From Streptomyces sp. NBC_00569 (lineage in GTDB: Bacteria; Actinomycetota; Actinomycetes; Streptomycetales; Streptomycetaceae): a DNA stretch of 64,000 nucleotides. Below are positions 1 through 64,000 of the stretch, piece after piece; position 1 is the stretch's first letter; every line of letters starts with the position of its first letter. The DNA lies in NCBI RefSeq assembly GCF_036345255.1, contig NZ_CP107783.1, positions 10,223,001-10,287,000 on the forward strand, in the 5' to 3' direction. The translations under genes were made by a program, and so were the position numbers. Under the pieces are notes generated by a model. The model searched no databases, was not told the origin of the DNA, and worked only from the letters and a program-made list of their open reading frames with translations.

Positions 1-36
1 TCTCAACTGTCAGTCCTCCCGGATAGGTTGCTGTTC

Positions 37-1194
37 ATGACGAACGCGGCGCAGGAGAAGGCAGGTGTCGGGCATGCCCGCTACACCTTCCGTCTTCGCG
101 TGTCGTCCACCGCTACTGGCGCTCTCCAAGCGGAATGGGCGCGGTGCCGGTGGTTGTGGAATGAGTGCTGCGCCCGCTCGAAGAGGGCGCACGCCGAGAA
201 CGAGAAGTGCGGTCCGGCCCGGCTGGACAAGATGCTGACCCAGGCGCGTGCCTGCATGGGCTGGCTGCGCGAGGGCTCCAGCGTTCCTCAGCAGCAGGTG
301 ATACGCGATTTCGCGAAGTCGCGGGCGAAGGCGCTGAAGGACATCAAGGCCGCTGTGCCGGTGCGGCAGCGGGCCGGGATGCCCAAGTACAAGAAGAAGC
401 ACCAGGACGACTTGTCGCTGAACTACACCCGGCTGGGTTTTCGGCTCAAGGACGGCCGCCTGCACCTGGCAGGCGGCATCGCCGTGACGGTCGTGTGGTC
501 GCGTGCCCTTTCCAAGCCACCCTCCAGCGTCCGCGTCTTGCGCGACAGCACCGGAGCTTGGTACGCGTCTTTCGTCGTGGCGAGCATGCCCGAGACACTG
601 CCGAAAACCGGCCGGGTGATCGGGATCGACTGGGGTGTGAAGGAGACCGCGACCACCACCAGCGACGACCACGACCTTCCTCACCCGCAGCACGGGAAGA
701 GGGCCGCCCAGCGCTGGGCGCACTATCAGCGGATGATGTCCCGGCGTAAGCCGAAGCGTGGATGCGCCGGATCGAAGGGCTACCGCGAGGCGAAGCGGCA
801 GACGGCGAAGCTGCACAAGAAGGTGGCCCGGCAGCGTCAGGACACCGCCCGCAAGTGGGCCAAGAAGGTCGTCCGCGACCATGACGGCCTGGCCGTGGAG
901 GACTTCCGGCCGAAGTTCCTCGCGAAGTCCACCATGGCCAAGAAGGCCGCTGACGCGGCGATCGGCGCGACCAAGACAGCCCTGGCCGAGATGGGCCGTA
1001 AGCACGGCCGGTCCGTGCACCTGGTGCACCCGGCGCACACCACGATGGACTGCGCAGACTGCGGAGCGAGAACCAACCACGCGCTGCCTCTCTCAGAACG
1101 AACGTATACGTGCACCACATGCGGGGTGTCCCGACCCCGGGACAAAAACTCAGCCCGTGTGATGCTCGTCCGGGCTGGTCTCCGTCCCGGCTAG
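37..1194 (+). CDS. tnpB: TnpB RNA-guided endonuclease (IS200/IS605 family)
   Basis: TnpB proteins are RuvC-like nucleases guided by an RNA made from the right end of their own element; they cut the empty target site and so help keep the element. All expected parts are visible: an N-terminal OrfB-type domain, the RuvC aspartate in GIDWG (about residue 200), the glutamate in VEDF (about 290), a CxxC...CxxC zinc finger (CADCG and CTTCG) and the last acidic residue in RDKNSA. The protein has about 385 residues, a normal length. I chose the ATG at 37; a TTG at 28 is in frame. It is clearly divergent from the two near-identical TnpB proteins later in the window, so it is a separate lineage. Confidence 0.9.
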   Translation: MTNAAQEKAGVGHARYTFRLRVSSTATGALQAEWARCRWLWNECCARSKRAHAENEKCGPARLDKMLTQARACMGWLREGSSVPQQQVIRDFAKSRAKALKDIKAAVPVRQRAGMPKYKKKHQDDLSLNYTRLGFRLKDGRLHLAGGIAVTVVWSRALSKPPSSVRVLRDSTGAWYASFVVASMPETLPKTGRVIGIDWGVKETATTTSDDHDLPHPQHGKRAAQRWAHYQRMMSRRKPKRGCAGSKGYREAKRQTAKLHKKVARQRQDTARKWAKKVVRDHDGLAVEDFRPKFLAKSTMAKKAADAAIGATKTALAEMGRKHGRSVHLVHPAHTTMDCADCGARTNHALPLSERTYTCTTCGVSRPRDKNSARVMLVRAGLRPG

Positions 1195-1281
1195 TGCTGA
1201 TCGTGTAAGACCTGCATCCCCGCCGGGGATCAGGCGACGTGAGCTAGGAATCCCCCTGATCTACCTGGGGGAGGTTTCAAG
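1195..1281 (+). ncRNA. Right end and probable omega-RNA scaffold of first TnpB element
   Basis: The region after tnpB holds two hairpins (1216-1230 and 1252-1271) and ends at TTTCAAG. In characterised TnpB systems the guide RNA scaffold overlaps the 3' part of tnpB and the right end, with the guide taken from the flanking host DNA. Here that guide would begin in the symporter gene at about 1282. This is an inference from family knowledge; no promoter is visible. Confidence 0.45.
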
Positions 1282-1799
1282 ATTCTGCGGGTGCCGCCCA
1301 CGACGACCAGGCCGAGGACGGCGGCCAGCGCGAGGCCCACCTGCCAGCCGTCCACGCCGAAGGCCAACCGGGCACTGGAGGCAACGTTGTTGGCCTGCAC
1401 ACCGGGCAGGATGAAGCCGTAGGCGACCATCGTCGTCAGGGCCACGGCCGAGGCGAGCCACGGGGCCTTGAGTCCGTACTTGATGTAGTACGGCATGCCG
1501 CCGAGGTCCTCGCCGTGGCCGCGGCGCTTGTAGACCTGCGCGAGGACAGCCTCGCCGTACGCGGCCGTGGCCCCGAGCAGTGCGGCGACCACCATCCACA
1601 GCAGGGCGCCGGGACCGCCGGAGGCGACGGCCGTGGCCACACCCGCGATGGAGCCGACTCCGATGCGGCTGGACAGGGACAGTGCGAGCGTCTGCAGCGA
1701 GGACATGCCGCCCTCACTCGCCTCGCCGGTCCGCAGCTGCCGGATCATGTCCGAGACGCGGCGGAACGGGACGCCCTTGGTGAGCAGCGTGAACAGCAC
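1282..1799 (-). pseudogene. Truncated AGCS sodium:alanine symporter
   Basis: The translation shows a typical stretch of an alanine or glycine:cation symporter (AGCS) transporter: a region with GVGSIAGVATAV and GGPGALLWM, then GGMPYYIKYGL, then further membrane helices. Family members have roughly 450-500 residues; only about 170 remain. The C-terminal part stops at VVVGGTRRI, exactly where the TnpB element right end begins, so the insertion removed or separated it. The N-terminal part is also short: the first membrane segment is missing and an in-frame stop lies just upstream of the GTG at 1799. The fragment should be non-functional. Confidence 0.8.
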
Positions 1800-2547
1800 A
1801 CAATTGTTCCCGTCGACCGGGGCCGCCGGGCCGCTGTCGAGCCCTCACCACCGACACCCGTTGACACCCGTCCCTGACGGGCTCACGCGGACGACTCCCG
1901 GCCAAGACACCCCACGAAATCCCAGAAACCCCACGCAGCCCAACCGGCCGGTGCACAACCGCACTTCACCTTCGACCACCACGCCGAGCCCCGGACAACC
2001 CACGGAAAGAGAACGCGAAGAGCGCCACGGGACAGCGCGCCCCGGAGCGAGGGCGGGGGCCGGCTCCGCCGGAGCCGGGGCGCTGTGCGTGCTCGCGGCC
2101 TCGCTGCGGCGGGGCACGACAGGCACCTTTGCGACGTTCGCCCCGGCCCTCGGCCCGCTCGCGATCGGCGCGCTCACCATGGGCCTGGGCGCACCGCTCC
2201 AGGCACTGATCGCCGCGCCTCGCATCGCCACCGCAGCGCTGGGGCTGCGGGCGCAGCGCGGCGTGGTGACGCAGAGATCGCCTTGCAGAGTTGCATCTCG
2301 CATGCGACGGATGGGGAAGACCAACTGGCCTTCCCCATCCGTCGCATGTACCGGCAATCCGGTGCTAAGCCCGCTGAACGGGCGAAAAGTGCCGCAGCCG
2401 CGCCATGCGCCCATGCCCCGAAGCGGAGGCTCCCCTAGGGTTCCCATGCTCTTTCATCATCCTTTGGTCTGAAACATCCGACGCCATCCGTCCGGAATTA
2501 GGGGCCTTCACGTGCATGCGATGCGCGGCACGAAGGAAAGGAATCTC
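1800..2547. other. Intergenic region without a supported gene
   Basis: No reading frame here has a convincing start, ribosome binding site and family resemblance. A short plus-strand stretch at about 2040-2270 has high GC at third positions and could be a gene remnant. The only clear structure is the long hairpin at 2301-2348. Confidence 0.4.
2301..2348. terminator. Long perfect hairpin
   Basis: A 19-bp perfect inverted repeat, starting CATGCGACGGATGGGGAAG, encloses a 10-base loop (2320-2329). There is no T-run, as is usual in Streptomyces. It sits between the symporter stump and the glycosyltransferase gene and could terminate transcription from either side. Confidence 0.55.
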
Positions 2548-3807
2548 ATGATCGGCCACCAACGGGACCGGGGACGACAAGCGGGACCGCTCTTCGAGTG
2601 GGGGATCAGCAGACTGCTGCTGATGATGTTGGTGTTCGGCCTGGTCTCCCTGCCGGCCACGGACGGGAACGACGGGGAACTCGCCATCTACCAGCAGTGG
2701 CTGTCCGTCTTCCAGTCCGGGAGCTTCCCGGTAAGTGACGAGACCTGGCAATACCCCCCGGGCATGTCTCTGGCAGTCCTGGTGCCCGCGCTGCTGCCAG
2801 TGCTCACCTACAAGCACGCTTTCCTCCTGGCCGCCTTCCTGGTCGACGCCGCCGTGTTCACCGCGCTGGTGCGCACCGGCCGTAAAGAAGGGCGCAGCAT
2901 GATGGGCGCCTGGGTCTGGACGATCGGCATCCCGTTGCTCGGGGCGATGCCTTACGCACGCTTGGACATGACGGTCACAGGCATCTGCGTAGCCGCTCTG
3001 CTCTGGCTGCCCACCCGTGCCCGAGTCGGGGGAGCCCTGGCCGGCGTCGGAGCAACCATGAAGCTCTGGCCGGTGCTTGTGCTGCTGGGGGTCGGGTCGG
3101 GAGGGGCCATGCGTGAGGCGTGGAAACGTGCCCTGGGAGCCGCGACCGTTCTCTGCCTGGCGCTCGGCACCGTACTGCCAGGGGCGTGGTCCTTCCTCTC
3201 CGGGCAGCGAGATCGTGGTCTCCAGATCGAGTCGTTCGGCGCGCTGCCCTTCCATGTGGCCCGCCACTTCGGCTGGTCGGGGCAGGCGGAGATGGCCTAT
3301 GGCGCGATGCAGTTCACGGGACCGTACGTAGACCTTGTGGCACACGCACTCCTGGTACTGAATGTCCTGGGACTGGCCGGGCTGGTGTGGCTGAGGTTGC
3401 GCCTTCCGGCAAGCTTCTTCACAGGCGCCACGCCCTCCTTCCTGGGACTCGCCGCTGTGTTGCTCTGCATCTTCACCAGCCGGGTCTTCAGTCCTCAGTT
3501 CATGATCTGGGCCGTGGGAATCACCGCCGTCGGCACCAGCTGGCGCACATCAGGGCTGCAGATTCCGGCCCGCATGGTCCTCGCGGCATGCGGTTTCACC
3601 TCAGTCCTCTACCCGTGGACCTACTGGAGCGTCATCAACAGCACTTGGTCCGCTGTCGTCACGCTGGCCGTCCGCGACGGGCTGCTGCTAGCCGCCGCGG
3701 TGTTCCTCCTGCGCCCGCTCTGCACCGCAGCCAAGACCAGGCCGGTTCAGGCAGGTGGGCTGGTACCACGGCCACATGCGGCGGACGAGCCGGTGGCCAC
3801 CGGCTGA
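2548..3807 (+). CDS. GT87/DUF2029-like polytopic membrane glycosyltransferase
   Basis: This 419-residue protein has about ten hydrophobic segments. It resembles the GT87 (DUF2029) group of polyprenyl-phosphate-mannose-dependent glycosyltransferases of actinobacteria, which work at the membrane on extracytoplasmic glycans. Supporting motifs are QYPPG in the first large loop (about residue 73), ARLDM (about 140), where such enzymes place a conserved acidic residue, and KLWPVL (about 172). The ATG at 2548 is preceded by a good Shine-Dalgarno stretch, GAAAGGAA, at 2534-2542; an upstream ATG at 2512 lacks one. The gene appears to stand alone, with a hairpin downstream at 3984. The substrate cannot be inferred. 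Confidence 0.75.
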   Translation: MIGHQRDRGRQAGPLFEWGISRLLLMMLVFGLVSLPATDGNDGELAIYQQWLSVFQSGSFPVSDETWQYPPGMSLAVLVPALLPVLTYKHAFLLAAFLVDAAVFTALVRTGRKEGRSMMGAWVWTIGIPLLGAMPYARLDMTVTGICVAALLWLPTRARVGGALAGVGATMKLWPVLVLLGVGSGGAMREAWKRALGAATVLCLALGTVLPGAWSFLSGQRDRGLQIESFGALPFHVARHFGWSGQAEMAYGAMQFTGPYVDLVAHALLVLNVLGLAGLVWLRLRLPASFFTGATPSFLGLAAVLLCIFTSRVFSPQFMIWAVGITAVGTSWRTSGLQIPARMVLAACGFTSVLYPWTYWSVINSTWSAVVTLAVRDGLLLAAAVFLLRPLCTAAKTRPVQAGGLVPRPHAADEPVATG

Positions 3808-3840
3808 AGTCCACTGCCGACGTCGTCCCGCCTCCCGGGC

Positions 3841-3951
3841 CTGGCCGACGCCTACCCGAAGAGTGCGCTACGCGCGGCCGACGCTGCCATGCGCTGCACC
3901 CTGCAGGCCAGCCACGGCGGCGAGCACCGGCACTTCTACAGCGGCGAGTGA
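3841..3951 (+). pseudogene. C-terminal stump of an unidentified small gene
   Basis: A 36-codon open stretch reading from LADAYPKSALRAADAAM to the end HFYSGE has gene-like codon use and ends just before a terminator hairpin. No start codon or upstream half is present, so it looks like the tail of a lost gene. I do not recognise the family. Confidence 0.3.
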
Positions 3952-3983
3952 CCGGCGGCGGACAAGGGCGGCCGCCCCCACAG

Positions 3984-4025
3984 CGAAGAGGGCCAGAGCG
4001 CGGTCACGTGCCCTGGCCCTCTTCG
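3984..4025. terminator. Hairpin terminator
   Basis: A 13-bp perfect stem (CGAAGAGGGCCAG and its complement) encloses a 16-base loop. It lies downstream of the glycosyltransferase gene and the stump at 3841. Confidence 0.6.
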
Positions 4026-4430
4026 ATGTGGCTGTCTGCGCGCCGTTCTCGATCGAGCGGTGCGGGGCGACCTGCCGGCCGGCAGGCCATCCCGTGGTCT
4101 GCGCCCTGTCCCTAGGGGCGTGCAGGATGCGCTCGGCTTCGGGGCGGTGCACGGTCGGTGTCGGGCTCGAGCGGCAGGGCGCCGTGTCGGCGGATGCTGT
4201 CAGGCCATGCCGGGGCGGGTGTCCGTGCCCGCGGCGGGCCGCAGCACGGCTGGTGTCGCGGCCGTGGGGTACCTGCCGGAGTGTCTGGTGGCTGCCGGCT
4301 CCCGGAGAAGACTGGGCGGGGGCCGGGCAGCCGTGGAAAACGTACGGCAGAGGGTCGGGCAGGACGCTGTGAACCCTTAAGACACGCCGACCGTTGCTGT
4401 TGCCGCGGCGCTGCTTGTCCGGCACAAGGC
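4026..4430. other. Intergenic DNA before the second TnpB element
   Basis: No gene is supported here. A minus-strand ORF (4112-4435) begins at the ATGAA left by the TnpB element target site, directly behind the element's internal GGAGG. Its proline- and arginine-rich translation looks like antisense noise rather than a protein. Confidence 0.4.
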
Positions 4431-4581
4431 TTCATCGGGTTCCTCCGTGGATACCCCTGCCTTCAGGCAGGGGAGGAAACGGACTCCTGCGGAGCAGGGC
4501 AAGGTGGGGTCATTCGCCCCCAGGGCGAAAGGCCGTGCTCTGGCCCGCAGGTTTGGTCTCACACATCGGTCGCACTAGTTT

Positions 4582-5781
4582 GTGGGCGTGGCCACGACTT
4601 GTGTGAAGCGGGCGTTCAAGTACCGCTTCTATCCGACCGATGCGCAGGCGGCCGAGCTGTCGCGCACGTTCGGATGCGTGCGCAAGGTCTACAACCTCGC
4701 GCTTGCCGCCCGCACCGAAGCGTGGGCGCGGCAGGAGCGGGTCAACTACAACGCCACCTCGGCCATGCTGACCGCATGGAAGAAGACAGGGGAACTGGCG
4801 TTCCTCAACGAGGTTTCCTCCGTACCGTTGCAGCAGACGTTGCGGCACTTGCAGACGGCGTTCACCAACTTCTTCGCCAAGCGGGCAAAGTATCCGCGCT
4901 TCAAGTCGAAGAAGAAGTCGCGGAAATCTGCCGAGTACACCACCAGCGGTTTCCGGTTCCGTGCCGGGGAGCTGACTCTGGCGAAGATGGCCCGGCCGCT
5001 GGACATCGTGTGGTCGCGCCCGCTGCCCGAGGGCGTGTCCCCGTCCACGGTGACCGTGTCGCAGGATGCGGCGGGGCGCTGGTTCGTCTCCCTGCTGTGC
5101 GAGGACCCGGCCATCGCGCCACTTGCCGCTGCTGATGCGGCAGTGGGAATCGACGTCGGTCTGGATCACCTGCTGACTCTGTCCACCGGGGAGAAGATCG
5201 CCAACCCTCGGCACGAACGCAAGGACCGTGCCGCCCTCGCCCAGGCTCAGCGCCGCATGGCGAAGAAGGAGCAGGGCAGTGCGAACCGGGCCAGGGCCCG
5301 GCGCAAGGTCGCCAAGATCCACGCCCGCATCGCCGACCGTCGCCGCGACCACCTGCACCAACTGACCACTCGACTCGTTCGTGAAAACCAAACGCTCGTG
5401 ATCGAGGACCTGACGGTGCGCAACATGGTCAAGAACCGGAAACTGGCCCGCGCCATCTCGGATGCGGCGTGGTCGGACTTGCGGAGCATGCTGGAGTACA
5501 AGGCCGCCTGGTACGGGCGGGAAGTGATCGCGGTCGACCGCTTCTTTCCCTCGTCCAAGCTGTGCTCCCACTGCGGCAGCGTGCAGGGCACGATGCCGCT
5601 CCACGTCCGCATCTGGACGTGTGAGTGCGGCACGACCCATGACCGGGACGTGAACGCGGCACGCAATCTTCTGGCCGCCGGGCTGGCGGTGACAGTCTGT
5701 GGAGCTGGTGTAAGACCTCAACGGAGTTCTCCGGGCGGGCAGTCGGCGACGAAGCAGAAAACCCCACGGCGCGAGCCGTAG
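4582..5781 (+). CDS. tnpB: TnpB RNA-guided endonuclease, copy A
   Basis: This 399-residue TnpB has an N-terminal OrfB domain opening with KRAFKYRFYPTDAQ and the RuvC motifs GIDVGLDHLL (Asp, about residue 189) and VIEDLTVRNM (Glu, about 273). A zinc finger follows (CSHCG ... CECG) and then the final Asp in DRDVNAARN, so it should be catalytically competent. It differs from copy B (40341-41540) at about nine residues by eye, including two in the N-terminal helical part (QQTL/QQCL and FTNF/FSNF). The first codon is GTG at 4582; a second GTG two codons later, shared by both copies, is also possible. In related systems the protein cuts DNA next to a TAM that matches the insertion target, here probably TTCAT. 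Confidence 0.92.
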   Translation: MGVATTCVKRAFKYRFYPTDAQAAELSRTFGCVRKVYNLALAARTEAWARQERVNYNATSAMLTAWKKTGELAFLNEVSSVPLQQTLRHLQTAFTNFFAKRAKYPRFKSKKKSRKSAEYTTSGFRFRAGELTLAKMARPLDIVWSRPLPEGVSPSTVTVSQDAAGRWFVSLLCEDPAIAPLAAADAAVGIDVGLDHLLTLSTGEKIANPRHERKDRAALAQAQRRMAKKEQGSANRARARRKVAKIHARIADRRRDHLHQLTTRLVRENQTLVIEDLTVRNMVKNRKLARAISDAAWSDLRSMLEYKAAWYGREVIAVDRFFPSSKLCSHCGSVQGTMPLHVRIWTCECGTTHDRDVNAARNLLAAGLAVTVCGAGVRPQRSSPGGQSATKQKTPRREP

Positions 5782-5816
5782 GAATCCCCCTCCTTCAGGA
5801 GGCGGAGCATGTCAAG
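5700..5816 (+). ncRNA. Probable omega-RNA scaffold and right end, copy A
   Basis: The end of tnpB and the right-end hairpin (5789-5802) correspond to the region that yields the TnpB guide RNA in studied systems. The guide would start at 5817 with GGTGAGCAAG. Copy B has a longer right-end stem because one base differs (GGAGGGGG against GGAGGCGG). Confidence 0.45.
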
Positions 5817-5929
5817 GGTGAGCAAGAAGGGGTGTATCAGCGCGACACGCCGCGTCAGATGCGGGGTGCGCTGGTGGGGGCGGGCACATTGGCTGGGTCA
5901 ACTCCGAGCGCTCCCGTTGGAGTGGCTGG

Positions 5930-5974
5930 CAGATGCCCCCGTGGTGCCCTCAATCCCCGGACCGGGGGCATCTG
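5930..5974. terminator. Hairpin, 12-bp stem
   Basis: CAGATGCCCCCG at 5930-5941 pairs perfectly with 5963-5974 around a 21-base loop. No supported gene precedes it. The stretch from 5817 to 6369 holds no convincing gene otherwise. Confidence 0.4.
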
Positions 5975-6369
5975 TTGGTTTTCCGGCAATCGGAATCCTG
6001 ACGCCGTGGGCCCGCGGCCCCGCCCTCGCCCGGTCGCGGGCCTACGGCCCCCTTTCCACTCCGTCAAAAGCGGCACACGTCCTTGGCAGTGCTCGCCTCG
6101 TGGTTCGAATGAACCGTTGCCGTGGCTGGTCACGGCTTCTTGGACAGACCGTCATCGATGCCGATGAAGGTGCACCATCGTTTCGCGGGTGCCCCGCATG
6201 AGCGTTGCCGGCGCCTGGGCGCGCCTGGAGGTTGCCTCCGTGCCCGCAACGTGCGCTCCGGCGGTGCCCGAGGACGTTCAACAGGCGCTTGAGAGGCCCG
6301 AGTCGGAGCCCGCCACCACCGCGGCCGCCGCCGTGGTCTTCGCCTGTGTCACGGCCGGGGAAGTCGACC

Positions 6370-6561
6370 GTGACTCCCGCCGACACCGAGGTCTCCGCCT
6401 CAGCCCTGGCGTCGGCTGCGGCGGACCAGGCGCCGGCCGCGAGCCGGGTGCCCGGCTACGCCTCGGAAACCCTCGTCGACCAGATTTATGCCCGGGTGCG
6501 TGACGTGCTGGCCTGGCCTCAGGGCGGCATCGAGGCCGCGCAGACCGCGCTCATCTCGTAG
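6370..6561 (+). CDS. Small hypothetical protein, 63 aa
   Basis: The ORF starts at a GTG with GGGGAAG six bases upstream and ends at 6561. The middle, VPGYASETLVDQIYARVRDV, reads like a helical protein. I recognise no family. It may be the front of a truncated gene, since the end is abrupt, or a chance ORF in GC-rich DNA. Confidence 0.3.
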   Translation: MTPADTEVSASALASAAADQAPAASRVPGYASETLVDQIYARVRDVLAWPQGGIEAAQTALIS

Positions 6562-6737
6562 GACCGGGGCCACTGGGGGAGAGCGCCCCGCCATGTGAGC
6601 GGGGTCCGGCACGCAAGCCGTTCCGAGCACCCCTCCCAACTGCGCGAATAACAGTGGGTGATTGATCGATGTGCAGGGAGTGGCGGGGCCTGTTTCTCTG
6701 AAATGGCCCGCTCTTCCCCATCACCCAAGGAGTGATC

Positions 6738-6938
6738 ATGAGCGCTGCAGGTGAGTCCGGTCGTGCCCAGCAGAACCGTGCCCGGGCCCGGGACCTCGAA
6801 CAGGCCGCGGAACGCGCCACTGACCCGCAGGAGCGTCAGCGCCTGATGGACCAGGCCCGCCGGCTCAAGGAGCAGAGCGAGCACACGGGCGGCACCCGCA
6901 TGCCGGACACCGACCCGACGGTCTCGTCCCGCCGGTAG
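6738..6938 (+). CDS. Small charged protein, DUF6381-like
   Basis: This 66-residue, strongly hydrophilic and helical protein contains AERATDPQERQRLMDQARRL. It resembles a family of small Streptomyces proteins that I recall as DUF6381; the function is unknown. The ATG at 6738 is preceded by AAGGAGTG with a three-base gap, a clear ribosome binding site, which favours it over the ATG six bases upstream. The C-terminal third (GGTRMPDTDPTVSSRR) is probably disordered. It stands alone. Confidence 0.7.
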   Translation: MSAAGESGRAQQNRARARDLEQAAERATDPQERQRLMDQARRLKEQSEHTGGTRMPDTDPTVSSRR

Positions 6939-6945
6939 TTCCGCG

Positions 6946-7104
6946 CACAGACACCGGCCGGTGGCCGGCCTCCGTGGCCTTTGTGTCACGCGAGAGGCCC
7001 CCGGCCGGTCACTGCTGTCTGCGCCCAGGGAACAACGCCCCTGCGCCGCCAACGACACCGGCAAACCACCACTGCACTCCCGGCACAGACACCGGCCGGC
7101 GGCC
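6946..7104 (+). repeat. Short direct repeat
   Basis: The sequence GCACAGACACCGGCCGG occurs at about 6946 and again at about 7082. The DNA between holds no supported gene. Confidence 0.35.
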
Positions 7105-7186
7105 GCTCAGCGGTGGGCGGGCCGGGCGTGGATTTGCAGGGCCGACCGGGCGCGCGTCACCCTGATAGACGAGGGCAGGTGCTGAC

Positions 7187-8005
7187 GTGCACACCAGCGA
7201 CGAGATCTACCACCGGGTGCTCTGGGACCCGCGCTTCGACCCCGAGCGGTTCGTGATGGGGATCGCCGAGCGCGGAGCCCCGCCGAAGCGGATCCTGCTC
7301 GACGACTTCGTGCCGGGCGGAGAGATCCCCTGGCACCGGGTGGTGTTCTTCGAGGAGGACGGCCAGGTCGTCTGGGACCGCGCCTGCGCCCTCGATCGGC
7401 TCGACGAGACCCTCGTCGAGCCGGTCGGTCCCGTGCCGGCCCCAGCCCCCGGCGACGTCCTCGCCGTCCCGTCGACGAACCGCACCGCCGTCGCCTGGCT
7501 GCCGCCGGCACAGTTGTGGCCGCCGATCCAGCACATCCGCCGCGAACACGACCGGCAGATCCGCCGCTGGCCACCGCACGTCAACGTGCTCTTCGGGTTC
7601 GTCCCCGAGGCCGAGTTCGCCCGGGCCCTGCCACTGGTCGCCGCGGCGCTCGCCGAGACGCCGCCGTTCACCGCCCGCCTGGCGGGCGTCCACTGGTTCG
7701 AACACCGCGAGGATGCCACCGTCTGGCTCGACCCGGCCGCCGCCGACCACGAGCCCTGGGCGCGGCTGCGGGAGTCGCTGGAACTCCGCTTCCCGCTATG
7801 CGCATCGCACTCGCACGGCTTCACCCCGCACCTGTCCCTCGGCCGTACCCCGGACCCGCACCTCCTCGCCCGCAAGGCAAAGGCCCTCCTCGGCCCCATG
7901 ACGGCCCGGGTCGACGAACTGGTCCTGCTCTCCCGCCGCGGCGACGAGCCGATGCGGGTCCGGGCCCGCATCCTGCTCGGCAGCGACGACGTACCTCACC
8001 CTTGA
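7187..8005 (+). CDS. RNA-repair fusion: MJ1316 (DUF504) domain plus 2H phosphoesterase
   Basis: The first 80 residues match the MJ1316/DUF504 domain ([18 protein letters not shown], then IPWHRVVFF), proposed to recognise cyclic RNA ends. Residues from about 100 on form a 2H phosphoesterase, the fold of RNA 2',3'-cyclic phosphodiesterases and 2'-5' ligase-like proteins. Its two catalytic H-x-[ST]-x type motifs appear as PHVNVLF (about 129) and PHLSLG (about 215); the first has Asn instead of the usual Ser or Thr. The fusion suggests sensing and processing of broken RNA ends, perhaps after ribotoxin or phage damage. The start is GTG at 7187 behind GAGGGCAGG. A perfect palindrome overlaps the stop codon. 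Confidence 0.8.
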
Positions 8006-8041
8006 AGTGTTCTCCCTCGTTCACGAGGGAGAACACTTCAA
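8002..8041. terminator. Perfect 40-base palindrome overlapping the stop codon
   Basis: TTGAAGTGTTCTCCCTCGT pairs with its exact complement across a minimal loop. The stop codon of the RNA-repair gene lies inside the left arm. It should act as a strong terminator. Confidence 0.7.
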
Positions 8042-8261
8042 CAGTTCGGTGGGAGTGCCGATGAGGTCCGTGACGATGGCGAAGCGGGTGTCGAACTCGT
8101 CCTGCGTGCGGGGCCGGCGTTCGTCCTAGGTCAGGGGGCGGGATCCGTGAAGACACCGGTCAGTAGCTACGCGGTATGACAAGTTAGCGGTCCGCTACGA
8201 GGCGACCGTCCTCGTCGCGGCCATCAACGAGTGGCTGTGACCAGCACATTCGATCCACGCC
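8042..8261. other. Intergenic, nothing recognised
   Basis: I see no supported gene between the terminator and the end of the HxlR gene. Confidence 0.4.
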
Positions 8262-8675
8262 CTAGTTGGGGGGCGGCGCGTCGGCGAGCTGATTGCTGCG
8301 GTCGATCTCCGGCATGTGCGTCTCGGCCCAGGCGCGCAGGGCGGAGAGCGGTCCTTCGAGGGACAGGCCGAGCAGGGTGAGCTGATAGTGGACGGCGGGC
8401 GGCACAGTGGGTTCCACGCGGCGCGCGACCAGGCCATCGCGGACCAGGCTCTGCAGGGTGACGGACAGCATCTTCTGTGAGATGCCCGGGATACGGCGCC
8501 GAAGTTCCGCGAAACGGAGCTCGCCCGGAGCCTCCTCGGCCAGCACCTTCACCGCCATCGACGTCCACTTGGTGCCGATACGGTCGAGCAACTGGCGGGT
8601 CGGGCACCGCGGATCCAGCAGATCACCGCGCTCACCGGGCCGCCGGCTGGGTTCGCCGGGAGTCGATGTGGTCAC
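8262..8675 (-). CDS. HxlR-family winged-helix regulator
   Basis: This 137-residue protein has the typical HxlR layout: a cysteine near the N-terminus (RCPTRQLLDRIGTKW) followed by the winged helix FAELRRRIPGISQKMLSVTLQSL and the wing, GLVARRVEPTVPPAVHYQLT. Such regulators are often thiol-, aldehyde- or quinone-responsive and control an adjacent divergent enzyme gene. The start is GTG at 8675. The neighbour on the other strand, 104 bases away, is an alpha/beta hydrolase, so this pair probably forms a simple regulator-target module. A palindrome in the shared promoter region is a candidate operator. Confidence 0.88.
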   Translation of the reverse strand: MTTSTPGEPSRRPGERGDLLDPRCPTRQLLDRIGTKWTSMAVKVLAEEAPGELRFAELRRRIPGISQKMLSVTLQSLVRDGLVARRVEPTVPPAVHYQLTLLGLSLEGPLSALRAWAETHMPEIDRSNQLADAPPPN

Positions 8676-8735
8676 CCGGGGCTCACCACCTGAAGGGAAA
8701 GTGCCGTCTTGGGGAGACCAGGGTAGTTCCCTAAC

Positions 8736-8748
8736 GTGACCTAGTCAC
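8736..8748. promoter_or_regulatory. Candidate HxlR operator
   Basis: GTGAC-CTA-GTCAC is a perfect inverted repeat in the 104-base gap between the divergent hxlR-type gene and the hydrolase gene, about 30 bases before the hydrolase start. Binding is inferred only from position and symmetry. Confidence 0.45.
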
Positions 8749-8778
8749 CATCATTCACCACACACCTGGAGCCCCTCC

Positions 8779-9630
8779 ATGCCCGAGCTGCGACGCGTCC
8801 TCGCCAACGGTGTCGAACTGAATGTCGCCCTCGCCGGATCGGGCCCGGCCGTCCTGCTGCTGCACGGCTTCCCGCACACCTGGGAGCTGTGGACGGACGT
8901 CATGGCCGATCTGTCCGGCCGCTACCGCGTCATCGCGCCTGACCTGCGCGGGTTCGGCGCGAGCAGCCGGGCCGCCTCCGGATACGACGCAGGCACCCTG
9001 GCCGAGGACGCCGCGGCGCTTCTCACCACGCTCGGCGTGTCCTCGGCCGCGGTGGTGGGCATCGACGCGGGCACCGCGCCGGCCTTCCTCCTCGCCCTGC
9101 GCCGCCCCGGTCTCGTCCGGCGCCTAGCCGTCATGGAGTCCGTTCTGGGCAGGCTGCCCGGCGCCGAGGAATTCCTCGCCGACGGGCCGCCGTGGTGGTT
9201 CGGCTTCCATTCCGCCGCGCCCGGCCTCGCCGAGACCGTGCTGGAGGGCCACGAGGCCGCATACGTCGACTGGTTTCTGAGCGCCGGCACACTCGGCGAC
9301 GGGGTGCGCCCCGCCCTCCGGGACGCCTTCATCCGCGCATACACCGGCCGCCAGGCATTGAGCTGCGCGTTCTCGTACTACCGGGCCCTGCCCGAGAGCG
9401 CGGTACAGATCGAGCAGGCGGTAGCCACTGCCCGCCTGACGGTACCAACGATGGCGCTTGGCGCCCGGCCCGTCGGTGCCGCGCTGGAACGCCAACTCCG
9501 CCCGGTCACCGACGATCTCACCGGACACGTCATCGAAGACTGCGGCCACATCATCCCGCTGCACCGGCCGCGCGCCCTGCTCACGCTGCTGCATCCGTTC
9601 CTGGCCGGTGAGGACGCGAAAGCAGCGTGA
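8779..9630 (+). CDS. Alpha/beta hydrolase, epoxide hydrolase-like
   Basis: The 283-residue protein has the alpha/beta hydrolase landmarks: oxyanion loop HGFPHTW (about 29), DLRGFGAS, a nucleophile elbow GIDAGT (about 96) with Asp as nucleophile as in epoxide hydrolases and dehalogenases, and the catalytic His in DCGHIIPLHRP near the end. The usual elbow is G-x-D-x-G, and here that pattern is kept. The lid region contains FSYYRALP, which may supply a ring-opening Tyr. It starts at ATG 8779 behind TGGAGCCCCTCC and is probably controlled by the divergent HxlR regulator. Confidence 0.85.
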   Translation: MPELRRVLANGVELNVALAGSGPAVLLLHGFPHTWELWTDVMADLSGRYRVIAPDLRGFGASSRAASGYDAGTLAEDAAALLTTLGVSSAAVVGIDAGTAPAFLLALRRPGLVRRLAVMESVLGRLPGAEEFLADGPPWWFGFHSAAPGLAETVLEGHEAAYVDWFLSAGTLGDGVRPALRDAFIRAYTGRQALSCAFSYYRALPESAVQIEQAVATARLTVPTMALGARPVGAALERQLRPVTDDLTGHVIEDCGHIIPLHRPRALLTLLHPFLAGEDAKAA

Positions 9631-9896
9631 CCGGGGCAGGGACTGACATTCGAAACCGGCGAGGGGTCGGATCAGTGGGCAGGAGCGGGTGGCGTGCTCG
9701 CAGAGCCGGCGCCCCTCACGGCTGACCGCTCTTGAGGCGAGCGCGCTTCTCCGCCGGGATGCCGCTGGGCGGCGCCAGAAGGACTCGCTCGAACGGCTTC
9801 TCCTGTCGCGCCTCGCGCACCGCTCCGGCCTAGTCTCGGCGCCAGGCTTCCGCGGTCCCCGCTCATTGCCCGCATCCTGCGCCCGGTCCCGCTGAA
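9631..9896. other. Intergenic DNA before the CRISPR remnant
   Basis: No supported gene is present, and no A/T-rich leader is obvious next to the array. Confidence 0.35.
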
Positions 9897-10106
9897 GTGG
9901 CCCCCGCGCCCGCGGGGATGGTCCCCTGAACACCTCGAACATCAGGTGGGCCGTCACGTCGCCTCCGCGCCTGCGGGGATGGTCCGGGGTTTATCAAGGG
10001 CCTGTCCTCGCCGCGGAGGTCGCCCCGCGTCTGTGGGGATGGTCGGTTCCTCAACATCGAGGAGATCGCGGCGATCATGTCGCCCTCGCGCCCGCGGGGT
10101 GGTGTC
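9897..10106 (+). CRISPR. Degenerate type I-E-like CRISPR array, four repeats
   Basis: Repeats start at 9897, 9958, 10019 and 10079 with a consensus near GTCGCCCCCGCGCCCGCGGGGATGGTCC. Spacing is 60-61 bases, so spacers are 33 bases if the repeat is taken as 28, which fits the 29+32 pattern of type I-E arrays in Streptomyces. Every repeat differs from the others. The third has lost a base and the fourth is damaged at its end, where the array stops. No cas genes are present in the window. One spacer read in reverse (MTAHLMFEVFR-like) and another read forward (FLNIEEIAAIM-like) look protein-coding, as phage-derived spacers would. Confidence 0.8.
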
Positions 10107-10549
10107 TGCACTCGTGCTGCTTGTGATTCGTCAACGCGTGTGGGGGTGCCTGCCGTTGCCGGCGAGCGCCGGCCTCCGCCGTCATGCTCGATGAAGCCGA
10201 AGCCCTTTTCGCTGCCCAGTTCGTTCCCGTCACTTCGCCGATCACGATTTGAAGGGCTGTGAGAAGAGCTCATAGATGCCAACTGAGTGCATATGGGCGG
10301 TATTTGATGATCTTCGTGAGGCGCGCATACTGGCGATCCGAAATCTTCATAGAGTTGCCTACGACCCTGTGCAAACCATGTGAATCGACACGTCTCGATT
10401 GACCTGACTGCCCGATTGGCGCGGTTGGTTCGGTGGGCCGAGCGGTCTAGACCGCATAGGAATGTCTGCGACGACGCATGCATGCGTCGCTGTTCGCAAT
10501 GGCCGACCATGCCTCGCGCGGAAAGCGCAGGGGAGAGGACCGCAACAAC
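10107..10549. other. Intergenic, nothing recognised
   Basis: ORFs here lack starts with ribosome binding sites and resemble nothing I know. The base composition is slightly less GC-rich than the surroundings. Confidence 0.35.
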
Positions 10550-10818
10550 GTGTCCAGATCAGCAAGACGAAGAGGGATCCTGTCCCGCATCGCTCTTGGT
10601 GCCGCCGCCATCTTGATAGCGGGACTGCCAGGGGTGGCGAACGCCTCCGTCGGAGGATCCTTAGTCAGTCGGGTTGGGTGAACTCCACATCGATGAGCCG
10701 CTTCCCAACCTTCGCCAAGCAACTGCGGCTGCTGGATGAGGATCTGTACTTTGTGACCACCCCGGGCTTTGAGAACTGCGACGCCTCCGCGGCTGTCGTG
10801 AAGTGCGACATCAGGTAG
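10550..10818 (+). pseudogene. Small secreted protein gene, apparently frameshifted
   Basis: From the GTG at 10550 the reading is a textbook signal peptide: basic SRSARRRGILSRI, hydrophobic ALGAAAILIAGLPGV, then an ANA-type cleavage site. This frame stops at 10681. A different frame continues open to 10818 and ends in a segment with two cysteines (FENCDASAAVVKCDIR). The likeliest reading is a secreted protein of about 85 residues with a frameshift near 10650-10680. Alternatively the signal peptide ORF is a short stand-alone fragment. I do not know the family. Confidence 0.4.
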
Positions 10819-10882
10819 CAGCCCGGTAGCACCTGGGGGCGTCGCCACACGCGCCGCCCCCAGCATCTATTGGAGGAAGAGG

Positions 10883-11512
10883 ATGAACGAGGACGGCATC
10901 GCCTGGATCACCCGCGCTGACCTGTCCTGGCTCGGCCACTGCGTCACCCTCGCGCGCGGTCTCTCGCCGGAGCAACTCGTTGCTCGCCTCGCCAGGGGCC
11001 ATGAGCCTGTTTCTCTGGGGGAGCACACCGCTGCGTCGGCGGAGACACACCTGACGCGGCGGGACCAGGAGCGGGGCGTGGGAGACAGCATCGCGGTGCG
11101 GTACGGGGACGCTGGCGGGCTAGCCTTTGCCGTGGCGCACGGTGACAACTGGCCTGGTCGGATGGGCCCCGGATACATCGACGGCCTCTCCAATGATGGG
11201 GCGGACGTGTTCCAGCTGTACTGGGAGAAGGAGAACCCGAAACTCCCCCCACCTGTCTTTGCCTATTTCCGCGACGGGCGGTACATGTGCGGCTTCGACA
11301 TGTGCATGAGCTGGTCGCAGGAGATTACCGGACCCCGCCCGGATCTGGTGCGCGGTGATCTCGAGGCCGCCGGCATCTTCTCCGAGACGGACGGGGACCT
11401 GGCACACAGCAAGTCCCTCAGCGTCGTTGAGCAACGGTTTCGTCTCACCTTGCCCAAGGAGTTGGTGCTGCAAGGGAAGCTTCACACAGCGCTGATCGCA
11501 GGGCAGGCGTAG
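10883..11512 (+). CDS. DUF6461-type protein
   Basis: The 209-residue protein starts ITRADLSWLGHCVTLARGLS, typical of a Streptomyces family that I recall as DUF6461: soluble, often in multiple copies, and found near immunity-like or accessory genes. The biochemical role is unknown. The ATG at 10883 has TGGAGGAAG upstream at good spacing. The gene lies between two CRISPR remnants that share repeat type and orientation, so it may belong to DNA inserted into a former single array. It has no membrane segment or signal peptide. Confidence 0.65.
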   Translation: MNEDGIAWITRADLSWLGHCVTLARGLSPEQLVARLARGHEPVSLGEHTAASAETHLTRRDQERGVGDSIAVRYGDAGGLAFAVAHGDNWPGRMGPGYIDGLSNDGADVFQLYWEKENPKLPPPVFAYFRDGRYMCGFDMCMSWSQEITGPRPDLVRGDLEAAGIFSETDGDLAHSKSLSVVEQRFRLTLPKELVLQGKLHTALIAGQA

Positions 11513-11617
11513 CTGGATTCTCCCAAATTCCTCCAATAGCCAGGAGATGGATCTCACCAAGTTGACGCGCCTGCGAAGCTGTTTTCTGCTGATCCCGGCC
11601 GAGTATCTGCTCCAGGA

Positions 11618-11763
11618 GTCGCCCCGCGCCAGCGGGGTTGGTCGGAAGGAACTGCACACCTACGGCTGGCTGATGGCGTCGACCCGCGCCCGCGGAGATG
11701 GTCCTGCGTCATACGGGCGTTGGCGCCATGCGAGTCGTTGCCCCGCGCCTGCGGGGATGGTCC
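11618..11763 (+). CRISPR. Second degenerate CRISPR remnant, three repeats
   Basis: Repeats begin at 11618, 11678 and 11737 and match the same consensus as the array at 9897, in the same orientation, with 59-60-base periodicity and two spacers. Substitutions such as AGCGGGGTTGGTC in the first repeat and GCGGAGATGGTCC in the second show decay. There are no cas genes nearby. Confidence 0.75.
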
Positions 11764-11849
11764 CCGCGTCCGACTCGGGTGATGTCGGGGTGGGAGCGTG
11801 GTGGCACCCTGAGCCACTCCACCTCTGGCTGGATCAGCATGATGAGCGT

Positions 11850-12344
11850 ATGACCGAGAGCGAAGCGGATCTGCTGGCGTTGCTGGGTGAGCTTGATGAT
11901 CCTGAGTGGCTGGAGTGGCCGCAGCACTACGACCTTGGCGAGACCGCAGCCCGCTTCGGTGGTCTGCTGGCCCGACTCGAAGGCGACTTCGCAGCTCGCT
12001 GCACGGATGAGCAGGACACCCAGGACTCCAGCGAGTACGGACGCCTCGTCGTGCCGGCCGACGCGACTGTGTGCGGAACCCGGATCGTCGTCTGCGTGAG
12101 CAAGTTCGGCTCCCTGGCGTTGGTCTGCGCCGACAATCCTGGCGCCTTCCTCGGAACCGGGGAGGCACAAGCAGAGGGCGAGTTGGACGCTGCGGATCTG
12201 GAAAAAGTCTGCGGGACTTTGGCCGGCCTCGGGTACGCGATCGTGCCCGAGGAGCTACTGGAGTGCGATTACGCCGGTCCGAGCCAACTGCCTTGGCATG
12301 TTCAGCGACCTACCTGGTGGCACCGCTTCTTCGGAAGCTTCTGA
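11850..12344 (+). CDS. Hypothetical protein, duplicated at 56.3 kb
   Basis: The ORF encodes about 164 residues starting MTESEADLLALLGELDDPEW. It is acidic and soluble, and ends in an aromatic tail, PTWWHRFFGSF. The frame stays open upstream to the CRISPR remnant, so the true start is uncertain; a GTG near 11790 is possible. I do not recognise the family. A copy with roughly 90% identity by eye lies at 56263-56635, where an extra C shifts the frame and the 3' part is missing. The good coding quality here and damage there suggest that this is the parental, functional copy. Confidence 0.55.
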   Translation: MTESEADLLALLGELDDPEWLEWPQHYDLGETAARFGGLLARLEGDFAARCTDEQDTQDSSEYGRLVVPADATVCGTRIVVCVSKFGSLALVCADNPGAFLGTGEAQAEGELDAADLEKVCGTLAGLGYAIVPEELLECDYAGPSQLPWHVQRPTWWHRFFGSF

Positions 12345-12422
12345 CGATCGCGCGGCGGGGGACAGGCCGGTGCCGCACAGGCAATCCTCCGCACGCTGCC
12401 GGCCCCGGTGCTCTGCTGCATG

Positions 12423-12821
12423 ATGACTGCCGTGAACATCGAGATTCTGATAAACGTCTGGCAGCGGCTTCTCACCGACCCTCGCAAGTCGTGGGTGCTG
12501 TTCGAGCATGGCACCTGTGTCGTGCTGACAGCTCCGGTGGGAGAGCTGGCTGAACAGGCCACCGAGATCGTGAAGAAGTTCGGCCCGGCGCAAGCCGGAT
12601 CTTCGGCAGGGGACTTTGGGGTGATCGACCTCAAGGATACCGAGGGGTGGGTCGTCACTGGGTATCACAACGACGTCCTTACCTATGTCGGCCCTGATGA
12701 GCCTATGGACGAGTCTGAGATCACTGTCGGGCTGTTCGGACGTTCCAAGCGCCACCGAGACGGCACCGAACTTCACGTCGTTCACGTTGAGGACAACCGA
12801 GGCTCAGCGGACCCAGCGTGA
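12423..12821 (+). CDS. Conserved-looking hypothetical protein, 132 aa
   Basis: The sequence MTAVNIEILINVWQRLLTDPRKSW, followed by VLFEHGTCVVL and alternating strands (GVIDLKDTEGWVVTGYHNDVL), has the look of a small folded alpha/beta protein. I know similar sequences only as uncharacterised Streptomyces proteins. An ATG at 12408 is in frame upstream; neither start has a strong ribosome binding site. It follows the preceding hypothetical gene on the same strand by about 80 bases and could share its transcript. Confidence 0.55.
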   Translation: MTAVNIEILINVWQRLLTDPRKSWVLFEHGTCVVLTAPVGELAEQATEIVKKFGPAQAGSSAGDFGVIDLKDTEGWVVTGYHNDVLTYVGPDEPMDESEITVGLFGRSKRHRDGTELHVVHVEDNRGSADPA

Positions 12822-13152
12822 GTGCCGCGCTTCACCGCTGGTAGTCCCCGGGGGCGTATTGGCGGGCGGGCTGCCAGCACTTTAGATCGGGCATTCGAGT
12901 GCACTGGCTGGCTCCCGCCGGAATCGGCGGGTGGTCTTCCTCTGGTCCGCAAATTCCGTGGTCTGCTCGAGTGGGGGGTGCCTGCGCTGGAAGGAACCCT
13001 CATGCGCGACACGAGTGATCGCTCGAGGTGACGTCGACCTTCTGCTGATCTGAGGCATCCGCGCATCTCCGTGCCAGTGGTGGAGCGGGTCCTTCGGCGG
13101 ACCGCGAACGCGGCGCGGAAGTACAGCTGTAGCCCACCGCATCGACGAGGCC

Positions 13153-13353
13153 ATGACGCACCTGCCGCTCGTCCCCGCCCGTCAGGACAGGTTCCTGGCC
13201 CGCCTGGACGATCCGGTCGAGGGCGACAGAGCGCCGTTCCTGGACCCGTGGGACCGGCTGTGCGCGCAGCACGGCTACGACGTCGCCGAGAAGCCCTGGA
13301 ACAACGCAACGATCTACTCGGATTTCCTCAACTCCGAAGAAGCGGACGCCTGA
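13153..13353 (+). pseudogene. Short ORF, possibly a C-terminal gene remnant
   Basis: The 66-codon frame (MTHLPLVPARQDRFLARLDD ... NNATIYSDFLNSEEADA) has gene-like composition and stays open a little upstream of the ATG without a ribosome binding site. It may be the tail of a larger lost gene. No family is recognised. The stretch 12822-13150 holds nothing else. Confidence 0.3.
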
Positions 13354-13433
13354 AGCGGCCATTGGCTGCATCCTTCACAAGGCACTCGGGTACGCCGCCG
13401 GGTGACCCTTCACCACAGTCAAGGAGGTCTCTC

Positions 13434-13784
13434 ATGGGGTTGAACTCTCGTACGGCCCAGATCGTCTGGGCAATCGTTCCGGTCGCGCTCGCCGGGTTCA
13501 TCCTGGAGCTGCCGTTCGTCTGGCGGGCATTGAAGACGAAGAAGCGCAGCGACATCATCGCGGCGGCGGTGTTCGGCGTCGTGCAGATCGTGGTGTGGCT
13601 GCTCTTCGTGGTCTTCAGCGAGGGTTCCGGGACTCTGCGCGAAGACCTTCCCGCCGCCGTGATCTGGATCGGCGCCCTATCGGCAGCGGTCGCCGCCGCC
13701 TACCTGTACCGGCCGCTGAGCAAGGAAGAGTCGATGGACCGGGCGCAGGGTGAACAGCGTCCAGGCTCGTCGTACCTCGGCTGA
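13434..13784 (+). CDS. Small membrane protein, three transmembrane segments
   Basis: The start is well defined: AAGGAGG lies 6-7 bases before ATG 13434. The 116-residue product has three hydrophobic segments (IVWAIVPVALAGFILELPFV, IIAAAVFGVVQIVVWLLFVV and AAVIWIGALSAAVAAAYLY), separated by a basic loop KTKKRSD, and a hydrophilic tail. I know no function; it resembles the many small Streptomyces membrane proteins of unknown role. It seems monocistronic. Confidence 0.7.
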   Translation: MGLNSRTAQIVWAIVPVALAGFILELPFVWRALKTKKRSDIIAAAVFGVVQIVVWLLFVVFSEGSGTLREDLPAAVIWIGALSAAVAAAYLYRPLSKEESMDRAQGEQRPGSSYLG

Positions 13785-14123
13785 CACTGAAGCCCGGGGG
13801 TAACGTCGGCAACCGTCCCTGATGTCGGCCCTGTGCGAGCCCCTTCCTCCGCAGGCCAAGATCAATCTCACCGCCAACCGCTGTACTGATGTTCCCCGAC
13901 GCCGGCTCAGGCGGCCACAGCCGAGAGGCTTCCTCGTTTTCCCGTATCCCGAACTGTTCCTGTATCGGCGGCCGCACGGGTGTGGGGCGGAGCCCCGCGT
14001 GTACTGACCTGGCCTGATCTCCGCTTACGTGATCACCGTGGGTGCGGGTTTGCTGACCCGTTGTCAGTGGTGTCTGTCAGCATGGGCAGTTCGGCGGGGA
14101 GCCGTGGTGGAGGGGGAGGCTGC
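13785..14123. other. Intergenic, nothing recognised
   Basis: No ORF with a credible start or family resemblance is present. Confidence 0.4.
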
Positions 14124-14414
14124 ATGCCTTGGGTGAGGCCGTATGTGCGGAAGGACGGGACGGCGGTTCGGGGATACTCGCGGTGGGCGTCCGGTGCTCG
14201 ACGCGAGATGGCGATACTCGCGACCGTGGCCGTAGTGGTCGTTGGTGGGGGTAACGCCATGGACGGCTCGGGGAAGGCCTCGGGGTCGGAGCATCGGCCG
14301 CGCCCTAACCCCACGGCGGTGTACCCGGTGCGATTCCCGGGCTGGCATCAGAAGCCGTTGCCGAAGCCGACGGTGACGTACCCGATCCGCTTCTCACCTC
14401 GGGGTGGTCAGTGA
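14124..14414 (+). CDS. Small basic hypothetical protein, 96 aa
   Basis: The ATG at 14124 follows AGGGGGAGG. The product begins MPWVRPYVRKDGTAVRGYSRWA, a basic N-terminus common to small Streptomyces proteins, then has one hydrophobic segment (AILATVAVVVVGGG) and a proline-rich tail with a repeated pattern (TAVYPVRFPGWHQKPLPKP and TVTYPIRF). Its stop codon overlaps the start of the Mrr-like nuclease gene (TGATG), so the two genes are translationally coupled and probably act together, though the role is unknown. Confidence 0.6.
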   Translation: MPWVRPYVRKDGTAVRGYSRWASGARREMAILATVAVVVVGGGNAMDGSGKASGSEHRPRPNPTAVYPVRFPGWHQKPLPKPTVTYPIRFSPRGGQ

Positions 14415-15106
14415 TGACGCGGCGACCGCCGGCGCGAAGGCGTAGGCGAAGCAAGCGCCGACAGCGCGAGCAGGACCAGCTCGTGGCTCTCCTCGTGGGC
14501 GCGGTCATCGGGCTGGCGATCTTCATCGCGGCGGTCAACTGGTTGTTGGCGCACTGGTGGGTCTTCGTCCTGCTCGCCGTGGTGGCCGTACTGGCGGGTG
14601 TGGGTGCGCTGTACCAACGTCAGCAGCGCGCCCTGTGGGCGCGCACCCAGTGGCAGGGTCTGCGCTACGGGCTGCCTCAGCTGGACGGGCTGCACCACCG
14701 CGACTTCGAGTACGCAATACGAGACTTGATGCGGCGGGACGGCTGCACGGACGCGAAGCAGATCGGCGGCGCGGGCGACAACGGGGCGGATGTGCTCGCC
14801 ACTGACCCACTGGGCCGCAAGTGGGTCATCCAGTGCAAGCACCGCAGGAACGGCGCCCAGGGCTCGGCGGTGGGCACGCCAGACCTTCAGCGGGTCAACG
14901 GGACCGCTCGCCAGCTATATGGCGCGGACGTGGTGTTGGTCGTCACGAACGGACGCTTCTCGACGAAGTGCCCTGAACTGGCCCGGCAGCTGCGCATGCA
15001 CTTAGCCGACCGCACGATGCTTGCCTCCTGGGCGGCCGGCTCACGGCCGCTGTGGGAGCTGCTGCCGAAAGTGCCGCCCCCACGCCGTTCGACGCCTTTG
15101 CGCTGA
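14414..15106 (+). CDS. Membrane-anchored Mrr-like restriction endonuclease
   Basis: A basic N-terminus (RRPPARRRRRSKRRQ) is followed by two membrane segments (about residues 22-60) and then an Mrr_cat domain of the PD-(D/E)xK fold. The catalytic pattern is GADVLATDPLGRKWVIQCKH (Asp about residue 116, then QCK). This is the layout of actinobacterial membrane-bound Mrr-type nucleases, which may cut foreign or modified DNA near the membrane during entry. The start overlaps the preceding gene; GTG at 14411 is an alternative. No methyltransferase gene is adjacent, which fits a modification-dependent (type IV) nuclease. Confidence 0.8.
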   Translation: MTRRPPARRRRRSKRRQREQDQLVALLVGAVIGLAIFIAAVNWLLAHWWVFVLLAVVAVLAGVGALYQRQQRALWARTQWQGLRYGLPQLDGLHHRDFEYAIRDLMRRDGCTDAKQIGGAGDNGADVLATDPLGRKWVIQCKHRRNGAQGSAVGTPDLQRVNGTARQLYGADVVLVVTNGRFSTKCPELARQLRMHLADRTMLASWAAGSRPLWELLPKVPPPRRSTPLR

Positions 15107-15143
15107 GAGAAGCCGCAGGTCAGCGCAGGGCAAAATTCCTGAG

Positions 15144-15197
15144 GCCCGTGGTTGAGCGGAAGGGGGCAAGTTTGCCTCCTTCCGCTCAACCACGGGC
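15144..15197. terminator. Bidirectional terminator
   Basis: A 20-bp perfect stem (GCCCGTGGTTGAGCGGAAGG) with a second inner stem lies between the convergent nuclease and XRE-type genes and overlaps the 3' end of the latter. Confidence 0.75.
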
Positions 15198-15713
15198 TTC
15201 GTCGTCCTCTACGACCTCCGCGTCGATGACGTCGTCGGCCGCAACGGTGACCTTTGCGAGGATCCGGCCGACCTTCCGGAGGCGCTTTTGCAGGTGCTCG
15301 GCGTCGACAGCTGCGCGGCGGAGCGTCGCTCCTTCGGGGATACGCCGAGTTCGCGCACGACGTCGTCGGCGCGCAGCCCGCATCCGCGCCGCGTCGGCTA
15401 TCGCCCAGTTGCCGCGCTTCTCGGGGTTCATCAGGAGCCGCGGATGGATATGGAGGGCGCGCGCAAGTGCCTTGATGCGTGGCGGATCCGGCACTCGGTG
15501 CCCGTTCTCGTACGCGAGGATCTGCGCCTTCGTCGTCCCTGCCGCGCCCGCGAGCTCCTCAGCGGTCATGGCCTTCATGTGCGACCCGTCAACGTTCATG
15601 CGGTGTGCCCGCAGCTCCGACGGGCTTCGGGCCCCGGACGAACCGAGCCGGCCAATAGGCTGGTGGTGGTGGGGGAGGGGCGGGGCTCGGCACGGGCTGC
15701 AGGCAGGCCCCAC
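15186..15713 (-). CDS. XRE-like helix-turn-helix regulator
   Basis: The product contains a helix-turn-helix resembling the XRE family: SPSELRAHR, then MTAEELAGAAGTTKAQILAYE and NGHRVPDPPRIKALARALHI, followed by a basic linker and a C-terminal helical part ending DDVIDAEVVEDDEARG. The start is uncertain. GTG 15713 keeps the whole HTH, whereas the ATG at 15599 would remove its first helix. The sequence between the first and second helices looks longer than usual (MNVDGSHMKA). It converges on the nuclease gene and is divergent from sbcD; its target is unknown. Confidence 0.6.
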   Translation of the reverse strand: MGPACSPCRAPPLPHHHQPIGRLGSSGARSPSELRAHRMNVDGSHMKAMTAEELAGAAGTTKAQILAYENGHRVPDPPRIKALARALHIHPRLLMNPEKRGNWAIADAARMRAARRRRRARTRRIPEGATLRRAAVDAEHLQKRLRKVGRILAKVTVAADDVIDAEVVEDDEARG

Positions 15714-15954
15714 CAGAGGCCGGTGCTCCTGAACGACGTCGGGCTCCCAGCCGCCGCTGCAACGCGCCGCGGTCATTTGACTTTCGGCATTGGGAAGTTG
15801 CTTCCTGCTCGATCGGGCACGGCAGAGGGCACGGCCCGGCGGCCAGTCACTCACCTCAGCCTTGTCTCCCGCCTGTCACGATGTCACCCCAAACAAGACT
15901 GTTTATCGGGAAAGCTGCCCGTGTTTGTTGTCCCTGGGGTTACGGTCTGTGCGC

Positions 15955-17133
15955 ATGAGGTTCCTGCACACCTCGGACTGGCATCTGGGCCGCCGGTTCC
16001 ACGGGGAAGATCTGACCGATGTTCAGCGCAAGGTCATCGACCACATTTGCGCCACAGCCCGATCCGAACACGTCGATGCGCTGTTGGTAGCGGGCGACGT
16101 CTACGACCGGGCCATTCCGAGCCTGGACGCGGTGCGGCTGTTCAGTCACGCACTGGAGCAGTTCGCCGACCTCGGCATACCCACGATCATGATCAGTGGG
16201 AATCACGACTCCGCGCACCGCCTCGGCGTCGGCTCCGGCCTGTTGTCCAAGGCCGGAGTGCACCTGCGCACCGACCTTGCGCAGGCTGCCGTCCCTGTCG
16301 TACTCGAGGACGCTCACGGCCCCATCGCCGTCTACGGCGTGCCCTATCTCGAGCCCGCCCTGGCCCGCGACCAGCTGGATGCCGAGACGGCCTCCCACCA
16401 GGCGGTGCTGACCTGCGCCCTGGACCGCATCCGCGCCGACCTCGCCGCCCGCCCTGCCGGCACCCGCTCCGTCGTCCTCGCCCACGCCTTCGTCACCGGC
16501 GCATCCGGCTGCGACAGCGAACGCGACATCAGCGTCGGCGGCGTCGCCCACGCCGGCGCCGGTGTCTTCGGCGGCATCGACTACGTCGCGCTGGGGCACC
16601 TGCACGGCGCCCAGCAAGTCAACAGCCGCATCCACTACAGCGGCTCCCCGCTGGCCTACTCCTTCTCCGAGACCGGCCATATCAAGTCCCTGACCCTCAT
16701 CGACCTGCCCCAGCACGCAGTTCCCGCGATCACCCGCACCGACCTGCCTCAGGAGCTCAGGCTGCCGCTGGCCCAGCTCACGGGCCGCCTCGAGGACCTG
16801 CTGGACGACCCCGCCCATGACAGCCTGGCCGAGGCGTGGCTGCACGTCACCCTCACCAACACGGCCCGCCCGTATGAGCCCATGGCCCGCCTGCGGGAAC
16901 GCTTCCCCCACACCTTGCACCTGGAGCACATCCCCACCGCCATCCCCGGGCAGAGCACCGACACCCCCACCTACCGTGAACGCCTCCATGGCCGGGGCGA
17001 CCTCGAGATCACCCACGACTTCGTCACCGCTGTCCGCGGCACCCAGCCCACCGAGGAAGAAGCGGGCCTGCTGCAGGAAGCCGTCGACGACCTGCGCGCC
17101 CGCGCCCATGTCCAGGAGAAGGAAACGGTCTGA
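15955..17133 (+). CDS. sbcD: Nuclease SbcCD subunit D (Mre11-type)
   Basis: SbcD is the metallophosphoesterase subunit of the SbcCD (Rad50-Mre11) complex, which opens hairpins and removes protein-blocked DNA ends. The five-motif phosphoesterase signature is clear: DWHLG (8-12), GDVYDR (48-53), GNHDS (82-86), LAHAFVTG and GHLHG (about 218). The length of 392 residues is normal. The ATG at 15955 starts MRFLHTSDWHLG, the canonical N-terminus, so longer upstream frames are spurious. Its stop is one base before the sbcC start, so this is a coupled operon. Such an enzyme could process telomere-like palindromes or hairpins. Confidence 0.95.
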   Translation: MRFLHTSDWHLGRRFHGEDLTDVQRKVIDHICATARSEHVDALLVAGDVYDRAIPSLDAVRLFSHALEQFADLGIPTIMISGNHDSAHRLGVGSGLLSKAGVHLRTDLAQAAVPVVLEDAHGPIAVYGVPYLEPALARDQLDAETASHQAVLTCALDRIRADLAARPAGTRSVVLAHAFVTGASGCDSERDISVGGVAHAGAGVFGGIDYVALGHLHGAQQVNSRIHYSGSPLAYSFSETGHIKSLTLIDLPQHAVPAITRTDLPQELRLPLAQLTGRLEDLLDDPAHDSLAEAWLHVTLTNTARPYEPMARLRERFPHTLHLEHIPTAIPGQSTDTPTYRERLHGRGDLEITHDFVTAVRGTQPTEEEAGLLQEAVDDLRARAHVQEKETV

Positions 17134-17134
17134 C

Positions 17135-20100
17135 ATGCGCCTGCACACCCTGCACCTGCAGGCCTTCGGCCCGTTCGCCGACCGGCACACCGTCGACTTC
17201 GACTCCCTGTCCGTCGACGGACTCTTCCTCCTGCACGGCGACACCGGCGCCGGGAAGAGCACCGTGTTCGCCGCGATCTGCTTCGCCCTCTACGGCAAGC
17301 CGCCCGGCGACCGCAACCAGCGGCTACGCAGCGACCACGCCCCAGCCGACCTGCTGACCGAGGTGACCTTGGAGGCCACCCTCGCCGGCAAACGCCTGCG
17401 CATCCGCCGCGTCCCCGCCCAGCACAGGCCCAAGAAGTACGGGGAAGGCACCACCCTGCAGAAGGCCGAGACACACCTGAGCGAATGGGCCCAGGAAACC
17501 GGGACGCCGGGCCGCTGGGAGCCGGTCAGCAAGTCCCACCAGGAAGCCGCAGACGAGATCGAACTCCTGCTGGGCATGAGCCGCCAGCAGTTCTGCCAGG
17601 TCGTCCTGCTGCCCCAGAACGAGTTCACGAAGTTCCTGCGCGCCGACGCCTTGGACCGCAAGGACCTGCTCGGCAGGCTGTTCGGCACCGGCCGCTTCGC
17701 CTCCATCGAGGAGTGGCTGGCCAGCCGCAAAACGACCGTCGCCAAGACCCGCGACGAGGCCCGCGCCGACGTCCTACGGCTGGCCGAACGCATCCAGCAG
17801 GCCGCCGGCGACAGCCTCGACCCCGCCCAGGGCGCCCCGCAGGCCGACAACCCCACCACACTGACCGAACCAGCCCGCACCTGGGCCACCGCCCTGCACA
17901 CCGCGGCAGCCCAGCACGAACACACCACAGCCGCCGCCGCCGAAAACGCCCACAGGGAACTGACCGCCTTCCGCGACCAGGAACGCGCCGTACGCGAACT
18001 CGCCGACCGCCAGGACACCCAGCGCACAGCCCGCCAAGGGCTCGACCTGCTCGACGAACAAGCCGACCAGCACAACAAGCAGACCCAACGGCGCCAACAC
18101 GCCCTGACCGCACAGAAGCTGGCCCCCCTGCTGCACGCAGCAGCCACCGCCGCAACCCAGCACATTCGTGCCCAGGACGACGAGAACGCAGCCCGCACCC
18201 TCCTGCTCCCCGAATACCGGGCCCTCGACGCCCAGCAGCTCACCGACACCGGGCAGCGCCTGCGCGCGGACATCGGAGCGCTGCGCGCGCTGCTGCCCGA
18301 TGAGACCACCTTCCAGCAGCAGGTAGCCGATCTGCAGAAGCTGGACACAGAACGCCGGCAACTCCAGGACGACCTGAACGACGCCGAAGCCTGGCTGCAG
18401 GACGCCCCCGCACGTCGCAGCGATCTCCTCACCCGCCTGGAGACAGCCCGCATCGCGCAGGAGGAGGCGCGCGGACTCTCCACCGACCTCAACGCGCTCA
18501 CGGCCCGACTTCAGGCGGCCAGCCACCGTGACTCCTGCGAGATGGAGGTCCGCCGTACCGAAGCGACCCTGGACAAGGCACGATCGGACACCGACGAAGC
18601 CGGCCGGACCTTCCTCGACATCCGGCGCCGCCGCACCGACGGCATGGCCGCCGAACTCGCCGGCCAGCTCACCGACGGCGAACCCTGCCCGGTCTGCGGC
18701 TCACCCACCCATCCCGCCCCCGCAGCCCCCCACTCCGACCAGCCCACGGCCGCCGACGAACAGGCTGCCGAAGACCACTACACCCGCGCCCAGGAACACC
18801 AAAAGACCATCACGGCGACGCTGCGCCAGCTCGCTGAAAAAGCAGCCACCGCCCGCGGCCAGGCCGGCGGGGACACGCCCGTGGCCGACCTGGCAGCTGA
18901 CCACGAGGATCTGAAGAACCGTCTCAACGACGCCCTCGCCCGCGCGGCCGACACCAGAGTGGCCGACGAACAACTCCAGGCCCTGGAACGCGAGTCCACC
19001 CAAAGAGACCGCGCCCGCACCGACGCCGCCACTCGGCTGGCTGCCGCCAACACCGCCTACGACAGCCTCGACACCCAGCGCCACGACCTCGACCAGCGGC
19101 TGGCCACGGCCCGCGCCGACGCCCCCACCCTCACCGACCGCATCACCCAGCTCACCCAGGCCGCCGACGCCCTCGAGACCGCCGCTGCCGGCGCCACGGC
19201 CACCACCCGCACCGGTAAAGACCACCACCAAGCCCACGACCGAGCGACCGAAGCCGCCCACGCAGCCGGCTTCGCCTCCCTCGACGCAGCCGCACAAGCC
19301 CTGCTGCCCGACGACGAACTCCACGCCCTCGAGGACGAGATCACCCGGTGGCAGCAGGAGCGCGCCGTCCTGACCGTCCGCCTCGAAGAGCCCGACCTCC
19401 AAGCAGCAGCAGCCCAGCCGCCTGCCGACATCGAGGAAGCCTCCGCGCAACTCGACGCCGCCACCTCCCGCCACACCCGCGCCGCAGCCCTGGCCGGACA
19501 AGCCGCCGACCGCACCCGCGCCCTCGCCGACCTGGACACGCAACTCGACACCCACATCCGGCGCCTACAACCCCTCGAGCACGCCTACCGCACCGTCGAC
19601 CACCTCCACAGCTTGCTCAACGGCACCTCACCCAGCAACCAACTGCGCATGCAGCTGGAGGCCTACGTCCTGGCCGCCCGCCTCGAAGATGTCGTGGCCG
19701 CCGCCAACACCCGCCTGCTCCACATGTCCGACCACCGCTACACCCTCGCCCACTCCGACGCCAGGGCCGCCCGAGGAGCCCGCTCCGGCCTGGGCCTGAA
19801 GATCCTCGACGCCTGGACCGGCCAGGAACGCGACACCGACACCCTCTCCGGCGGCGAATCCTTCTTCGCTTCCCTGGCCCTCGCCCTGGGCCTGGCCGAC
19901 ATCGTCACCGCAGAATCCGGCGGCCGCGCCCTGGACACCCTCTTCATCGACGAAGGCTTTGGCACCCTGGACGAAGACACTCTCCACCAGGTCCTCGACG
20001 TCTTGGACTCCCTGCGCGCCCACGACCGCACTGTGGGGGTCATCAGCCACGTCCCTGAACTGCGCCGCCGTATCACCCACCGTCTCCACGTCCGCAAAGA

Positions 20101-20146
20101 CCGCACCGGATCGACTTTCGCCCACCTGACGGCAGCAGCCGAATGA
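17135..20146 (+). CDS. sbcC: Nuclease SbcCD subunit C (Rad50-type ATPase)
   Basis: This 1003-residue SMC-like ATPase drives the SbcD nuclease. Walker A is GDTGAGKST (about residues 35-43) and a Q-loop region has QFCQVVLLPQNEF. Long coiled coils flank the zinc hook CPVCG (about 518), where two molecules join through one metal ion. The signature motif LSGGESFFASLAL (about 903) and Walker B DTLFIDEGFGTLDE (about 934) follow. The coil regions are rich in Ala, Glu, Asp and Arg, typical for actinomycetes. The gene follows sbcD by one base. All functional motifs are intact. Confidence 0.95.
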   Translation: MRLHTLHLQAFGPFADRHTVDFDSLSVDGLFLLHGDTGAGKSTVFAAICFALYGKPPGDRNQRLRSDHAPADLLTEVTLEATLAGKRLRIRRVPAQHRPKKYGEGTTLQKAETHLSEWAQETGTPGRWEPVSKSHQEAADEIELLLGMSRQQFCQVVLLPQNEFTKFLRADALDRKDLLGRLFGTGRFASIEEWLASRKTTVAKTRDEARADVLRLAERIQQAAGDSLDPAQGAPQADNPTTLTEPARTWATALHTAAAQHEHTTAAAAENAHRELTAFRDQERAVRELADRQDTQRTARQGLDLLDEQADQHNKQTQRRQHALTAQKLAPLLHAAATAATQHIRAQDDENAARTLLLPEYRALDAQQLTDTGQRLRADIGALRALLPDETTFQQQVADLQKLDTERRQLQDDLNDAEAWLQDAPARRSDLLTRLETARIAQEEARGLSTDLNALTARLQAASHRDSCEMEVRRTEATLDKARSDTDEAGRTFLDIRRRRTDGMAAELAGQLTDGEPCPVCGSPTHPAPAAPHSDQPTAADEQAAEDHYTRAQEHQKTITATLRQLAEKAATARGQAGGDTPVADLAADHEDLKNRLNDALARAADTRVADEQLQALERESTQRDRARTDAATRLAAANTAYDSLDTQRHDLDQRLATARADAPTLTDRITQLTQAADALETAAAGATATTRTGKDHHQAHDRATEAAHAAGFASLDAAAQALLPDDELHALEDEITRWQQERAVLTVRLEEPDLQAAAAQPPADIEEASAQLDAATSRHTRAAALAGQAADRTRALADLDTQLDTHIRRLQPLEHAYRTVDHLHSLLNGTSPSNQLRMQLEAYVLAARLEDVVAAANTRLLHMSDHRYTLAHSDARAARGARSGLGLKILDAWTGQERDTDTLSGGESFFASLALALGLADIVTAESGGRALDTLFIDEGFGTLDEDTLHQVLDVLDSLRAHDRTVGVISHVPELRRRITHRLHVRKDRTGSTFAHLTAAAE

Positions 20147-20365
20147 CAGCGAAGAAGCTCGGACCGGCAGCGGCAGCGCCTGCGAGTGGCCGCCGGGGGC
20201 GCCGGACCGACCGGGAAGACGACGCGGACGTTCGCCACCGCCGACGGCCCCCTCGGGCCGTTACACCGAGGCGCACCGATCGGGGGCCAGTGTTGGAGAA
20301 CTCACCCTCGTGATAGCGCCTGGACCGAGAGGATGACAGTGGTACGCGATACAGGAGCGGGGACC

Positions 20366-21106
20366 ATGGACAGGGTTCAAAACGAGGTCCCGGCGATCAG
20401 TCTGTCCAAGATGCAGGCGCAGGCCCCGGATTTGTTGAGCCTTTACAAGGCGGCGGGGTCCCGCGTGCGCGCGCACGGTCTCGAGGGGGTGCGTGCTGCC
20501 GTGTATCTCGTGCTGGACCGCTCGGGGTCGATGCGGCCCTATTACAAGGACGGCACCATGCAGCATTTCGGTGAGCAGGTCCTCTCCTTGTCCGCTCACC
20601 TCGATGACGACGGCACGGTGCCGGTGGTGTTCTTCTCCACCGATGTCGACGGATCCACCGACCTCACGCTCGGAGGCCATCGTGGCCGTATCAACAAGCT
20701 GCACGAGAACCTCGGTCACATGGGCCGAACGAACTACCACTGGGCCATGGACGCTGTCATCGACCACTACCTGGCTTCCGGCAGTCAGGCCCCGGCCCTG
20801 GTGATCTTCCAGACCGACGGCGGGCCCACCAGCAAGTTCGCCGCCGAACGGTACCTGTGCAAAGCGGCCCGCCTGCCGCTGTTCTGGCAGTTCATCGGGT
20901 TCGGCGACCCCGACGACAACGAGTTCACTTTTCTTCGCCGTCTCGACGACCTGGCCGTGCCCCGACACCGCATCGTCGACAACGCAGGCTACTTCCCTGC
21001 AGGCCGTGATCCGCGCACCGTAGGCGACGATCTCCTCTACGACCGGCTCCTCCAAGAGTTCCCCAGCTGGCTCGCATCGGCCCGCACCGCTCAGGTCCTG
21101 CAGTGA
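20366..21106 (+). CDS. vWA-domain protein, TerF-like
   Basis: The 246-residue protein has a von Willebrand A domain with a complete MIDAS start, VLDRSGSMRPYYKDG (DxSxS, about residue 50), a threonine in GRTNYHWAMD and the aspartate in IFQTDGGPT. It resembles the vWA domain at the C-terminus of TerF and other Ter-linked proteins. ATG 20366 has AGGAGCGGGG upstream and gives MDRVQNEVPAISLSK, the usual start; an ATG at 20333 is weaker. Ter systems join vWA and TerD proteins into metal- and stress-sensing membrane-associated complexes. A TerD-domain gene lies 670 bases downstream on the same strand. Confidence 0.85.
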   Translation: MDRVQNEVPAISLSKMQAQAPDLLSLYKAAGSRVRAHGLEGVRAAVYLVLDRSGSMRPYYKDGTMQHFGEQVLSLSAHLDDDGTVPVVFFSTDVDGSTDLTLGGHRGRINKLHENLGHMGRTNYHWAMDAVIDHYLASGSQAPALVIFQTDGGPTSKFAAERYLCKAARLPLFWQFIGFGDPDDNEFTFLRRLDDLAVPRHRIVDNAGYFPAGRDPRTVGDDLLYDRLLQEFPSWLASARTAQVLQ

Positions 21107-21775
21107 GCGCCGGCGGACCCAACCGGATAGACAGAACCCAACCGGATAGACAGAACCCAACGCGCAGCGCCCGCAGAGCAGTTGCGGTCCACTTCGGCTG
21201 ACCCCTCGGATCATCGCGGCCGGGGGATTCTGAGCCGTGGCCCAGGCCACCCTGGACGCCGCGACCACCGAACGAACGCTGCTGCTCGCCGAGGTCTACC
21301 GGCGTGGCCGGGTCGGCGCGTACGCGCCCGTCAGCCAGGGATTCGACCGTCTGCTGGCCACCACCCTGGACGCAGCGCCGGCTGACAGAGCGAGCCCCGA
21401 AGACAGTCTGCCGCTGGACCGCCAGGGTTTCGATGCCGGAGCGCAGTGCGCGGGCGGCGCGCTCCTTGGCGGCGGTGAGCTCTGCGCACCAGCTGCGCGA
21501 AATGGGGGTGCAGCACGTCGAGTTCGCCACGACGCTGCTTCATGGAGCAAGCTGGTGCCAAGTAACGCCGGAGATGGGATACGCCTCATCAGAGGTGATG
21601 AGGCTGCCCAGTCGGTGGGTAGGCCGACGACTCAACGCCGCAGCCAGGCCCCCTGAGATGACTGCAGTTTCTACTCCCCACCTGGATGACGAACTTTCCA
21701 GGGGCGGATGAGCCTCGCACGCACTCCCGAGGTCTTTGCTAGTGCCACACTGTCCTTCCGGGAAAGGGGTGGGCC
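21107..21775. other. Intergenic region with possible gene debris
   Basis: A plus-strand frame from 21237 starts VAQATLDAATTERTLLLAEV and looks gene-like for about 50 codons, then loses coding character. Neither strand gives a complete gene. This may be transposase or gene debris. Confidence 0.3.
21118..21161 (+). repeat. Tandem 19-base direct repeat
   Basis: CCCAACCGGATAGACAGAA is present twice in exact tandem (21118-21136 and 21137-21155), followed by CCCAACG as a partial third copy, just after the vWA gene. Confidence 0.8.
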
Positions 21776-23620
21776 ATGGGATTCGGGTTCCGTGTCGGTG
21801 TGCCTGGGCTGAGTGTGCGCGTCTCGACACGCGGTGTGCGAACGTCCGTCGGTCCACGTGCGGCGCGGCTCAGTGTGGGCAGCGGCGGCGCGCGGGTGTC
21901 GACGGGACTCGGCCCCTTCTACGCGTCGAGTTCCCTCAGCGGCAGTCGCCGTCGTACCAGCACACGTCGTACCACGCAGACTCGGTCGGTCGCCCCTTCG
22001 GCCAGCCAGCTTGAGCGAGCGCGCCGTCAAGCGGAACGAGCACAGCAGGAGGCGGAACGCGACGCCGCCATCGCTCAACTGCAAGAACTCAAGCGGCAGA
22101 TGACCAGCGTCCACCTGCAGACCTTCACTGCTGCGCAACCGCCCCTACTTCCAGCAGCTCCGCAACTTGGCCTGCCATGGGCACTCGCCGAAGCTCAAAG
22201 CTTTCACCTGCAAGGAGTGGGCCGACTCGCACGAGCCGAGCGAGCCGGCGCCAAACAGCGCGCACAACAGGACGCGCCCGCATACCTGGCAGCAGAGACA
22301 GCACGTCTGCACGCCGTTCGTGAACAGATGGTCACCGAGGCCGGACAGTGGTGGCACGCGCTGCTCGCCAACGACGAGGCCACCGTCTGCGAGGCAGTGA
22401 ACACCGCATTCTCCGACAACCCGGCCGCCGGCTGCGCAGTCGGCGTGGACGGCTCGGTCCTGTCCGTCGTTATGCGGCAACAGGATCTCGACACGCTGCC
22501 CACCCAGACCGCGGGCCTGACCCCCAGCGGCCGCCCCACCCTGAAGAACCTCACCAAACGCGACCGAACTCTGTGGTGGTTGACAGCCATGGGCTCCAAC
22601 ATCGTCGCCACTCTCAAGGAGGGCTTCGCAACCGCACCCGGCATCGAAGCCATCGACCTGGCCGTCATGACTCGCCTTCCCGACACCCAGCGACTCGGCT
22701 TCGTCGCCTATGGCCGCTGGACACGGCGCGCGATCGAGTCCACACCCTGGCGGGAACCTGAGGACGCCCTGCGGTTCCTGGACATCGGGCAGGACACCGC
22801 CTGTTCCGTCACCACCACCGCCTCCGGCAATCTGTCCAGCACGCTCAAGCCGCTGGACACCACCCGCGTAGGCGGTCTGCAAGCTCTGCTGGACGGCGCC
22901 CAAGACGACTCCGCCTCCGGCGAACCCTCCCTCGCCGACCTGGACATCGCCCTTGGTGCCAACCCGCCTCCCGACCCCGGAGCCGCGCTGGGCGATCCGT
23001 ACCGGATCAGAGCGTTCGCCGAGTGGAAGCAACAGACCCTCTCACCGCCACACCCCGCACCCATTGCCCCTCCGCCCACGTCTGCGGCACTCATCCCGGG
23101 CCAGACCATCGTCCTACCCGAGGAAGCCTGGCAGGGACTTCGCGTCTCCTTCACCTTCGCCGGCGCAGACGCAGACCTCACCCTGTTCTTGCTCGGAACC
23201 GACGGCCGTGTCTGCGGTGACGAAGACTTCGTCTTCTACAACCAACCCTCCGCCGCCGACGGAGGCGCGCGCCTCCTCGGAAAACAACAGGAGGGACCAC
23301 GCACAGTGGAACGCGCCACCGTCCACCTTTCCGCCCTGCCCGACCGGGTGCACCGGGTCGCCGTCGCCATCAACATGGATGTCGACACCGGACTGACCTG
23401 CGGCTCCCTCACTCACGCAAGGTTGGACCTGGACTGCGTGAACAGCAGCGCCTGGACATTCACGCCTCCCGCCGACCCTTCCATCCGGGCCATGGTCATC
23501 ACCGAGCTCTATCGGCACAGTGTCGACGGCAACCCCGTGTGGAAACTTCGGGCCCTGGGCCAGGGCTGGGCGGATGGCCTCGACGGCCTCGCTCGCGCCT
23601 GCGGAGTCGCCATCGAATAG
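21776..23620 (+). CDS. DUF4236 - coiled coil - TerD fusion protein
   Basis: The 614-residue protein begins with a DUF4236 domain (MGFGFRVGVPGLSVRVSTRG ... SVGPRAARLSVGSGGARV), continues with a charged helix (RQAERAQQEAERDAAIAQLQ) and a long unassigned middle, and ends in a TerD domain. TerD hallmarks are the acidic calcium-binding segments GADADLTLFLLGTDG and GDEDFVFYN, followed by HLSALP and the closing TELYRHSVDGNPVWKLRALG. TerD proteins bind calcium and belong to the tellurite, phage and colicin resistance complex. With the vWA gene upstream this suggests a minimal Ter-type stress or defence unit. Full-length frame with clean start and stop. Confidence 0.85.
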   Translation: MGFGFRVGVPGLSVRVSTRGVRTSVGPRAARLSVGSGGARVSTGLGPFYASSSLSGSRRRTSTRRTTQTRSVAPSASQLERARRQAERAQQEAERDAAIAQLQELKRQMTSVHLQTFTAAQPPLLPAAPQLGLPWALAEAQSFHLQGVGRLARAERAGAKQRAQQDAPAYLAAETARLHAVREQMVTEAGQWWHALLANDEATVCEAVNTAFSDNPAAGCAVGVDGSVLSVVMRQQDLDTLPTQTAGLTPSGRPTLKNLTKRDRTLWWLTAMGSNIVATLKEGFATAPGIEAIDLAVMTRLPDTQRLGFVAYGRWTRRAIESTPWREPEDALRFLDIGQDTACSVTTTASGNLSSTLKPLDTTRVGGLQALLDGAQDDSASGEPSLADLDIALGANPPPDPGAALGDPYRIRAFAEWKQQTLSPPHPAPIAPPPTSAALIPGQTIVLPEEAWQGLRVSFTFAGADADLTLFLLGTDGRVCGDEDFVFYNQPSAADGGARLLGKQQEGPRTVERATVHLSALPDRVHRVAVAINMDVDTGLTCGSLTHARLDLDCVNSSAWTFTPPADPSIRAMVITELYRHSVDGNPVWKLRALGQGWADGLDGLARACGVAIE

Positions 23621-24037
23621 TCAGGCAGCGAACACGAGGGCCGATGCTAGAAACCTCTCTCCGAAGCACCTGCGCAGTGGCCAGATCAGCATGATCCGGA
23701 GTGTCGGCGAGGTCCGGCCAGGCGGCCGCGCCGGTGTAGTCGAGTAGGCCGGCGAGCGCGTCCTCGGCCCATGCGCGCAGACTGTGCCGGAAGCTCTTGG
23801 TATCGCAGACGTGATTGCCGCCTCGGGGCTCGCCCTGGCCGGTCGAGTGGCCGTTCCCAGCCGCTATGGGGCAGTAAGAGTGGGCGTTACGGCTGAGGAG
23901 CGCGCGGACATCGAGGGCCTGAGGTTCAACCCCGGCATACGCGAGGGATTTGGGCGTCGTTGAGAGGCTCCCTGCCGCACGTCAACAATGAAACAACAAT
24001 CTGTTGTTTCGTTGCATAGCTGCGGTAGGGTGACCGT
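23621..24037. other. Intergenic; possible minus-strand gene remnant
   Basis: On the minus strand a frame at about 23880-23660 has good codon usage (SFRHSLRAWAEDALAGLLDY) but no start codon. It may be the remains of a gene. The end near 24000 is less GC-rich and holds the promoter region of the following HTH gene. Confidence 0.3.
23991..24009. promoter_or_regulatory. Candidate operator palindrome
   Basis: AAACAACA-ATC-TGTTGTTT is a perfect inverted repeat, extended by G and C on its flanks, 29 bases before the ATG of the HTH protein gene in an unusually A/T-rich patch. It may be the binding site of that protein. Confidence 0.5.
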
Positions 24038-24424
24038 ATGGCACGTGACGCTCAGGACAAGGCCCGTCGGCGGCTGTCCGCCTTCACGGAGGACTCCACC
24101 ACTCATGGGGCCCCGGCGCGCCAGTTGGAGCAGGACGCCGCCTGCCTGGGGCGGCTGCTGGCGGCTGCCGCCGACCATCAGCAAAGCGACGGACAGCAAC
24201 CGGATGTGGCGCCAGGGGACATTGCTGCGGCGCTCGGTCTGTTCGAGGACATGCGTCTGTCGCTGGACCGGCTGGAGACTCAGGTGGTCATCGAGGCCAG
24301 GCGTCGGGGCATGGAATGGCGGGAGATCGCCGGGCACCAGGGCCTGAACTCCTCGCAGGCCGCCTCGCAGCGCTATCAGCGGCTGATGACCCGGCTCGAA
24401 GAGATCCGTCAGGGTGTCAGGTAG
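24038..24424 (+). CDS. Small HTH-like DNA-binding protein upstream of tap
   Basis: The 128-residue protein has a C-terminal helix-turn-helix pattern, GLFEDMRLSLDRLETQVVIE then ARRRGMEWREIAGHQGLNSS and QAASQRYQRL, of a type often found in Streptomyces proteins of unknown role. The N-terminal half is charged and helical. The gene ends 17 bases before tap and lies on the same strand, so the three genes HTH-tap-tpg probably form one transcription unit. A palindrome upstream could be its autoregulatory site. I infer a regulatory role; nothing in the sequence proves it. Confidence 0.6.
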   Translation: MARDAQDKARRRLSAFTEDSTTHGAPARQLEQDAACLGRLLAAAADHQQSDGQQPDVAPGDIAAALGLFEDMRLSLDRLETQVVIEARRRGMEWREIAGHQGLNSSQAASQRYQRLMTRLEEIRQGVR

Positions 24425-24441
24425 GAGAAGAGGACATACAG

Positions 24442-26660
24442 ATGACGGATCAGCCCGCTGAACTCCTCGCCGCCGTCGACTCGCTGCTTGCTGCCGTCGA
24501 TGACGGCACCGTGCTGCCCGCGCCCGCCGAACGGGTTCGGTTGCGCGAGGCCGCTGGGCTGACCGAGGCTGCTGTTGCCCAGGCACTCGGGGTCCGCGTG
24601 CCGAGCATTCAGGCCTGGGAGGCGGGCCGTGCCGAGCCGAAGGGGGAGCGCCTTCAGGCCTACCGCAGGCTGCTCGAGGGCCTCGCCACCGCTATCCCGC
24701 GCCACGGCTCGAGAGCCCTGTTGCCACGGTGGACGAGCCGGCCCCGCCACCAGCAGGCCCGGCACCCGCGGCTGAGGCCCTGACTGCGTCCGAGACCACC
24801 CCGGCCGCCCCGGCTCTCGTCACTGCTGCTGCGGTGGCCTCCTCGCGTCCGGCGCGCACCGCCAGGCCGTCGTCGCCGTCGCGCCGCCCGGGCGCGAGGA
24901 AGGCCGCTGCGGCCGGCACCCCGGCGGGCGTCGATCCGCGGTTCGAGAACGGTCCGCTCGCGGTCGTAGATGTCGAGGACGGCCAGGTGCTGGCGTACTG
25001 CGTCGGCGGCCTGGTCCTGGACGTGCCCGCGAAGTCCCTTGCGGCCTTGGTCGAGTGGACGCTGAAGGAGGCGAGGCTCGGTCAGCCGAAGCTCGCCGGG
25101 CCGGGTAAGGACGCCGACCCGCTGATCGTGCTCACCGAAGCTGCGCTCGAGCGCTACGGGCTGCCGGCCCGACTTGCCGATGAGGAGCGCCTGGCCGGGC
25201 GCCTGCCCGAGGGGCACAAGGTCGCCAAGCAACTGGCCCGTCAAGAATGGAAGTTGACCAAGCGCGGCTTCGGGCCGTGGGCGCGGATCTACCGCCCCGC
25301 TCAGGGTTCGGAGCGGGCCTGCGTGCAGCTGTGCATCCCGTCGTAGGATGCGCTCGACACCCGGCACTGGGCCCATGCCGCCCAGCTTCCGCCGGCGGAG
25401 CTCGCGCGGCTCCTGGGCGTGTACGCATCCCGGGTGATGACGCCGCGCGGCTCAACCGCCGTGACCGGCCTGGAGCTGATGACCGCGCTGCATCCGGCGA
25501 CCCGGGCCTCCGAGCCGGACGCCGACGGCAAGCGGCACTCGCAGTACAACCCCGGCTCCCTCGGCAAAGACCCGGTGGACTGCGCACCGTGCGAGGCCCC
25601 CGATGGCCACCCGCTGCTCAAGGACCTGCCGCGCTTCCACATGCGCGGCCCCGGCGAGAAGCTGTTCGAGGAGGCGTACGACTGGGCGCGGCCGATGACC
25701 GATGCCGAGTGCACCCTGCGCCACCTGGTCGGCGTCGACGTGAACATGGCCTTCGCGGCGGGCGCCAACGGGCTCCCCGTCGGCCTGGGAGCCCCGACGC
25801 ACGTCACGAACCCGGTCTTCGACCCGAAACTGCCCGGCAGTTGGCTGGTGGACCTCAGCCACGTCGACCTGTCAAAGGTGAAGGCCGGCAAGGAGTGGGT
25901 GGAGCTGGACGGCAGCCTGCTGCCCTCCCCGTTCACTCCGCAGGGCGAACGACCTGAGGGCCCGGCCTGGTACGCGACGCCGACTGTCGCCTACGCCCAG
26001 GAGCTGGGCTACGAGGTGCAGCCGACCGAGGCGTGGGTGCGCCGTGAGAACGGCCGCTACCTGGACGGCTGGTACAACCGGCTGCGCGACGCCTACCTCG
26101 CCACGATGGCCGACCTCGGCGTCGACGCCGACCTATCGCCGGCCGACTTCCTGGCGGCGATGGACGGCTACAAGGACCGTGACCCGGAGCTCGCGATCGT
26201 CGTCTCAGCGGTCAAGGCCACAGTGAAGGGCGGCCTCGGAAAACTGCGTGAACGCCCGAGAGGCGAGGGATGGCGGCCCGGCGAGCCATGGCGCGCCCTG
26301 TCCCGCCCAACATGGCGGCCGGACATCCGCGCGGCGGTCATCTCCCGCACCCGGATCAACCTCCACCGCAAGATCATCAAGCACGCCGCGTTTACCGGGC
26401 AGTACCCGGTCGCGATCCTGTCCGACTGCGTCGTCTACGCGGCCAGCGGGCCCTCGCCGCTGGACTTCCTGCCCTACCGGGACGGCAAGTCGCTGCCCGG
26501 CGGCTTCAAACTCGGCATCAACCCCGGCCTGGTCAAGCACGAGGGCACCCAGTCCGTCCTGTGGGGCGAGGAAGTCCGCGATCGGTTCCACGCCCCGGAG
26601 CTCAACTTGGCCCGGTACATCAAGGACGGCACCGTCACCGACGTCGACAACGGCGAGTAG
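24442..26660 (+). pseudogene. tap: Telomere-associated protein Tap, frameshifted and with an amber codon
   Basis: Tap binds the 3' overhang of replicating Streptomyces telomeres and recruits the terminal protein Tpg. The N-terminus has the XRE-type HTH (RLREAAGLTEAAVAQALGV, then IQAWEAGRAEPKGERLQAYR). Later segments match Tap throughout: KLTKRGFGPWARIYRP, MTPRGSTAVTGLELMTAL, VGVDVNMAFAAGANGLPVGL, RPTWRPDIRAAVIS and SDCVVYAASGPSPLDFLPY. Two lesions break it: a frame change near 24700-24730 in the linker after the HTH, and a TAG at 25344-25346 where relatives have Trp before DALD. The rest is open to the normal end. It is either a recent pseudogene or contains assembly errors. Confidence 0.85.
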
Positions 26661-26675
26661 GGGAGAGAGCAGGCG

Positions 26676-27236
26676 ATGGCCAAGGAGTTCGGGGACGGCC
26701 TGGACAAGGCAGTCCAGAAGGCGTTCACCCGGCCGGCGCCCAAGGCCGCGGGCCCGCAGATGCGGTACATGGTCAAGCAGTTGGGCGGCACGAAGGCGGT
26801 CGCCGAACTGCTCAGCATGTCCCAGCGGCAGGTGGAGCGATACGTGGCGGGCACAGCCAAGAAGCCGCGCACCAATCTCGCCGCCCGCCTGGAGCGCGAG
26901 GTGAAGAGGCGCTGGCAGCCGCAGATCCGGGCCAAGGCTAAGGCCAAGGCGGCGACCACCGGCGGCATCGTCATCGACACCCGCGCCCGCATGGGCTACA
27001 CCGCGCCGATCGGGTCCACGGACCAGGACCGCATCCGACACCTGACCGTCGCCCTGCCGCCCGTCTACGCCGCCCGCCTCTTCGACGCCCAAGAGCAGGG
27101 CGCCAGCGACGCCCGGCTCCAGGAGATCGCGGCCGAAGCCCTCAAGGACGTCTACTTCCAGGACGGCGGCCGCCGCGCCGGCAGCCTGGAAGAGGTCCGC
27201 TTCACGGACATCGAGCACCTCGAGTTCGACCTGTAG
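26676..27236 (+). CDS. tpg: Telomere terminal protein Tpg
   Basis: Tpg is covalently attached to the 5' ends of Streptomyces linear DNA and primes end patching. The 186-residue protein has the family layout: FGDGLDKAVQKAFTRPAPK at the N-terminus, an HTH (VAELLSMSQRQVERYVAGT, about 42-60), the conserved RRWQPQIRAKA and TTGGIVIDTRARMGYTAP, and the tail DVYFQDGGRRAGSLEEVRFT. The linking threonine in S. coelicolor Tpg is near position 114; here Ser114-Thr115 (GSTDQ) sits at that place and is the best candidate. The start ATG follows GGGGAGAGAG, 15 bases after the tap stop. Unlike tap it is intact. Confidence 0.92.
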   Translation: MAKEFGDGLDKAVQKAFTRPAPKAAGPQMRYMVKQLGGTKAVAELLSMSQRQVERYVAGTAKKPRTNLAARLEREVKRRWQPQIRAKAKAKAATTGGIVIDTRARMGYTAPIGSTDQDRIRHLTVALPPVYAARLFDAQEQGASDARLQEIAAEALKDVYFQDGGRRAGSLEEVRFTDIEHLEFDL

Positions 27237-27381
27237 ATCTCCCAGCAGCAAGGGCCCGAACCGCCTTCTTGTGACTGAGCACTTCACATGGCGGATGAGC
27301 GTGCGAGTCGGCGGACTGAGCGCCCGAGCGTGGGACACCTGGCGAGCCGAAGCGCGGTCACACCGTTGTCGAGCAGGGTTC

Positions 27382-27561
27382 CTACTTTCCAAACCCTCGG
27401 CGGATCTCCTCGGCGAGGACGCCGTCCTCTTCGCTCAGACCGAGGTAGGCCCACGAGATCCCGCCGTCGGCGAGCGTCTCAGCGATGGTGGCCCTCCCGG
27501 GGTACCGGGCTTCGACAGCGTCCAGTTCCGCCTCAAGCCGCCAACTCAAATACTCAGTCAC
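27382..27561 (-). CDS. Small hypothetical protein, 59 aa
   Basis: A minus-strand frame from GTG 27561 reads VTEYLSWRLEAELDAVEARY, then GRATIAETLADGGISWAYLG, and ends EEIRRGFGK. It is acidic and helical with good third-position GC. I know no family and the ribosome binding site is weak. It may be a real small gene or the remains of a longer one. Confidence 0.35.
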   Translation of the reverse strand: MTEYLSWRLEAELDAVEARYPGRATIAETLADGGISWAYLGLSEEDGVLAEEIRRGFGK

Positions 27562-27691
27562 AGTTCTGGGTGAGCCAAAGCACGATAGGTGTCACAAAGA
27601 AAGCCTTGTTGGCCCCAAGATCGTCGGTGAACCCACCAGGGTCGGCCGAACCACGGTGGCCCAACGCGAGCGTCAGTTGCCGTCATGGCCA

Positions 27692-27725
27692 TCGCCTCGG
27701 ATATCACGGTGGACATCCGAGGCGA
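27692..27725. terminator. Hairpin, 11-bp stem
   Basis: TCGCCTCGGAT pairs with ATCCGAGGCGA around a 12-base loop, in the gap between tpg and the permease operon. Confidence 0.4.
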
Positions 27726-27777
27726 GATTCAAGCCGCTGCACGCGGCCTGACCCGGCCCCGAACCTCAGTCATGTCA

Positions 27778-27810
27778 GAAGCTCCGGGTGACCTCGTTGC
27801 CCGGAGCTTC
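27778..27810. terminator. Hairpin terminator
   Basis: GAAGCTCCGGG pairs perfectly with CCCGGAGCTTC around an 11-base loop upstream of the permease gene. It probably ends transcripts coming from tap-tpg. Confidence 0.6.
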
Positions 27811-27950
27811 GTCGTGTTCCGGGTGGGTCAGCCCGGCGTTGGTGGCAGCGACAACCGACGGGCCGCGGCTTTGATGCGCACGACAGGGCGGCCCCGGTGA
27901 CGCCCCCGTACGTTGTGCCGACCAGGCGCGAACGGAGAGTGGAGCCCAGG

Positions 27951-29444
27951 ATGACCGAACTGATCCCATCGGAAAACACACGGCCGGCGCCCGGGGCGGG
28001 CAGACGCACGCTCGGCGTGCTGCCCCTGGTCGGAATCTTCTTCTTCACAGTGTCCGGAGGCCCCTTCGGGCTCGAAGCCTCACTCTCCAGCGCCGGTCCG
28101 GGCATGACCCTGCTGATGATCGTCCTGGTGCCGGTGGTCTTCGGCGTACCGAACGCGCTGGTGGCAGCGGAGTTGAGTGCCGCGATACCGGTCAACGGCG
28201 GCTACTACTACTGGGCGAAGATCGCGCTCGGCAGAGGTGCGGCATTCGTGTTCGGCGCCTGGAATTCGATCGGGTCGGTGCTGAACCTCACCCTCTACCC
28301 GATCCTACTGGTCGACTACCTGGCCACCTGGGTCCCGGACATCGCCCGCGGGAAGGGGCTGGTGATCGTGGACCTGTTCCACGGCGGTTTCGTCGTGGAC
28401 CTGCACTGGATCGTCACCGTCGCCCTCATCGTCCCGATGGCGTACCTGAACTACCGCGGCTCCAAGGCGGTGAGCGAGTACTCGGTCGGGATGATGCTTC
28501 TGATCCTCGCACCGTTCGCGGTGCTGGCGGTCCTGGGCATCTGGCATGCGGTCGGCAACGGGATCAACGTGCTCTCGCCCTTCATGGTGCCGGGGCAGAG
28601 CGCCCACTCGTCGGTGGCCGGCGCGCTCAGCGTGATCGTGTGGCTGTACCTCGGCTTCGACGGCCCGAGCACCGTGCTGGGCGAGGTCGCCGACGCGCAC
28701 CGGACCTACACCCGGGCCCTGGTCATCTCGGTTCCGCTGATCATCACCGCCTACCTGCTGCCCACCATCGCCGCCATCGGCAGCGGGCTGCACCGGGGCT
28801 CGCCCGCCGACTGGGCCCAGGGCGACTTCATCGTGGTCGGCGACGCCCTGGGCGGAATCTGGCTGAAGGTGCTGATCTCCCTGGGATCGGCGCTCTCCCT
28901 GGTGGGGCTGTTCATGGCGATCCTGCTGACGAGCACCCGGGTCCCGCGGGCGCTCGCCGCGGACGCGTACCTGCCGCGCTGGATGGCCCGGGACAGCAGA
29001 CGGTTCAACACGCCGGTGGGTGCGCTGCTGGCGAGCACCACCGTCGTCGTCGTGCTCGCCGCCGTCGACTTCAGCTCGATCCTGCGGGCCACGGTGCTGC
29101 TCACCCTGGCCTCGATCCTGCTGGAATTCGTGGCCTTCCTGGTCCTGCGCTGGAGATATCCGCAGATGCTCCGGCCGGTTCGGGTCCCCGGCGGCTGGCC
29201 CGGCGCAGTCCTGGTCGTCGTGCTGCCCACAGCGATGATCGTGTACCTGGCGTGGAGTACGGCGGTCGACGAGGCCGCGACGTTCGGCACGAGTCTCGCG
29301 TTGGCGCTGCTGGCCGTGCTGCTGTACCCGCTGTGCCGACGGTTCGTCAAAGGCGACCGGCCGGACGCGGCTATCGACTCCTCCCAGGTCGAGCTGGGTC
29401 CGGACCGGTTCGCGGGATTCGGTTCGCGGCAGGCGGGCGTGTGA
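27951..29444 (+). CDS. APC-superfamily amino acid permease
   Basis: The 497-residue protein has about 12 membrane helices and the APC first-helix signature VGIFFFTVSGGPFGLEASLS, then ELSAAIPVNGGYYYWAKIAL, typical of amino acid/polyamine/organocation transporters. ATG 27951 is preceded by GGAGCCCAGG. The stop codon overlaps the start of the serine hydrolase gene (TGATG), so both are co-translated. The pairing with a hydrolase and a PucR-type regulator suggests uptake of an amino acid or amide released by, or serving, that hydrolase. Substrate unknown. Confidence 0.85.
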   Translation: MTELIPSENTRPAPGAGRRTLGVLPLVGIFFFTVSGGPFGLEASLSSAGPGMTLLMIVLVPVVFGVPNALVAAELSAAIPVNGGYYYWAKIALGRGAAFVFGAWNSIGSVLNLTLYPILLVDYLATWVPDIARGKGLVIVDLFHGGFVVDLHWIVTVALIVPMAYLNYRGSKAVSEYSVGMMLLILAPFAVLAVLGIWHAVGNGINVLSPFMVPGQSAHSSVAGALSVIVWLYLGFDGPSTVLGEVADAHRTYTRALVISVPLIITAYLLPTIAAIGSGLHRGSPADWAQGDFIVVGDALGGIWLKVLISLGSALSLVGLFMAILLTSTRVPRALAADAYLPRWMARDSRRFNTPVGALLASTTVVVVLAAVDFSSILRATVLLTLASILLEFVAFLVLRWRYPQMLRPVRVPGGWPGAVLVVVLPTAMIVYLAWSTAVDEAATFGTSLALALLAVLLYPLCRRFVKGDRPDAAIDSSQVELGPDRFAGFGSRQAGV

Positions 29445-31027
29445 TGGATGTGCAACGGGTGCTCTCTGGGCTTGCACAGCAGTTGCGGACCTGGTGGCCG
29501 GTGCCGGGAATCGCGATCAGCGTCGTCGATGGGACCGGCGAGTTGGCGTTCGTCACCGCAGGATTCGCGAACGCGGAGTCCGGGGCGCCGCTCTCCCGTC
29601 GCACGCGGTTCGAGATCGGTTCCATCAGCAAGACCTTCACCGCCTTCCTGCTCGGCATACTGGCGGACGAGGGGAAGGTGGACCTCGACGCGGCGGTCGC
29701 CGACCACCTGCCCTGGTTCGCCCCGAACGGCGGCTCCCGCGCGATCACCGTCAGGCACCTCGCGCAGCACACCTCCGGCCTGGTGGCCGGGGCCGACGCG
29801 CTGCCCGATGCCGCCGCACGCGGCTACGCGCTACGCGATGCGAGGACCTGGGCCGAACCAGGTGAGCTGTTCCACTACTCCAACGAGGGCTACAACCTGC
29901 TGGGGTTGATCGTCGAGCAGGTGACGGGGCAATCGCTGGCGGACGCCATGGCCGGACGGCTGCTGCGGCCCCTGGGCATGCGCGACTCGGCGGCGCGGAT
30001 CACTCACGAGGACATCGCCGAACTCGCCACCGGGTACCGGTTCCTGCGCGACGACCGCCCGCCGCTGCCGTCGGCCCCGCTCGCGCCGGCCGGCTTCTTC
30101 GAGTATTCGGCGGCCGATGGGAACGTGCTGGCAACCGCTTGTGACCTGGGCCTGTTCGCCCGCATGATGCTGTGCCGGGGCACCCTGGACGGCACCAGGA
30201 TCATCGGGCCGGAGCGTTTCCGACAGATCGTCACGGCGCCTGCCGGCGCGGTCAGTTCCGGCTACGCGCTCGGCGTGGACGTGGAAGTGATCGACGGCCG
30301 CACCTGGCTGACGCACGCCGGCGGGATGGTCGGATACCGCTCGTACCTCGCCGTCGACACCGACGGCGGGCACGGTGTCGCCGTGCTGACCAACGCACCC
30401 GGCGAGTGCCAGATCATCGACCGCTTCGCCCGCCATGTGCTCGCCGTCGTCCAGGGAGCCCCGGCGGACCCGGCGCTGTTCGACCCGGAGCGGATCCCCG
30501 ACGCCCAGCGCTACGTCGGAATCCACGGAACGACGCCGCGTCAGATCCGCGTCGAGGCCACGGGCGACGACCACCTCTCGCTCACCTCGGACGGGGCGAC
30601 CGGCAGGCTGTACGACGCGGGGGACGGGCGGCTGGTGTGCGATCACCCAGGATGGTCCGCCTACCACCACTCTCTGGACGGACGCTGGCTCTACGGACCC
30701 GAGTCACTGGGCCCCAGCCCCTGCGCGCCGACCGCTTCCCCGCATGCACTCGCAGGCCACTACCGGAGCTACACCCCCTGGCATCCCAGCTTCAGCATCG
30801 TGCAGCGGGCAGGACGACTGCACATGATCGCCGCAACCGGCGTGGAAGCGCCCCGCGACGAACCGGAACTCGTCCCGCTCGACGACGGGACGTTCCGCAT
30901 CGGAGCCGACCCCCGGCTGCCGGAGCGCCTGACGTCCGGCCCCGCCCTGGACGGCGCGGTGCTCTGGGTCGACCTGGACGGCTGCCGCTACACGCGCTCG
31001 TTCCGGGATCAGCCAGAGCCTCGGTAA
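29444..31027 (+). CDS. Serine hydrolase of the beta-lactamase/DD-peptidase family
   Basis: The 527-residue protein has the class C beta-lactamase and D-aminopeptidase fold. The nucleophile motif is SISKTFT (SxxK, about residue 62), the second motif is YSNEGYN (YxN, about 146), and the third is HAGG (about 290), replacing the KTG or HxG triad. No signal peptide is present, so it should act in the cytosol. The extra C-terminal region (about 150 residues) contains repeated beta-type segments such as LAGHYRSYTPWHPSF. It is co-translated with an APC permease. Likely a peptidase or amidase for imported compounds; a true beta-lactamase is less likely without export. Confidence 0.8.
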   Translation: MDVQRVLSGLAQQLRTWWPVPGIAISVVDGTGELAFVTAGFANAESGAPLSRRTRFEIGSISKTFTAFLLGILADEGKVDLDAAVADHLPWFAPNGGSRAITVRHLAQHTSGLVAGADALPDAAARGYALRDARTWAEPGELFHYSNEGYNLLGLIVEQVTGQSLADAMAGRLLRPLGMRDSAARITHEDIAELATGYRFLRDDRPPLPSAPLAPAGFFEYSAADGNVLATACDLGLFARMMLCRGTLDGTRIIGPERFRQIVTAPAGAVSSGYALGVDVEVIDGRTWLTHAGGMVGYRSYLAVDTDGGHGVAVLTNAPGECQIIDRFARHVLAVVQGAPADPALFDPERIPDAQRYVGIHGTTPRQIRVEATGDDHLSLTSDGATGRLYDAGDGRLVCDHPGWSAYHHSLDGRWLYGPESLGPSPCAPTASPHALAGHYRSYTPWHPSFSIVQRAGRLHMIAATGVEAPRDEPELVPLDDGTFRIGADPRLPERLTSGPALDGAVLWVDLDGCRYTRSFRDQPEPR

Positions 31028-32625
31028 GCGCCCGTCCGCAGCTCGCGCACCCGGAGCTGGAGGTGCGCGAGCAGCATGGCGTCGGCATCGGCGAAGTCCA
31101 GCCCGCAGACCTCGCGGATACGGCGCAGCCGGTAGCGCATGGTGTTGGGGTGGATGTGCAGGGCTTTTGCCGCGGTGTCGGTGGCTCCCGCGGCGGCGAG
31201 ATAGGCGGCCAGGGTCGCCGCCAGCGGACCGTCCTGGCCCTCTTCCTGGCGCAGCCGGTGCAGCGCGCCGCCGGCGTCCGGCAGGCCAAGCGCCTCGGTC
31301 GCGTCGGCGAGGTGCAGCAGCAGCACCGCCAGCGCCATCTCCTCCACGGTGCGCACGGCCGGGCCGCGGACGGCCGGGTGCCGCAGCGCCCGCAGCGCGG
31401 CGTCCGCCTGCGCCCGCACGTCGGCGATCCGGCCCATCGATTCAGCCGGGCCGCCGACGGCGACCACATAGTCACCGGCCAGTGGGGTCCGCGCGAGGAA
31501 GTCGCGAGCCAGGGCGACGGCCGACTCCAGGGCCGTGGCATGTTCCGGAGGCCAGGCAGCCAGTACGTACACCGCTCCGGTGCCCGCCACCAGGGCTGAA
31601 CGGGGGTGCACGGCCGCCAGGAAGTACTCCAGCGTGTCCGCGAACCGGCGCAGCCCGGCGGCGTCCAGCGCGTCGGAGCCCGTGCTCCCGGCCAGCCGCG
31701 GGGCCGCGGCCAGGACGCAGACCGGGCCGGAGCCCAGCTGCAGCCGGCTCGCCTCCACCGGGTCGGCCGCCCCGCCGAGTACCGCGGCGGCCAGCTCGCC
31801 GCGCTGGCGGCGGGCGTAGCTGGTCTCCGTGCGCAGGCCGACCAACTGCAGCGCGACCACGGGCGCGAATTCGCGCAGCCGGGCTGTGGCCGCCTCGTGG
31901 AGCGGCCCGGTGACGGCGGCCCAGATGTAGCCGACGACGTCCGAACCGGCCCGGACCGCGATCGCCAGCCTTGCCAGCTGATCCGCCCCGGTCGCCTCCA
32001 TGTACACCGGTTCGGTGCTGGCATGGAGCCGCTCGAACTCCTGACGCTCGCGCTGTTCGGCGAGCGTCCGCTGGTGCACGGCCCGCCCCAGGATGGTCTC
32101 GATCCGCTCGGAGTCGGTCCGGTCCTGCCCCTCCGACCAGGCGACCAGCGCGGAGAAGCGGTCCTCGATGGTGACCGGGGCGCCGACGCTCTCGTAGACC
32201 GCGTTCGCCAGGGCGAACAGCTCTGCGCCGCTGCCGGCCGAGCGCACGCGCGTCCTCGCGTACTCGAGCAGCTGCTCACGGACGGTCGTCGCCACGTGCA
32301 TCCAGGACGCGTCTCGGTTGACCTCGATGATCGCCAGCTTGTCGTGGGCCGACGGCGGCACCGGGGCCTTCACCGCCAGCACCTCCGCGCCGGCCTGCCG
32401 CATGGCCGCCGTCAGCTCGCGCAGCTCGGCCTCCGTGGTCACGCCGACCCCCAGCACCACGCACCCGGGTCCGAGCTGTGTCGGCGCACCCGGGGCATGG
32501 ATGGCGATGTCGGTGAGCGGCCCGCCGCTGCCGGTCCCCTCCTGGACCAGGCGCAGCAGCGCCGGGCCGATGTTGTCCACGAGCTGACGGACGGACAGGT
32601 GCCCCCGGGCACCGGACTCCCGCAT
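31009..32625 (-). CDS. PucR/CdaR-family transcriptional regulator
   Basis: The 538-residue protein has an N-terminal PucR-like sensor part (LSVRQLVDNIGPALLRLVQE ... GCVVLGVGV), a middle GGDEF-like or CdaR segment (VCVLAAAPRLAGS ... YVVAVGGPAESM) and the C-terminal helix-turn-helix with the hallmark HPNTMRYRLRRIREVCGLDF. These regulators control purine, amino acid or amide catabolism in response to a metabolite. The gene converges on the hydrolase gene and overlaps its 3' end by 19 bases. It is the likely regulator of the permease-hydrolase operon. It is divergent from the following pentapeptide-repeat gene. Confidence 0.85.
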   Translation of the reverse strand: MRESGARGHLSVRQLVDNIGPALLRLVQEGTGSGGPLTDIAIHAPGAPTQLGPGCVVLGVGVTTEAELRELTAAMRQAGAEVLAVKAPVPPSAHDKLAIIEVNRDASWMHVATTVREQLLEYARTRVRSAGSGAELFALANAVYESVGAPVTIEDRFSALVAWSEGQDRTDSERIETILGRAVHQRTLAEQRERQEFERLHASTEPVYMEATGADQLARLAIAVRAGSDVVGYIWAAVTGPLHEAATARLREFAPVVALQLVGLRTETSYARRQRGELAAAVLGGAADPVEASRLQLGSGPVCVLAAAPRLAGSTGSDALDAAGLRRFADTLEYFLAAVHPRSALVAGTGAVYVLAAWPPEHATALESAVALARDFLARTPLAGDYVVAVGGPAESMGRIADVRAQADAALRALRHPAVRGPAVRTVEEMALAVLLLHLADATEALGLPDAGGALHRLRQEEGQDGPLAATLAAYLAAAGATDTAAKALHIHPNTMRYRLRRIREVCGLDFADADAMLLAHLQLRVRELRTGAYRGSG

Positions 32626-32704
32626 GGTGCACCCCCAACTCGAAGGACTGTTGTGGGCGTCAAGTTTGGGAGACCCGTATTGACGATGTCAACGATGATC
32701 CGGA

Positions 32705-33578
32705 GTGACCGTAGTGGGAGCATGGCAGGAGAGGCGCCAGCGCGTCGACGAGGACGGCGCCCTGCGTGAGGCCACCCGCCTGCACACCGAACGCTTCACC
32801 ACGGCAGTCAGCCAGCTCGGCCACGACTCCGTAGCGGTCCGGCTCGGCGGTGTGCATGCTCTGGCCGGCCTCGCCGACGACGCCCCCACCCGCGATCTGC
32901 GTCAGACCTGCATCGACGTGCTGTGCGCCTACCTGCGCCTGCCCTACACCAGCGAATCCGACCTTCCGGCGGACGACGCGGATGCTCGGCACGCCTACTT
33001 GTCCCTGCGGGAGGTCCGGCACACCGTTATCCGTCTCATCCGCGACCACCTCCGTCGGCCCCTCGACCATCCACACTCATGGCACGGCCACGACTTCGAC
33101 TTCACCGCTGCGACCTTCGACGGGGGGAGAGCTTCTCCGAAGCGGAGTTCTCCGGCGGCGTGGTCTCCTTCCGTGGCGCAGGGTTCTCCGGCGGCGAGGT
33201 CTCCTTCCGTGGCGCAGGGTTCTCCGGCGGCGAGGTCTCCTTCCGTGGCGCAGGGTTCTCCGGCGGCGAGGTCTCCTTCCTCGACGCTAAGTTCACCAGC
33301 AGCGAGGGCTCCTTCTCCGACGCGGAGTGGTCGACTTCTCCAAGGCGAAGTTCTCCGGCGGCGAGGTCTCCTTCTCCGACGCTAAGTTCACCGTCGACAC
33401 GGGCTCCTTCCTCGACACGGAGTTCACCAGCAGTGAGGTCTCCTTCCGTGGCGCGGAGTTCTCCGGCGGCAGGGTCGACTTCTCTCGCTCGACCGGCGAA
33501 GCACCATCCGGTCTGGTGCCGCTAAACGGATCCGCCCTGCCAACCGGCCTGTGCCTACCTGCGGCCTGGTCCACCTGA
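32705..33578 (+). pseudogene. Pentapeptide-repeat protein gene with two frameshifts
   Basis: The N-terminal part (frame from GTG 32705) encodes the helical head common in Streptomyces pentapeptide-repeat proteins (VRLGGVHALAGLADDAP, then VIRLIRDHLRRP and the beginning of the repeat helix, DFDFTAATFDGG). The repeats continue in a second frame from about 33125 (ESFSEAEFSGG and copies of FSGGEVSFRGAG), then in a third frame from about 33320 (VDFSKAKFSGGEVSFSDAKF). The first shift is at a run of six G (about 33121-33126), where one more G would restore the frame. Pentapeptide helices mimic DNA or bind proteins. Probably inactive unless slippage rescues it. Confidence 0.7.
33145..33290 (+). repeat. 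36-base tandem repeats coding for pentapeptide-like units
   Basis: Units of 36 bases beginning TTCTCCGGCGGCGAGGTCTC repeat about four times, nearly identical at DNA level. They encode a 12-residue unit, FSGGEVSFRGAG. The near identity indicates recent expansion. Confidence 0.75.
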
Positions 33579-33694
33579 CACTGTTATCGGAGAACCCAGG
33601 ACGGCATGAAGACGCGTTTATTCGGCATGAGACGCGAAGGAGCGTCGGTATCGTCCCACCATGACCATCGCACCACGCCCCCGCTTCTCCGTCC

Positions 33695-34396
33695 GTGTCG
33701 GCCGGGCCCGACTTCACCGGACCGTACGAGGGTGTGCCGGAGCATCTCGCCGACGCGTTGAAGTCGTGGCTGCTGAACGGGCTTAGCTCTCGATTCGGGG
33801 GGCGCCTTATCTATGACGAGGATGCCGGACGCGTCATCTGCCTGCGGCTGCGCATCACTCCGGAGGCCTCGTACAGCGTCAGCAACAAGTACATCGCTCC
33901 CCTGGTGAACTCTGTCGGCGATGCTCTGCTCGATGTGATCGACCAGTTCCTGGCCTTGAGGCGCCAGACAGGTAAGACGGACGAGTACGAAGTCGCCGAA
34001 CTTGAAACGCTCCTGGGCCAGGGTGGATCGGCCTATCGAGTCGCCGACGATTTTGACGGGCTGGAAGAGAGGGTCATATCAGCCGTACGCGATGCCGCAC
34101 GGCAGTCCATCGCCGACGCTGCGGCAGAGCCGTCCGCGGGCTCTGCGGCCGATCACCTGGCCAGCGCGTGGCAGGCCGCCTACGGGCGGGCCCCCGATCG
34201 GCCACCTGACTCGTCAACCCGGTTTGGGGCTGGTGACACGCTCGTCAACGGCACCCCGCCTTCGCCGAAGTCACAGAAGACCGGGCCCGGGTACTCGGCA
34301 GGGGGAGTGGAAACGTGGCCGATACAACAGTTGCTGCCGTGCCGTAACACGGCATTGCCACCATCCCCGGATCAGTCAAGATCGCGCACGATCTGA
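33695..34396 (+). CDS. Hypothetical protein, apparently truncated at the C-terminus
   Basis: The start (GTG) gives SAGPDFTGPYEGVPEHLADAL and continues with features I have seen in uncharacterised actinobacterial proteins whose N-terminus resembles that of abortive-infection proteins: LLDVIDQFLALRRQTGK, LETLLGQGGSAYRVADDFDG, then DHLASAWQAAYGRAPD. After about residue 170 the sequence turns into low-complexity Pro/Ser-rich text and ends at 34396, just before the oxidase gene. Relatives continue with a helical domain here, so the native 3' end seems lost and replaced. Function unknown. Confidence 0.5.
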   Translation: MSAGPDFTGPYEGVPEHLADALKSWLLNGLSSRFGGRLIYDEDAGRVICLRLRITPEASYSVSNKYIAPLVNSVGDALLDVIDQFLALRRQTGKTDEYEVAELETLLGQGGSAYRVADDFDGLEERVISAVRDAARQSIADAAAEPSAGSAADHLASAWQAAYGRAPDRPPDSSTRFGAGDTLVNGTPPSPKSQKTGPGYSAGGVETWPIQQLLPCRNTALPPSPDQSRSRTI

Positions 34397-34410
34397 GGGG
34401 AGCCGGACAC

Positions 34411-36024
34411 ATGGCAGCACAGCAGCAGACGGCAGGTACGGGGACCAGTCGGCGGGGCTTCCTTCGCAATGTGGGGCTCACCGGTGGCGCGGGCGCCATG
34501 TTCGCCACCATGGGCGCCCTCGGACTCGCCCCCACGGCGCAGGCCGCGCAGCGCGAACTCCCCTACCGCGCACCGCGGCCGGGGGACTTCACGCTGAGCG
34601 GGCGGGGCGCCGCGAAGGTGGTGATCGTGGGCGGTGGCATCGCCGGGCTCGCCACCGCGTACGAGCTGGGCAAGGCGGGCTACGACTGTACGGTCCTTGA
34701 GGCCAGAGACCGCTCCGGTGGGCGCAACTTCACGGTGCGGGGCGGGGATTCGACCGTCGACCTGTACGGCAACGCGCAGACCGCGCGCTTCAGCGACGGC
34801 CAGTACATGAACGCGGGCCCGGCCCGGCTTCCGCAGTGGATGGTGACGCTCGATTACTGCCGTGAACTCGGCGTCCCCATCGAGGTGTTCACCAACACGA
34901 ACGCCGACGCCTACCTCTTCAACGAGTCGGCCGGCATGACGAAGCCGATGCGGTACCGCACCGCCAAGGCCGATGTGTACGGGTATGTGTCCGAGCTGCT
35001 CGCCAAGGCCTCCGGCAAGGGGGCGCTGGACAAGGAGTTGACCGCCGCCGACCAGGACCGGCTGGTCGAGTTCCTGAAGGACTTCGGTGACCTGGGCGAC
35101 AAGCTGACGTACGCAGGTGGGGAGCGACGCGGGTACACCACCGTGCCGGCCGCCACCGGCACCCCGGGTGTGCTGCTCGGTGACCTGCCCTCCGCGTCCG
35201 AGGTGTTCGCCAGCGGCGTCGGGCGCTACTTCTCCTTCGAATTCGGCTTCGACCAGGCCATGTTGATGTTCCAGCCGGTCGGCGGCATGGATCAGATACC
35301 GAAGGCGCTGACCAAGGCGATAGGGGAGCGCCGCGTACAGACGGGCGCCGTCGTCAGCAAGATCACGGACAAGGGTGACGGGGTCGTCGTCACCTACCGG
35401 CAGGGTGGGCGTACCAAGGTCGTCGAGGCGGACTTCTGCGTCGGCGCGCTGCCGCCCAACATCCTCGCCAAGATCCCGCACAACCTCGGCTCCGGTGTGC
35501 AGGGCGCATTGGAGGCCATCACCCCGCAGTCCGCGGGGAAGATCGGTCTGGAGTACAAGTCCCGCTGGTGGGAGCTGGATCACCGGATCTATGGCGGCAT
35601 CACCGAGACCGACATGGACCTCAGCCACATCTGGCACCCGTCGCACGGATTCCACGGCGAGCGCGGCGTCATGATCGGCTACTACAACTACGACGGTGAC
35701 GCCGACGCCTACGCGAAGCTCGGCCCCGCCGCGCGCGAAGCACGGGCGGTCTCCCAGGGCGTGAAGATCTATGGCGAGAAGTACCGCACGGAGCTGGCGT
35801 CGTCGTTCTCGCACCACTGGCGCCAGACCCCGCACCTGGAAGCCGCCTGGCACGACACCCCGGGCGGCCCCGACGACCCGCGCTACAAGTCCCTCAACGA
35901 GCCCGGCGGGCGCGTCTACTTCGCCGGTGACTGGCTCAGCTACACGGATGCGTGGCAGCACGGCGCGTTCACGTCCGCGCGGCGGGCAGTGAGCAAGCTG
36001 CACACGCGCGTGATGGCCGCCTGA
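34411..36024 (+). CDS. Tat-exported flavin monoamine / L-amino acid oxidase
   Basis: A twin-arginine signal is present (TSRRGFLRNVGLTGGAGAMF, cleavage near AQAA at about residue 46). The FAD-binding Rossmann motif is VVIVGGGIAGLATAYELGK (about 69) with LEARDRSGGR, and the C-terminal FAD motif is GGRVYFAGDWLSYTDAWQHG. The enzyme oxidatively deaminates amino acids or amines, giving hydrogen peroxide and ammonia outside the cell. The ATG at 34411 follows GAGGGGAGCC. At 537 residues it is a normal length and looks intact. It stands alone and is followed by a terminator. Confidence 0.9.
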   Translation: MAAQQQTAGTGTSRRGFLRNVGLTGGAGAMFATMGALGLAPTAQAAQRELPYRAPRPGDFTLSGRGAAKVVIVGGGIAGLATAYELGKAGYDCTVLEARDRSGGRNFTVRGGDSTVDLYGNAQTARFSDGQYMNAGPARLPQWMVTLDYCRELGVPIEVFTNTNADAYLFNESAGMTKPMRYRTAKADVYGYVSELLAKASGKGALDKELTAADQDRLVEFLKDFGDLGDKLTYAGGERRGYTTVPAATGTPGVLLGDLPSASEVFASGVGRYFSFEFGFDQAMLMFQPVGGMDQIPKALTKAIGERRVQTGAVVSKITDKGDGVVVTYRQGGRTKVVEADFCVGALPPNILAKIPHNLGSGVQGALEAITPQSAGKIGLEYKSRWWELDHRIYGGITETDMDLSHIWHPSHGFHGERGVMIGYYNYDGDADAYAKLGPAAREARAVSQGVKIYGEKYRTELASSFSHHWRQTPHLEAAWHDTPGGPDDPRYKSLNEPGGRVYFAGDWLSYTDAWQHGAFTSARRAVSKLHTRVMAA

Positions 36025-36057
36025 GCGCCGTCGGCTATGTAGGAGACTGCTGAGAAC

Positions 36058-36083
36058 GGGCGCGGGCAGCAATGCCCGCGCCC
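36058..36083. terminator. Terminator of the oxidase gene
   Basis: GGGCGCGGGC pairs perfectly with GCCCGCGCCC around a 6-base loop, 34 bases after the oxidase stop. Confidence 0.75.
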
Positions 36084-36141
36084 TCTTCGGTATGCCCGGC
36101 ATGGACGATTGCTGCGGGGGTGGAGGTCCGCTGAATGAGCC

Positions 36142-36425
36142 TCAGGGACGCATTGCGGCGTAGCCCACGAGAGTGTCGAGGGCGGTTTTCGCCCGCCGTC
36201 CGCGGTCAGGCGCGCCGCCTCGGCGGCCTCCTGCTCCGTGTAGCCCGGGGTCGGCGGGCGCTCGATGTCGTGGGGGCCGTGGCCGGTCGCGGCAATGCCG
36301 TTCTCGTCCGGCTGCACCGACCAGGGCAGCGTCCGGGACAGTGCCGCGAGGGCGGTGTACGCGGTGTCGAGGTCGCGGCGGGCAGCAAGAAGGTCGCTGG
36401 GTGGTCGCGATGAGAACCGGAACAT
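36142..36425 (-). pseudogene. Small conserved-looking ORF with a frameshift
   Basis: From ATG 36425 the frame reads LLAARRDLDTAYTALAALSR, then PDENGIAATGHGPHDIERPP and EQEAAEAARLTADGG, gene-like and helical. It then needs a one-base shift to continue as KTALDTLVGYAAMRP and stop at 36142. The family is unknown to me. It could be a recent pseudogene or contain a sequence error. Confidence 0.35.
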
Positions 36426-36482
36426 CCCGTTGGGCGGGCAGCGCGCCGCCGAGGCCCGACACGGCCTGCGCCGACCTGCGAT

Positions 36483-37250
36483 TCACGTGCTCGGGAACAG
36501 GGGCCCGCCCGCCATGAGGCCGCCGTCGACCACGAGAATGTGCCCGGTGACGTAGCTCGCCTTGTCCGAACCCAGGTACTGGACAGCCTCGGCGATCTCC
36601 TCCGGGGTGCCTGCCCGGTGCATAGGCAGCACCGAATCGACCGCGTCACGCGCCGTGTCGTCGCCGGTGAACCGCTCGTACATAGCGGTCCGGGTGTAGC
36701 CAGGCGCGACCGCATTGACCCGGATACCGTGGGCGGCGCCTTCGAGTGCGGCCGCCTTGGTGATGCCGACGACGGCGTGCTTGCTGCCGACGTACAAGGT
36801 CACCCCGGGGTAACCCATCATGCCCAAGGTGGAGCTGACGTTGATGATGCTGCCGCCGCCCCGTTCCCTCATGACCCGGAACTCGTGCTTCAAGCACAGC
36901 AGCGTTCCCTTGACATTGGTATCGAAGGTGGCCTGGTAAGCCTCGTCGGTCACCTCGGTGACAGGGCCGGGTGTTCCCTCCGTGCCAGCGTTGTTGACAG
37001 CGACATCGATCCGCCCGAACCGCGCGACCGCACGGTCGACGAGGTCCTTCGCATCGGCGTCGAAACGGACGTCGGCACGCACGAACTCCGCCGGGGCGCC
37101 GAGGCCGGCCAGCTCCCCGGCAAACTGCTCACCCACCTCCTCGTGGCGGCCGGAGACCACAAGGTTCGCGCCTTGACGTGCGTAAGCCAAGGCGGTGGCG
37201 CGGCCGATACCGGTGAGCGCGCCCGTGATGAGTACGACGGGATCAGACAC
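36483..37250 (-). CDS. Short-chain dehydrogenase/reductase (SDR)
   Basis: This classical SDR of 255 residues has the cofactor motif TGALTGIGRA (TGxxxGIG, about 9-16), NNAG (about 89), catalytic Ser in NVSSTLG and the YVGSK Tyr/Lys pair (YxxxK, about 154). The acidic or basic selectivity site is VSGRHEE, where Arg favours NADP(H). The C-terminus LVVDGGLMAGG matches 3-oxoacyl-ACP reductase-like members. The start is GTG 37250 after AGGACCCTCGAC. It has no operon partner, so the substrate is unknown. Confidence 0.9.
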   Translation of the reverse strand: MSDPVVLITGALTGIGRATALAYARQGANLVVSGRHEEVGEQFAGELAGLGAPAEFVRADVRFDADAKDLVDRAVARFGRIDVAVNNAGTEGTPGPVTEVTDEAYQATFDTNVKGTLLCLKHEFRVMRERGGGSIINVSSTLGMMGYPGVTLYVGSKHAVVGITKAAALEGAAHGIRVNAVAPGYTRTAMYERFTGDDTARDAVDSVLPMHRAGTPEEIAEAVQYLGSDKASYVTGHILVVDGGLMAGGPLFPST

Positions 37251-37694
37251 GTCGAGGGTCCTTCCTGCAACCACCCAGGTGAACGACGGGCAAGCGGTTC
37301 GGAACCCGCACGACACTGGGTTCCTCTTCGGGCCGGGGCATATCCACCGGTACGCCCGCACGGAAGGTGTCCCAGGCGGACGACAGCCGCATCGGACCCG
37401 AGCGCCGTATCCATCGAACGGCGGCACTCGATGGCCCGTATGGCCTAGCTGTATTGAGCACGAGCGTTGTTGACGTCCCCGGATCTTGCTGAACAGCGAA
37501 GGCCTCCGCTGTGGTGGAGCGTGGAGCTGCCCAGGGAGCGGAAGGCCGAAGCGATGGCGTACCTGCCCGCACCGTCCCCCGTCCCTGAGCCGGCCCCTGA
37601 GGTGCTGCTGGACGCGATCGACGACGAACTCGAAAGCATCGCTCACGACGGGGCCGGCCGTAGAGATGCTGGGAGTCGAGGACGTCTGACCGAT
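37251..37694. other. Intergenic region
   Basis: I see no supported gene. A plus-strand frame from 37467 runs into the transaldolase fragment below, but its first 75 codons match nothing I know. Confidence 0.35.
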
Positions 37695-38090
37695 GGGCAT
37701 GTCTTCGCCTCCGAGCGCGCCACGAAGCTGGAGACCGCCGGCGCCAACAAGCAGCGCCCGCTGTGGGCCTCCACCGGCGTCAAGGACCCCGCGTACAAGG
37801 ACACCCCGTACGTCGACGAGCTCGTCGCGCCCGGCACGGTCAACACGATGCCGGAGGGCACCCTGAAGGCCACCGCCGACCACGGCGAGATCACCGGCGA
37901 CACCATCACGGGCGGCTACGAGCAGGCCCGCGCCGACCTCAAGGCCGCCGACGCGCTCGGCATCTCCTACGACGAGGTCACCCAGCAGCTCGAGGACGAG
38001 GCCGTCGCCAAGTTCGAGATCGCCTGGAACGACCTGCTCACGTCGACTGAAGAGGCGATGGGGCACGTTGGAGGAGCTGCGAGGCACTGA
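37695..38090 (+). pseudogene. tal: C-terminal fragment of transaldolase
   Basis: The text from [20 protein letters not shown] through [40 protein letters not shown] and [20 protein letters not shown] matches the last third of actinobacterial transaldolase. The catalytic Lys region and the first two thirds are absent. The frame is fused upstream to unrelated sequence. Transaldolase is a core pentose phosphate enzyme, so the functional gene must lie elsewhere; this is a displaced stump. Confidence 0.8.
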
Positions 38091-38638
38091 TCCCCGAAGG
38101 CCGCGCTTGTGCCTCGTGAGACATGCCTCAATCTGAAGAACGCGGGCTGGTGTGTCCGAAACGGCGCGGGGCTGGCGCCAGCGGGTGCGGAGGCGGTGGT
38201 GGGTCCTGTCCGAAGAAGTCGAGTGCGGCCTGCGGGCCGTGATCGCGGCGCGCATGGCGCACTCGTCCAGGTCCCAGACCTTCTCGCGCGCCGTGTTCGT
38301 TGCGGGATGAGCAATGGACGATCAATGACGCCAGGCCGCACACCTGGGCCCAGGCGCGAGCTGGCGCCCGGCAAGTGCCACCTATTCATCAGCCCTCGGC
38401 CTTCAAGGCAGTCGGTGGCAGAGCCAGGCCCACAGGGCGTTGACCGTCGCGCCGTGGTCACCAGCTCGAAACGCAGTCGGGCATCCAGGCAGATCTTGTC
38501 GAAGAGGTCGGCGTCAGGCCGGGTCCCGCAGGGTGTACCAGGTGAGGAGCACGACGACATCTCGAAGACGAGGAGATCGTCGCTGCCCTGAAGGGCGGGG
38601 CCGAGGCCGGAGCCTGACCGCGCGGCGGGCGGCCGGGT
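38091..38638. other. Intergenic region without a supported gene
   Basis: ORFs on both strands here are rich in Arg, Pro and Ser and look like noise. No hairpin or repeat stands out. Confidence 0.4.
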
Positions 38639-39634
38639 TCAGTCGGGCAAGCCGCCCAGGAAGTCGAGCAGTGCCGCGTTCACTTCGGCCGGGCGTTCCT
38701 GTTGGGTCCAGTGGCCGCAGCCGGGGAGGGTGACGGTGGGGTGGAGTGTCGGGTTCAGCTGCTGGAGTGCGGGCAGAAGCTGGTCCATGCCGGGGAAGAC
38801 GCCCACCAGGTCGCGGTCGCCTACGACGTAGAGTGCGGGAACCTGGATCGGGAGGGCGTCCCAGGCCGCACCCAGCTCCCAGTTGCGGTCGATGTTGCGG
38901 TACAGGTTCAGACCGCCGGTGAAGCCGTTGCGCCGGTACTCCTCGGCGAACACCGCGATGTCGTCCTCCGTCAGCCAGGCCGGCAGTTCCTTCGGCTCGG
39001 CGAGGGTCTCCAGGAAGGTGCTGCCCAGGGGCACGAGGGGCTGCGGGGGCGGGTCGGTCTGGGGGTTGTCGCCGCTTGCTCCGTAGAGAAAGCGGCGGAA
39101 GGTGTTCTCCGGGGCCTCGGCGAACTCGGCGTCGGCCACGCCCGGTTGGCAGAAGTAGTTCTGGTAGAAGCGGCCGTCGAACATCTCCGCCAGCGCGGTG
39201 AGCGGCGGGGTGTGACCGGGGTCGGGCACCGGCGGCGGCACGCTCAGGCCTACGACGCCGCGCACCAGGTCCGGGCGCAGCTGCGCGGTGAGCCAGGCGA
39301 CGGGGGCGCCCCAGTCGTGGCCGACCACGGCGAAGCGCTCGCGGTCCAACTGCCGTACCAGTGAGACGACATCGCCGACGAGGTTCGCCAGCGTGTACGC
39401 CTCGACGAGCGCCGGCGCGTCGCTGCGGGCGAAGCCGCGCTGGTCCGGGGCGACGGCGCGGTAGCCGGCCGCGGCGAGCGCGGTGAGCTGGTGGCGCCAG
39501 GAGTACCAGCACTCCGGGAAGCCATGCAGCAGCACCACCAGCGGAGCGTCCTCGTCGCCCGCAGCCGCGTAGTGCAGGGTCAGGCCCTTGACCTTGATGC
39601 TGTGATGCTCCACGCCCTCGATGTGCGCCGCCAC
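38639..39634 (-). CDS. Epoxide hydrolase (alpha/beta hydrolase)
   Basis: The 331-residue protein has the epoxide hydrolase signature set: oxyanion motif HGFPECWYSWRHQ (about 37), the nucleophile elbow VVGHDWGAPVAW with Asp (about 104), lid-region Tyr residues (RFYQNYF and EEYRRNGFTGGLNLYRN) and the catalytic His in GCGHWTQQERP near the end with an acid in VVGDRDLVG. It opens epoxides to diols and may serve detoxification or xenobiotic metabolism. The start GTG 39634 follows AAGGAGGGGCC. A second, shorter relative lies at 8779. Confidence 0.9.
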   Translation of the reverse strand: MAAHIEGVEHHSIKVKGLTLHYAAAGDEDAPLVVLLHGFPECWYSWRHQLTALAAAGYRAVAPDQRGFARSDAPALVEAYTLANLVGDVVSLVRQLDRERFAVVGHDWGAPVAWLTAQLRPDLVRGVVGLSVPPPVPDPGHTPPLTALAEMFDGRFYQNYFCQPGVADAEFAEAPENTFRRFLYGASGDNPQTDPPPQPLVPLGSTFLETLAEPKELPAWLTEDDIAVFAEEYRRNGFTGGLNLYRNIDRNWELGAAWDALPIQVPALYVVGDRDLVGVFPGMDQLLPALQQLNPTLHPTVTLPGCGHWTQQERPAEVNAALLDFLGGLPD

Positions 39635-39715
39635 GGCCCCTCCTTGGATCGTGCTCCGTCAACTTCCGTCAGACTAGGCCCATGTGTCGCGCGGAACACT
39701 GAGCGTTTTCCATCC

Positions 39716-40170
39716 TCATGTTGAGGCGTCGTGGAGGACGAGGACAGCCTTCACGATGTCGGTGATGCGGTTGGTGCTGCAGCGGAGTCGAAGTAGGCGC
39801 CAGCCCTTCATTCCGTGCTGTCGGGCGGCGGCCAGATCGTGGGTCGAGCCGGGCAGGGCCGGTGAGGCCCAGAGCAGGCGGCCGAACGGATCGGTGAGGA
39901 CCTGGACGTTCATGCCGTGGCGTTTATGTTTCCCGAGTAGTACGGGGTGCCGGCGGCGATGCGGTCGATCGACAGCAGGATGCCGTCAAGAATGACGAAC
40001 GCCTTGGTCCGGATCGTCCTCATCGCCTCGGCCAGGGACGGGGCGATGACGGCCAGCACCTCGACGGCCTCGCGGATGGAGCCGAACACGGTCGCGATCC
40101 CGATACCGAACCCGGCGGCGAGCTGGGTATAGGTGTCGCCGCACCGCAGGTGGGCCAGCGCTGATGGCGC
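39716..40170 (-). pseudogene. IS5-family-like transposase remnant, frameshifted
   Basis: Read on the minus strand, LAHLRCGDTYTQLAAGFGIG, then TKAFVILDGILLSIDRIAAG and TPYYSG, continue after a frameshift near 39935 as HGMNVQVLTDPFGRLLWASP and ALPGSTHDLAAARQHG. This is the DDE transposase core of IS5-type elements (DDE_Tnp_4). The N-terminus is cut near 40170 and the C-terminus is scrambled. Copy B of the TnpB element begins about 135 bases further on. DNA between (40171-40305) holds no gene. Confidence 0.75.
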
Positions 40171-40305
40171 TCGTTGAAAATCCCCACCCCCTGCTCATGG
40201 GCTCCCCAGGCCTGCTCACTTTCTCTCCCCACCCATCTGCCTAGACTCCAAGCAGTTCCTGTCAGGTTCATGGTGCAAGGTGTGCCACGGTTGCCATGAT
40301 CTGTA

Positions 40306-40420
40306 CTTGACATGCTCCCCCTCCTGAAGGAGGGGGATTCCTACGGCTCGCGCCGTGGGGCTTTCTGCTTCGTCGCCGACTGCCCGCCCGGAGAACTCCG
40401 TTGAGGTCTTACACCAGCTC
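40306..40420 (-). ncRNA. Probable omega-RNA scaffold and right end, copy B
   Basis: The right-end stem here is 8 bp (CCCCCTCC, loop TTCA). The guide portion would be transcribed into the flank below 40306. This is inferred from studied TnpB systems. Confidence 0.45.
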
Positions 40421-41540
40421 CACAGACTGTCACCGCCAGCCCGGCGGCCAGAAGGTTGCGTGCTGCGTTCACGTCCCGGTCATGGGTCGTTCCGCACTCA
40501 CACGTCCAGGTACGGACGTGGAGCGGCATCGTGCCCTGCACGCTGCCGCAGTGGGAGCACAGCTTGGACGAGGGGAAGAAGCGGTCGACCGCGATCACTT
40601 CCCGCCCGTACCAGGCGGCCTTGTACTCCAGCATGCTCCGCAAGTCCGACCACGCCGCATCCGAGATGGCGCGGGCCAGTTTCCGGTTCTTGACCATGTT
40701 GCGCACGGTCAGGTCCTCGATCACGATCGTTTGGTTTTCACGAACGAGTCGAGTGGTCAGTTGGTGCAGGTGGTCGCGGCGACGGTCGGCGATGCGGGCG
40801 TGGATCTTGGCGACCTTGCGCCGGGCCCTGGCCCGGTTCGCACTGCCCTGCTCCTTCTTCGCCATGCGGCGCTGAGCCTGGGCGAGGGCGGCACGGTCCT
40901 TGCGTTCGTGCCGAGGGTTGGCGATCTTCTCCCCGGTGGACAGGGTCAGCAGGTGATCCAGACCGACGTCGATTCCCACTGCCGCATCGGCAGCGGCAAG
41001 TGGCTCGATGGCCGGGTCCTCGCACAGCAGGGAGACGAACCAGCGCCCCGCCGCGTCCTGCGACACGGTCACCGTGGACGGGGACGCGCCCTCGGGCAGC
41101 GGGCGCGACCACACGATGTCCAGCGGCCGGGCCATCTTCGCCAGAGTCAGCTCCCCGGCACGGAACCGGAAACCGCTGGTGGTGTACTCGGCAGATTTCC
41201 GCGACTTCTTCTTCGACTTGAAGCGCGGATACTTAGCCCGCTTGGCGAAGAAGTTACTGAACGCCGCCTGCAAGTGCCGCAGACACTGCTGCAACGGTAC
41301 GGAGGAAACCTCGTTGAGGAACGCCAGTTCCCCGGTCTTCTTCCATGCGGTCAGCATGGCCGAGGTGGCGTTGTAGTTGACCCGCTCCTGCCGCGCCCAC
41401 GCTTCGGTGCGGGCGGCAAGCGCGAGGTTGTAGACCTTGCGCACGCATCCGAACGTGCGCGACAGCTCGGCAGCCTGCGCATCGGTCGGATAGAAGCGGT
41501 ACTTGAACGCCCGCTTCACACAAGTCGTGGCCACGCTCAC
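40341..41540 (-). CDS. tnpB: TnpB RNA-guided endonuclease, copy B
   Basis: The 399-residue protein has the same RuvC motifs (GIDVGLDHLL, VIEDLTVRNM, DRDVNAARN) and zinc finger (CSHCG, CECG) as copy A. Differences such as EGASPST for EGVSPST, AIEPLA for AIAPLA and HVRTWTC for HVRIWTC are conservative, so both should be active. With the guide taken from the DNA after the right end (TACAGATCATGG, minus strand) each copy would target a different site, namely its own empty target. Confidence 0.92.
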   Translation of the reverse strand: MSVATTCVKRAFKYRFYPTDAQAAELSRTFGCVRKVYNLALAARTEAWARQERVNYNATSAMLTAWKKTGELAFLNEVSSVPLQQCLRHLQAAFSNFFAKRAKYPRFKSKKKSRKSAEYTTSGFRFRAGELTLAKMARPLDIVWSRPLPEGASPSTVTVSQDAAGRWFVSLLCEDPAIEPLAAADAAVGIDVGLDHLLTLSTGEKIANPRHERKDRAALAQAQRRMAKKEQGSANRARARRKVAKIHARIADRRRDHLHQLTTRLVRENQTIVIEDLTVRNMVKNRKLARAISDAAWSDLRSMLEYKAAWYGREVIAVDRFFPSSKLCSHCGSVQGTMPLHVRTWTCECGTTHDRDVNAARNLLAAGLAVTVCGAGVRPQRSSPGGQSATKQKAPRREP

Positions 41541-41675
41541 AAACTAGTGCGACCGATGTGTGAGACCAAACCTGCGGGCCAGAGCACGGCCTTTCGCCCT
41601 GGGGGCGAAAGCCCACACCTTGCCCTGCTCCGCAGGAGTCCGTTTCCTCCCCTGCCTGAAGGCAGGGGTATCCAC

Positions 41676-41689
41676 GGAGGAACCCGATG
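41676..41689 (+). promoter_or_regulatory. Ribosome binding site donated by the TnpB element left end
   Basis: GGAGG lies six to seven bases before the ATG of the NACHT gene (CACGGAGGAACCCGATGAAC). The GGAGGAACCCG part is inside the element left end and is also present in copy A, while ATGAA is the complement of the target TTCAT. The start codon therefore belongs to the target and the Shine-Dalgarno to the transposon. Confidence 0.75.
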
Positions 41690-43522
41690 AACAGGCGTAA
41701 GGCAGGGTGGTTGTGGGCGTTCGTGTGCGTGGTAGCAGTGGCGACAGTGGCGGCGTGGGGTTTACAGGGGCTTAAGCGGGGTGATGTCGACCCGGTCGGC
41801 GCGGCGTTCGCCTTTGCCGGGCTTGTGGTGGCGGGCTGGTCGGGATGGCTGTCTTGGCAAGGACTGCGCCACCAGGAGAGCGACGCGGTGGCCATGGCGG
41901 GCCGATTGGCGCAAGCAGTGCTGCGAGCGGAGACCGACGCGCGGGCACAGTTACTTGGCGGGGACGGTACGACGATCGATGTGCGGTTCAGGTTCCGCCC
42001 GGCTGCGGCCAGGGACGCCGCAGGTGCCGCCCTGGAGGGGCGATTGAGCGAGGTGGTGAGCTACTACCGGCAGCTGCGACCAGGGCGTCTGGTGATCACC
42101 GGGGCACCAGGGTCAGGCAAGACCGTGCTCGCCCTCGAACTCCTCCTTGCCCTGCTGGAGGAGCGCAAGCCGGAGGACCCGGTCCCGGTACGGCTACCTC
42201 TGGCCTCTTGGGACACGCTGCCTGTCGCCCACCCCGGCACCGGGCCGAGCATGAGTGCGGGGACCGCCCTCGACCCGGGCGAGGCAGTGCAGGTCATACG
42301 GGCGTGGGTGTGCCGGCATCTGAGCCGCTATCGGATCTCCCCGACTACCGCCGAGGCGCTGATGGACGCAGGGCTCATCCTGCCGGTGCTGGACGGGCTG
42401 GACGAGATGGACGCTGGGGACACGCCCGGGTACGGCTCCCGGGCCCGGCAGGCGTTGGACGTGCTCAACGCCTTCCAACGCGGCCGGGCGAAAGCAGGCT
42501 TGGTGCTGACTTGCCGCAGCGGGCAGTACCGGGCGCTGGAGGCATTGGAGGTGTGGGCCAAAGACGCCGTGCGCGTGGAGATCAGCCAGATCAGTCCCGA
42601 TCAGGCGCGCCTGTTCATCCAGAGGCGGGTGGGGAGCACACCGCGGTGGCAGGGCGTGCTGGAAACCCTCGGCCGGGCCCCGTCCTCGCCGCTGGCGCGG
42701 GCGTTGTCCACCCCGTGGCGGCTGACCGTGGCCGTGACCGTCCACGAGCAGCGCGATCTCACTGGCGCCTACCTGCACTCACCCCAAGACCTACTCGGCC
42801 CCGTACTGGGCACCGACCGGGCGATCCGCGACTACCTGCTTGAGCTGTTCCTCCGGGACGCCACCGCCCGGCACCGCACCCAGCGGGGCGGCACCTACAC
42901 CCCCGCCCAGGTCCGGGCCTGGCTGGGAGTGCTGGCCGCCTACCTGAACACCAATGCCGTCACCGGCCGCACCGTGGCCGGCCGGACCCTGTCCGGCACC
43001 GATCTGGTCCTGCACGAACTGTGGCCTTTGGCAGGCAGTCGTCCCCGCATCGTCCACGCCGCCCTCCTGGCGGTGATGCCCCTGGGGATTACCGCCCTGT
43101 ATCTGTGGACGGACGGCCCTACCCTCTTGACGGGCCTGTTCATCGCGCTGGCCCTTTTGATATTTGGGCTCACATGGTCCGTTGCGTGGCCAGAGCCTTC
43201 GTGGGCTGCCGAGGTGTGGCTGCGTACCCCTCAGGATCGGCGCACAACGGGCTACAGGATCCAGCTCTGGCTTGTGAACGGGTTCGCGTCCGGGTTCTGG
43301 GGGCTTGGGTCGGTGTGGGTGGGGTTCGGGAGTGCGGGGGACATGCGTTATATCGCCTTGCTTCTGTGTACCCGCCGCGGGTCCCAGGCTCTGCCCTGGC
43401 GTCTGGGCAGGTTCCTGCGTTGGGCCACCGATGCCAGTCTGCTCCGCGGTGCTGGCATCGCCTACCAGTTCCGCCATCGCGAACTCCAGGACTGGCTCGC
43501 TAACGCACCAACCACCCCTTAG
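41687..43522 (+). CDS. Membrane NACHT-type NTPase
   Basis: Two N-terminal hydrophobic segments (about 10-26 and 38-56) precede a NACHT domain of the STAND class: Walker A ITGAPGSGKTVLALELLL (about 136-153), Walker B LILPVLDGLDEM (about 229-240) and a sensor region LVLTCRSGQYRAL. After helical parts come further membrane segments (about 455-500 and 535-560) and the closing motif YQFRHRELQDWLA. Streptomyces encode many such proteins. Bacterial NACHT proteins include phage-defence sensors, but this subgroup is unproven. The start is fixed by the element-donated ribosome binding site. Confidence 0.8.
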   Translation: MNRRKAGWLWAFVCVVAVATVAAWGLQGLKRGDVDPVGAAFAFAGLVVAGWSGWLSWQGLRHQESDAVAMAGRLAQAVLRAETDARAQLLGGDGTTIDVRFRFRPAAARDAAGAALEGRLSEVVSYYRQLRPGRLVITGAPGSGKTVLALELLLALLEERKPEDPVPVRLPLASWDTLPVAHPGTGPSMSAGTALDPGEAVQVIRAWVCRHLSRYRISPTTAEALMDAGLILPVLDGLDEMDAGDTPGYGSRARQALDVLNAFQRGRAKAGLVLTCRSGQYRALEALEVWAKDAVRVEISQISPDQARLFIQRRVGSTPRWQGVLETLGRAPSSPLARALSTPWRLTVAVTVHEQRDLTGAYLHSPQDLLGPVLGTDRAIRDYLLELFLRDATARHRTQRGGTYTPAQVRAWLGVLAAYLNTNAVTGRTVAGRTLSGTDLVLHELWPLAGSRPRIVHAALLAVMPLGITALYLWTDGPTLLTGLFIALALLIFGLTWSVAWPEPSWAAEVWLRTPQDRRTTGYRIQLWLVNGFASGFWGLGSVWVGFGSAGDMRYIALLLCTRRGSQALPWRLGRFLRWATDASLLRGAGIAYQFRHRELQDWLANAPTTP

Positions 43523-44266
43523 GGCCGTTGTGCTCCGGCTTGATACACCGTCTGGATGTGCGGCTCGGGCAAAAGCAGGAACCCTGGACACAAAGGGTCG
43601 CCAGCCGCAGCGGGCCGCTGTTCGTCCGGATTCATCCGGCGCAGCCCGCGCTTGGGCCGGTGCGAGCCTTGCAAGGTGATGGACGCAGCCCATCCCGGAG
43701 CGATGCTGCAAGCGGCGTTCACGGCGAGGAGCGGGCCCGAATTCTCGATTGACAGCCAAGTCCCCCCACTTCATTGACTACTCAATCAAGTGGGTAGGAA
43801 GAGCCGGGGCGGTGATTTTCACAGATCCTCATCAGCGCGAGGAGAGCCTGTCGTCCCGCCGTCAGGCGCCGGCACCGCGTGCCGATCTCTCGCCGTCGGA
43901 TCACGAGTTGGCAGGTCAGGTACGGCAGGGTTCGGGTGGACAGATCGATCGATGACGGGTAGACAAGCTCACCCCGCAGGAGGAGATCGTTGCGCTGCGC
44001 GTCCTACGGCGCCTACGAGCACGTCATGAACATCGGCTTCGCTGCCTAAGCGTGCTGTGGGATCTCAAGTTCGGCTGCACAATCTCACCGCCCGCTTCAT
44101 ACCGACTGCACTCTCCGCGCTTCTCGACGAACTCGCCCACCGCGCACGGCACATCGAACTGGCCGGCGAGAGCCGGGCCGCAGCACCTCCTACCTTTGTC
44201 TGGGGCTCCGCCTCCCTGCCCGTCTCACTCTCCGCGCGCGGATCATGGGTGAGCTATCCTCCGCGC
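43523..44266. other. Intergenic region
   Basis: The stretch contains a hairpin (43765-43794) but no gene with a credible start. The frame of the DUF2461 gene is open upstream to 44057, but that part does not resemble the family. Confidence 0.4.
43765..43794. terminator. Hairpin with interrupted stem
   Basis: CCCACTT-C-ATTGA pairs with TCAAT-C-AAGTGGG across CTAC. It could end the NACHT transcript about 240 bases after its stop. Confidence 0.5.
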
Positions 44267-44899
44267 ATGCGCGGACAGTTCACCGGCTGGCCGGAGCAGG
44301 CCATGGACGTGTTGTGGCAGCTCCAGGGCGAACCCGCCCACGCGACCCGCGAGCGCTACCGCGCGGACCGCGAACGCCTGGTCCGGCAGCCGATGATCGC
44401 CCTGCTCAACGAGATCGCGGACACCGACCCCCGGTATGAGGACTTCTCCGTCTGGCACTATCGCACCGACTCCTGGTGGTGGCAGCACCAGGGCGCGGTG
44501 ATCCGACTCGGCCGCAAGATCGAGATCAGTCTCCGATTCGCCCTGGACGGCCTTCTCATCCAGGGCGCCTGGTGGTACCCCGATCCCGGCCAGGTGGACA
44601 TGTTCCGCAAAGCCGTCGCCTCCGAGGGGAGCGGACGCGAACTGTCCGCCATTGTCGAGGACGTGCGGAAGAAGGGCTACGACATCTCCGGGGACGTGAT
44701 GAAACGCCCCCCGCGCGGCTATCCGACGGACCACTCCCGTACCAACCTGCTGCGCCACCGTTCGCTGATCGCCGCCCGTCCCCTCGGCTGCGAGGAGTGG
44801 CTGCACACCCACGAAGCGGTCGACCGGGTCCGCTCGGCCGCCGCCGACCTGGACGCCCTGCTGATGTGGCTGGTCCGCCACGTGAAGCGCGCCGCCTGA
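44267..44899 (+). CDS. DUF2461 family protein
   Basis: From ATG 44267 the protein has the family layout (TIGR02453): FTGWPEQAMDVLWQL at the start, RERYRADRERLVRQPMIALL, the central ISLRFALDGLLIQGAWWYPD, then DISGDVMKRPPRGYPTDHSR and EEWLHTHEAVDRV. Family length is about 210-230 residues and this one has 210. The function of DUF2461 is unknown. The usual FRPYRDxRFSKDKSPYK segment is replaced by a divergent region (VWHYRTDSWWWQHQGAVIRL), so this is an outlying member. It stands alone. Confidence 0.75.
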   Translation: MRGQFTGWPEQAMDVLWQLQGEPAHATRERYRADRERLVRQPMIALLNEIADTDPRYEDFSVWHYRTDSWWWQHQGAVIRLGRKIEISLRFALDGLLIQGAWWYPDPGQVDMFRKAVASEGSGRELSAIVEDVRKKGYDISGDVMKRPPRGYPTDHSRTNLLRHRSLIAARPLGCEEWLHTHEAVDRVRSAAADLDALLMWLVRHVKRAA

Positions 44900-45022
44900 C
44901 ATCACGAGGGCGCCGCGCGGCACGGGAAGGCCACACCCATGCCGCCGGCCCCCGCGCTCAGAAGGTGATGCGCGCACCTTCAGCGCCGACCGTGCCCTTG
45001 CCGAAATCCTCGTCCGGGCAGG

Positions 45023-45172
45023 TCATGCGGCATGTTCGTACTCGTGGAGGATGCCGCCGAGGCGATCGCGTCGTCGTACCTCGAGGCAGGCGATCCGGTC
45101 CGGATCGGTGATCGGCGCGGGCAAGGGATTCAGGGGGCGGGCGTTCGCGATGCCCTGATGGGGCCGGTGGCG
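45023..45172 (-). pseudogene. C-terminal stump of an integrase-core transposase
   Basis: The minus strand reads HRPHQGIANARPLNPLPAPI, then DRIACLEVRRRDRLGGILHE and YEHAA, the typical tail of retroviral-integrase-like (IS481/IS3-type) transposases in Streptomyces. Only about 48 codons are left. It abuts the IS3 fragment on the other strand. Confidence 0.65.
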
Positions 45173-45615
45173 ACGATGTATCGGGTCCTGCGCCGGCACG
45201 GCGAGGTCCGCGAGCGCCGCCGCCAGGCCGTCCATCCGCCCCGCAAGAAGCCTGAGTTGATCGCGACCGCGCCGAACCGGGTGTGGTCGTGGGACATCAC
45301 AAAGCTCAAGGGCCCGTATCGGGGCAGCTACTTCTGCCTCTACACGATCATTGATATCTACAGCCGCTACACCGTCGGCTGGATGATTTCCGCATCCGAG
45401 AATAAGGAGCTCGCCGAGCAGTTCCTGTCCTCCACGATCACCAAGTACCCCGTTGGGCGGGGGCAGTTGACGATCCACTCCGACCGGGGATCGGCGATGA
45501 TCGCCCACAATGCCGCGCAGATGCTCAGCAATATGGGCGTCACCAAGTCCCACTCGCGACCGAAGACATCGAATGACAATCCGTACTCGGAAAGTCAGTA
45601 CAAAACCCTCAAATG
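45173..45615 (+). pseudogene. IS3-family transposase fragment (OrfB, DDE core)
   Basis: The fragment shows all three acidic positions of the integrase core: WSWDITKLKGPYRG (first Asp), LTIHSDRGSAMIAH (second Asp) and TSNDNPYSESQYKTLK (Glu), but lacks the N-terminal HTH part and the C-terminal end. It stops at about 45615, where the frame continues through unrelated sequence. The piece 45616-45886 after it holds no recognised gene. Confidence 0.8.
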
Positions 45616-45886
45616 CCGGCACGATACCGGCTCTCGGTGGTCTCGAGCTGCAACACGAGGCCGTGGGGTCCCTGCTCGGCTTGTCGTTGGAGTCAGCAGG
45701 AACCAGGTCAGGAACCCCGCCCTTCTCGGTGCAAGCCAGTGCGCGGATCGTGGCAGCGAGACAGACATCGCGGTACAGGCCCGACCACTCCTGATGCCGC
45801 TCATCGAGGTTGCCGAGGACGGTCGATGGATTGCTGTGACGAGTAAAGTCCCCTGTGCCCGAGACTGCTTTCAGGGGGTGGGGACG

Positions 45887-46276
45887 ATGCTCGACGGGCT
45901 GCACTCGTATGCGATCGGCGTTCTGATCACGGCGGTCCCCGTGCTGGTGGGCGCGCTGCTCTTCATCTGGCGGGACGTGAACCTGCGGCGCAGGGGAGTG
46001 GTTGTCCGGGCCAAATGCGTGGAATCGAAGCGCACCGACAAGGGGACGGTCAGGCTCCGCCTGCTCTATGAGGTGGAGGGCGTGCAGTACTACTGCGACA
46101 GCCTGCCCTTCCCGTCTGCACCGGTCGGCGTCGGACAGCGACTGGACGTGATCTACGATGCCAAAACCCCTGGCTACTCAGAGGTTGTGCACCAGAGAAC
46201 CAGTGGTTGGGTGCCAAAAATCGTGGGCACAGTCGCTGTCGTGCTGCTTGTGCTGACCGGGATTTCCTACCTCTGA
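45887..46276 (+). CDS. DUF3592-type membrane protein
   Basis: The 129-residue protein has two membrane segments, LITAVPVLVGALLFIW (about 10-28) and IVGTVAVVLLVLTGISYL at the C-terminus. Between them lies an extracytoplasmic beta domain (VVVRAKCVESKRTDKGTVRL ... YCDSLPFPSAP ... VIYDAKTPGYSEV). This is the layout of DUF3592 proteins, whose function is unknown. ATG 45887 is preceded by CAGGGGGTGGGG. The frame is open upstream into transposase debris, but that is accidental fusion. Confidence 0.75.
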   Translation: MLDGLHSYAIGVLITAVPVLVGALLFIWRDVNLRRRGVVVRAKCVESKRTDKGTVRLRLLYEVEGVQYYCDSLPFPSAPVGVGQRLDVIYDAKTPGYSEVVHQRTSGWVPKIVGTVAVVLLVLTGISYL

Positions 46277-46479
46277 CCCGTGCACTTCGACTCCGGCCTC
46301 ACCGTGCGAAGAACCGCCGGACTTCTCGGGGCGCCCCTATGACCGTGGTCTGAGCCGGGTTGTGGGGACCAAGGCCGGACCGACGAAGGCAGGAGTCAGG
46401 CAACTTCGGCAAGGGCGTTGCTGCCTCTGGAACATGGTGGATCTCGTTGAGGATGGCCAGAGTGGACGCGGCTGCGTCC

Positions 46480-46630
46480 AGAAACCGGTTCTGTTCGGGG
46501 CGGCGCCTGCTGCAGGTTCTGCTTGTTGCCGTCCGGCAGTCGCTCTGCCATCGGTTGGATCGGCTCGCCGCCCGTCCAGCATCAGTCCCCGCAGATAGGC
46601 AGTCACCCTTCGCCCGCTGATCCTTGCGCG
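46480..46630 (-). pseudogene. IS701-like transposase N-terminal fragment
   Basis: On the minus strand SGRRVTAYLRGLMLDGRR is followed, after a frame change, by EPIQPMAERLPDGNKQNLQQ, which is the N-terminal signature of IS701-type (DDE_5) transposases. Nothing else of the gene remains. The DNA from 46277 to 46759 holds no other gene. Confidence 0.6.
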
Positions 46631-46759
46631 TACGGGTGTGGCGGCGTACTCCGACGTGGTGTCGGGGTGCGCCGCCACGAGGTGGTGCGGTAGGGGTTGT
46701 GTGGCCGTCACGGGGTGGTGCGTGCGGGTTTTGCGTGGTGGTCCGCCTGGTCATCCGGG

Positions 46760-47551
46760 CTACTTCGGGTCGTCGTTGAACTTCGCCTTGGACCAGTAGT
46801 AGCCGAGGATGGTGAGGCCGAGGCTCCAGGCGATGGTGAGCCAGCCGTTGTTGCCGATCTCGCTGCCGAGGAGGAGGCCGCGGAGGGTTTCGATGGCGGG
46901 GGTGAAGGGCTGGTATTCGGCGATGGGCTGGAACCAGCCGGGCATGGTGTCGGTGGGGATGAAGGCGCTGGACAGGAGGGGCAGCAGGATCAGGGGCATG
47001 GCGTTGTTGCTGGCAGCCTCGGCGTTCGGGCTGATCAACCCCATACCGACCGCGATCCAGGTGAGCGCCGTCGCGAACAGCACGAGAAGCCCGAACGCGG
47101 CCAGCCATTCGAGGGCGGTCGCGTCGGTGGAGCGGAAGCCGATGGCGACGGCGACGGCCCCGACGAGGATGACGCTGGCGATGCACTGCAGGACGCTGCC
47201 GATGACGTGTCCGATGAGGACGGAGCCGCGGTGGATGGCCATGGTGCGGAAGCGGGCGATGATGCCTTCGGTCATGTCGTTGGAGACGGAGACGGCGGTG
47301 CCGATGGTGGTGGAGCCGATGGTCATCAGGAGCAGGCCGGGGACGATGTAGGCGATGTAGACGGAGCGGTCGGCGTCGTGGCCGCCGATGCCGGTGCTCA
47401 TGACGTCGCCGAAGATGTAGACGAAGAGCAGGAGCAGCATGATCGGTGTGAGCAGCAGGTTGAGGGTGAGCGACGGGTAGCGGCGGGCGTGCAGGAGGTT
47501 GCGGCGCAGCATGGTGGTCGAGTCGCGCACGGCGAGGGACAGGGAGCTCAT
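46760..47551 (-). CDS. ABC-2 type transporter permease (DrrB-like)
   Basis: The 263-residue permease has six hydrophobic segments and the ABC-2 family pattern: MLRRNLLHARRYPSLTLNLL, IMLLLLFVYIFGDVM, SVSNDMTEGIIARFRTMAIH and SSAFIPTDTMPGWFQPIAEY. It is the membrane partner of the ATPase whose gene overlaps it by four bases. Such pairs export drugs, antibiotics or lipids (daunorubicin DrrAB type). A regulator gene on the other strand of this cluster probably controls expression. Confidence 0.9.
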   Translation of the reverse strand: MSSLSLAVRDSTTMLRRNLLHARRYPSLTLNLLLTPIMLLLLFVYIFGDVMSTGIGGHDADRSVYIAYIVPGLLLMTIGSTTIGTAVSVSNDMTEGIIARFRTMAIHRGSVLIGHVIGSVLQCIASVILVGAVAVAIGFRSTDATALEWLAAFGLLVLFATALTWIAVGMGLISPNAEAASNNAMPLILLPLLSSAFIPTDTMPGWFQPIAEYQPFTPAIETLRGLLLGSEIGNNGWLTIAWSLGLTILGYYWSKAKFNDDPK

Positions 47552-48516
47552 CGGGCTTCCTCCTTGGGCTGGTTGGGCTGGGCCGGCACGTTGGTGGTGG
47601 TGAGGGCGAAGAACACGTCGTCGAGGTCGGGGGTGTGCACGGTCAGCTCGTCCGCCTCGATGCCGGTCGAGTCCAGCCGGTCGAGGATGGAGCGCAGGTC
47701 GCGCTGGCTGCCGTCACTGGGAATCTGCAGCGCGAGCGCCTCGTCGTCCCGCTGGACCTCACGCAGGGAGAGGGCGGCGGACTGGTAGGCGTCGGGGTCG
47801 GTGAAGCGGAGCCGGATGTGTCCGCCGGGGATGAGTCGCTTGAGTTCGTCGGCGCTGCCTTCGGCGGCGATCTTGCCGTTGTTGAGGACGGCGATACGGT
47901 CGGCGAGTTCGTCGGCCTCGTCCAGGTACTGGGTGGTGAGGAAGACGGTGACCCCGTCGGTGACGAGTTCGCGGATGATGCCCCACATGTTGTGGCGGGC
48001 GCGGGGGTCGAGGCCGGTGGTCGGCTCGTCGAGGAAGATGATCCGGGGGTTGCCGACCAGGGTCATGGCGATGTCGAGGCGGCGCTTCATGCCGCCCGAG
48101 TAGGTGGAGGCGGGCTTCGATGCGGCGTCGGTGAGGTCAAACCGCTCGAGGAGTTCGGCGGCGACGCGCCGCCCCTCACGCTTGGGCAGGTGGTGCAGGT
48201 CGGCCATGAGGAGCATGTTCTCCTCGCCGGTGATCAGGCCGTCGACGGCGGAGAACTGCCCGGTGACACCGATCGCGCCGCGTACCGCCTGCGCCTTGGT
48301 CGCGAGGTCGTGCCCGCCGACGCGGATCTCGCCGGAGGCGGGGTCGGGGGAGAGGAGGGTGGAGAGGATCTTGACGGCGGTGGTCTTGCCGGCGCCGTTC
48401 GGCCCGAGCAGGGAGAAGACCGTTCCCTCAGGGACGGCGAGGTCGATGCCGTCGAGGACGGTCTTGTCGCCGTACGACTTGCGCAGCCCGTTCGCCGCGA
48501 TGGCCAGGTTGGTCAT
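47548..48516 (-). CDS. ABC transporter ATP-binding protein (DrrA-like)
   Basis: The 322-residue ATPase has Walker A GPNGAGKTTAVK (about 40-47), Q-loop VTGQFSAVD, signature YSGGMKRRLDIAM (about 140), Walker B RIIFLDEPTTGLD and H-loop-region TVFLTTQYLDEADEL. Its C-terminal extension resembles the DrrA tail (LHT or VHTPDLDDVFFALT). It overlaps the permease gene by four bases (ATGA), so both are co-translated. The role is export of an unknown compound. It is followed upstream by a DUF4097 gene in the same operon (29-base gap). Confidence 0.92.
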   Translation of the reverse strand: MTNLAIAANGLRKSYGDKTVLDGIDLAVPEGTVFSLLGPNGAGKTTAVKILSTLLSPDPASGEIRVGGHDLATKAQAVRGAIGVTGQFSAVDGLITGEENMLLMADLHHLPKREGRRVAAELLERFDLTDAASKPASTYSGGMKRRLDIAMTLVGNPRIIFLDEPTTGLDPRARHNMWGIIRELVTDGVTVFLTTQYLDEADELADRIAVLNNGKIAAEGSADELKRLIPGGHIRLRFTDPDAYQSAALSLREVQRDDEALALQIPSDGSQRDLRSILDRLDSTGIEADELTVHTPDLDDVFFALTTTNVPAQPNQPKEEAR

Positions 48517-48545
48517 GGTGACTGCTCCTCAGAGACTGCGGGTGG

Positions 48546-49217
48546 TCAGAGGCTGCGGGCGGTGATGTCGCCGTAGGCGGTGGTCGCCTGGATGTTGAGG
48601 TCGGCGGTGGCGCCTGCGGTGTTCTGGAGGGTGTTGTGGATGCGGCCGTAGGCGGTGCCGGCGTCGAGGGTGGCGGAGGTGCCGGAGGCGGCGGCGATGG
48701 TGATGTCGCCGTACTCGGTGCGCAGTTCGACGGTGCCGCCCTGGGCTTCGGCGATGTCCAGGGCGCCCTTTTGGGTGCTGATGCGTGCGGGGCCGGTCAG
48801 GCGGCCGACGAGCACGTCGCCGGCCTGGAGGGTGAGGCGGGCGCTCGCACTCTCGTCGAGCTTGACCACGGCCTGCGCGCTTTCGAAGGTGACGTCGCCG
48901 AGGCGTCCGACGCCGCGGAGTTCGGCGCTGGCGGCCTTCGCCTCGACGTGGGAGCCGGCGGGCAGCTGGACGGTCACTTCGAGGGAGCCGGAGTTGCCGA
49001 GGATCCGGTTCTTCGCCGCGTGCGCCTCGATGCGCAGAACGCCGTCGGTGTAGGTGACGGTGGCCTGTTCGGCGGCCTTGAGGTCGCGGGTCTTGGACTT
49101 GTCGGCGGGCAGGATCTCGACGCATGTGTCGGCGCGGTCGGCGGCGATGAACTGGATGCGTGCGGCGGGGATGTCCAGGACGGCGGTGATGGGGGAGGGG
49201 GTGTCGAACTTCTGCAT
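48546..49217 (-). CDS. DUF4097-type beta-helix protein
   Basis: The 223-residue protein begins MQKFDTPSPITAVLDIPAAR and has the repeated short-strand pattern of DUF4097 (putative adhesin) proteins: ASAELRGVGRLGDVTFESAQ, QAGDVLVGRLTGPARISTQK and TAYGDITARSL. These right-handed beta-helix proteins often sit in operons with ABC transporters and regulators; the function is unknown. The ATG at 49217 follows AAGGAGCACACC. It is the first gene of the minus-strand operon DUF4097-ATPase-permease. Confidence 0.85.
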   Translation of the reverse strand: MQKFDTPSPITAVLDIPAARIQFIAADRADTCVEILPADKSKTRDLKAAEQATVTYTDGVLRIEAHAAKNRILGNSGSLEVTVQLPAGSHVEAKAASAELRGVGRLGDVTFESAQAVVKLDESASARLTLQAGDVLVGRLTGPARISTQKGALDIAEAQGGTVELRTEYGDITIAAASGTSATLDAGTAYGRIHNTLQNTAGATADLNIQATTAYGDITARSL

Positions 49218-49504
49218 GGTGTGCTCCTTGAACCCGTGGTTTCTGATGGGCGAAACGCTACGTTGCATTCAAGGATCGAGCAACACCCTTGTTGCGCAAG
49301 AACCCTATAAACGCAGGTAGTTGCAGGGATTTCATTGCAATGGTCTGGGCTCTAATGCAACAGGCCCCACCGCCCGTCGTTGCAATGAAATGAGAGTGAA
49401 CGCTATAGTCGGCCGGGCGGACCTCAGTTGCGGACGTCGGACACTGGGCGCGAGACAGGTATGCCAGCAACTGGCGCATGGTTGCGAAGAAGAGGGAGAC
49501 AGCA
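49218..49504. promoter_or_regulatory. Divergent promoter region with repeated TTGCA-type motifs
   Basis: The 287 bases between the divergent DUF4097 and MarR-like genes are A/T-richer than the surroundings. They contain TTGCA or TGCAA cores at least five times, including TTTCATTGCAATGG and CGTTGCAATGAAATG, which are near mirror images of each other, and GTTGCATTCAAG next to the DUF4097 start. This is the layout of several binding sites for a dimeric regulator, probably the divergent MarR-like protein. Confidence 0.55.
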
Positions 49505-50239
49505 ATGCCGGGAGGCAGACTCACCCAACAGGAACGCCAGCAGATCACCCTGGGGCTGGCCGACGGCCTCGCCTATGCCGAGATCGCCAGAAACCTGGAG
49601 CGTCCGACGTCGACGATCACGCGCGAGGTGATGCGCAACGGCGGCCCGACCGCCTACCGTGCGGACCTCGCGCACCGGGCCACGGAACAGCGTGCCCGCC
49701 GCAAGCAGCCGGCGGCGCCCCGTGATCGGGGCACGCCTGCCCAGCCGCATGGGCGTGATGCGGAGGCGGTGCGTGCGTACGAGGAGATGTTCACGACCGT
49801 TCTCATACAGTCGGGCACGCCGAAGATGATGGCGCGGGTGATGTCCTGCCTGACCCTCACCGATACGGGCAGTCTGACCGCGGCCGAACTCGTCCAGCGT
49901 CTGCAGGTCAGCCCCGCGTCCGTCTCGAAGGCGGTCGCGTTCTTGGAGAGTCAGGGCATGGTCCGGCGGGAGCGTGATGAGCGTCGCCGTGAGCGATATG
50001 TCGTGGACAACGACATCATGTACCAGTCGATGATGGCGTCCGCCCGCTCCACGGCCCACATGGTCGACATCGCACGGCAGGGTGTCGGCGTCCTCGGGTC
50101 GGGTACTCCGGCGGCGACCCGTCTGGAGAATATCGCCCGTTTCCTCGACTTCGTCTCCGAAAGCATCGTGCGCGCGGCCGAGCAGGCCCGCGACATCCTT
50201 CATACCCAGCCCGAACCGCCGAAGGACAGCACCACCTGA
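49505..50239 (+). CDS. MarR-like regulator with IS30-type N-terminal HTH
   Basis: The 244-residue protein begins with an HTH like that of IS30 transposases (GRLTQQERQQITLGLADGLA, then YAEIARNLERPTSTITREVM). A second, MarR/GbsR-type winged helix follows (SLTAAELVQRLQVSPASVSK, then AVAFLESQGMVRRERDERRR). The C-terminal helices probably dimerise. The ATG at 49505 has GAGGGAGAC at good spacing, better than ATG 49478. It is divergent from the ABC exporter operon and is the likely regulator of it, by analogy with local repressors of drug exporters. Confidence 0.85.
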   Translation: MPGGRLTQQERQQITLGLADGLAYAEIARNLERPTSTITREVMRNGGPTAYRADLAHRATEQRARRKQPAAPRDRGTPAQPHGRDAEAVRAYEEMFTTVLIQSGTPKMMARVMSCLTLTDTGSLTAAELVQRLQVSPASVSKAVAFLESQGMVRRERDERRRERYVVDNDIMYQSMMASARSTAHMVDIARQGVGVLGSGTPAATRLENIARFLDFVSESIVRAAEQARDILHTQPEPPKDSTT

Positions 50240-50429
50240 CCGTCCCTCAGGGCCCATGCCGCCCGGATATGGGGAGGGGAGGTTATCCGGGATCCAGACG
50301 TGAAGCGGGGTGCGTTCGCCGGGCCTCAGCCCCGCCGGCCGTGGTGGCCTGTCGTCTCCAGGGGCTCCGTGTTGCGGGGAGGGCGCCGCGGACGGCAACT
50401 GCCGGCCGTGCTTGATCGTCCCTTGCTGT

Positions 50430-52490
50430 ATGACCACACCATCCCCAGAGCCGCTTCCCTGGCCTCACTGCGGTCACGGAGCTGCCCCGGACGATCCGGT
50501 GGGCTGTAACGGCATTCGCGTGCTCGGCTACACCGCCTGTCTGGCTCACCTTGCTGACCCCGAGCGGGCTGTTTACCTGGCCGGCCTGGAGCCCGGAGAC
50601 GATGTCGATCACCGCGGCACGTCCTTCACTGCCCCACTCCTCAGCGAGCTACTCGGCGCTCTTCGTGACCCTGGCACCGGACAACCTCACCTTGGCGTCG
50701 CCGGGTTCGGGGCGGCAACCTTCGAGGGCGACGCCGGGTTCGGGGCGGCGACCTTCGAGGGCGAAGCCTCGTTCGAGTCGGCGACTTTCAAGGACATGGC
50801 CTGGTTCGGGTCGGCGAAGTTCAAGGACATGGCCTGGTTCGATTCGGCGACCTTCGAGGACACGGCCGGGTTCGGGACGGCGACCTTCGAGGGCGAAGCT
50901 GGGTTCGAGTCGGCGACCTTCGAGGGCGACGCTGGGTTCCGGTCGGCGACCTTCAAGGGCGACGCCGGGTTCGAGTCGGCAACCTTCAAGGACAGGGCCT
51001 GGTTCGATTTGGCGACCTTCGAGGACGACGCCTGGTTCGAGTCGACGACCTTCGAGGGCGAAGCCGCGTTCGATTCGGCGACCTTCAAGGGCAGGGCCTG
51101 GTTCGGGGCGGCAACCTTCAAGGACAGGGCCGGGTTCGGGGCGGCGGCCTTCGAGGACCTCGCCGGGTTCGAGTCGGCGAGCTTCAAGCGGAGAGCGGGG
51201 TTCGAGTCAGCGAGCTTCAAGCGGAGGGCTGAGTTCGAGTCAGCGAGCTTCGAGTGCGGCGCATGGTTTCGATCGGCGACCTTCGAGGGCAGGGCCGGGT
51301 TCGGGACAGCGACCTTCGAAGGCAGCGCCAGGTTCGAGTCGGCGACCTTCGAGGGCGACGCCTGGTTCGGGGCGGCGACCTTCAAGAGTCCGGTTGATCT
51401 TGGGCCGTTTGTGTGTGCCGGAAGGGTGTCGTTGGTTGGTGCGGTGTTCGGCGGTCCGATGACCTTGCCGTGCGTGGCACGTCGGGTGGAGTGCCGGCGA
51501 ACCCGTTGGATGTCGACAGCCGAACTACGGCTGCGCTACACAACGGTGGACTTCTCCCATGCCGTCTTCGAGTACCCCCTCACGATCGCCGCGGAGGCCG
51601 CGCCCTTCGTGCTCTCCGACGGGCGGCCGGTGACAGAACAGGCTCTTGCCGGCGCGCCCGACGCCACGGTGCGAATAGTTTCGCTGCGTGGGGTGGACGC
51701 GGCCCATCTGGTCCTCGCCGACGTCGATCTGTCGGGATGCCTGTTCACCGGGACCGTGCACCTGGACCAGATTCGGCTGGAGGGCGCATGCACCTTCGAC
51801 ACGGTCCCGCCCGCAATGCATTGGCGGGGCTGGCGTCCGATCCGGTTCACCCAACGCCGCACCCTCGCCGAAGAGCACCACTGGCGCGCGAGCCAAGCAG
51901 GGGCCGTTCCTGGCTGGAACGTGGCCGTGTTCGGCGCCGGGCGCGTCGGGCCGTTGCAACTGGCACCGGTGTACCGCGCGCTTCGCAAAGCGCTCGAGGA
52001 TGGCAAGCACGAGCCTGGGGCCGCCGACTTCTATTACGGGGAAATGGAGATGCGCCGCCACGCCGACGACATACCCCGAAGCGAGCGGGGTCTTCTGACT
52101 GCCTACTGGGCGCTGTCTGGCTACGGCATGCGCGCTTCCCGGGCGCTGGCGTGGCTCGGCGCCGCCATGCTCGTCACCATCGTGCTGCTGATGGGCCTCG
52201 GTCTCCCGAAGGACACCCCGAAGCAGGCAGCGACCGGCACCGTCCCGGCCGGCGGCGGCAAAGTCACTTTCGAGATCGACGAGGCAGATCCCCAGAACCC
52301 CACCGGGGAAAGGCTCACCGGCGAGCGTTTCGACAAGGCCCTGAACGTCACGCTGAACTCGGTGGTGTTCCGCTCCGCCGACCAAGACCTGACCACGTCC
52401 GGCACCTACATCGAGATGGCGTCCCGTGTGACCGAGCCCATCCTTCTGGGCCTTGCGGTCCTGGCCGTCCGTAACCGCGTCAAGCGCTGA
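50430..52490 (+). CDS. Large pentapeptide-repeat protein with membrane C-terminus
   Basis: The 686-residue protein has a short cysteine/histidine-bearing head (WPHCGHGAAPDDPVGCNG and GYTACLAHL, possibly metal-binding). About 23 decad units of the type GFGAATFEGD / WFESATFKDR follow (about residues 88-325), predicted to form a right-handed quadrilateral beta-helix. A second group of diverged repeats comes next (AAHLVLADVDLSGCLFTGTV), then YYGEMEMRRH. Two membrane segments close it (ALAWLGAAMLVTIVLLMGLG and ITEPILLGLAVLAVRN-like). Such C-termini resemble two-helix channel modules. The start at ATG 50430 is chosen over 50310 because the family head begins there; the ribosome binding site is weak. 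Confidence 0.75.
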   Translation: MTTPSPEPLPWPHCGHGAAPDDPVGCNGIRVLGYTACLAHLADPERAVYLAGLEPGDDVDHRGTSFTAPLLSELLGALRDPGTGQPHLGVAGFGAATFEGDAGFGAATFEGEASFESATFKDMAWFGSAKFKDMAWFDSATFEDTAGFGTATFEGEAGFESATFEGDAGFRSATFKGDAGFESATFKDRAWFDLATFEDDAWFESTTFEGEAAFDSATFKGRAWFGAATFKDRAGFGAAAFEDLAGFESASFKRRAGFESASFKRRAEFESASFECGAWFRSATFEGRAGFGTATFEGSARFESATFEGDAWFGAATFKSPVDLGPFVCAGRVSLVGAVFGGPMTLPCVARRVECRRTRWMSTAELRLRYTTVDFSHAVFEYPLTIAAEAAPFVLSDGRPVTEQALAGAPDATVRIVSLRGVDAAHLVLADVDLSGCLFTGTVHLDQIRLEGACTFDTVPPAMHWRGWRPIRFTQRRTLAEEHHWRASQAGAVPGWNVAVFGAGRVGPLQLAPVYRALRKALEDGKHEPGAADFYYGEMEMRRHADDIPRSERGLLTAYWALSGYGMRASRALAWLGAAMLVTIVLLMGLGLPKDTPKQAATGTVPAGGGKVTFEIDEADPQNPTGERLTGERFDKALNVTLNSVVFRSADQDLTTSGTYIEMASRVTEPILLGLAVLAVRNRVKR
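50700..51390 (+). repeat. 30-base periodic repeats coding for pentapeptide units
   Basis: Units near GTTCGAGTCGGCGACCTTCG followed by AGGGCGACGCCG recur every 30 bases, about 23 times, with base differences. The array is the coding sequence of the repeat helix and is also open in other frames, which produces long spurious ORFs. Confidence 0.85.
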
Positions 52491-52607
52491 CCCAGCGCTC
52501 CCGTGGCCCGGGCTTGTGGCCCGCTACCGCCACCCGCACCGGGCCAAAACCCGCAGCGCAGCGTAGGCCAGCGCGCACCCCTGGCTCGACCGTCGCAGGC
52601 TGGCCCT

Positions 52608-52696
52608 GTGGAGTACCCCGTCGCTGTCGCCCTCGCCGAGGCCGTGCCGACGCTGCCCCGCGGCAAGGGCTGGTGGTACGAGATCAAGCTCGACGG
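52608..52696 (+). pseudogene. ATP-dependent DNA ligase, 5' fragment
   Basis: GTG 52608 starts VEYPVAVALAEAVPTLPRGK and the fragment ends in WWYEIKLDG, which contains the catalytic lysine motif KxDG of LigC/LigD-type ATP-dependent ligases. It is interrupted by the transposon-ended cassette at 52697. Joined to 54368 through the CGACGG duplication, the frame continues as KLDGHRTILWRD. Confidence 0.8.
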
Positions 52697-54367
52697 TTCT
52701 CCAGACACCTCGCGATGTCTCATTCGGGTAGGTCCCGGGGCCGCCCGTAGCTGGGGAAGGGCGGGAATTTAGGCTTCCAGGAGGACGCGGCGCGAGAGCT
52801 GCTCAGCGGCAGCCCGGCACCGTCCAGGAGAGCACTCTGGTCACGGCTGCTGCTTCGTGCGGGTGGCTGAGGCTTGTTGGGCGTCCGCGCCGGAGCTGAC
52901 GTGTCGTTGGGTCTCCTGCGGGCCGTGCCAGTCCAGGCACATCACGGTGGCGTCGTCTTCGAGCCGCCCGCCGGCAGCGTCCCGGACTGCGGACGTCAGC
53001 ATCAATGCGGTCTCCCGCGGGTGCAGGCCCCGGGTGCGCTCCAGCAGGGCAGGCAGGTCGACCTTCTCCCCGTGCCGTTCGACCATGCCGTCGGTGAACA
53101 TGAGCAGACGGTCACCATGGCGCAGATCGAGGTCCTGAACACGGTAGGGCAGCGTCGTGAACTCCGACAGCCCGAAAGGATGGTCCACCTCGCAGGTGAT
53201 CACCTCCACAGCGCCCTCGCGCATGCGCAGTGGCCAGGGGTGTCCCGCGTTGACGAGCTGGGCCCGCCCGGTGCGGAGATTGATGCGCAGCAGCTGCCCG
53301 GTGGCGTGCCCGTGGCCGTGGTCGACGAGTGCCCGGTCGGCCCGATGGGCCTGTTCGGCCAGGCCGGCTCCTGCGCGGCGGGCCCCACGCAAGGCGCTCA
53401 CCAGGACCGTGGCAGCCAGGGCCGAATCGAGGTCGTGGCCCATGGGATCGGTCACCGACACGTGCAGTTCGTCCCGGTCCAGGGTGTAGTCGAAGGTGTC
53501 GCCGCTGAGGTCTTCGGAAGGCTCCAGGCTCCCGCACAGCGTGAACTGCGCGGCCTCGCACGACAGAGACGAGGGAAGCAGCTGGTACTGGATTTCCGCT
53601 GCCAGGGTGGGCGGTCTGGAGCGTTTGCCCCAGGTGTAGAAGTCGGTGAAACGTCCGTTGGCGATCACGATGTAGGCCAGGACATGGGCGGCTTCCCCGA
53701 CCTCATCAAGGACGTCCTCGCCGGGATCGGCCGGCAGGAGCAGTTCCAGCAATCCGATCGCATCCCCCCGGTTAGTGACCGGCACGATCACCCGCTGCCC
53801 CTGACCGGTCACCTCCTGATAAAGCCGTTGAGTGCGCACCACCTGCTCGTAGACACTGCCGAACAAAGGGATCCGCTCCACCCCCCGCCCATCCTCCGCA
53901 GGGGCGGTCGACAGCCGCGCCACCGCCTTCCCTGTCAGGTCCACGATGAGGAAAGAGACCTTCGTTGCCTCGAAACGCCGCCGCAGGTCCTCCGCGATCA
54001 CGTCGACGGCATCCACGGGCGCCGCCGTCTCGGCTGCCGTCAGCAACCGGGGAAGTCCACTCTGCCCACCACTCACGACCGCAGTCCCTTCCACCAGCCC
54101 CGCCTACCAGCCTGAGAATCACCACAGCGAGCGTCAACACACAAAAGCCACAATAAGTGCAGATCGCTGTGTTCTGTGTTCACGGAAATGAGTTTGCTTC
54201 CCGACGTCCGACCGCCGCGGACTCAGCCGTCACGACTACTCCAGCCACGACCCGACAACGGGCTGGCCGTCTCCGCCCCGCTGCTGAGCAGCAAAGCCGA
54301 GACACACAGGCGCCCCAGCCCGTATCGAGGGGCCCATGTCTCATGAGACACGGCAAAGTCTGGAGAA
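52697..54367. mobile_element. Transposon-ended cassette carrying a SpoIIE-type phosphatase gene
   Basis: The 1671-bp unit has perfect 10-bp terminal inverted repeats, TTCTCCAGAC (52697-52706) and GTCTGGAGAA (54358-54367), with a second matching block TGTCTCAT a few bases inside each end. It is flanked by the direct repeat CGACGG (52691-52696 and 54368-54373), a target-site duplication. It holds one gene, a minus-strand phosphatase, and no transposase. Removal with one CGACGG restores the ligase frame. I cannot assign the IS family from these ends. Confidence 0.85.
52841..54094 (-). CDS. SpoIIE/PP2C-type serine phosphatase with sensor domain
   Basis: The 417-residue protein has an N-terminal GAF-like sensor domain ([20 protein letters not shown] ... 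[20 protein letters not shown]) and a C-terminal PP2C_SIG (SpoIIE) domain. Metal-binding motifs are [10 protein letters not shown] (usually GGDxYD), [13 protein letters not shown] (usually DVMGHG), [10 protein letters not shown] and DDATVMCL. The metal-binding aspartates remain, though the first motif is unusual (Ser-Gly-Asp-Thr). Such phosphatases act on anti-anti-sigma factors; none is encoded nearby. The start GTG 54094 is uncertain. It is the only gene in the transposon-ended cassette, with about 145 and 270 bases of flanks. Confidence 0.85.
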
Positions 54368-54620
54368 CGACGGACACAGAACCATCCTGTGGCGCGACGC
54401 CGAGACCGTACGGCTACAGGCCCGGTCCGGTCGGACGGTCATCTCAGCGTGGATGGATCTGGCCGTGGCGGGCATGAACTCGCTACGCCCCGGCACGGTC
54501 CTCGACGGGGAGGCTGATCTACAACGAAGGGCGGGTCGACTTCGCGGGCGCGCAGTTCCGCGCGGCCTCAGGCCCGGTCCGCGCCCGCGAACTCGCCGCG
54601 GTGCTCCCCGCCTCTTACGC
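54368..54620 (+). pseudogene. ATP-dependent DNA ligase, second fragment
   Basis: After the CGACGG duplication the text reads GHRTILWRDAETVRLQARSG, then DLAVAGM and RPGTVLDGEA, conserved ligase segments. A two-base loss near 54512 shifts the frame; the other frame goes on as IYNEGRVDFAGAQFRAAS and PVRARELAAVLPASYA, after which homology stops near 54620. The gene was therefore damaged by more than the insertion. Confidence 0.8.
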
Positions 54621-54662
54621 AACCGGAGTGCGAACAGGAAGTTGTGGATCTTCCAACCGCGC

Positions 54663-56262
54663 TCAGGACGCGGTCCGGCTCATGATGGTGTCGAAGACTT
54701 TCTCCGTCTCGCCTTCCATTCCGATGTCGAGGCGTTGGTTGACGCCGCGGAGGGTTTCGTATGCGGCGCTGACTCCGGCGCGGTTGCCTGCCTGGTCCTC
54801 GATGAGCATCTAGTCCTGGTAGAGGATTTCGGCGCTGTCGTCGATGTCGAGTCCGCGTGTGACGGCGTGGCGGGCGGCTGTGAGGTCGGGGCGCGGCGCG
54901 GTGCGGTGCGGTGCCAGGTCGCGAGTGTGTGGGCGACGTCGGTGATGCGGACGAGCATTTCCTGGATGCGGGCGGCGGCCCAGGCCAGGTCGGCGCCGCC
55001 GAAGGGCCGGCCGCGCACGAGGTCGAGTGCCGCCTCCAGGTCGGCGATGCCGGCGCCGGCTTCTGGGCCCTTGGCGAGTCCGCGTTCGGCGAGTTGGGTG
55101 AACCGCGTCCAGTCGCAGCGGGCTGTGGGGGAGAGGCGGTAGGTGCCGGTGCGGTCCCGGGGCAGGAAGGGGTTTCCGTCCAAGTCGGTGCCCAGGCGGT
55201 TGCGCAGTTCGGAGATGCGGGACTGGAGGGTTGCTTTGGTCCAGGGCTTGCGTGGGTCCATGGCCTCGCGTGCGGTGTCGCTGCTGATGCCGGGCTTGAA
55301 GTACAGCAGCGCGGCGAGCAAGGCGAGTTTGAAGCCGTGTCCGGAGGCCTCGATGCCCGCAACGGTGACGGGGCCGAGGACCTGAATGTCGGGGGCGTGC
55401 AGGTCGAAGGCCCCTGACGCTTCGCTTTCCCCTTCCTCGGCTTCCGCGGGCACCTGTTCGGCGAGTGGGGGCACAGCTTCCGGACTGGGCGTGGTGGCGG
55501 TGCCTTGGGCCAAGTTGTCTTCGGTGGCCTGTTGTGGGGGCGGCATGATGCGCAGGGATGTGGTGGCGGTCAGTGCGGTGAAGGGTGTGTCCGGGACGGC
55601 GGTGGGCGAGGCGGGCGAGGTGGGGGAGTGGCCGGGCTGGTCGGGGGCGGGGACCTGCTGCCAGGGGCCTTCGGCGGGGCGGGCGGGTTCTTCCGCAATG
55701 TTCAACACGCCGACGAGGTCCTGGTATTCGCCGTCGGTCATCGACTGTACGAGGACGTCGGTGTCGAGCAGGTCGAGGCGCTGGGGTGTCGCCGATCCGA
55801 CGGTCAGACGTTCGGCGTGGGGGAAGGCGTGGCGGGTGCCGCGGGCGGGGAGCACCAAGGCGAGGGGCAGGGTGCGGGCCGCGGCGAGGGCGTCCGCGAG
55901 GTGCTGGGCGTCGTCTGCGGCGGCATCGGCGGCGCAGATCAGCAGCCACGGAAGAGGAGTCGTTTCGTCTTCGTCGGCGGGGTTTTGGTGGTGTTCCAGG
56001 AGGAGTTCGCCGAGGTCTCTTTGCGCGGCGCGTAGGTGCGGTACGGCGCGCAGGCGGCCCTGGGGGAGTCGGGTGGGCAGTTCGGTGCCGAGGCCGATGG
56101 TGAGGATGTCGGCGCGGTCGCTCCAGCTGCTGGTGGCGGTTTCCAGTGCGATGGCGCGGGCAGCGTCGGGGTCGCCGTCCAGGAGGAGCACGCGGGCGGC
56201 GGGGAGGTTGAGGAGGAGCGCTCCTGGGCTCGCCCCACAGCGGCTGCCCGGCGGCAAATTGG
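54663..56262 (-). pseudogene. BTAD-type regulator, 5'-truncated, frameshifted, with an amber codon
   Basis: The minus strand encodes the C-terminal half of a large Streptomyces protein with a bacterial transcriptional activator domain (BTAD, as in SARP/AfsR proteins). It has ADILTIGLGTELPTRLPQG, a Pro-rich linker, the winged-helix part IQVLGPVTVAGIEASGHGFK with AREAMDPRKPWTKATLQSRI and SELRNRLGTDLDGNPFLPRD, then RFTQLAERGLAKGPEAGAGI. Near 54895 the frame shifts. In the second frame DIDDSAEILYQD meets a TAG at 54810-54812, where relatives have Trp, and MLIEDQAGNRAGVSAAYETL follows to the end. The 5' part is lost at the duplicated segment at 56263. Confidence 0.75.
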
Positions 56263-56635
56263 ATCAGCATGATGAGCGTATGACCGAGAGCGAAGCGGAT
56301 CTGCTGGCGTTGCTGCGTGAGCTTGATGATCCTGAGTGGCTGGAGTGGCCGCAGCACTACGACCGTGCCGAGACCGCAGCCCCGCTTCGGTGGTCTGCTG
56401 ACCCGACTCGAAGGCGACTTCGGAGCTCGCTGCACGGATGAGCAGGACACCCAGGACTCCAGCGAGTACGGACGCCTCGTCGTGCCGGCTGACGCGACCG
56501 TATGCGGAACCCGGATCGTCGTCTGCGTGAGCAAGTTCGGCTCACTGGCGCTGGTATGCGCGGACAACCCAGGCGCCTTCCTCGGAACGGGGGAAGCTCA
56601 GGCCGAGGGGGAGCTGGACGGCGCTGACCTAGACA
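56263..56635 (+). pseudogene. Partial duplicate of the gene at 11850
   Basis: From GGATCAGCATGATGAGCG the sequence follows 11832 onward with about 90% identity by eye, including MTESEADLLALL. An extra C at about 56384 (GCAGCCCCGCTTCGG against GCAGCCCGCTTCGG) shifts the frame. Homology ends at about 56632, at a point equivalent to 12200. The segment replaces the 5' part of the BTAD gene. Confidence 0.8.
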
Positions 56636-57246
56636 TTCAACCGTCCCCCACAGCACACCTGCCAGCGACTATTTATGCCGCCAGTCACCAATTGAGATGA
56701 CGTCTAAATGTCAGTGATGTCAGACCGTTTGGTACTCGTCTGGCAGAGGGGCAAGGATACGGGCCCATCCTCCCGTCGAGTCGCCTGATTGCAGCGAGGA
56801 CGCCCGCTGCGAAGGTGCCAGCCCGAAGGTAAAATGAAATTATCGGGGTTACGGCCCGCCACGGGAAGTGGCTGCGCCATAGACCGGATGAGCGATCCCT
56901 ACAGCCCGTTCAAATCTCTGAGCTGCAAGGCGTATGGGGAGCCTTGAGCCGCTGGATCTCGCTGGAATGGACAACGCGCCGATCCACTCTTTTTGGACTT
57001 TCGTGTTTGTTGTGCCCCAGTCGGGCGACGATTCTTTTTAGGAAACATGCCGTCCGCCGACTGTGGAATTTTGGCTAAGGGATTTCATGTAATCCCCGGC
57101 AGGCGTGCGAGGACAGCTACGGCACCTCGCTGCGTTATCGACCGTACAAACACGTCCAAGATGAGTAATGATCCTCAGTCTCGCGATGTACCGCATCTGA
57201 CGCCGCGCCACCGGTGATCAGGGGCAGCTCTTAGGCAAGAGAGTAG
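56636..57246. other. A/T-richer intergenic region
   Basis: No gene is supported. Base composition falls below the window average, especially after 56980 (for example ACTCTTTTTGGACTTTCGTG), which suggests a promoter and 5' leader for the secreted repeat protein, or DNA of foreign origin. Confidence 0.45.
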
Positions 57247-57262
57247 ATGAGAGGCGTCTCAT
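57247..57262 (+). promoter_or_regulatory. Hairpin covering the ribosome binding site and start codon
   Basis: ATGAGA-GGCG-TCTCAT is a 6-bp stem with a 4-base loop. Its left arm and loop contain the Shine-Dalgarno GAGAGG and its right arm ends in the first two bases of the start codon ATG (57261). Folding would hide the translation start. Confidence 0.4.
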
Positions 57263-57875
57263 GGTTTCTACTAAGAAGTGCACTCCGCGCATCGTAGGTG
57301 TGTCGGCCGTCGTCGCTCTGCTCTTGGGAGCAGGCGGCGTGGCCAACGCCACGGCTCTGCCGTTGGCACGCGGTGGCCCAACGGCGGTATACGCGGTGGA
57401 CAGGTCGGTGCCGCCGCCATCACCCAACACGCCGAACACGCCGAACACGCAGAAGGGGACGGATCCGTGTGATGTCCAGGTGTGCACGGACTATCAGCGG
57501 TTCCCGAGCCTGCCGCCGCAGAAGTCGGTGCCGAACACGCCGAACACGCAGAAGGGGACGGATCCGTGTGATGTCCAGGTGTGCACGGACTATCAGCGGT
57601 TCCCGAGCCTGCCGCCGCAGAAGTCGGTGCCGAACACGCCGAACACGCAGAAGGGGACGGATCCGTGCGATGTCCAGGTGTGCACGGACTATCAGCGGTT
57701 CCCGAGCCTGCCGCCGCAGAAGTCGGTGCCGAACACGCCGAACACGCAGAAGGGGACGGATCCGTGTGATGTCCAGGTGTGCACGGACTATCAGCGGTTC
57801 CCGAGCCTGCCGCCGCAGAAGTCGGTGCCCAACACAACGAACATGCCGAACACACCGAACACGCCAAACATGTAA
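57261..57875 (+). CDS. Secreted protein with four identical 33-residue cysteine-pair repeats
   Basis: A signal peptide (MVSTKKCTPRIVGVSAVVAL, then LLGAGGVANA with cleavage near Ala-Thr) leads into a 170-residue exported region. Four identical units follow, each reading PNTPNTQKGTDPCDVQVCTD then YQRFPSLPPQKSV. Each unit has one CDVQVC pair that could form a small disulfide loop, in a Pro/Thr/Asn-rich frame. The protein ends in further PNT/PNM repeats. No sorting signal or membrane anchor is visible. I recognise no family; possibilities include a surface or adhesive protein, a spore coat component, or a secreted metal-binding peptide precursor. The start follows GAGAGGCG. Confidence 0.8.
   Translation: MVSTKKCTPRIVGVSAVVALLLGAGGVANATALPLARGGPTAVYAVDRSVPPPSPNTPNTPNTQKGTDPCDVQVCTDYQRFPSLPPQKSVPNTPNTQKGTDPCDVQVCTDYQRFPSLPPQKSVPNTPNTQKGTDPCDVQVCTDYQRFPSLPPQKSVPNTPNTQKGTDPCDVQVCTDYQRFPSLPPQKSVPNTTNMPNTPNTPNM
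57452..57847 (+). repeat. Four 99-base tandem repeats
   Basis: Units begin at 57452, 57551, 57650 and 57749, exactly 99 bases apart. They are nearly identical, differing by a few silent bases, for example GTGTGATG against GTGCGATG. The identity suggests recent unequal exchange or slippage. The last unit changes at its end (CCCAACACAACGAAC). Confidence 0.9.
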
Positions 57876-58145
57876 TGAGGCTCGCGGCGTAGGCGCAGGT
57901 AAGAATCACCGTGGGCTCAACCTCCACACCCACCGCGCACATTGAAGGACCCCTGACGAGCAAAATCGGTCGGGGGCCTTCGCCATGCCCGTTGACTGCT
58001 GGTGACCGCGATTCTCCGTGAGTCCCCGGTCTATCGGGCACGGATGGGGCACGAGCCTCAGCTGCCCTGAAATCACAGATAGCTGCCCGGAGTGCCGGCG
58101 CACTGTTCCAGCAACATCTCTCGAGTCTTGAGGCGCCTGCTCTAA
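57876..58145. other. Intergenic region before the transposase element
   Basis: The region contains no gene that I can support. An inverted motif near 57940-57985 (TTGAAGGACCCC and GGGGGCCTTCG) may be a terminator of the repeat-protein gene. Confidence 0.4.
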
Positions 58146-59750
58146 CTTGATCTTTAACCTGTGCGGCGTGGTCGTGGGGTCGTTGACTTCTTTGTTCGCT
58201 GTTTCGCAGGTTGCGTTTTGCGGGGTGTGTGCACGTCGTGGCGGGGTGTGGGCCGGGTGTTCTTTCTGCGTGGGGGTCGTCCGGGGCCGGGGCTGGAGGG
58301 TTTCGGTGCTTGGGCTGGGCAGCTGGCTTTGGGGCGGATGTGCCGGAAGTCGCGGCGGACTCGGGCGGGGGTGAGCCTGTTCGGCGGGGTTGGTCTCTCC
58401 CAGGGGCGACGCAGGTCGGCCGCCAGCGGTCGTGCGAGGCGTAGTTGGGTGTAGGCGGCGAGGATGAGCCAGGTCCATCGGTCGGCTGCCTCGGGGGTGC
58501 GGATCTTTGGGGAGGTCCAGCCGAGGGTCTGTTTGAACAGGCGGAAGGTGTGTTCGATGTCGAAGCGTCGCAGGTATGCCTGCCAGAGACGGTCGGCGTC
58601 TGCCGCAGTGGCGTCGATGCCCGACCATCACAGCCAGACCGGCTTCGGTGTTGCTCCGCTGGGCAGGTGGCCGATGTCAAGGCGGATCACTGTCCCTTCG
58701 ACGATGGGAAGGGTGCCGTCGTCGGCTGCCCAGGAAGAGCGGTGGGTCAGCTTGGGGTGCAGCCGGTCCCAGGAGCGGGCCCTGGTGGTGCCGTAGAGAC
58801 GTGTGTCGGTAATCGTTTCGGTGTCCGGGGTGCCCCAGGTGTCGGGCTGACCGAAGACGAACTCGCCGCCGTGCCGGGGCGGTCGGCCCTGAGTGTGGGG
58901 CAGCCGGGGCGGGACAGGCCTGCGCAGAACGCGGTCGGATCGCATCCTGGCCAGCACCTGGACCGGCAGGTCACCCAGGAGGAAGCCGAGGCGGGGTGCG
59001 TCGTATCCGGCGTCCGCGACGATGAGGATGTCCGGGTCGCCTGTCTGCCACTGTCCCGCTGCGATCAGCCGTTGCAGCAGATCGCGCAGTTGCCGGGCGG
59101 TGACGGTGGCGGTGTCGTCTCCGGGCGTCAGACGCAGTGCGTCCAGCGGTGCGGTCCATGAGCTGCGGCCCGGCTCGAGCGCGCAGATGATCGAGTAGGG
59201 CCAGCCGGGGACCGGGATGTGCTGGTCCTTGCCCCGGCCGTATGTGTGGCACAGGATCCGCTGGGGTGAGGTGTGGGCGTCGGGCCGCAGCCAGCAGGTG
59301 ACATCGATGGCCAGGACCAGCCGGCCGTCAGCAGCCCGTGGCAGTGGCACTTCGGCCAGTGCCCGCCGCAGTCGGCCGGCATCGATGCGTCCACGGGCCA
59401 CCGCCGCGTAGAGCCCTCCATGTCCGCGGCGGTGTTCGCCCACCAGCGACAGCTCGGCCAGTGACCTCACCGGCCCGTCGCCGCACAGAACGGCATCAGC
59501 CAGCTCGAACAACGCGTCCGAACGGGCGGTCAGGCAGGAGTAGAACTCGCCCCGGAAGCATGACAGTTGGGCCAATGCCTCCGACCGGGCGTCGTGATGC
59601 AGCAGACTCATTCTCACGGCCTTCGTGCTGGACGTGTGTGTTCCTTGGTCGGAGCACATGTTCAGCCGAAGGCCGCTTCCGCGTACGCCAGTTACCGAAC
59701 CGAGTGATCAAGTTCGACCCGTCATTCGACGACGGACGTTAAAGATCAAG
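58146..59750 (-). mobile_element. Insertion sequence with 13-bp ends and a broken transposase
   Basis: CTTGATCTTTAAC (58146-58158) and GTTAAAGATCAAG (59738-59750) are perfect 13-bp inverted repeats around a full-length transposase frame. The element is 1605 bp. The stop codon of the gene (TTA in the plus strand) lies in the left repeat. The right end abuts the CTAG of the next cassette directly. Confidence 0.8.
58154..59611 (-). pseudogene. DDE transposase with one in-frame stop
   Basis: The frame begins MSLLHHDARSEALAQLSCFR and shows the catalytic region LAIDVTCWLRPDAHTSPQRI, then IVADAGYDAPRLGFLLGDL and FDIEHTFRLFKQTLGW, the acidic triad (D, D, E) of an IS4/IS701-like transposase. I recall the family as NF041680-type. 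One TGA interrupts it at about 58630 (PVWL-stop-WSGID), where relatives have Trp. The rest, to KKSTTPRPRRTG, is in frame. It is probably a recent inactivation. Confidence 0.8.
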
Positions 59751-59754
59751 CTAG

Positions 59755-60506
59755 GGCGTGTATCGGAAATGGATCTCGAACGGTGCGGCGAAGGTTCAAA
59801 TCACGGTGGGAGATGTCGGTCGGCACCGTGGGCCTATGTGCGTACGCCGATCGTCAGTCCCAGATGAGCCTGCCGTCTTGAACACGTCCAGCAGCGCGCT
59901 GCTCCCCCGCGGAAATCTGCGCCATGAGGGCGACCATCTGGCTGAACAGAGCGGTCAGTGACTCGTGAACTCCGAAAGATGGCTCATCCCCATCGCCGAA
60001 TGAACCGATCTGACCGCTACGCGCATCCAGGAACTTGCCGTAACAACTTTCATCGTCCGAGATGATCGGAATCCACTGCTCATGCCAGAAGGGAAACTCC
60101 GGATCGGGGGACGGGTCGTCGCGCTCGATCTCCATCTTGAAGTGGTACGTCCGCTCCATGGCCGCGAGTCCCAGCAAATCGCGGTTGTTGCCGGGCACGA
60201 CCCCCTCCGTGACACCAACAGGGCCGTTGTCGGCCCCGGAGGCCAGGAGCCACGTCCGAAGGTCGGCCGGGAAAACGACGCCCATGCGCTTCTCTGCCGC
60301 AGTGATCGCTGCCGGCGGAGCGGGAGCGAGAACCGACGATGCAGTCGTCGGTGCATTCGTCTCCAGCCAGTCCACCAGTCGCTGCCACGCCAGCTGCACG
60401 TCCCCCATGGCCATTCCTCTCTGAACGTCTACCTCACGGCGCACCCTACGGTCCGGCAGCGAATCGTCCCCCATCCGTCACTCAAGATCCACTTTCGATA
60501 CACGGC
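59755..60506. mobile_element. IS-ended cassette carrying a SMI1/KNR4-type gene
   Basis: GGCGTGTATCGGAAATGGAT at the left end and, read in reverse, GCCGTGTATCGAAAGTGGAT at the right end (21 of 25 bases equal when extended) form terminal inverted repeats. CTAG lies directly outside both ends (59751-59754 and 60507-60510), as a target duplication of the IS5-like groups. It holds one complete gene and no transposase. Confidence 0.7.
59854..60408 (-). CDS. SMI1/KNR4-family (SUKH) protein
   Basis: The 184-residue protein has the SMI1/KNR4 pattern: WQRLVDWLETNAPTTASSVL, then ITAAEKRMGVVFPADLRTWL, LASGADNGPVGVTEGVVPG, then WIPIISDDESCYGKFLDA and GSFGDGDEPSFGVHESLTAL. The SUKH superfamily includes immunity proteins that neutralise contact-dependent or polymorphic toxins. 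Bacterial singletons may be orphan immunity genes. The start at 60408 (MGDVQL) follows GAGAGGA with seven bases between; ATG 60414 would overlap the ribosome binding site. It is the only gene between IS-like ends. Confidence 0.8.
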   Translation of the reverse strand: MGDVQLAWQRLVDWLETNAPTTASSVLAPAPPAAITAAEKRMGVVFPADLRTWLLASGADNGPVGVTEGVVPGNNRDLLGLAAMERTYHFKMEIERDDPSPDPEFPFWHEQWIPIISDDESCYGKFLDARSGQIGSFGDGDEPSFGVHESLTALFSQMVALMAQISAGEQRAAGRVQDGRLIWD

Positions 60507-60510
60507 CTAG

Positions 60511-60691
60511 GACGAGCAGGGTGACCACGGCGAACTGGCCACCGGCAGACTTCAGGAAGCGATGCCAGTTCACGCGCCGAGCGTTCATGCCCCACCATTC
60601 TCCGCTGGCTTCATTCACGAGTAGTGCTGTCGGTTGTTCACGGGTTTGGGAGGCACCCAGATCCACGGTCGGGTGATGTTCACGAGTTTCG
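60511..60691. other. Gap between two mobile units
   Basis: A minus-strand frame (NARRVNWHRFLKSAGGQFAV, then VTLLVLG) is gene-like and may be the tail of a disrupted gene. It reads across the CTAG into the cassette end. The motif TTCACGGGTTT appears here, and TTCACGAGTTT just before the ISL3 element. Confidence 0.35.
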
Positions 60692-60855
60692 GGTTCTGGC
60701 ACAGATCTTGGGGAGTCGTCGCGGAGCGTTACCTCGACGTTCGATTGCGAGGAGACGGGCTCGTGTGAGACGGCGTACGCCTTGTCATCCCACGGACGGA
60801 ATTGACGCTCCCTCAGGTGTCTGCCGATTGCTGCTGCGGTCGGTTGCGGACGGTG

Positions 60856-62459
60856 ATGGTGCTGGTCAAGCAGACCGATGCACCGTTCTGGGGCTCGCTG
60901 GTGTTCGAGGGGATCGATGATGTGGATGTCGAGGCGGTTACGGCCGCGTTCGGCACGGTCGAGGTGGTGGCGATAGGCCGCGCGGCCGGGGCTGCGTGTC
61001 CGGACTGTGGCCGGTCTCGGGACGGGTCCACGACCGATACCAGCGCAGGCTGAGGGACCTTCCACTCGCTGAGCAGGGCTTCGTGATCCGGCTGACGGTC
61101 CGGCGCTTCATCTGCGGGTCGGCGGACTGCCCGCGCCGGACGTTCGCCGAGCCGTTCTCCCGGCTGGCCGCCCCGCACGCACGGTTCACCATGCGGCTCA
61201 ACCGTGCCCTGGAACGGGTGGGGCTCGCGCTGGCCGCGCGGACCGGCGCCCGGCTGGCTGCCCAGCTGGGCTTCGGAGCTGGCCGGATGACCTTGTTGCG
61301 CAGGGTCATTGCATTGCCTGATCCCGCGTTCAGCACGCCGCGTGTGCTGGGCATGGACGACTTCGCGATCCGTCGCGGCCAGACGTACTCCACGGTCTTG
61401 ACCAGCGTCGAAGACCATCGCGTGGTCGATGTGCTCCCGACGCGTGAAGCCGGACCGCTGGCCGCGTGGCTTGTCCGTCACCCCGGCGTGGAGATCATCT
61501 GCCGGGACCGGGCGGGCGCCTATGCCGAGGGTGCCCGCCGCGGTGCCCCTGATGCTCTGCAGGTCGCTGACCGGTTCCATCTATGGCAGGGCCTCGGCCG
61601 CGCCGTGGAGACCTGCGTCGCCGCCCATCGCGACTGCCTGAGCAATCCTTCGCCCAGTGGCACCCTGCCGGAGGCCACCCGGCTGGCTTCCAGTCTGCCG
61701 CAGGACGACTCGGTGCCCGTCGGACGGCGGGCCGAGCGGAAGAAGGCAGCACATGCCCTGGTCCACGAGCTTCTTGCTCAAGGTCACTCACGCCGGGCGA
61801 TTGCACGGCACCTGGGCTGGGGTCTCAACACCGTGCTCAGATACGCGAACGCCGCGAACTGGCAGGACACCATCCGCGAAAACCGGCCCCGCCCCCGCAG
61901 ACTGGACCCCTACAAGCTCTACCTGGAGCGACGCTTCGCCGCGGGATGCACCAGCGTCACCCAGCTCCACAGCGAACTCGTCGCCGACAACGCGCCCGTC
62001 ACCTACCAGATGGTCCGCGCCCACATCGCCACCCTCCGCAGGACTCCCGCCGGCACGCCACCCCGAACTCCGACGGTGCGTCAGTTGACCGGCTGGCTCA
62101 CCCGACACCCCACTGCGCTGAGCGAGGAAGACCGGGCCGGCCTGAAGGATGTCCTTGCACGCTGCCCTGAACTGGACACAGCCGCCGGACACGTCCGCGA
62201 CTTCGGCGAGATACTCACCGACCGCCTCGGCTCCACACTCCCCACCTGGATCGACGCAGTCGATGACAGCCAGCTCCCCGGTCTCACCGGCTTCGCGCTC
62301 CACCTTCTGCGGGACCTTGACGCCGTGATAGCTGGGCTCACTCTCGACTGGAGCTCCGGCAGCATCGAGGGCGCCGTTAACCGCATCAAGAAGATCAAGC
62401 GCCAGCTCTACGGCCGGGCCGGATTCGAACTCCTCCGCAAGATGATCCTGCTCCAGTAA
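60856..62459 (+). pseudogene. ISL3-family transposase with a one-base deletion
   Basis: The first part reads VLVKQTDAPFWGSLVFEGID ... AACPDCGR. After a missing base near 61015 it continues in another frame as SGRVHDRYQRRLRDLPLAEQ, then FICGSADCPRRTFAEPFSRL, the N-terminal zinc finger of ISL3 transposases. The DDE core is LGMDDFAIRRGQTYSTVLTS, then IICRDRAGAYAEGARRGAP, ADRFHLWQGL and, at the end, SSGSIEGAVNRIKKIKRQLY. Apart from the single shift the gene is complete. Confidence 0.85.
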
Positions 62460-62647
62460 CACTGCGCGAGCAGCCGCCCACCCGTGGCAGGATGGGCTCA
62501 TGTTGATCCGAAAGGGCGATGCCGCGTAGGCGTCCCAAGGCCGTCCGCGCAGAGCGGTGGCGGCCACGATGGCAGTGTTCGGTCCTAAGAGTCCGCGGTG
62601 TCTCCGCGCGGACTCGTACAGCGATCCGCCGGGTCGAAGACCAGGAG

Positions 62648-62929
62648 ATGTGGCCCAACGCGGTCGCCAATGCGCTCTCGCGTTTCGAGCGAGCTTTTAA
62701 CCAGCCGGGACGCTATCTGGACGCCTCCGAGTTCGAATCGCCCGGGGTGGGAGATGCCCGTGATGACCTCGAGTGGGCGATGCGGCACCTTCCTCCCGGA
62801 GCACAACGGGACTTGGGCCGACTGATCACACGCATCGATGAGGAATTCGAGCGCCGCACCCTGCCCGACCCCAACAATATTGAGTTGGCGGTGTTCGGCT
62901 GGTGGTGGACCAGAATGCAAGAACGCTGA
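62648..62929 (+). CDS. Small hypothetical cargo gene inside the ISL3 element
   Basis: The 93-residue product (MWPNAVANALSRFERAFNQP, then GRYLDASEFESPGVGDARDD and LEWAMRHLPPGAQRDLGRLI) is acidic, helical and soluble, and ends FGWWWTRMQER. AGGAG lies right before the ATG, so the exact start is uncertain; the frame is open upstream to 62519. I recognise no family; size and style resemble immunity proteins. It lies between the transposase stop and the right terminal repeat, so it would move with the element. Confidence 0.55.
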   Translation: MWPNAVANALSRFERAFNQPGRYLDASEFESPGVGDARDDLEWAMRHLPPGAQRDLGRLITRIDEEFERRTLPDPNNIELAVFGWWWTRMQER

Positions 62930-63219
62930 CGGGCCCCGGACCCGCGCCCTCAATCGAACGACACCGTCACCCTCCGCGACGACTCCCCAAGATCTGTGCC
63001 AGAACCGAGTTTTGACAGCGCTGGGGCATGGGCGGCTACATCTCATCTGTGCGCGGGCGACGACATGGTAGAGGACGGCCTGCCATCGCGTTTCGTACGG
63101 GCGCTGCGCCGCTCAGTCAGCGACCGCTGCGGCGGCCAAGATATCCGACGCGGGTATTCTGCTGCGGGAGTTGCAGGTGGCAGGGGCGAGCGGACGCAGT
63201 TTCAGCAGGGGGCAATGTG

Positions 63220-63591
63220 GTGCGTGTGCTTAAGGCGGTAGTCCCGGTCCTCGCCCTGGTGGCGGTGGTGGCGGGGTGTTCCTCGTCCGAGGGCAGGGAC
63301 GAGGAACGGCTGACCACGCAGCGGGAGAACTACTGCACGCAGCTGGGGGCGTGGCAGGAGGCGCGGAACGCGGCGGGCACGGACACTCCGGAGCCGTCCG
63401 GGTACGACGAGGTCGGGGCGGTCGCTCAGGACGCCTTCCTCGCGATGCGACCGCTCCGGGATGAGCCCGTTGACGGAGGCCGCACCTTAGCGGAGGCGAC
63501 GGTGGCAGCGATGAACAACCGTGACTCCGAGGCGGAGGGGCGCGTCGTGCAGTACTGCGACGATGTCGGCTTCGAGATGCTGACCCGCTAG
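63220..63591 (+). CDS. Small lipoprotein
   Basis: The start at GTG 63220 gives RVLKAVVPVLALVAVVAGCS, a lipoprotein signal with lipobox VVAGC, followed by a 100-residue extracytoplasmic part (SSSEGRDEERLTTQRENYCT ... AVAQDAFLAMRPLR ... VVQYCDDVGFEML) with two cysteines. GGGGG lies upstream. It is typical of Streptomyces lipoproteins of unknown function. The DNA between 63007 and 63219 holds no other gene. Confidence 0.75.
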   Translation: MRVLKAVVPVLALVAVVAGCSSSEGRDEERLTTQRENYCTQLGAWQEARNAAGTDTPEPSGYDEVGAVAQDAFLAMRPLRDEPVDGGRTLAEATVAAMNNRDSEAEGRVVQYCDDVGFEMLTR

Positions 63592-63783
63592 TTACCTGAG
63601 TCAGATTCTCTGGTGTGGTCTCCGAACGCGTTGCCCCATAGATCGTGTTGAGCATCGGTTTGAGTGAGCGGCCACGGTCGGGTGAACGTCAGCTGAGATC
63701 GGCATGCGCGATCTTCCGCGGGCTGGTGGGAGAACCGCTTCGGTGCGGTGAACGGCGGCCCGGAATATAAAAAGGAGGAGCCT

Positions 63784-64000
63784 ATGCGTGGGCTGTGGTG
63801 GGCGGCCGGGAGCGGGTGCGTCCTGGCGGCGTTGGGCGTGGGCCTTTGGCTGGGATTCATGGACGAGGGGCATCCGTTCGGTGACGCGCGGGCCTGCCAA
63901 GGGAGCGATGTTCCGCTGCAGCAGGAGCTTGATGTCGTACGCCTTGCTCTGCCCGCTGGTGCCGAAAATGTCCACTACGTCACGCACTCTACGGCGGCGG
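63784..64000 (+). CDS. Membrane-anchored or secreted hypothetical protein, cut by window end
   Basis: A strong ribosome binding site (AAAAGGAGGAG) precedes ATG 63784. The visible 72 codons read MRGLWWAAGSGCVLAALGVG, a membrane or uncleaved signal segment, then LWLGFMDEGHPFGDARACQG and VRLALPAGAENVHYVTHS. The frame is open at the edge. No family is recognised. The last part suggests an extracytoplasmic beta-rich domain. Confidence 0.65.
   Translation, partial: MRGLWWAAGSGCVLAALGVGLWLGFMDEGHPFGDARACQGSDVPLQQELDVVRLALPAGAENVHYVTHSTAA

Follow-up and report, generated by a model that had tools for sequence, protein, structure and literature searches.

The 1,671-bp unit at positions 52697-54367 of the window, the 64,000-nucleotide stretch of Streptomyces DNA that was analysed, is very probably (about 0.86) a recombinase-less cassette. 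It would belong to a family of Streptomyces transposons whose specific insertion site is motif I (K-x-D-G-[YHFW]-R) of ATP-dependent ligase genes. What is new is the targeting of ligases together with single-gene cassettes. The nearest known kinds are SEs, GInts and Tn554-related elements, and these are set apart by their descriptions. The features of the cassette and its surroundings are as follows.

52608..52696, + strand: 5' part of the ligase, VEYPVAVALAEAVPTLPRGKGWWYEIKLDG, ending in motif I (uninterrupted alignment to ligase loci L238 and L240)
52691..52696, + strand: left copy of the 6-bp core CGACGG (sequence; single in the empty site)
52697..52706, + strand: left inverted end TTCTCCAGAC (exact)
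52716..52723, + strand: left inner block TGTCTCAT, 9 bp inside the left inverted end; a left-type end
52841..54094, - strand: cargo gene for a PP2C/SpoIIE-type phosphatase of 417 aa (Pfam PF07228, 7.2e-36)
54337-54350: palindrome TGTCTCATGAGACA that holds the right inner block (sequence)
54343..54350, - strand: right inner block TGTCTCAT, 7 bp inside the right inverted end; a right-type end
54358..54367, - strand: right inverted end, the reverse complement of TTCTCCAGAC (exact)
54368..54373, + strand: right copy of the 6-bp core CGACGG (sequence; empty-site alignment)
54368..54629, + strand: 3' part of the ligase, DGHRTILWRDAETV..., truncated and with a frameshift following VLDGEA (sequence; empty-site alignment)

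The inverted ends are perfect over 10 bp, and CGACGG lies outside each. These ends, the second shared block and the flanking CGACGG had been described in an earlier sequence-only reading of this DNA, and all are exact. The cassette is inserted in motif I (KxDG) of an ATP-dependent ligase gene. When the flanks are joined with one CGACGG, the ligase frame through KLDGHR is restored. An empty site is present in a plasmid ligase of Streptomyces sp. NBC_01445, the best match (92% of 78 residues) when plasmids were searched by tblastn with the joined peptide. This site and the window flanks share 91% DNA identity in an alignment of 399 bp that contains one gap. Within the NBC_01445 locus, the flanks correspond to 2952-3092 and 3087-3350, a 6-base overlap, and CGACGG occurs a single time in the empty site, against two copies in the window. 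The earlier proposal of a clean in-frame insertion is thus borne out, both by the joined flanks and by the uninterrupted ligase in a relative.

An open-frame relative, 287 aa in length, is found in NBC_00147. The window ligase itself has decayed. Its alignment with the empty-site homologue shows a frameshift of one gap shortly after VLDGEA, and no homology extends past about 54629. Directly upstream of this ligase is a gene (50310-52490, +) that encodes a 726-aa pentapeptide-repeat protein (Pfam Pentapeptide_3), and a pentapeptide protein is also among the cargo of another cassette, L158. A 204-aa open reading frame at 57261-57875 (+) contains about four near-identical tandem units of ~33 residues (NTPNTQKGTDPCDVQVCTDYQRFPSLPPQKSVP) and looks secreted by eye.

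The cargo gene had been read as encoding a GAF-PP2C phosphatase. The SpoIIE/PP2C part of that assignment stands, and the GAF part finds no support, since no Pfam model for a GAF domain was matched at 0.01 in the 417-aa protein. Its dN/dS is 0.12-0.19 against 8 homologues (12 were tried, and 4 were skipped for gaps or incomplete cover), so the phosphatase gene is under purifying selection.

The two-block end pattern is found at 5 places in the 10.3-Mb genome, and a reversed control at 0. The window cassette accounts for two of the five with its ends, and an identical copy in the other arm of the chromosome for two more, as fits a linear chromosome with a terminal inverted repeat. The remaining one, at 9257170, is a solo end outside any ligase. 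The ten-base end alone, with one mismatch, occurs 4 times in the window against 3.0 expected and is no rarer than chance. The rarity belongs to the paired two-block arrangement and not to the ten-base end by itself. A weak right-type end, TTCTTCAGAT-7-TGTCTCAC, lies at 38140 (-) of the window, and no recombinase gene of the ligase-targeting family was found in the window by tblastn.

Ends at ligase motif I across Streptomyces

The pattern TTCTCCAGAC-N5..11-TGTCTCAT was searched in 392 Streptomyces genomes with unconstrained flanks. Two-block ends are carried by 34 of these genomes, and the backwards control gave 0 in every row. In all, the sample consists of these 392 genomes from a single genus together with plasmid records and loci of phosphatase relatives, for which 80 of 157 were kept. 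A total of 54 end places were found, and the fetched stretches hold 49; the 4 ends of both window copies and the second chromosome-arm place of G254 are outside these stretches. After 2 further places were dropped as duplicates over 120 bases, 47 distinct ends remained. Six loci (L127, L129, L131, L135, L153, and L164) look like one orthologous group; they are separate among the 47 and merged in the flank clusters described below. There are two types of end, left-type with a spacer of 8-10 bp (n=23) and right-type with a spacer of 7 bp (n=24).

The relation of these ends to ligases was scored strictly as K-x-D-G followed by an end, or an end followed by D-G-x-R, in the correct frame. This arrangement is present at 33 of the 47 ends (left 16/23, right 17/24), and over all positions of the same loci it occurs at frequencies of 3.7e-5 and 8.7e-5. 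In addition, the outer 600 bp were compared with 30 intact ligases. Ligase homology was found outside 34 of the 47 ends and in 1 of 205 control stretches from the same loci. An earlier run without queries of the EPKWDGYR type had given 25/47, and two intact ligases of that type were then added. Either the strict motif or homology is seen at 38/47 ends, and the count reaches 41/47 with three that were recognized by eye only (L126, the left end of L132, and L138). The six ends with no sign of a ligase are three of L148 and one each of L161, L166, and L168. With the window genome's three ligases as the only tblastn queries, a match was obtained in 18 of the 43 loci L126-L168. The ligase is nearly always the target of these ends, and this is not accidental. 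The window cassette has both of the family traits that were tested, namely TTCTCCAGAC/TGTCTCAT ends with spacers of 9 and 7, and nGACGG on both sides at ligase motif I.

The locus L148 (6306-13554) has two tandem left ends, at 6306 and 7553, ahead of a single right end. The arrangement resembles a stack of a cassette and a full element at a single site.

In 6 of 21 two-ended ligase insertions, the core on the left has the same sequence as the one on the right. This set omits the recombinant L090, and also L018, whose right end is displaced by one base. One base differs in 10 insertions and two bases differ in 5. The oddities in these 15 unequal pairs are on either side. Unequal cores would fit the six-base transfer from a donor site that has been published, and the decay of dead ligases is an explanation as well.

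Four-gene elements and cassette cargo

An intact element with the same ends, L230 of Streptomyces sp. NBC_01023, is present at ligase motif I. Its genes are for two tyrosine recombinases, another protein with this fold, and a small one. Two further four-gene elements in ligases are damaged, so that 1 of 3 is intact. In the G522 element, a stop codon interrupts the frame of gene A at codon 118 of 483 aligned. From left to right come genes for a tyrosine recombinase (A), a recombinase-fold protein whose catalytic set is degenerate (B), and a large tyrosine recombinase (C), followed by one for a small protein of 137-142 aa (D). The R, HxxR, and H..Y residues are kept in A and C, with H..Y of A judged by eye. 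C has a sub-threshold Pfam Phage_integrase match (0.0032), and Pfam gave nothing convincing for B and D. B does not have the catalytic H, and its first R position varies (26 R and 21 H among 49). The model of B is moderately confident, with a mean pLDDT of 73.9 and a pTM of 0.47, and structures were compared by VIA-align, which re-ranked Foldseek's own best chains.

Remnants of A and D are present in two cassettes. In the window genome, no relative of A was found at E 1e-3 (14 candidates scored), so that a helper for movement is not seen in this genome at present. Among the 34 genomes with exact ends, A is present at an identity of at least 70% in 3 (G175, G354, and G128), and 5 others hold distant relatives only. 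A close relative of A in just 3 of 34 carrier genomes suggests that most cassettes are stranded. A recombinase subclade that also has such ends (L148 and L227-L229) sits at non-ligase sites.

A variety of cargo is found between paired ends in addition to the phosphatase. This includes a GPP34 protein (L126), a TetR protein and a thioesterase (L130), a methyltransferase (L132), a pentapeptide protein and an ALF-repeat protein (L158), and an MMPL transporter and a histidine kinase (L145). The cargo of L133, L144, and L146 encodes proteins without a Pfam match. Cassettes without the core genes span 0.5-4.6 kb; the L142 unit, at 587 bp, has little coding room, and L146 is 545 bp. When nine cargo proteins were examined with PADLOC, the L132 methyltransferase matched mad2 (2.7e-13) over its methyltransferase part, and no family was found for the other 8. 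The window unit had been proposed to be a transposase-free cargo unit. Other cargoes lie between the same ends, and larger elements with these ends encode movement genes, so the proposal holds. The phosphatase is indeed alone between its ends, and this single-gene unit is one of many rather than a singular case.

Mobile insertion cassettes (MICs) carry a passenger gene between IS (DDE) ends, have no transposase, and are mobilised in trans. The window unit is similar in having a passenger between ends without a transposase and, as we infer here, in its mobilisation in trans. It could therefore be read as a DDE mobile insertion cassette with IS ends, and CGACGG would then be a target-site duplication of 6 bp, produced in trans by a transposase. 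Inverted ends with a short direct repeat are what that origin predicts, but it is very unlikely. The movement genes found between these ends encode tyrosine recombinases. No IS was recognized by eye between the paired ends examined, and no DDE transposase was recognized by eye among up to the five longest open reading frames in each of 11 two-ended elements (part of which were Pfam-scanned). Usual DDE targeting is also unlike the near-exclusive use of one codon position in divergent ligases. With tyrosine recombinases encoded by the elements, the 6-bp CGACGG makes better sense as a recombinase core than as a duplication left by a transposase. MICs differ from the present family in two respects: the ends here are those of tyrosine-recombinase elements, and insertion is at one codon position.

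Divergent ligases as insertion sites

The joined flanks represent at least four kinds of ligase, EIKLDGHR, EPKWDGYR, QPKFDGYR, and EVKQEGQR, and all four have intact relatives. With phosphatase loci and plasmids added, 27 strict left flanks fall into 20 clusters and 29 strict right flanks fall into 22 at 75% DNA identity. The flanks amount to about 20 divergent ligase contexts. The motif K-x-D-G-x-R is kept in 118 of the best 120 of 326 ligase relatives.

Similar elements are found in dissimilar ligases. L063 and L015 have elements that are 98% identical and left flanks that are 53% identical. Between the window and L016, the element is 91% identical and the flanks are 53% and 47% identical. 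Since elements that are nearly identical have left flanks only 53% alike, the insertions are independent. A tree of the phosphatase was built from 58 copies, 29 of which have at least one end, and the ligase kind was assigned by eye for 24. On this tree, the ligase kind must change at least six times. The presence of ends requires 6 changes, which fit either one capture with losses or several captures of the phosphatase; the tree may reflect either.

Cassettes might also be spread between ligases by homologous recombination instead of a recombination system of their own. Such an exchange between two cassettes seems to have happened once. The plasmid L090 combines a left flank that is 100% identical to that of L016 with a right flank that is 94% identical to that of L011, and both L016 and L011 are from S. 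diastatochromogenes. As a general account it is very unlikely, however, as flanks of different kinds mostly have ~42-61% DNA identity, which should be too low for exchange, and the boundaries are at the same base beside the core. A single ancient ligase insertion that was inherited or spread with its ligase halves, and whose flanks diverged later, is the least credible account and is already contradicted: the L020-L031 group and its relatives share a left flank and look orthologous, and ligase halves often decay, but the flanks are far more divergent than the elements (98% against 53%), the ligase halves would have to outpace noncoding element ends many times, an empty site that is 91% identical is known, and among the best 120 of 326 relatives the uninterrupted P0035 matches the window ligase better (69.8% over 86 residues) than does L012, the best interrupted one (67.5% over 77 residues).

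Proposed movement and place among known systems

Most likely, the window cassette was mobilised in trans and travelled as a circle that uses a 6-bp recombinase core. In this scheme, A-D would act in trans to pair both ends and circularise the element. The joint of the circle would be GTCTGGAGAA-6 bp-TTCTCCAGAC, a symmetric crossover site for a tyrosine recombinase. The circle would then recombine with the nGACGG core of a ligase gene, and the resulting insertion would have the 6-bp core on each side. Cassettes could arise by internal deletion, with cargo replacing the four genes. We infer the circle intermediate, the action in trans, and the core as the crossover region from the symmetric layout of the ends and from the published behaviour of SEs and GInts, and any polarity of strand exchange is likewise putative. 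By eye, no likeness of note is present between the ligase arms beside the core and the arms of the element. A polarity of the cores themselves, with the left native and the right copied, was also considered by codon logic. L022 and L038 favour it, but the left core of L158 decays too (its intact relatives have KQDG), and this claim was dropped.

The four-gene order resembles that of strand-biased circularizing integrative elements (SEs) most when set beside their published descriptions. According to the portion of the SE description consulted, the core of an SE is intA-tfp-intB-srap; recombination requires all four genes, and the two ends are separated by a 6-bp spacer (PMC10214605). That portion reports them from Gammaproteobacteria and not from other taxa, with a median size of 15.7 kb, and gives a 6-bp fingerprint in which the left core is native and the right core is copied from the donor (PMC10214605). 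The likeness lies in the gene set of a tyrosine recombinase, a degenerate recombinase-fold protein, a large recombinase, and a small protein, as compared by architecture only, and in the 6-bp spacer, the few selected target sites, and the lack of a mobilization system. In contrast, the present family is found in Streptomyces, is targeted to ligase motif I, and includes the 0.5-4.6 kb cassettes without core genes.

GInts are described, in the sections consulted, as having ginABCD, which are three integrase-like genes and a gene for a small protein, and all four are needed for recombination (PMC5385486). Excision as a circle is compatible with 6-nt staggered cuts, and variable cargo and site-specific insertion are reported (PMC5385486). 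Their imperfect direct repeats are 10-17 nt, and their sites include an ABC-transporter gene, ssb, and a reductase gene (PMC5385486). Gene layout, variable cargo, site-specific insertion, and the proposed circles with a 6-nt stagger are points of likeness. GInts differ in that they carry their own operon and repeats of 10-17 nt, whereas the window cassette has the 6-bp core only, as the 6-base overlap in the empty site indicates. The SE/GInt core genes are absent from the window unit, and the four-gene architecture fits in its relatives, as compared by gene layout.

Tn554-related elements are described, in the corresponding part of their source, from actinobacterial hosts that include Streptomyces, with one ordinary and one very long tyrosine recombinase and often a TnpC-type partner (PMC3414803). 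The hosts and the pair of recombinases are thus alike. The Tn554-related set comprises two recombinases (TnpA and TnpB) and TnpC, with no counterpart of B in that description, whereas the relatives in ligases carry B. The window cassette works like a non-autonomous member of this SE/GInt/Tn554-related group. It is filed under none of the three because SEs are reported only from Gammaproteobacteria, GInt repeats are longer, and Tn554-related elements have two recombinases. The word 'ligase' is absent from PMC5385486, PMC10214605, and PMC3414803, and 'Streptomyces' is absent from PMC5385486. Among the matches listed from the open-licence literature (title and start of abstract, preprints excluded), there was no mobile element that targets ligase motif I. 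PMC2647930 contains both terms and, judging by an excerpt of it, is unrelated.

More distant relatives of A are found in other genes. At seven loci (L203, L204, L207, and L212-L215), they are at the LTH(F/D) motif of ComEC, with a Pfam Competence match for L203 only. A related element is in an EF-G gene (L205 5977, Pfam GTP_EFTU), at a KDGHR codon run and in the orientation opposite to the ligase cases. In L201, a distant relative of A is, by eye, apparently in an ECF sigma gene. From these positions in ComEC, EF-G, and apparently ECF sigma genes, different recombinase lineages seem to target different protein-coding motifs.

Some of the ligases that are hit can possibly be linked to end joining. 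Intact ligases of the kind hit in L158 adjoin Ku genes on linear Streptomyces plasmids (L234 18-1954 and L235 27-1954), and two intact ligases of another kind are not beside Ku. Both relatives of the L158 kind that were examined adjoin Ku, which suggests that the targets include end-joining ligases. In plasmid p1 of Streptomyces longhuiensis (L239 3001-6231), a ligase ends early, directly before another site-specific integrase gene pair.

A broader interpretation can be offered tentatively, at somewhat less than even odds. Single-gene cassettes could form an integron-like traffic that docks at ligase active-site codons. These codons could not be changed without killing the ligase, so every paralogue, including those linked to Ku on linear plasmids, would stay a target. 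Insertion would turn a ligase off and precise excision would turn it on. Once its flanks are joined, L133 still has an open reading frame for a ligase, which is why excision there would switch the ligase on. The ComEC and EF-G lineages hint that this could be a general strategy.

Four-gene tyrosine-recombinase elements are poorly understood, and they are here extended to Streptomyces with a defined target. Cassettes that carry single genes and have no recombinase of their own account for a lone travelling phosphatase gene, and also for the split ligase paralogues in a number of Streptomyces. If the action in trans is true, the ends and the four genes could be used for site-specific integration in antibiotic producers. 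Why ligases on linear replicons, some of them linked to Ku, are disrupted repeatedly is a biological question that is now made testable.
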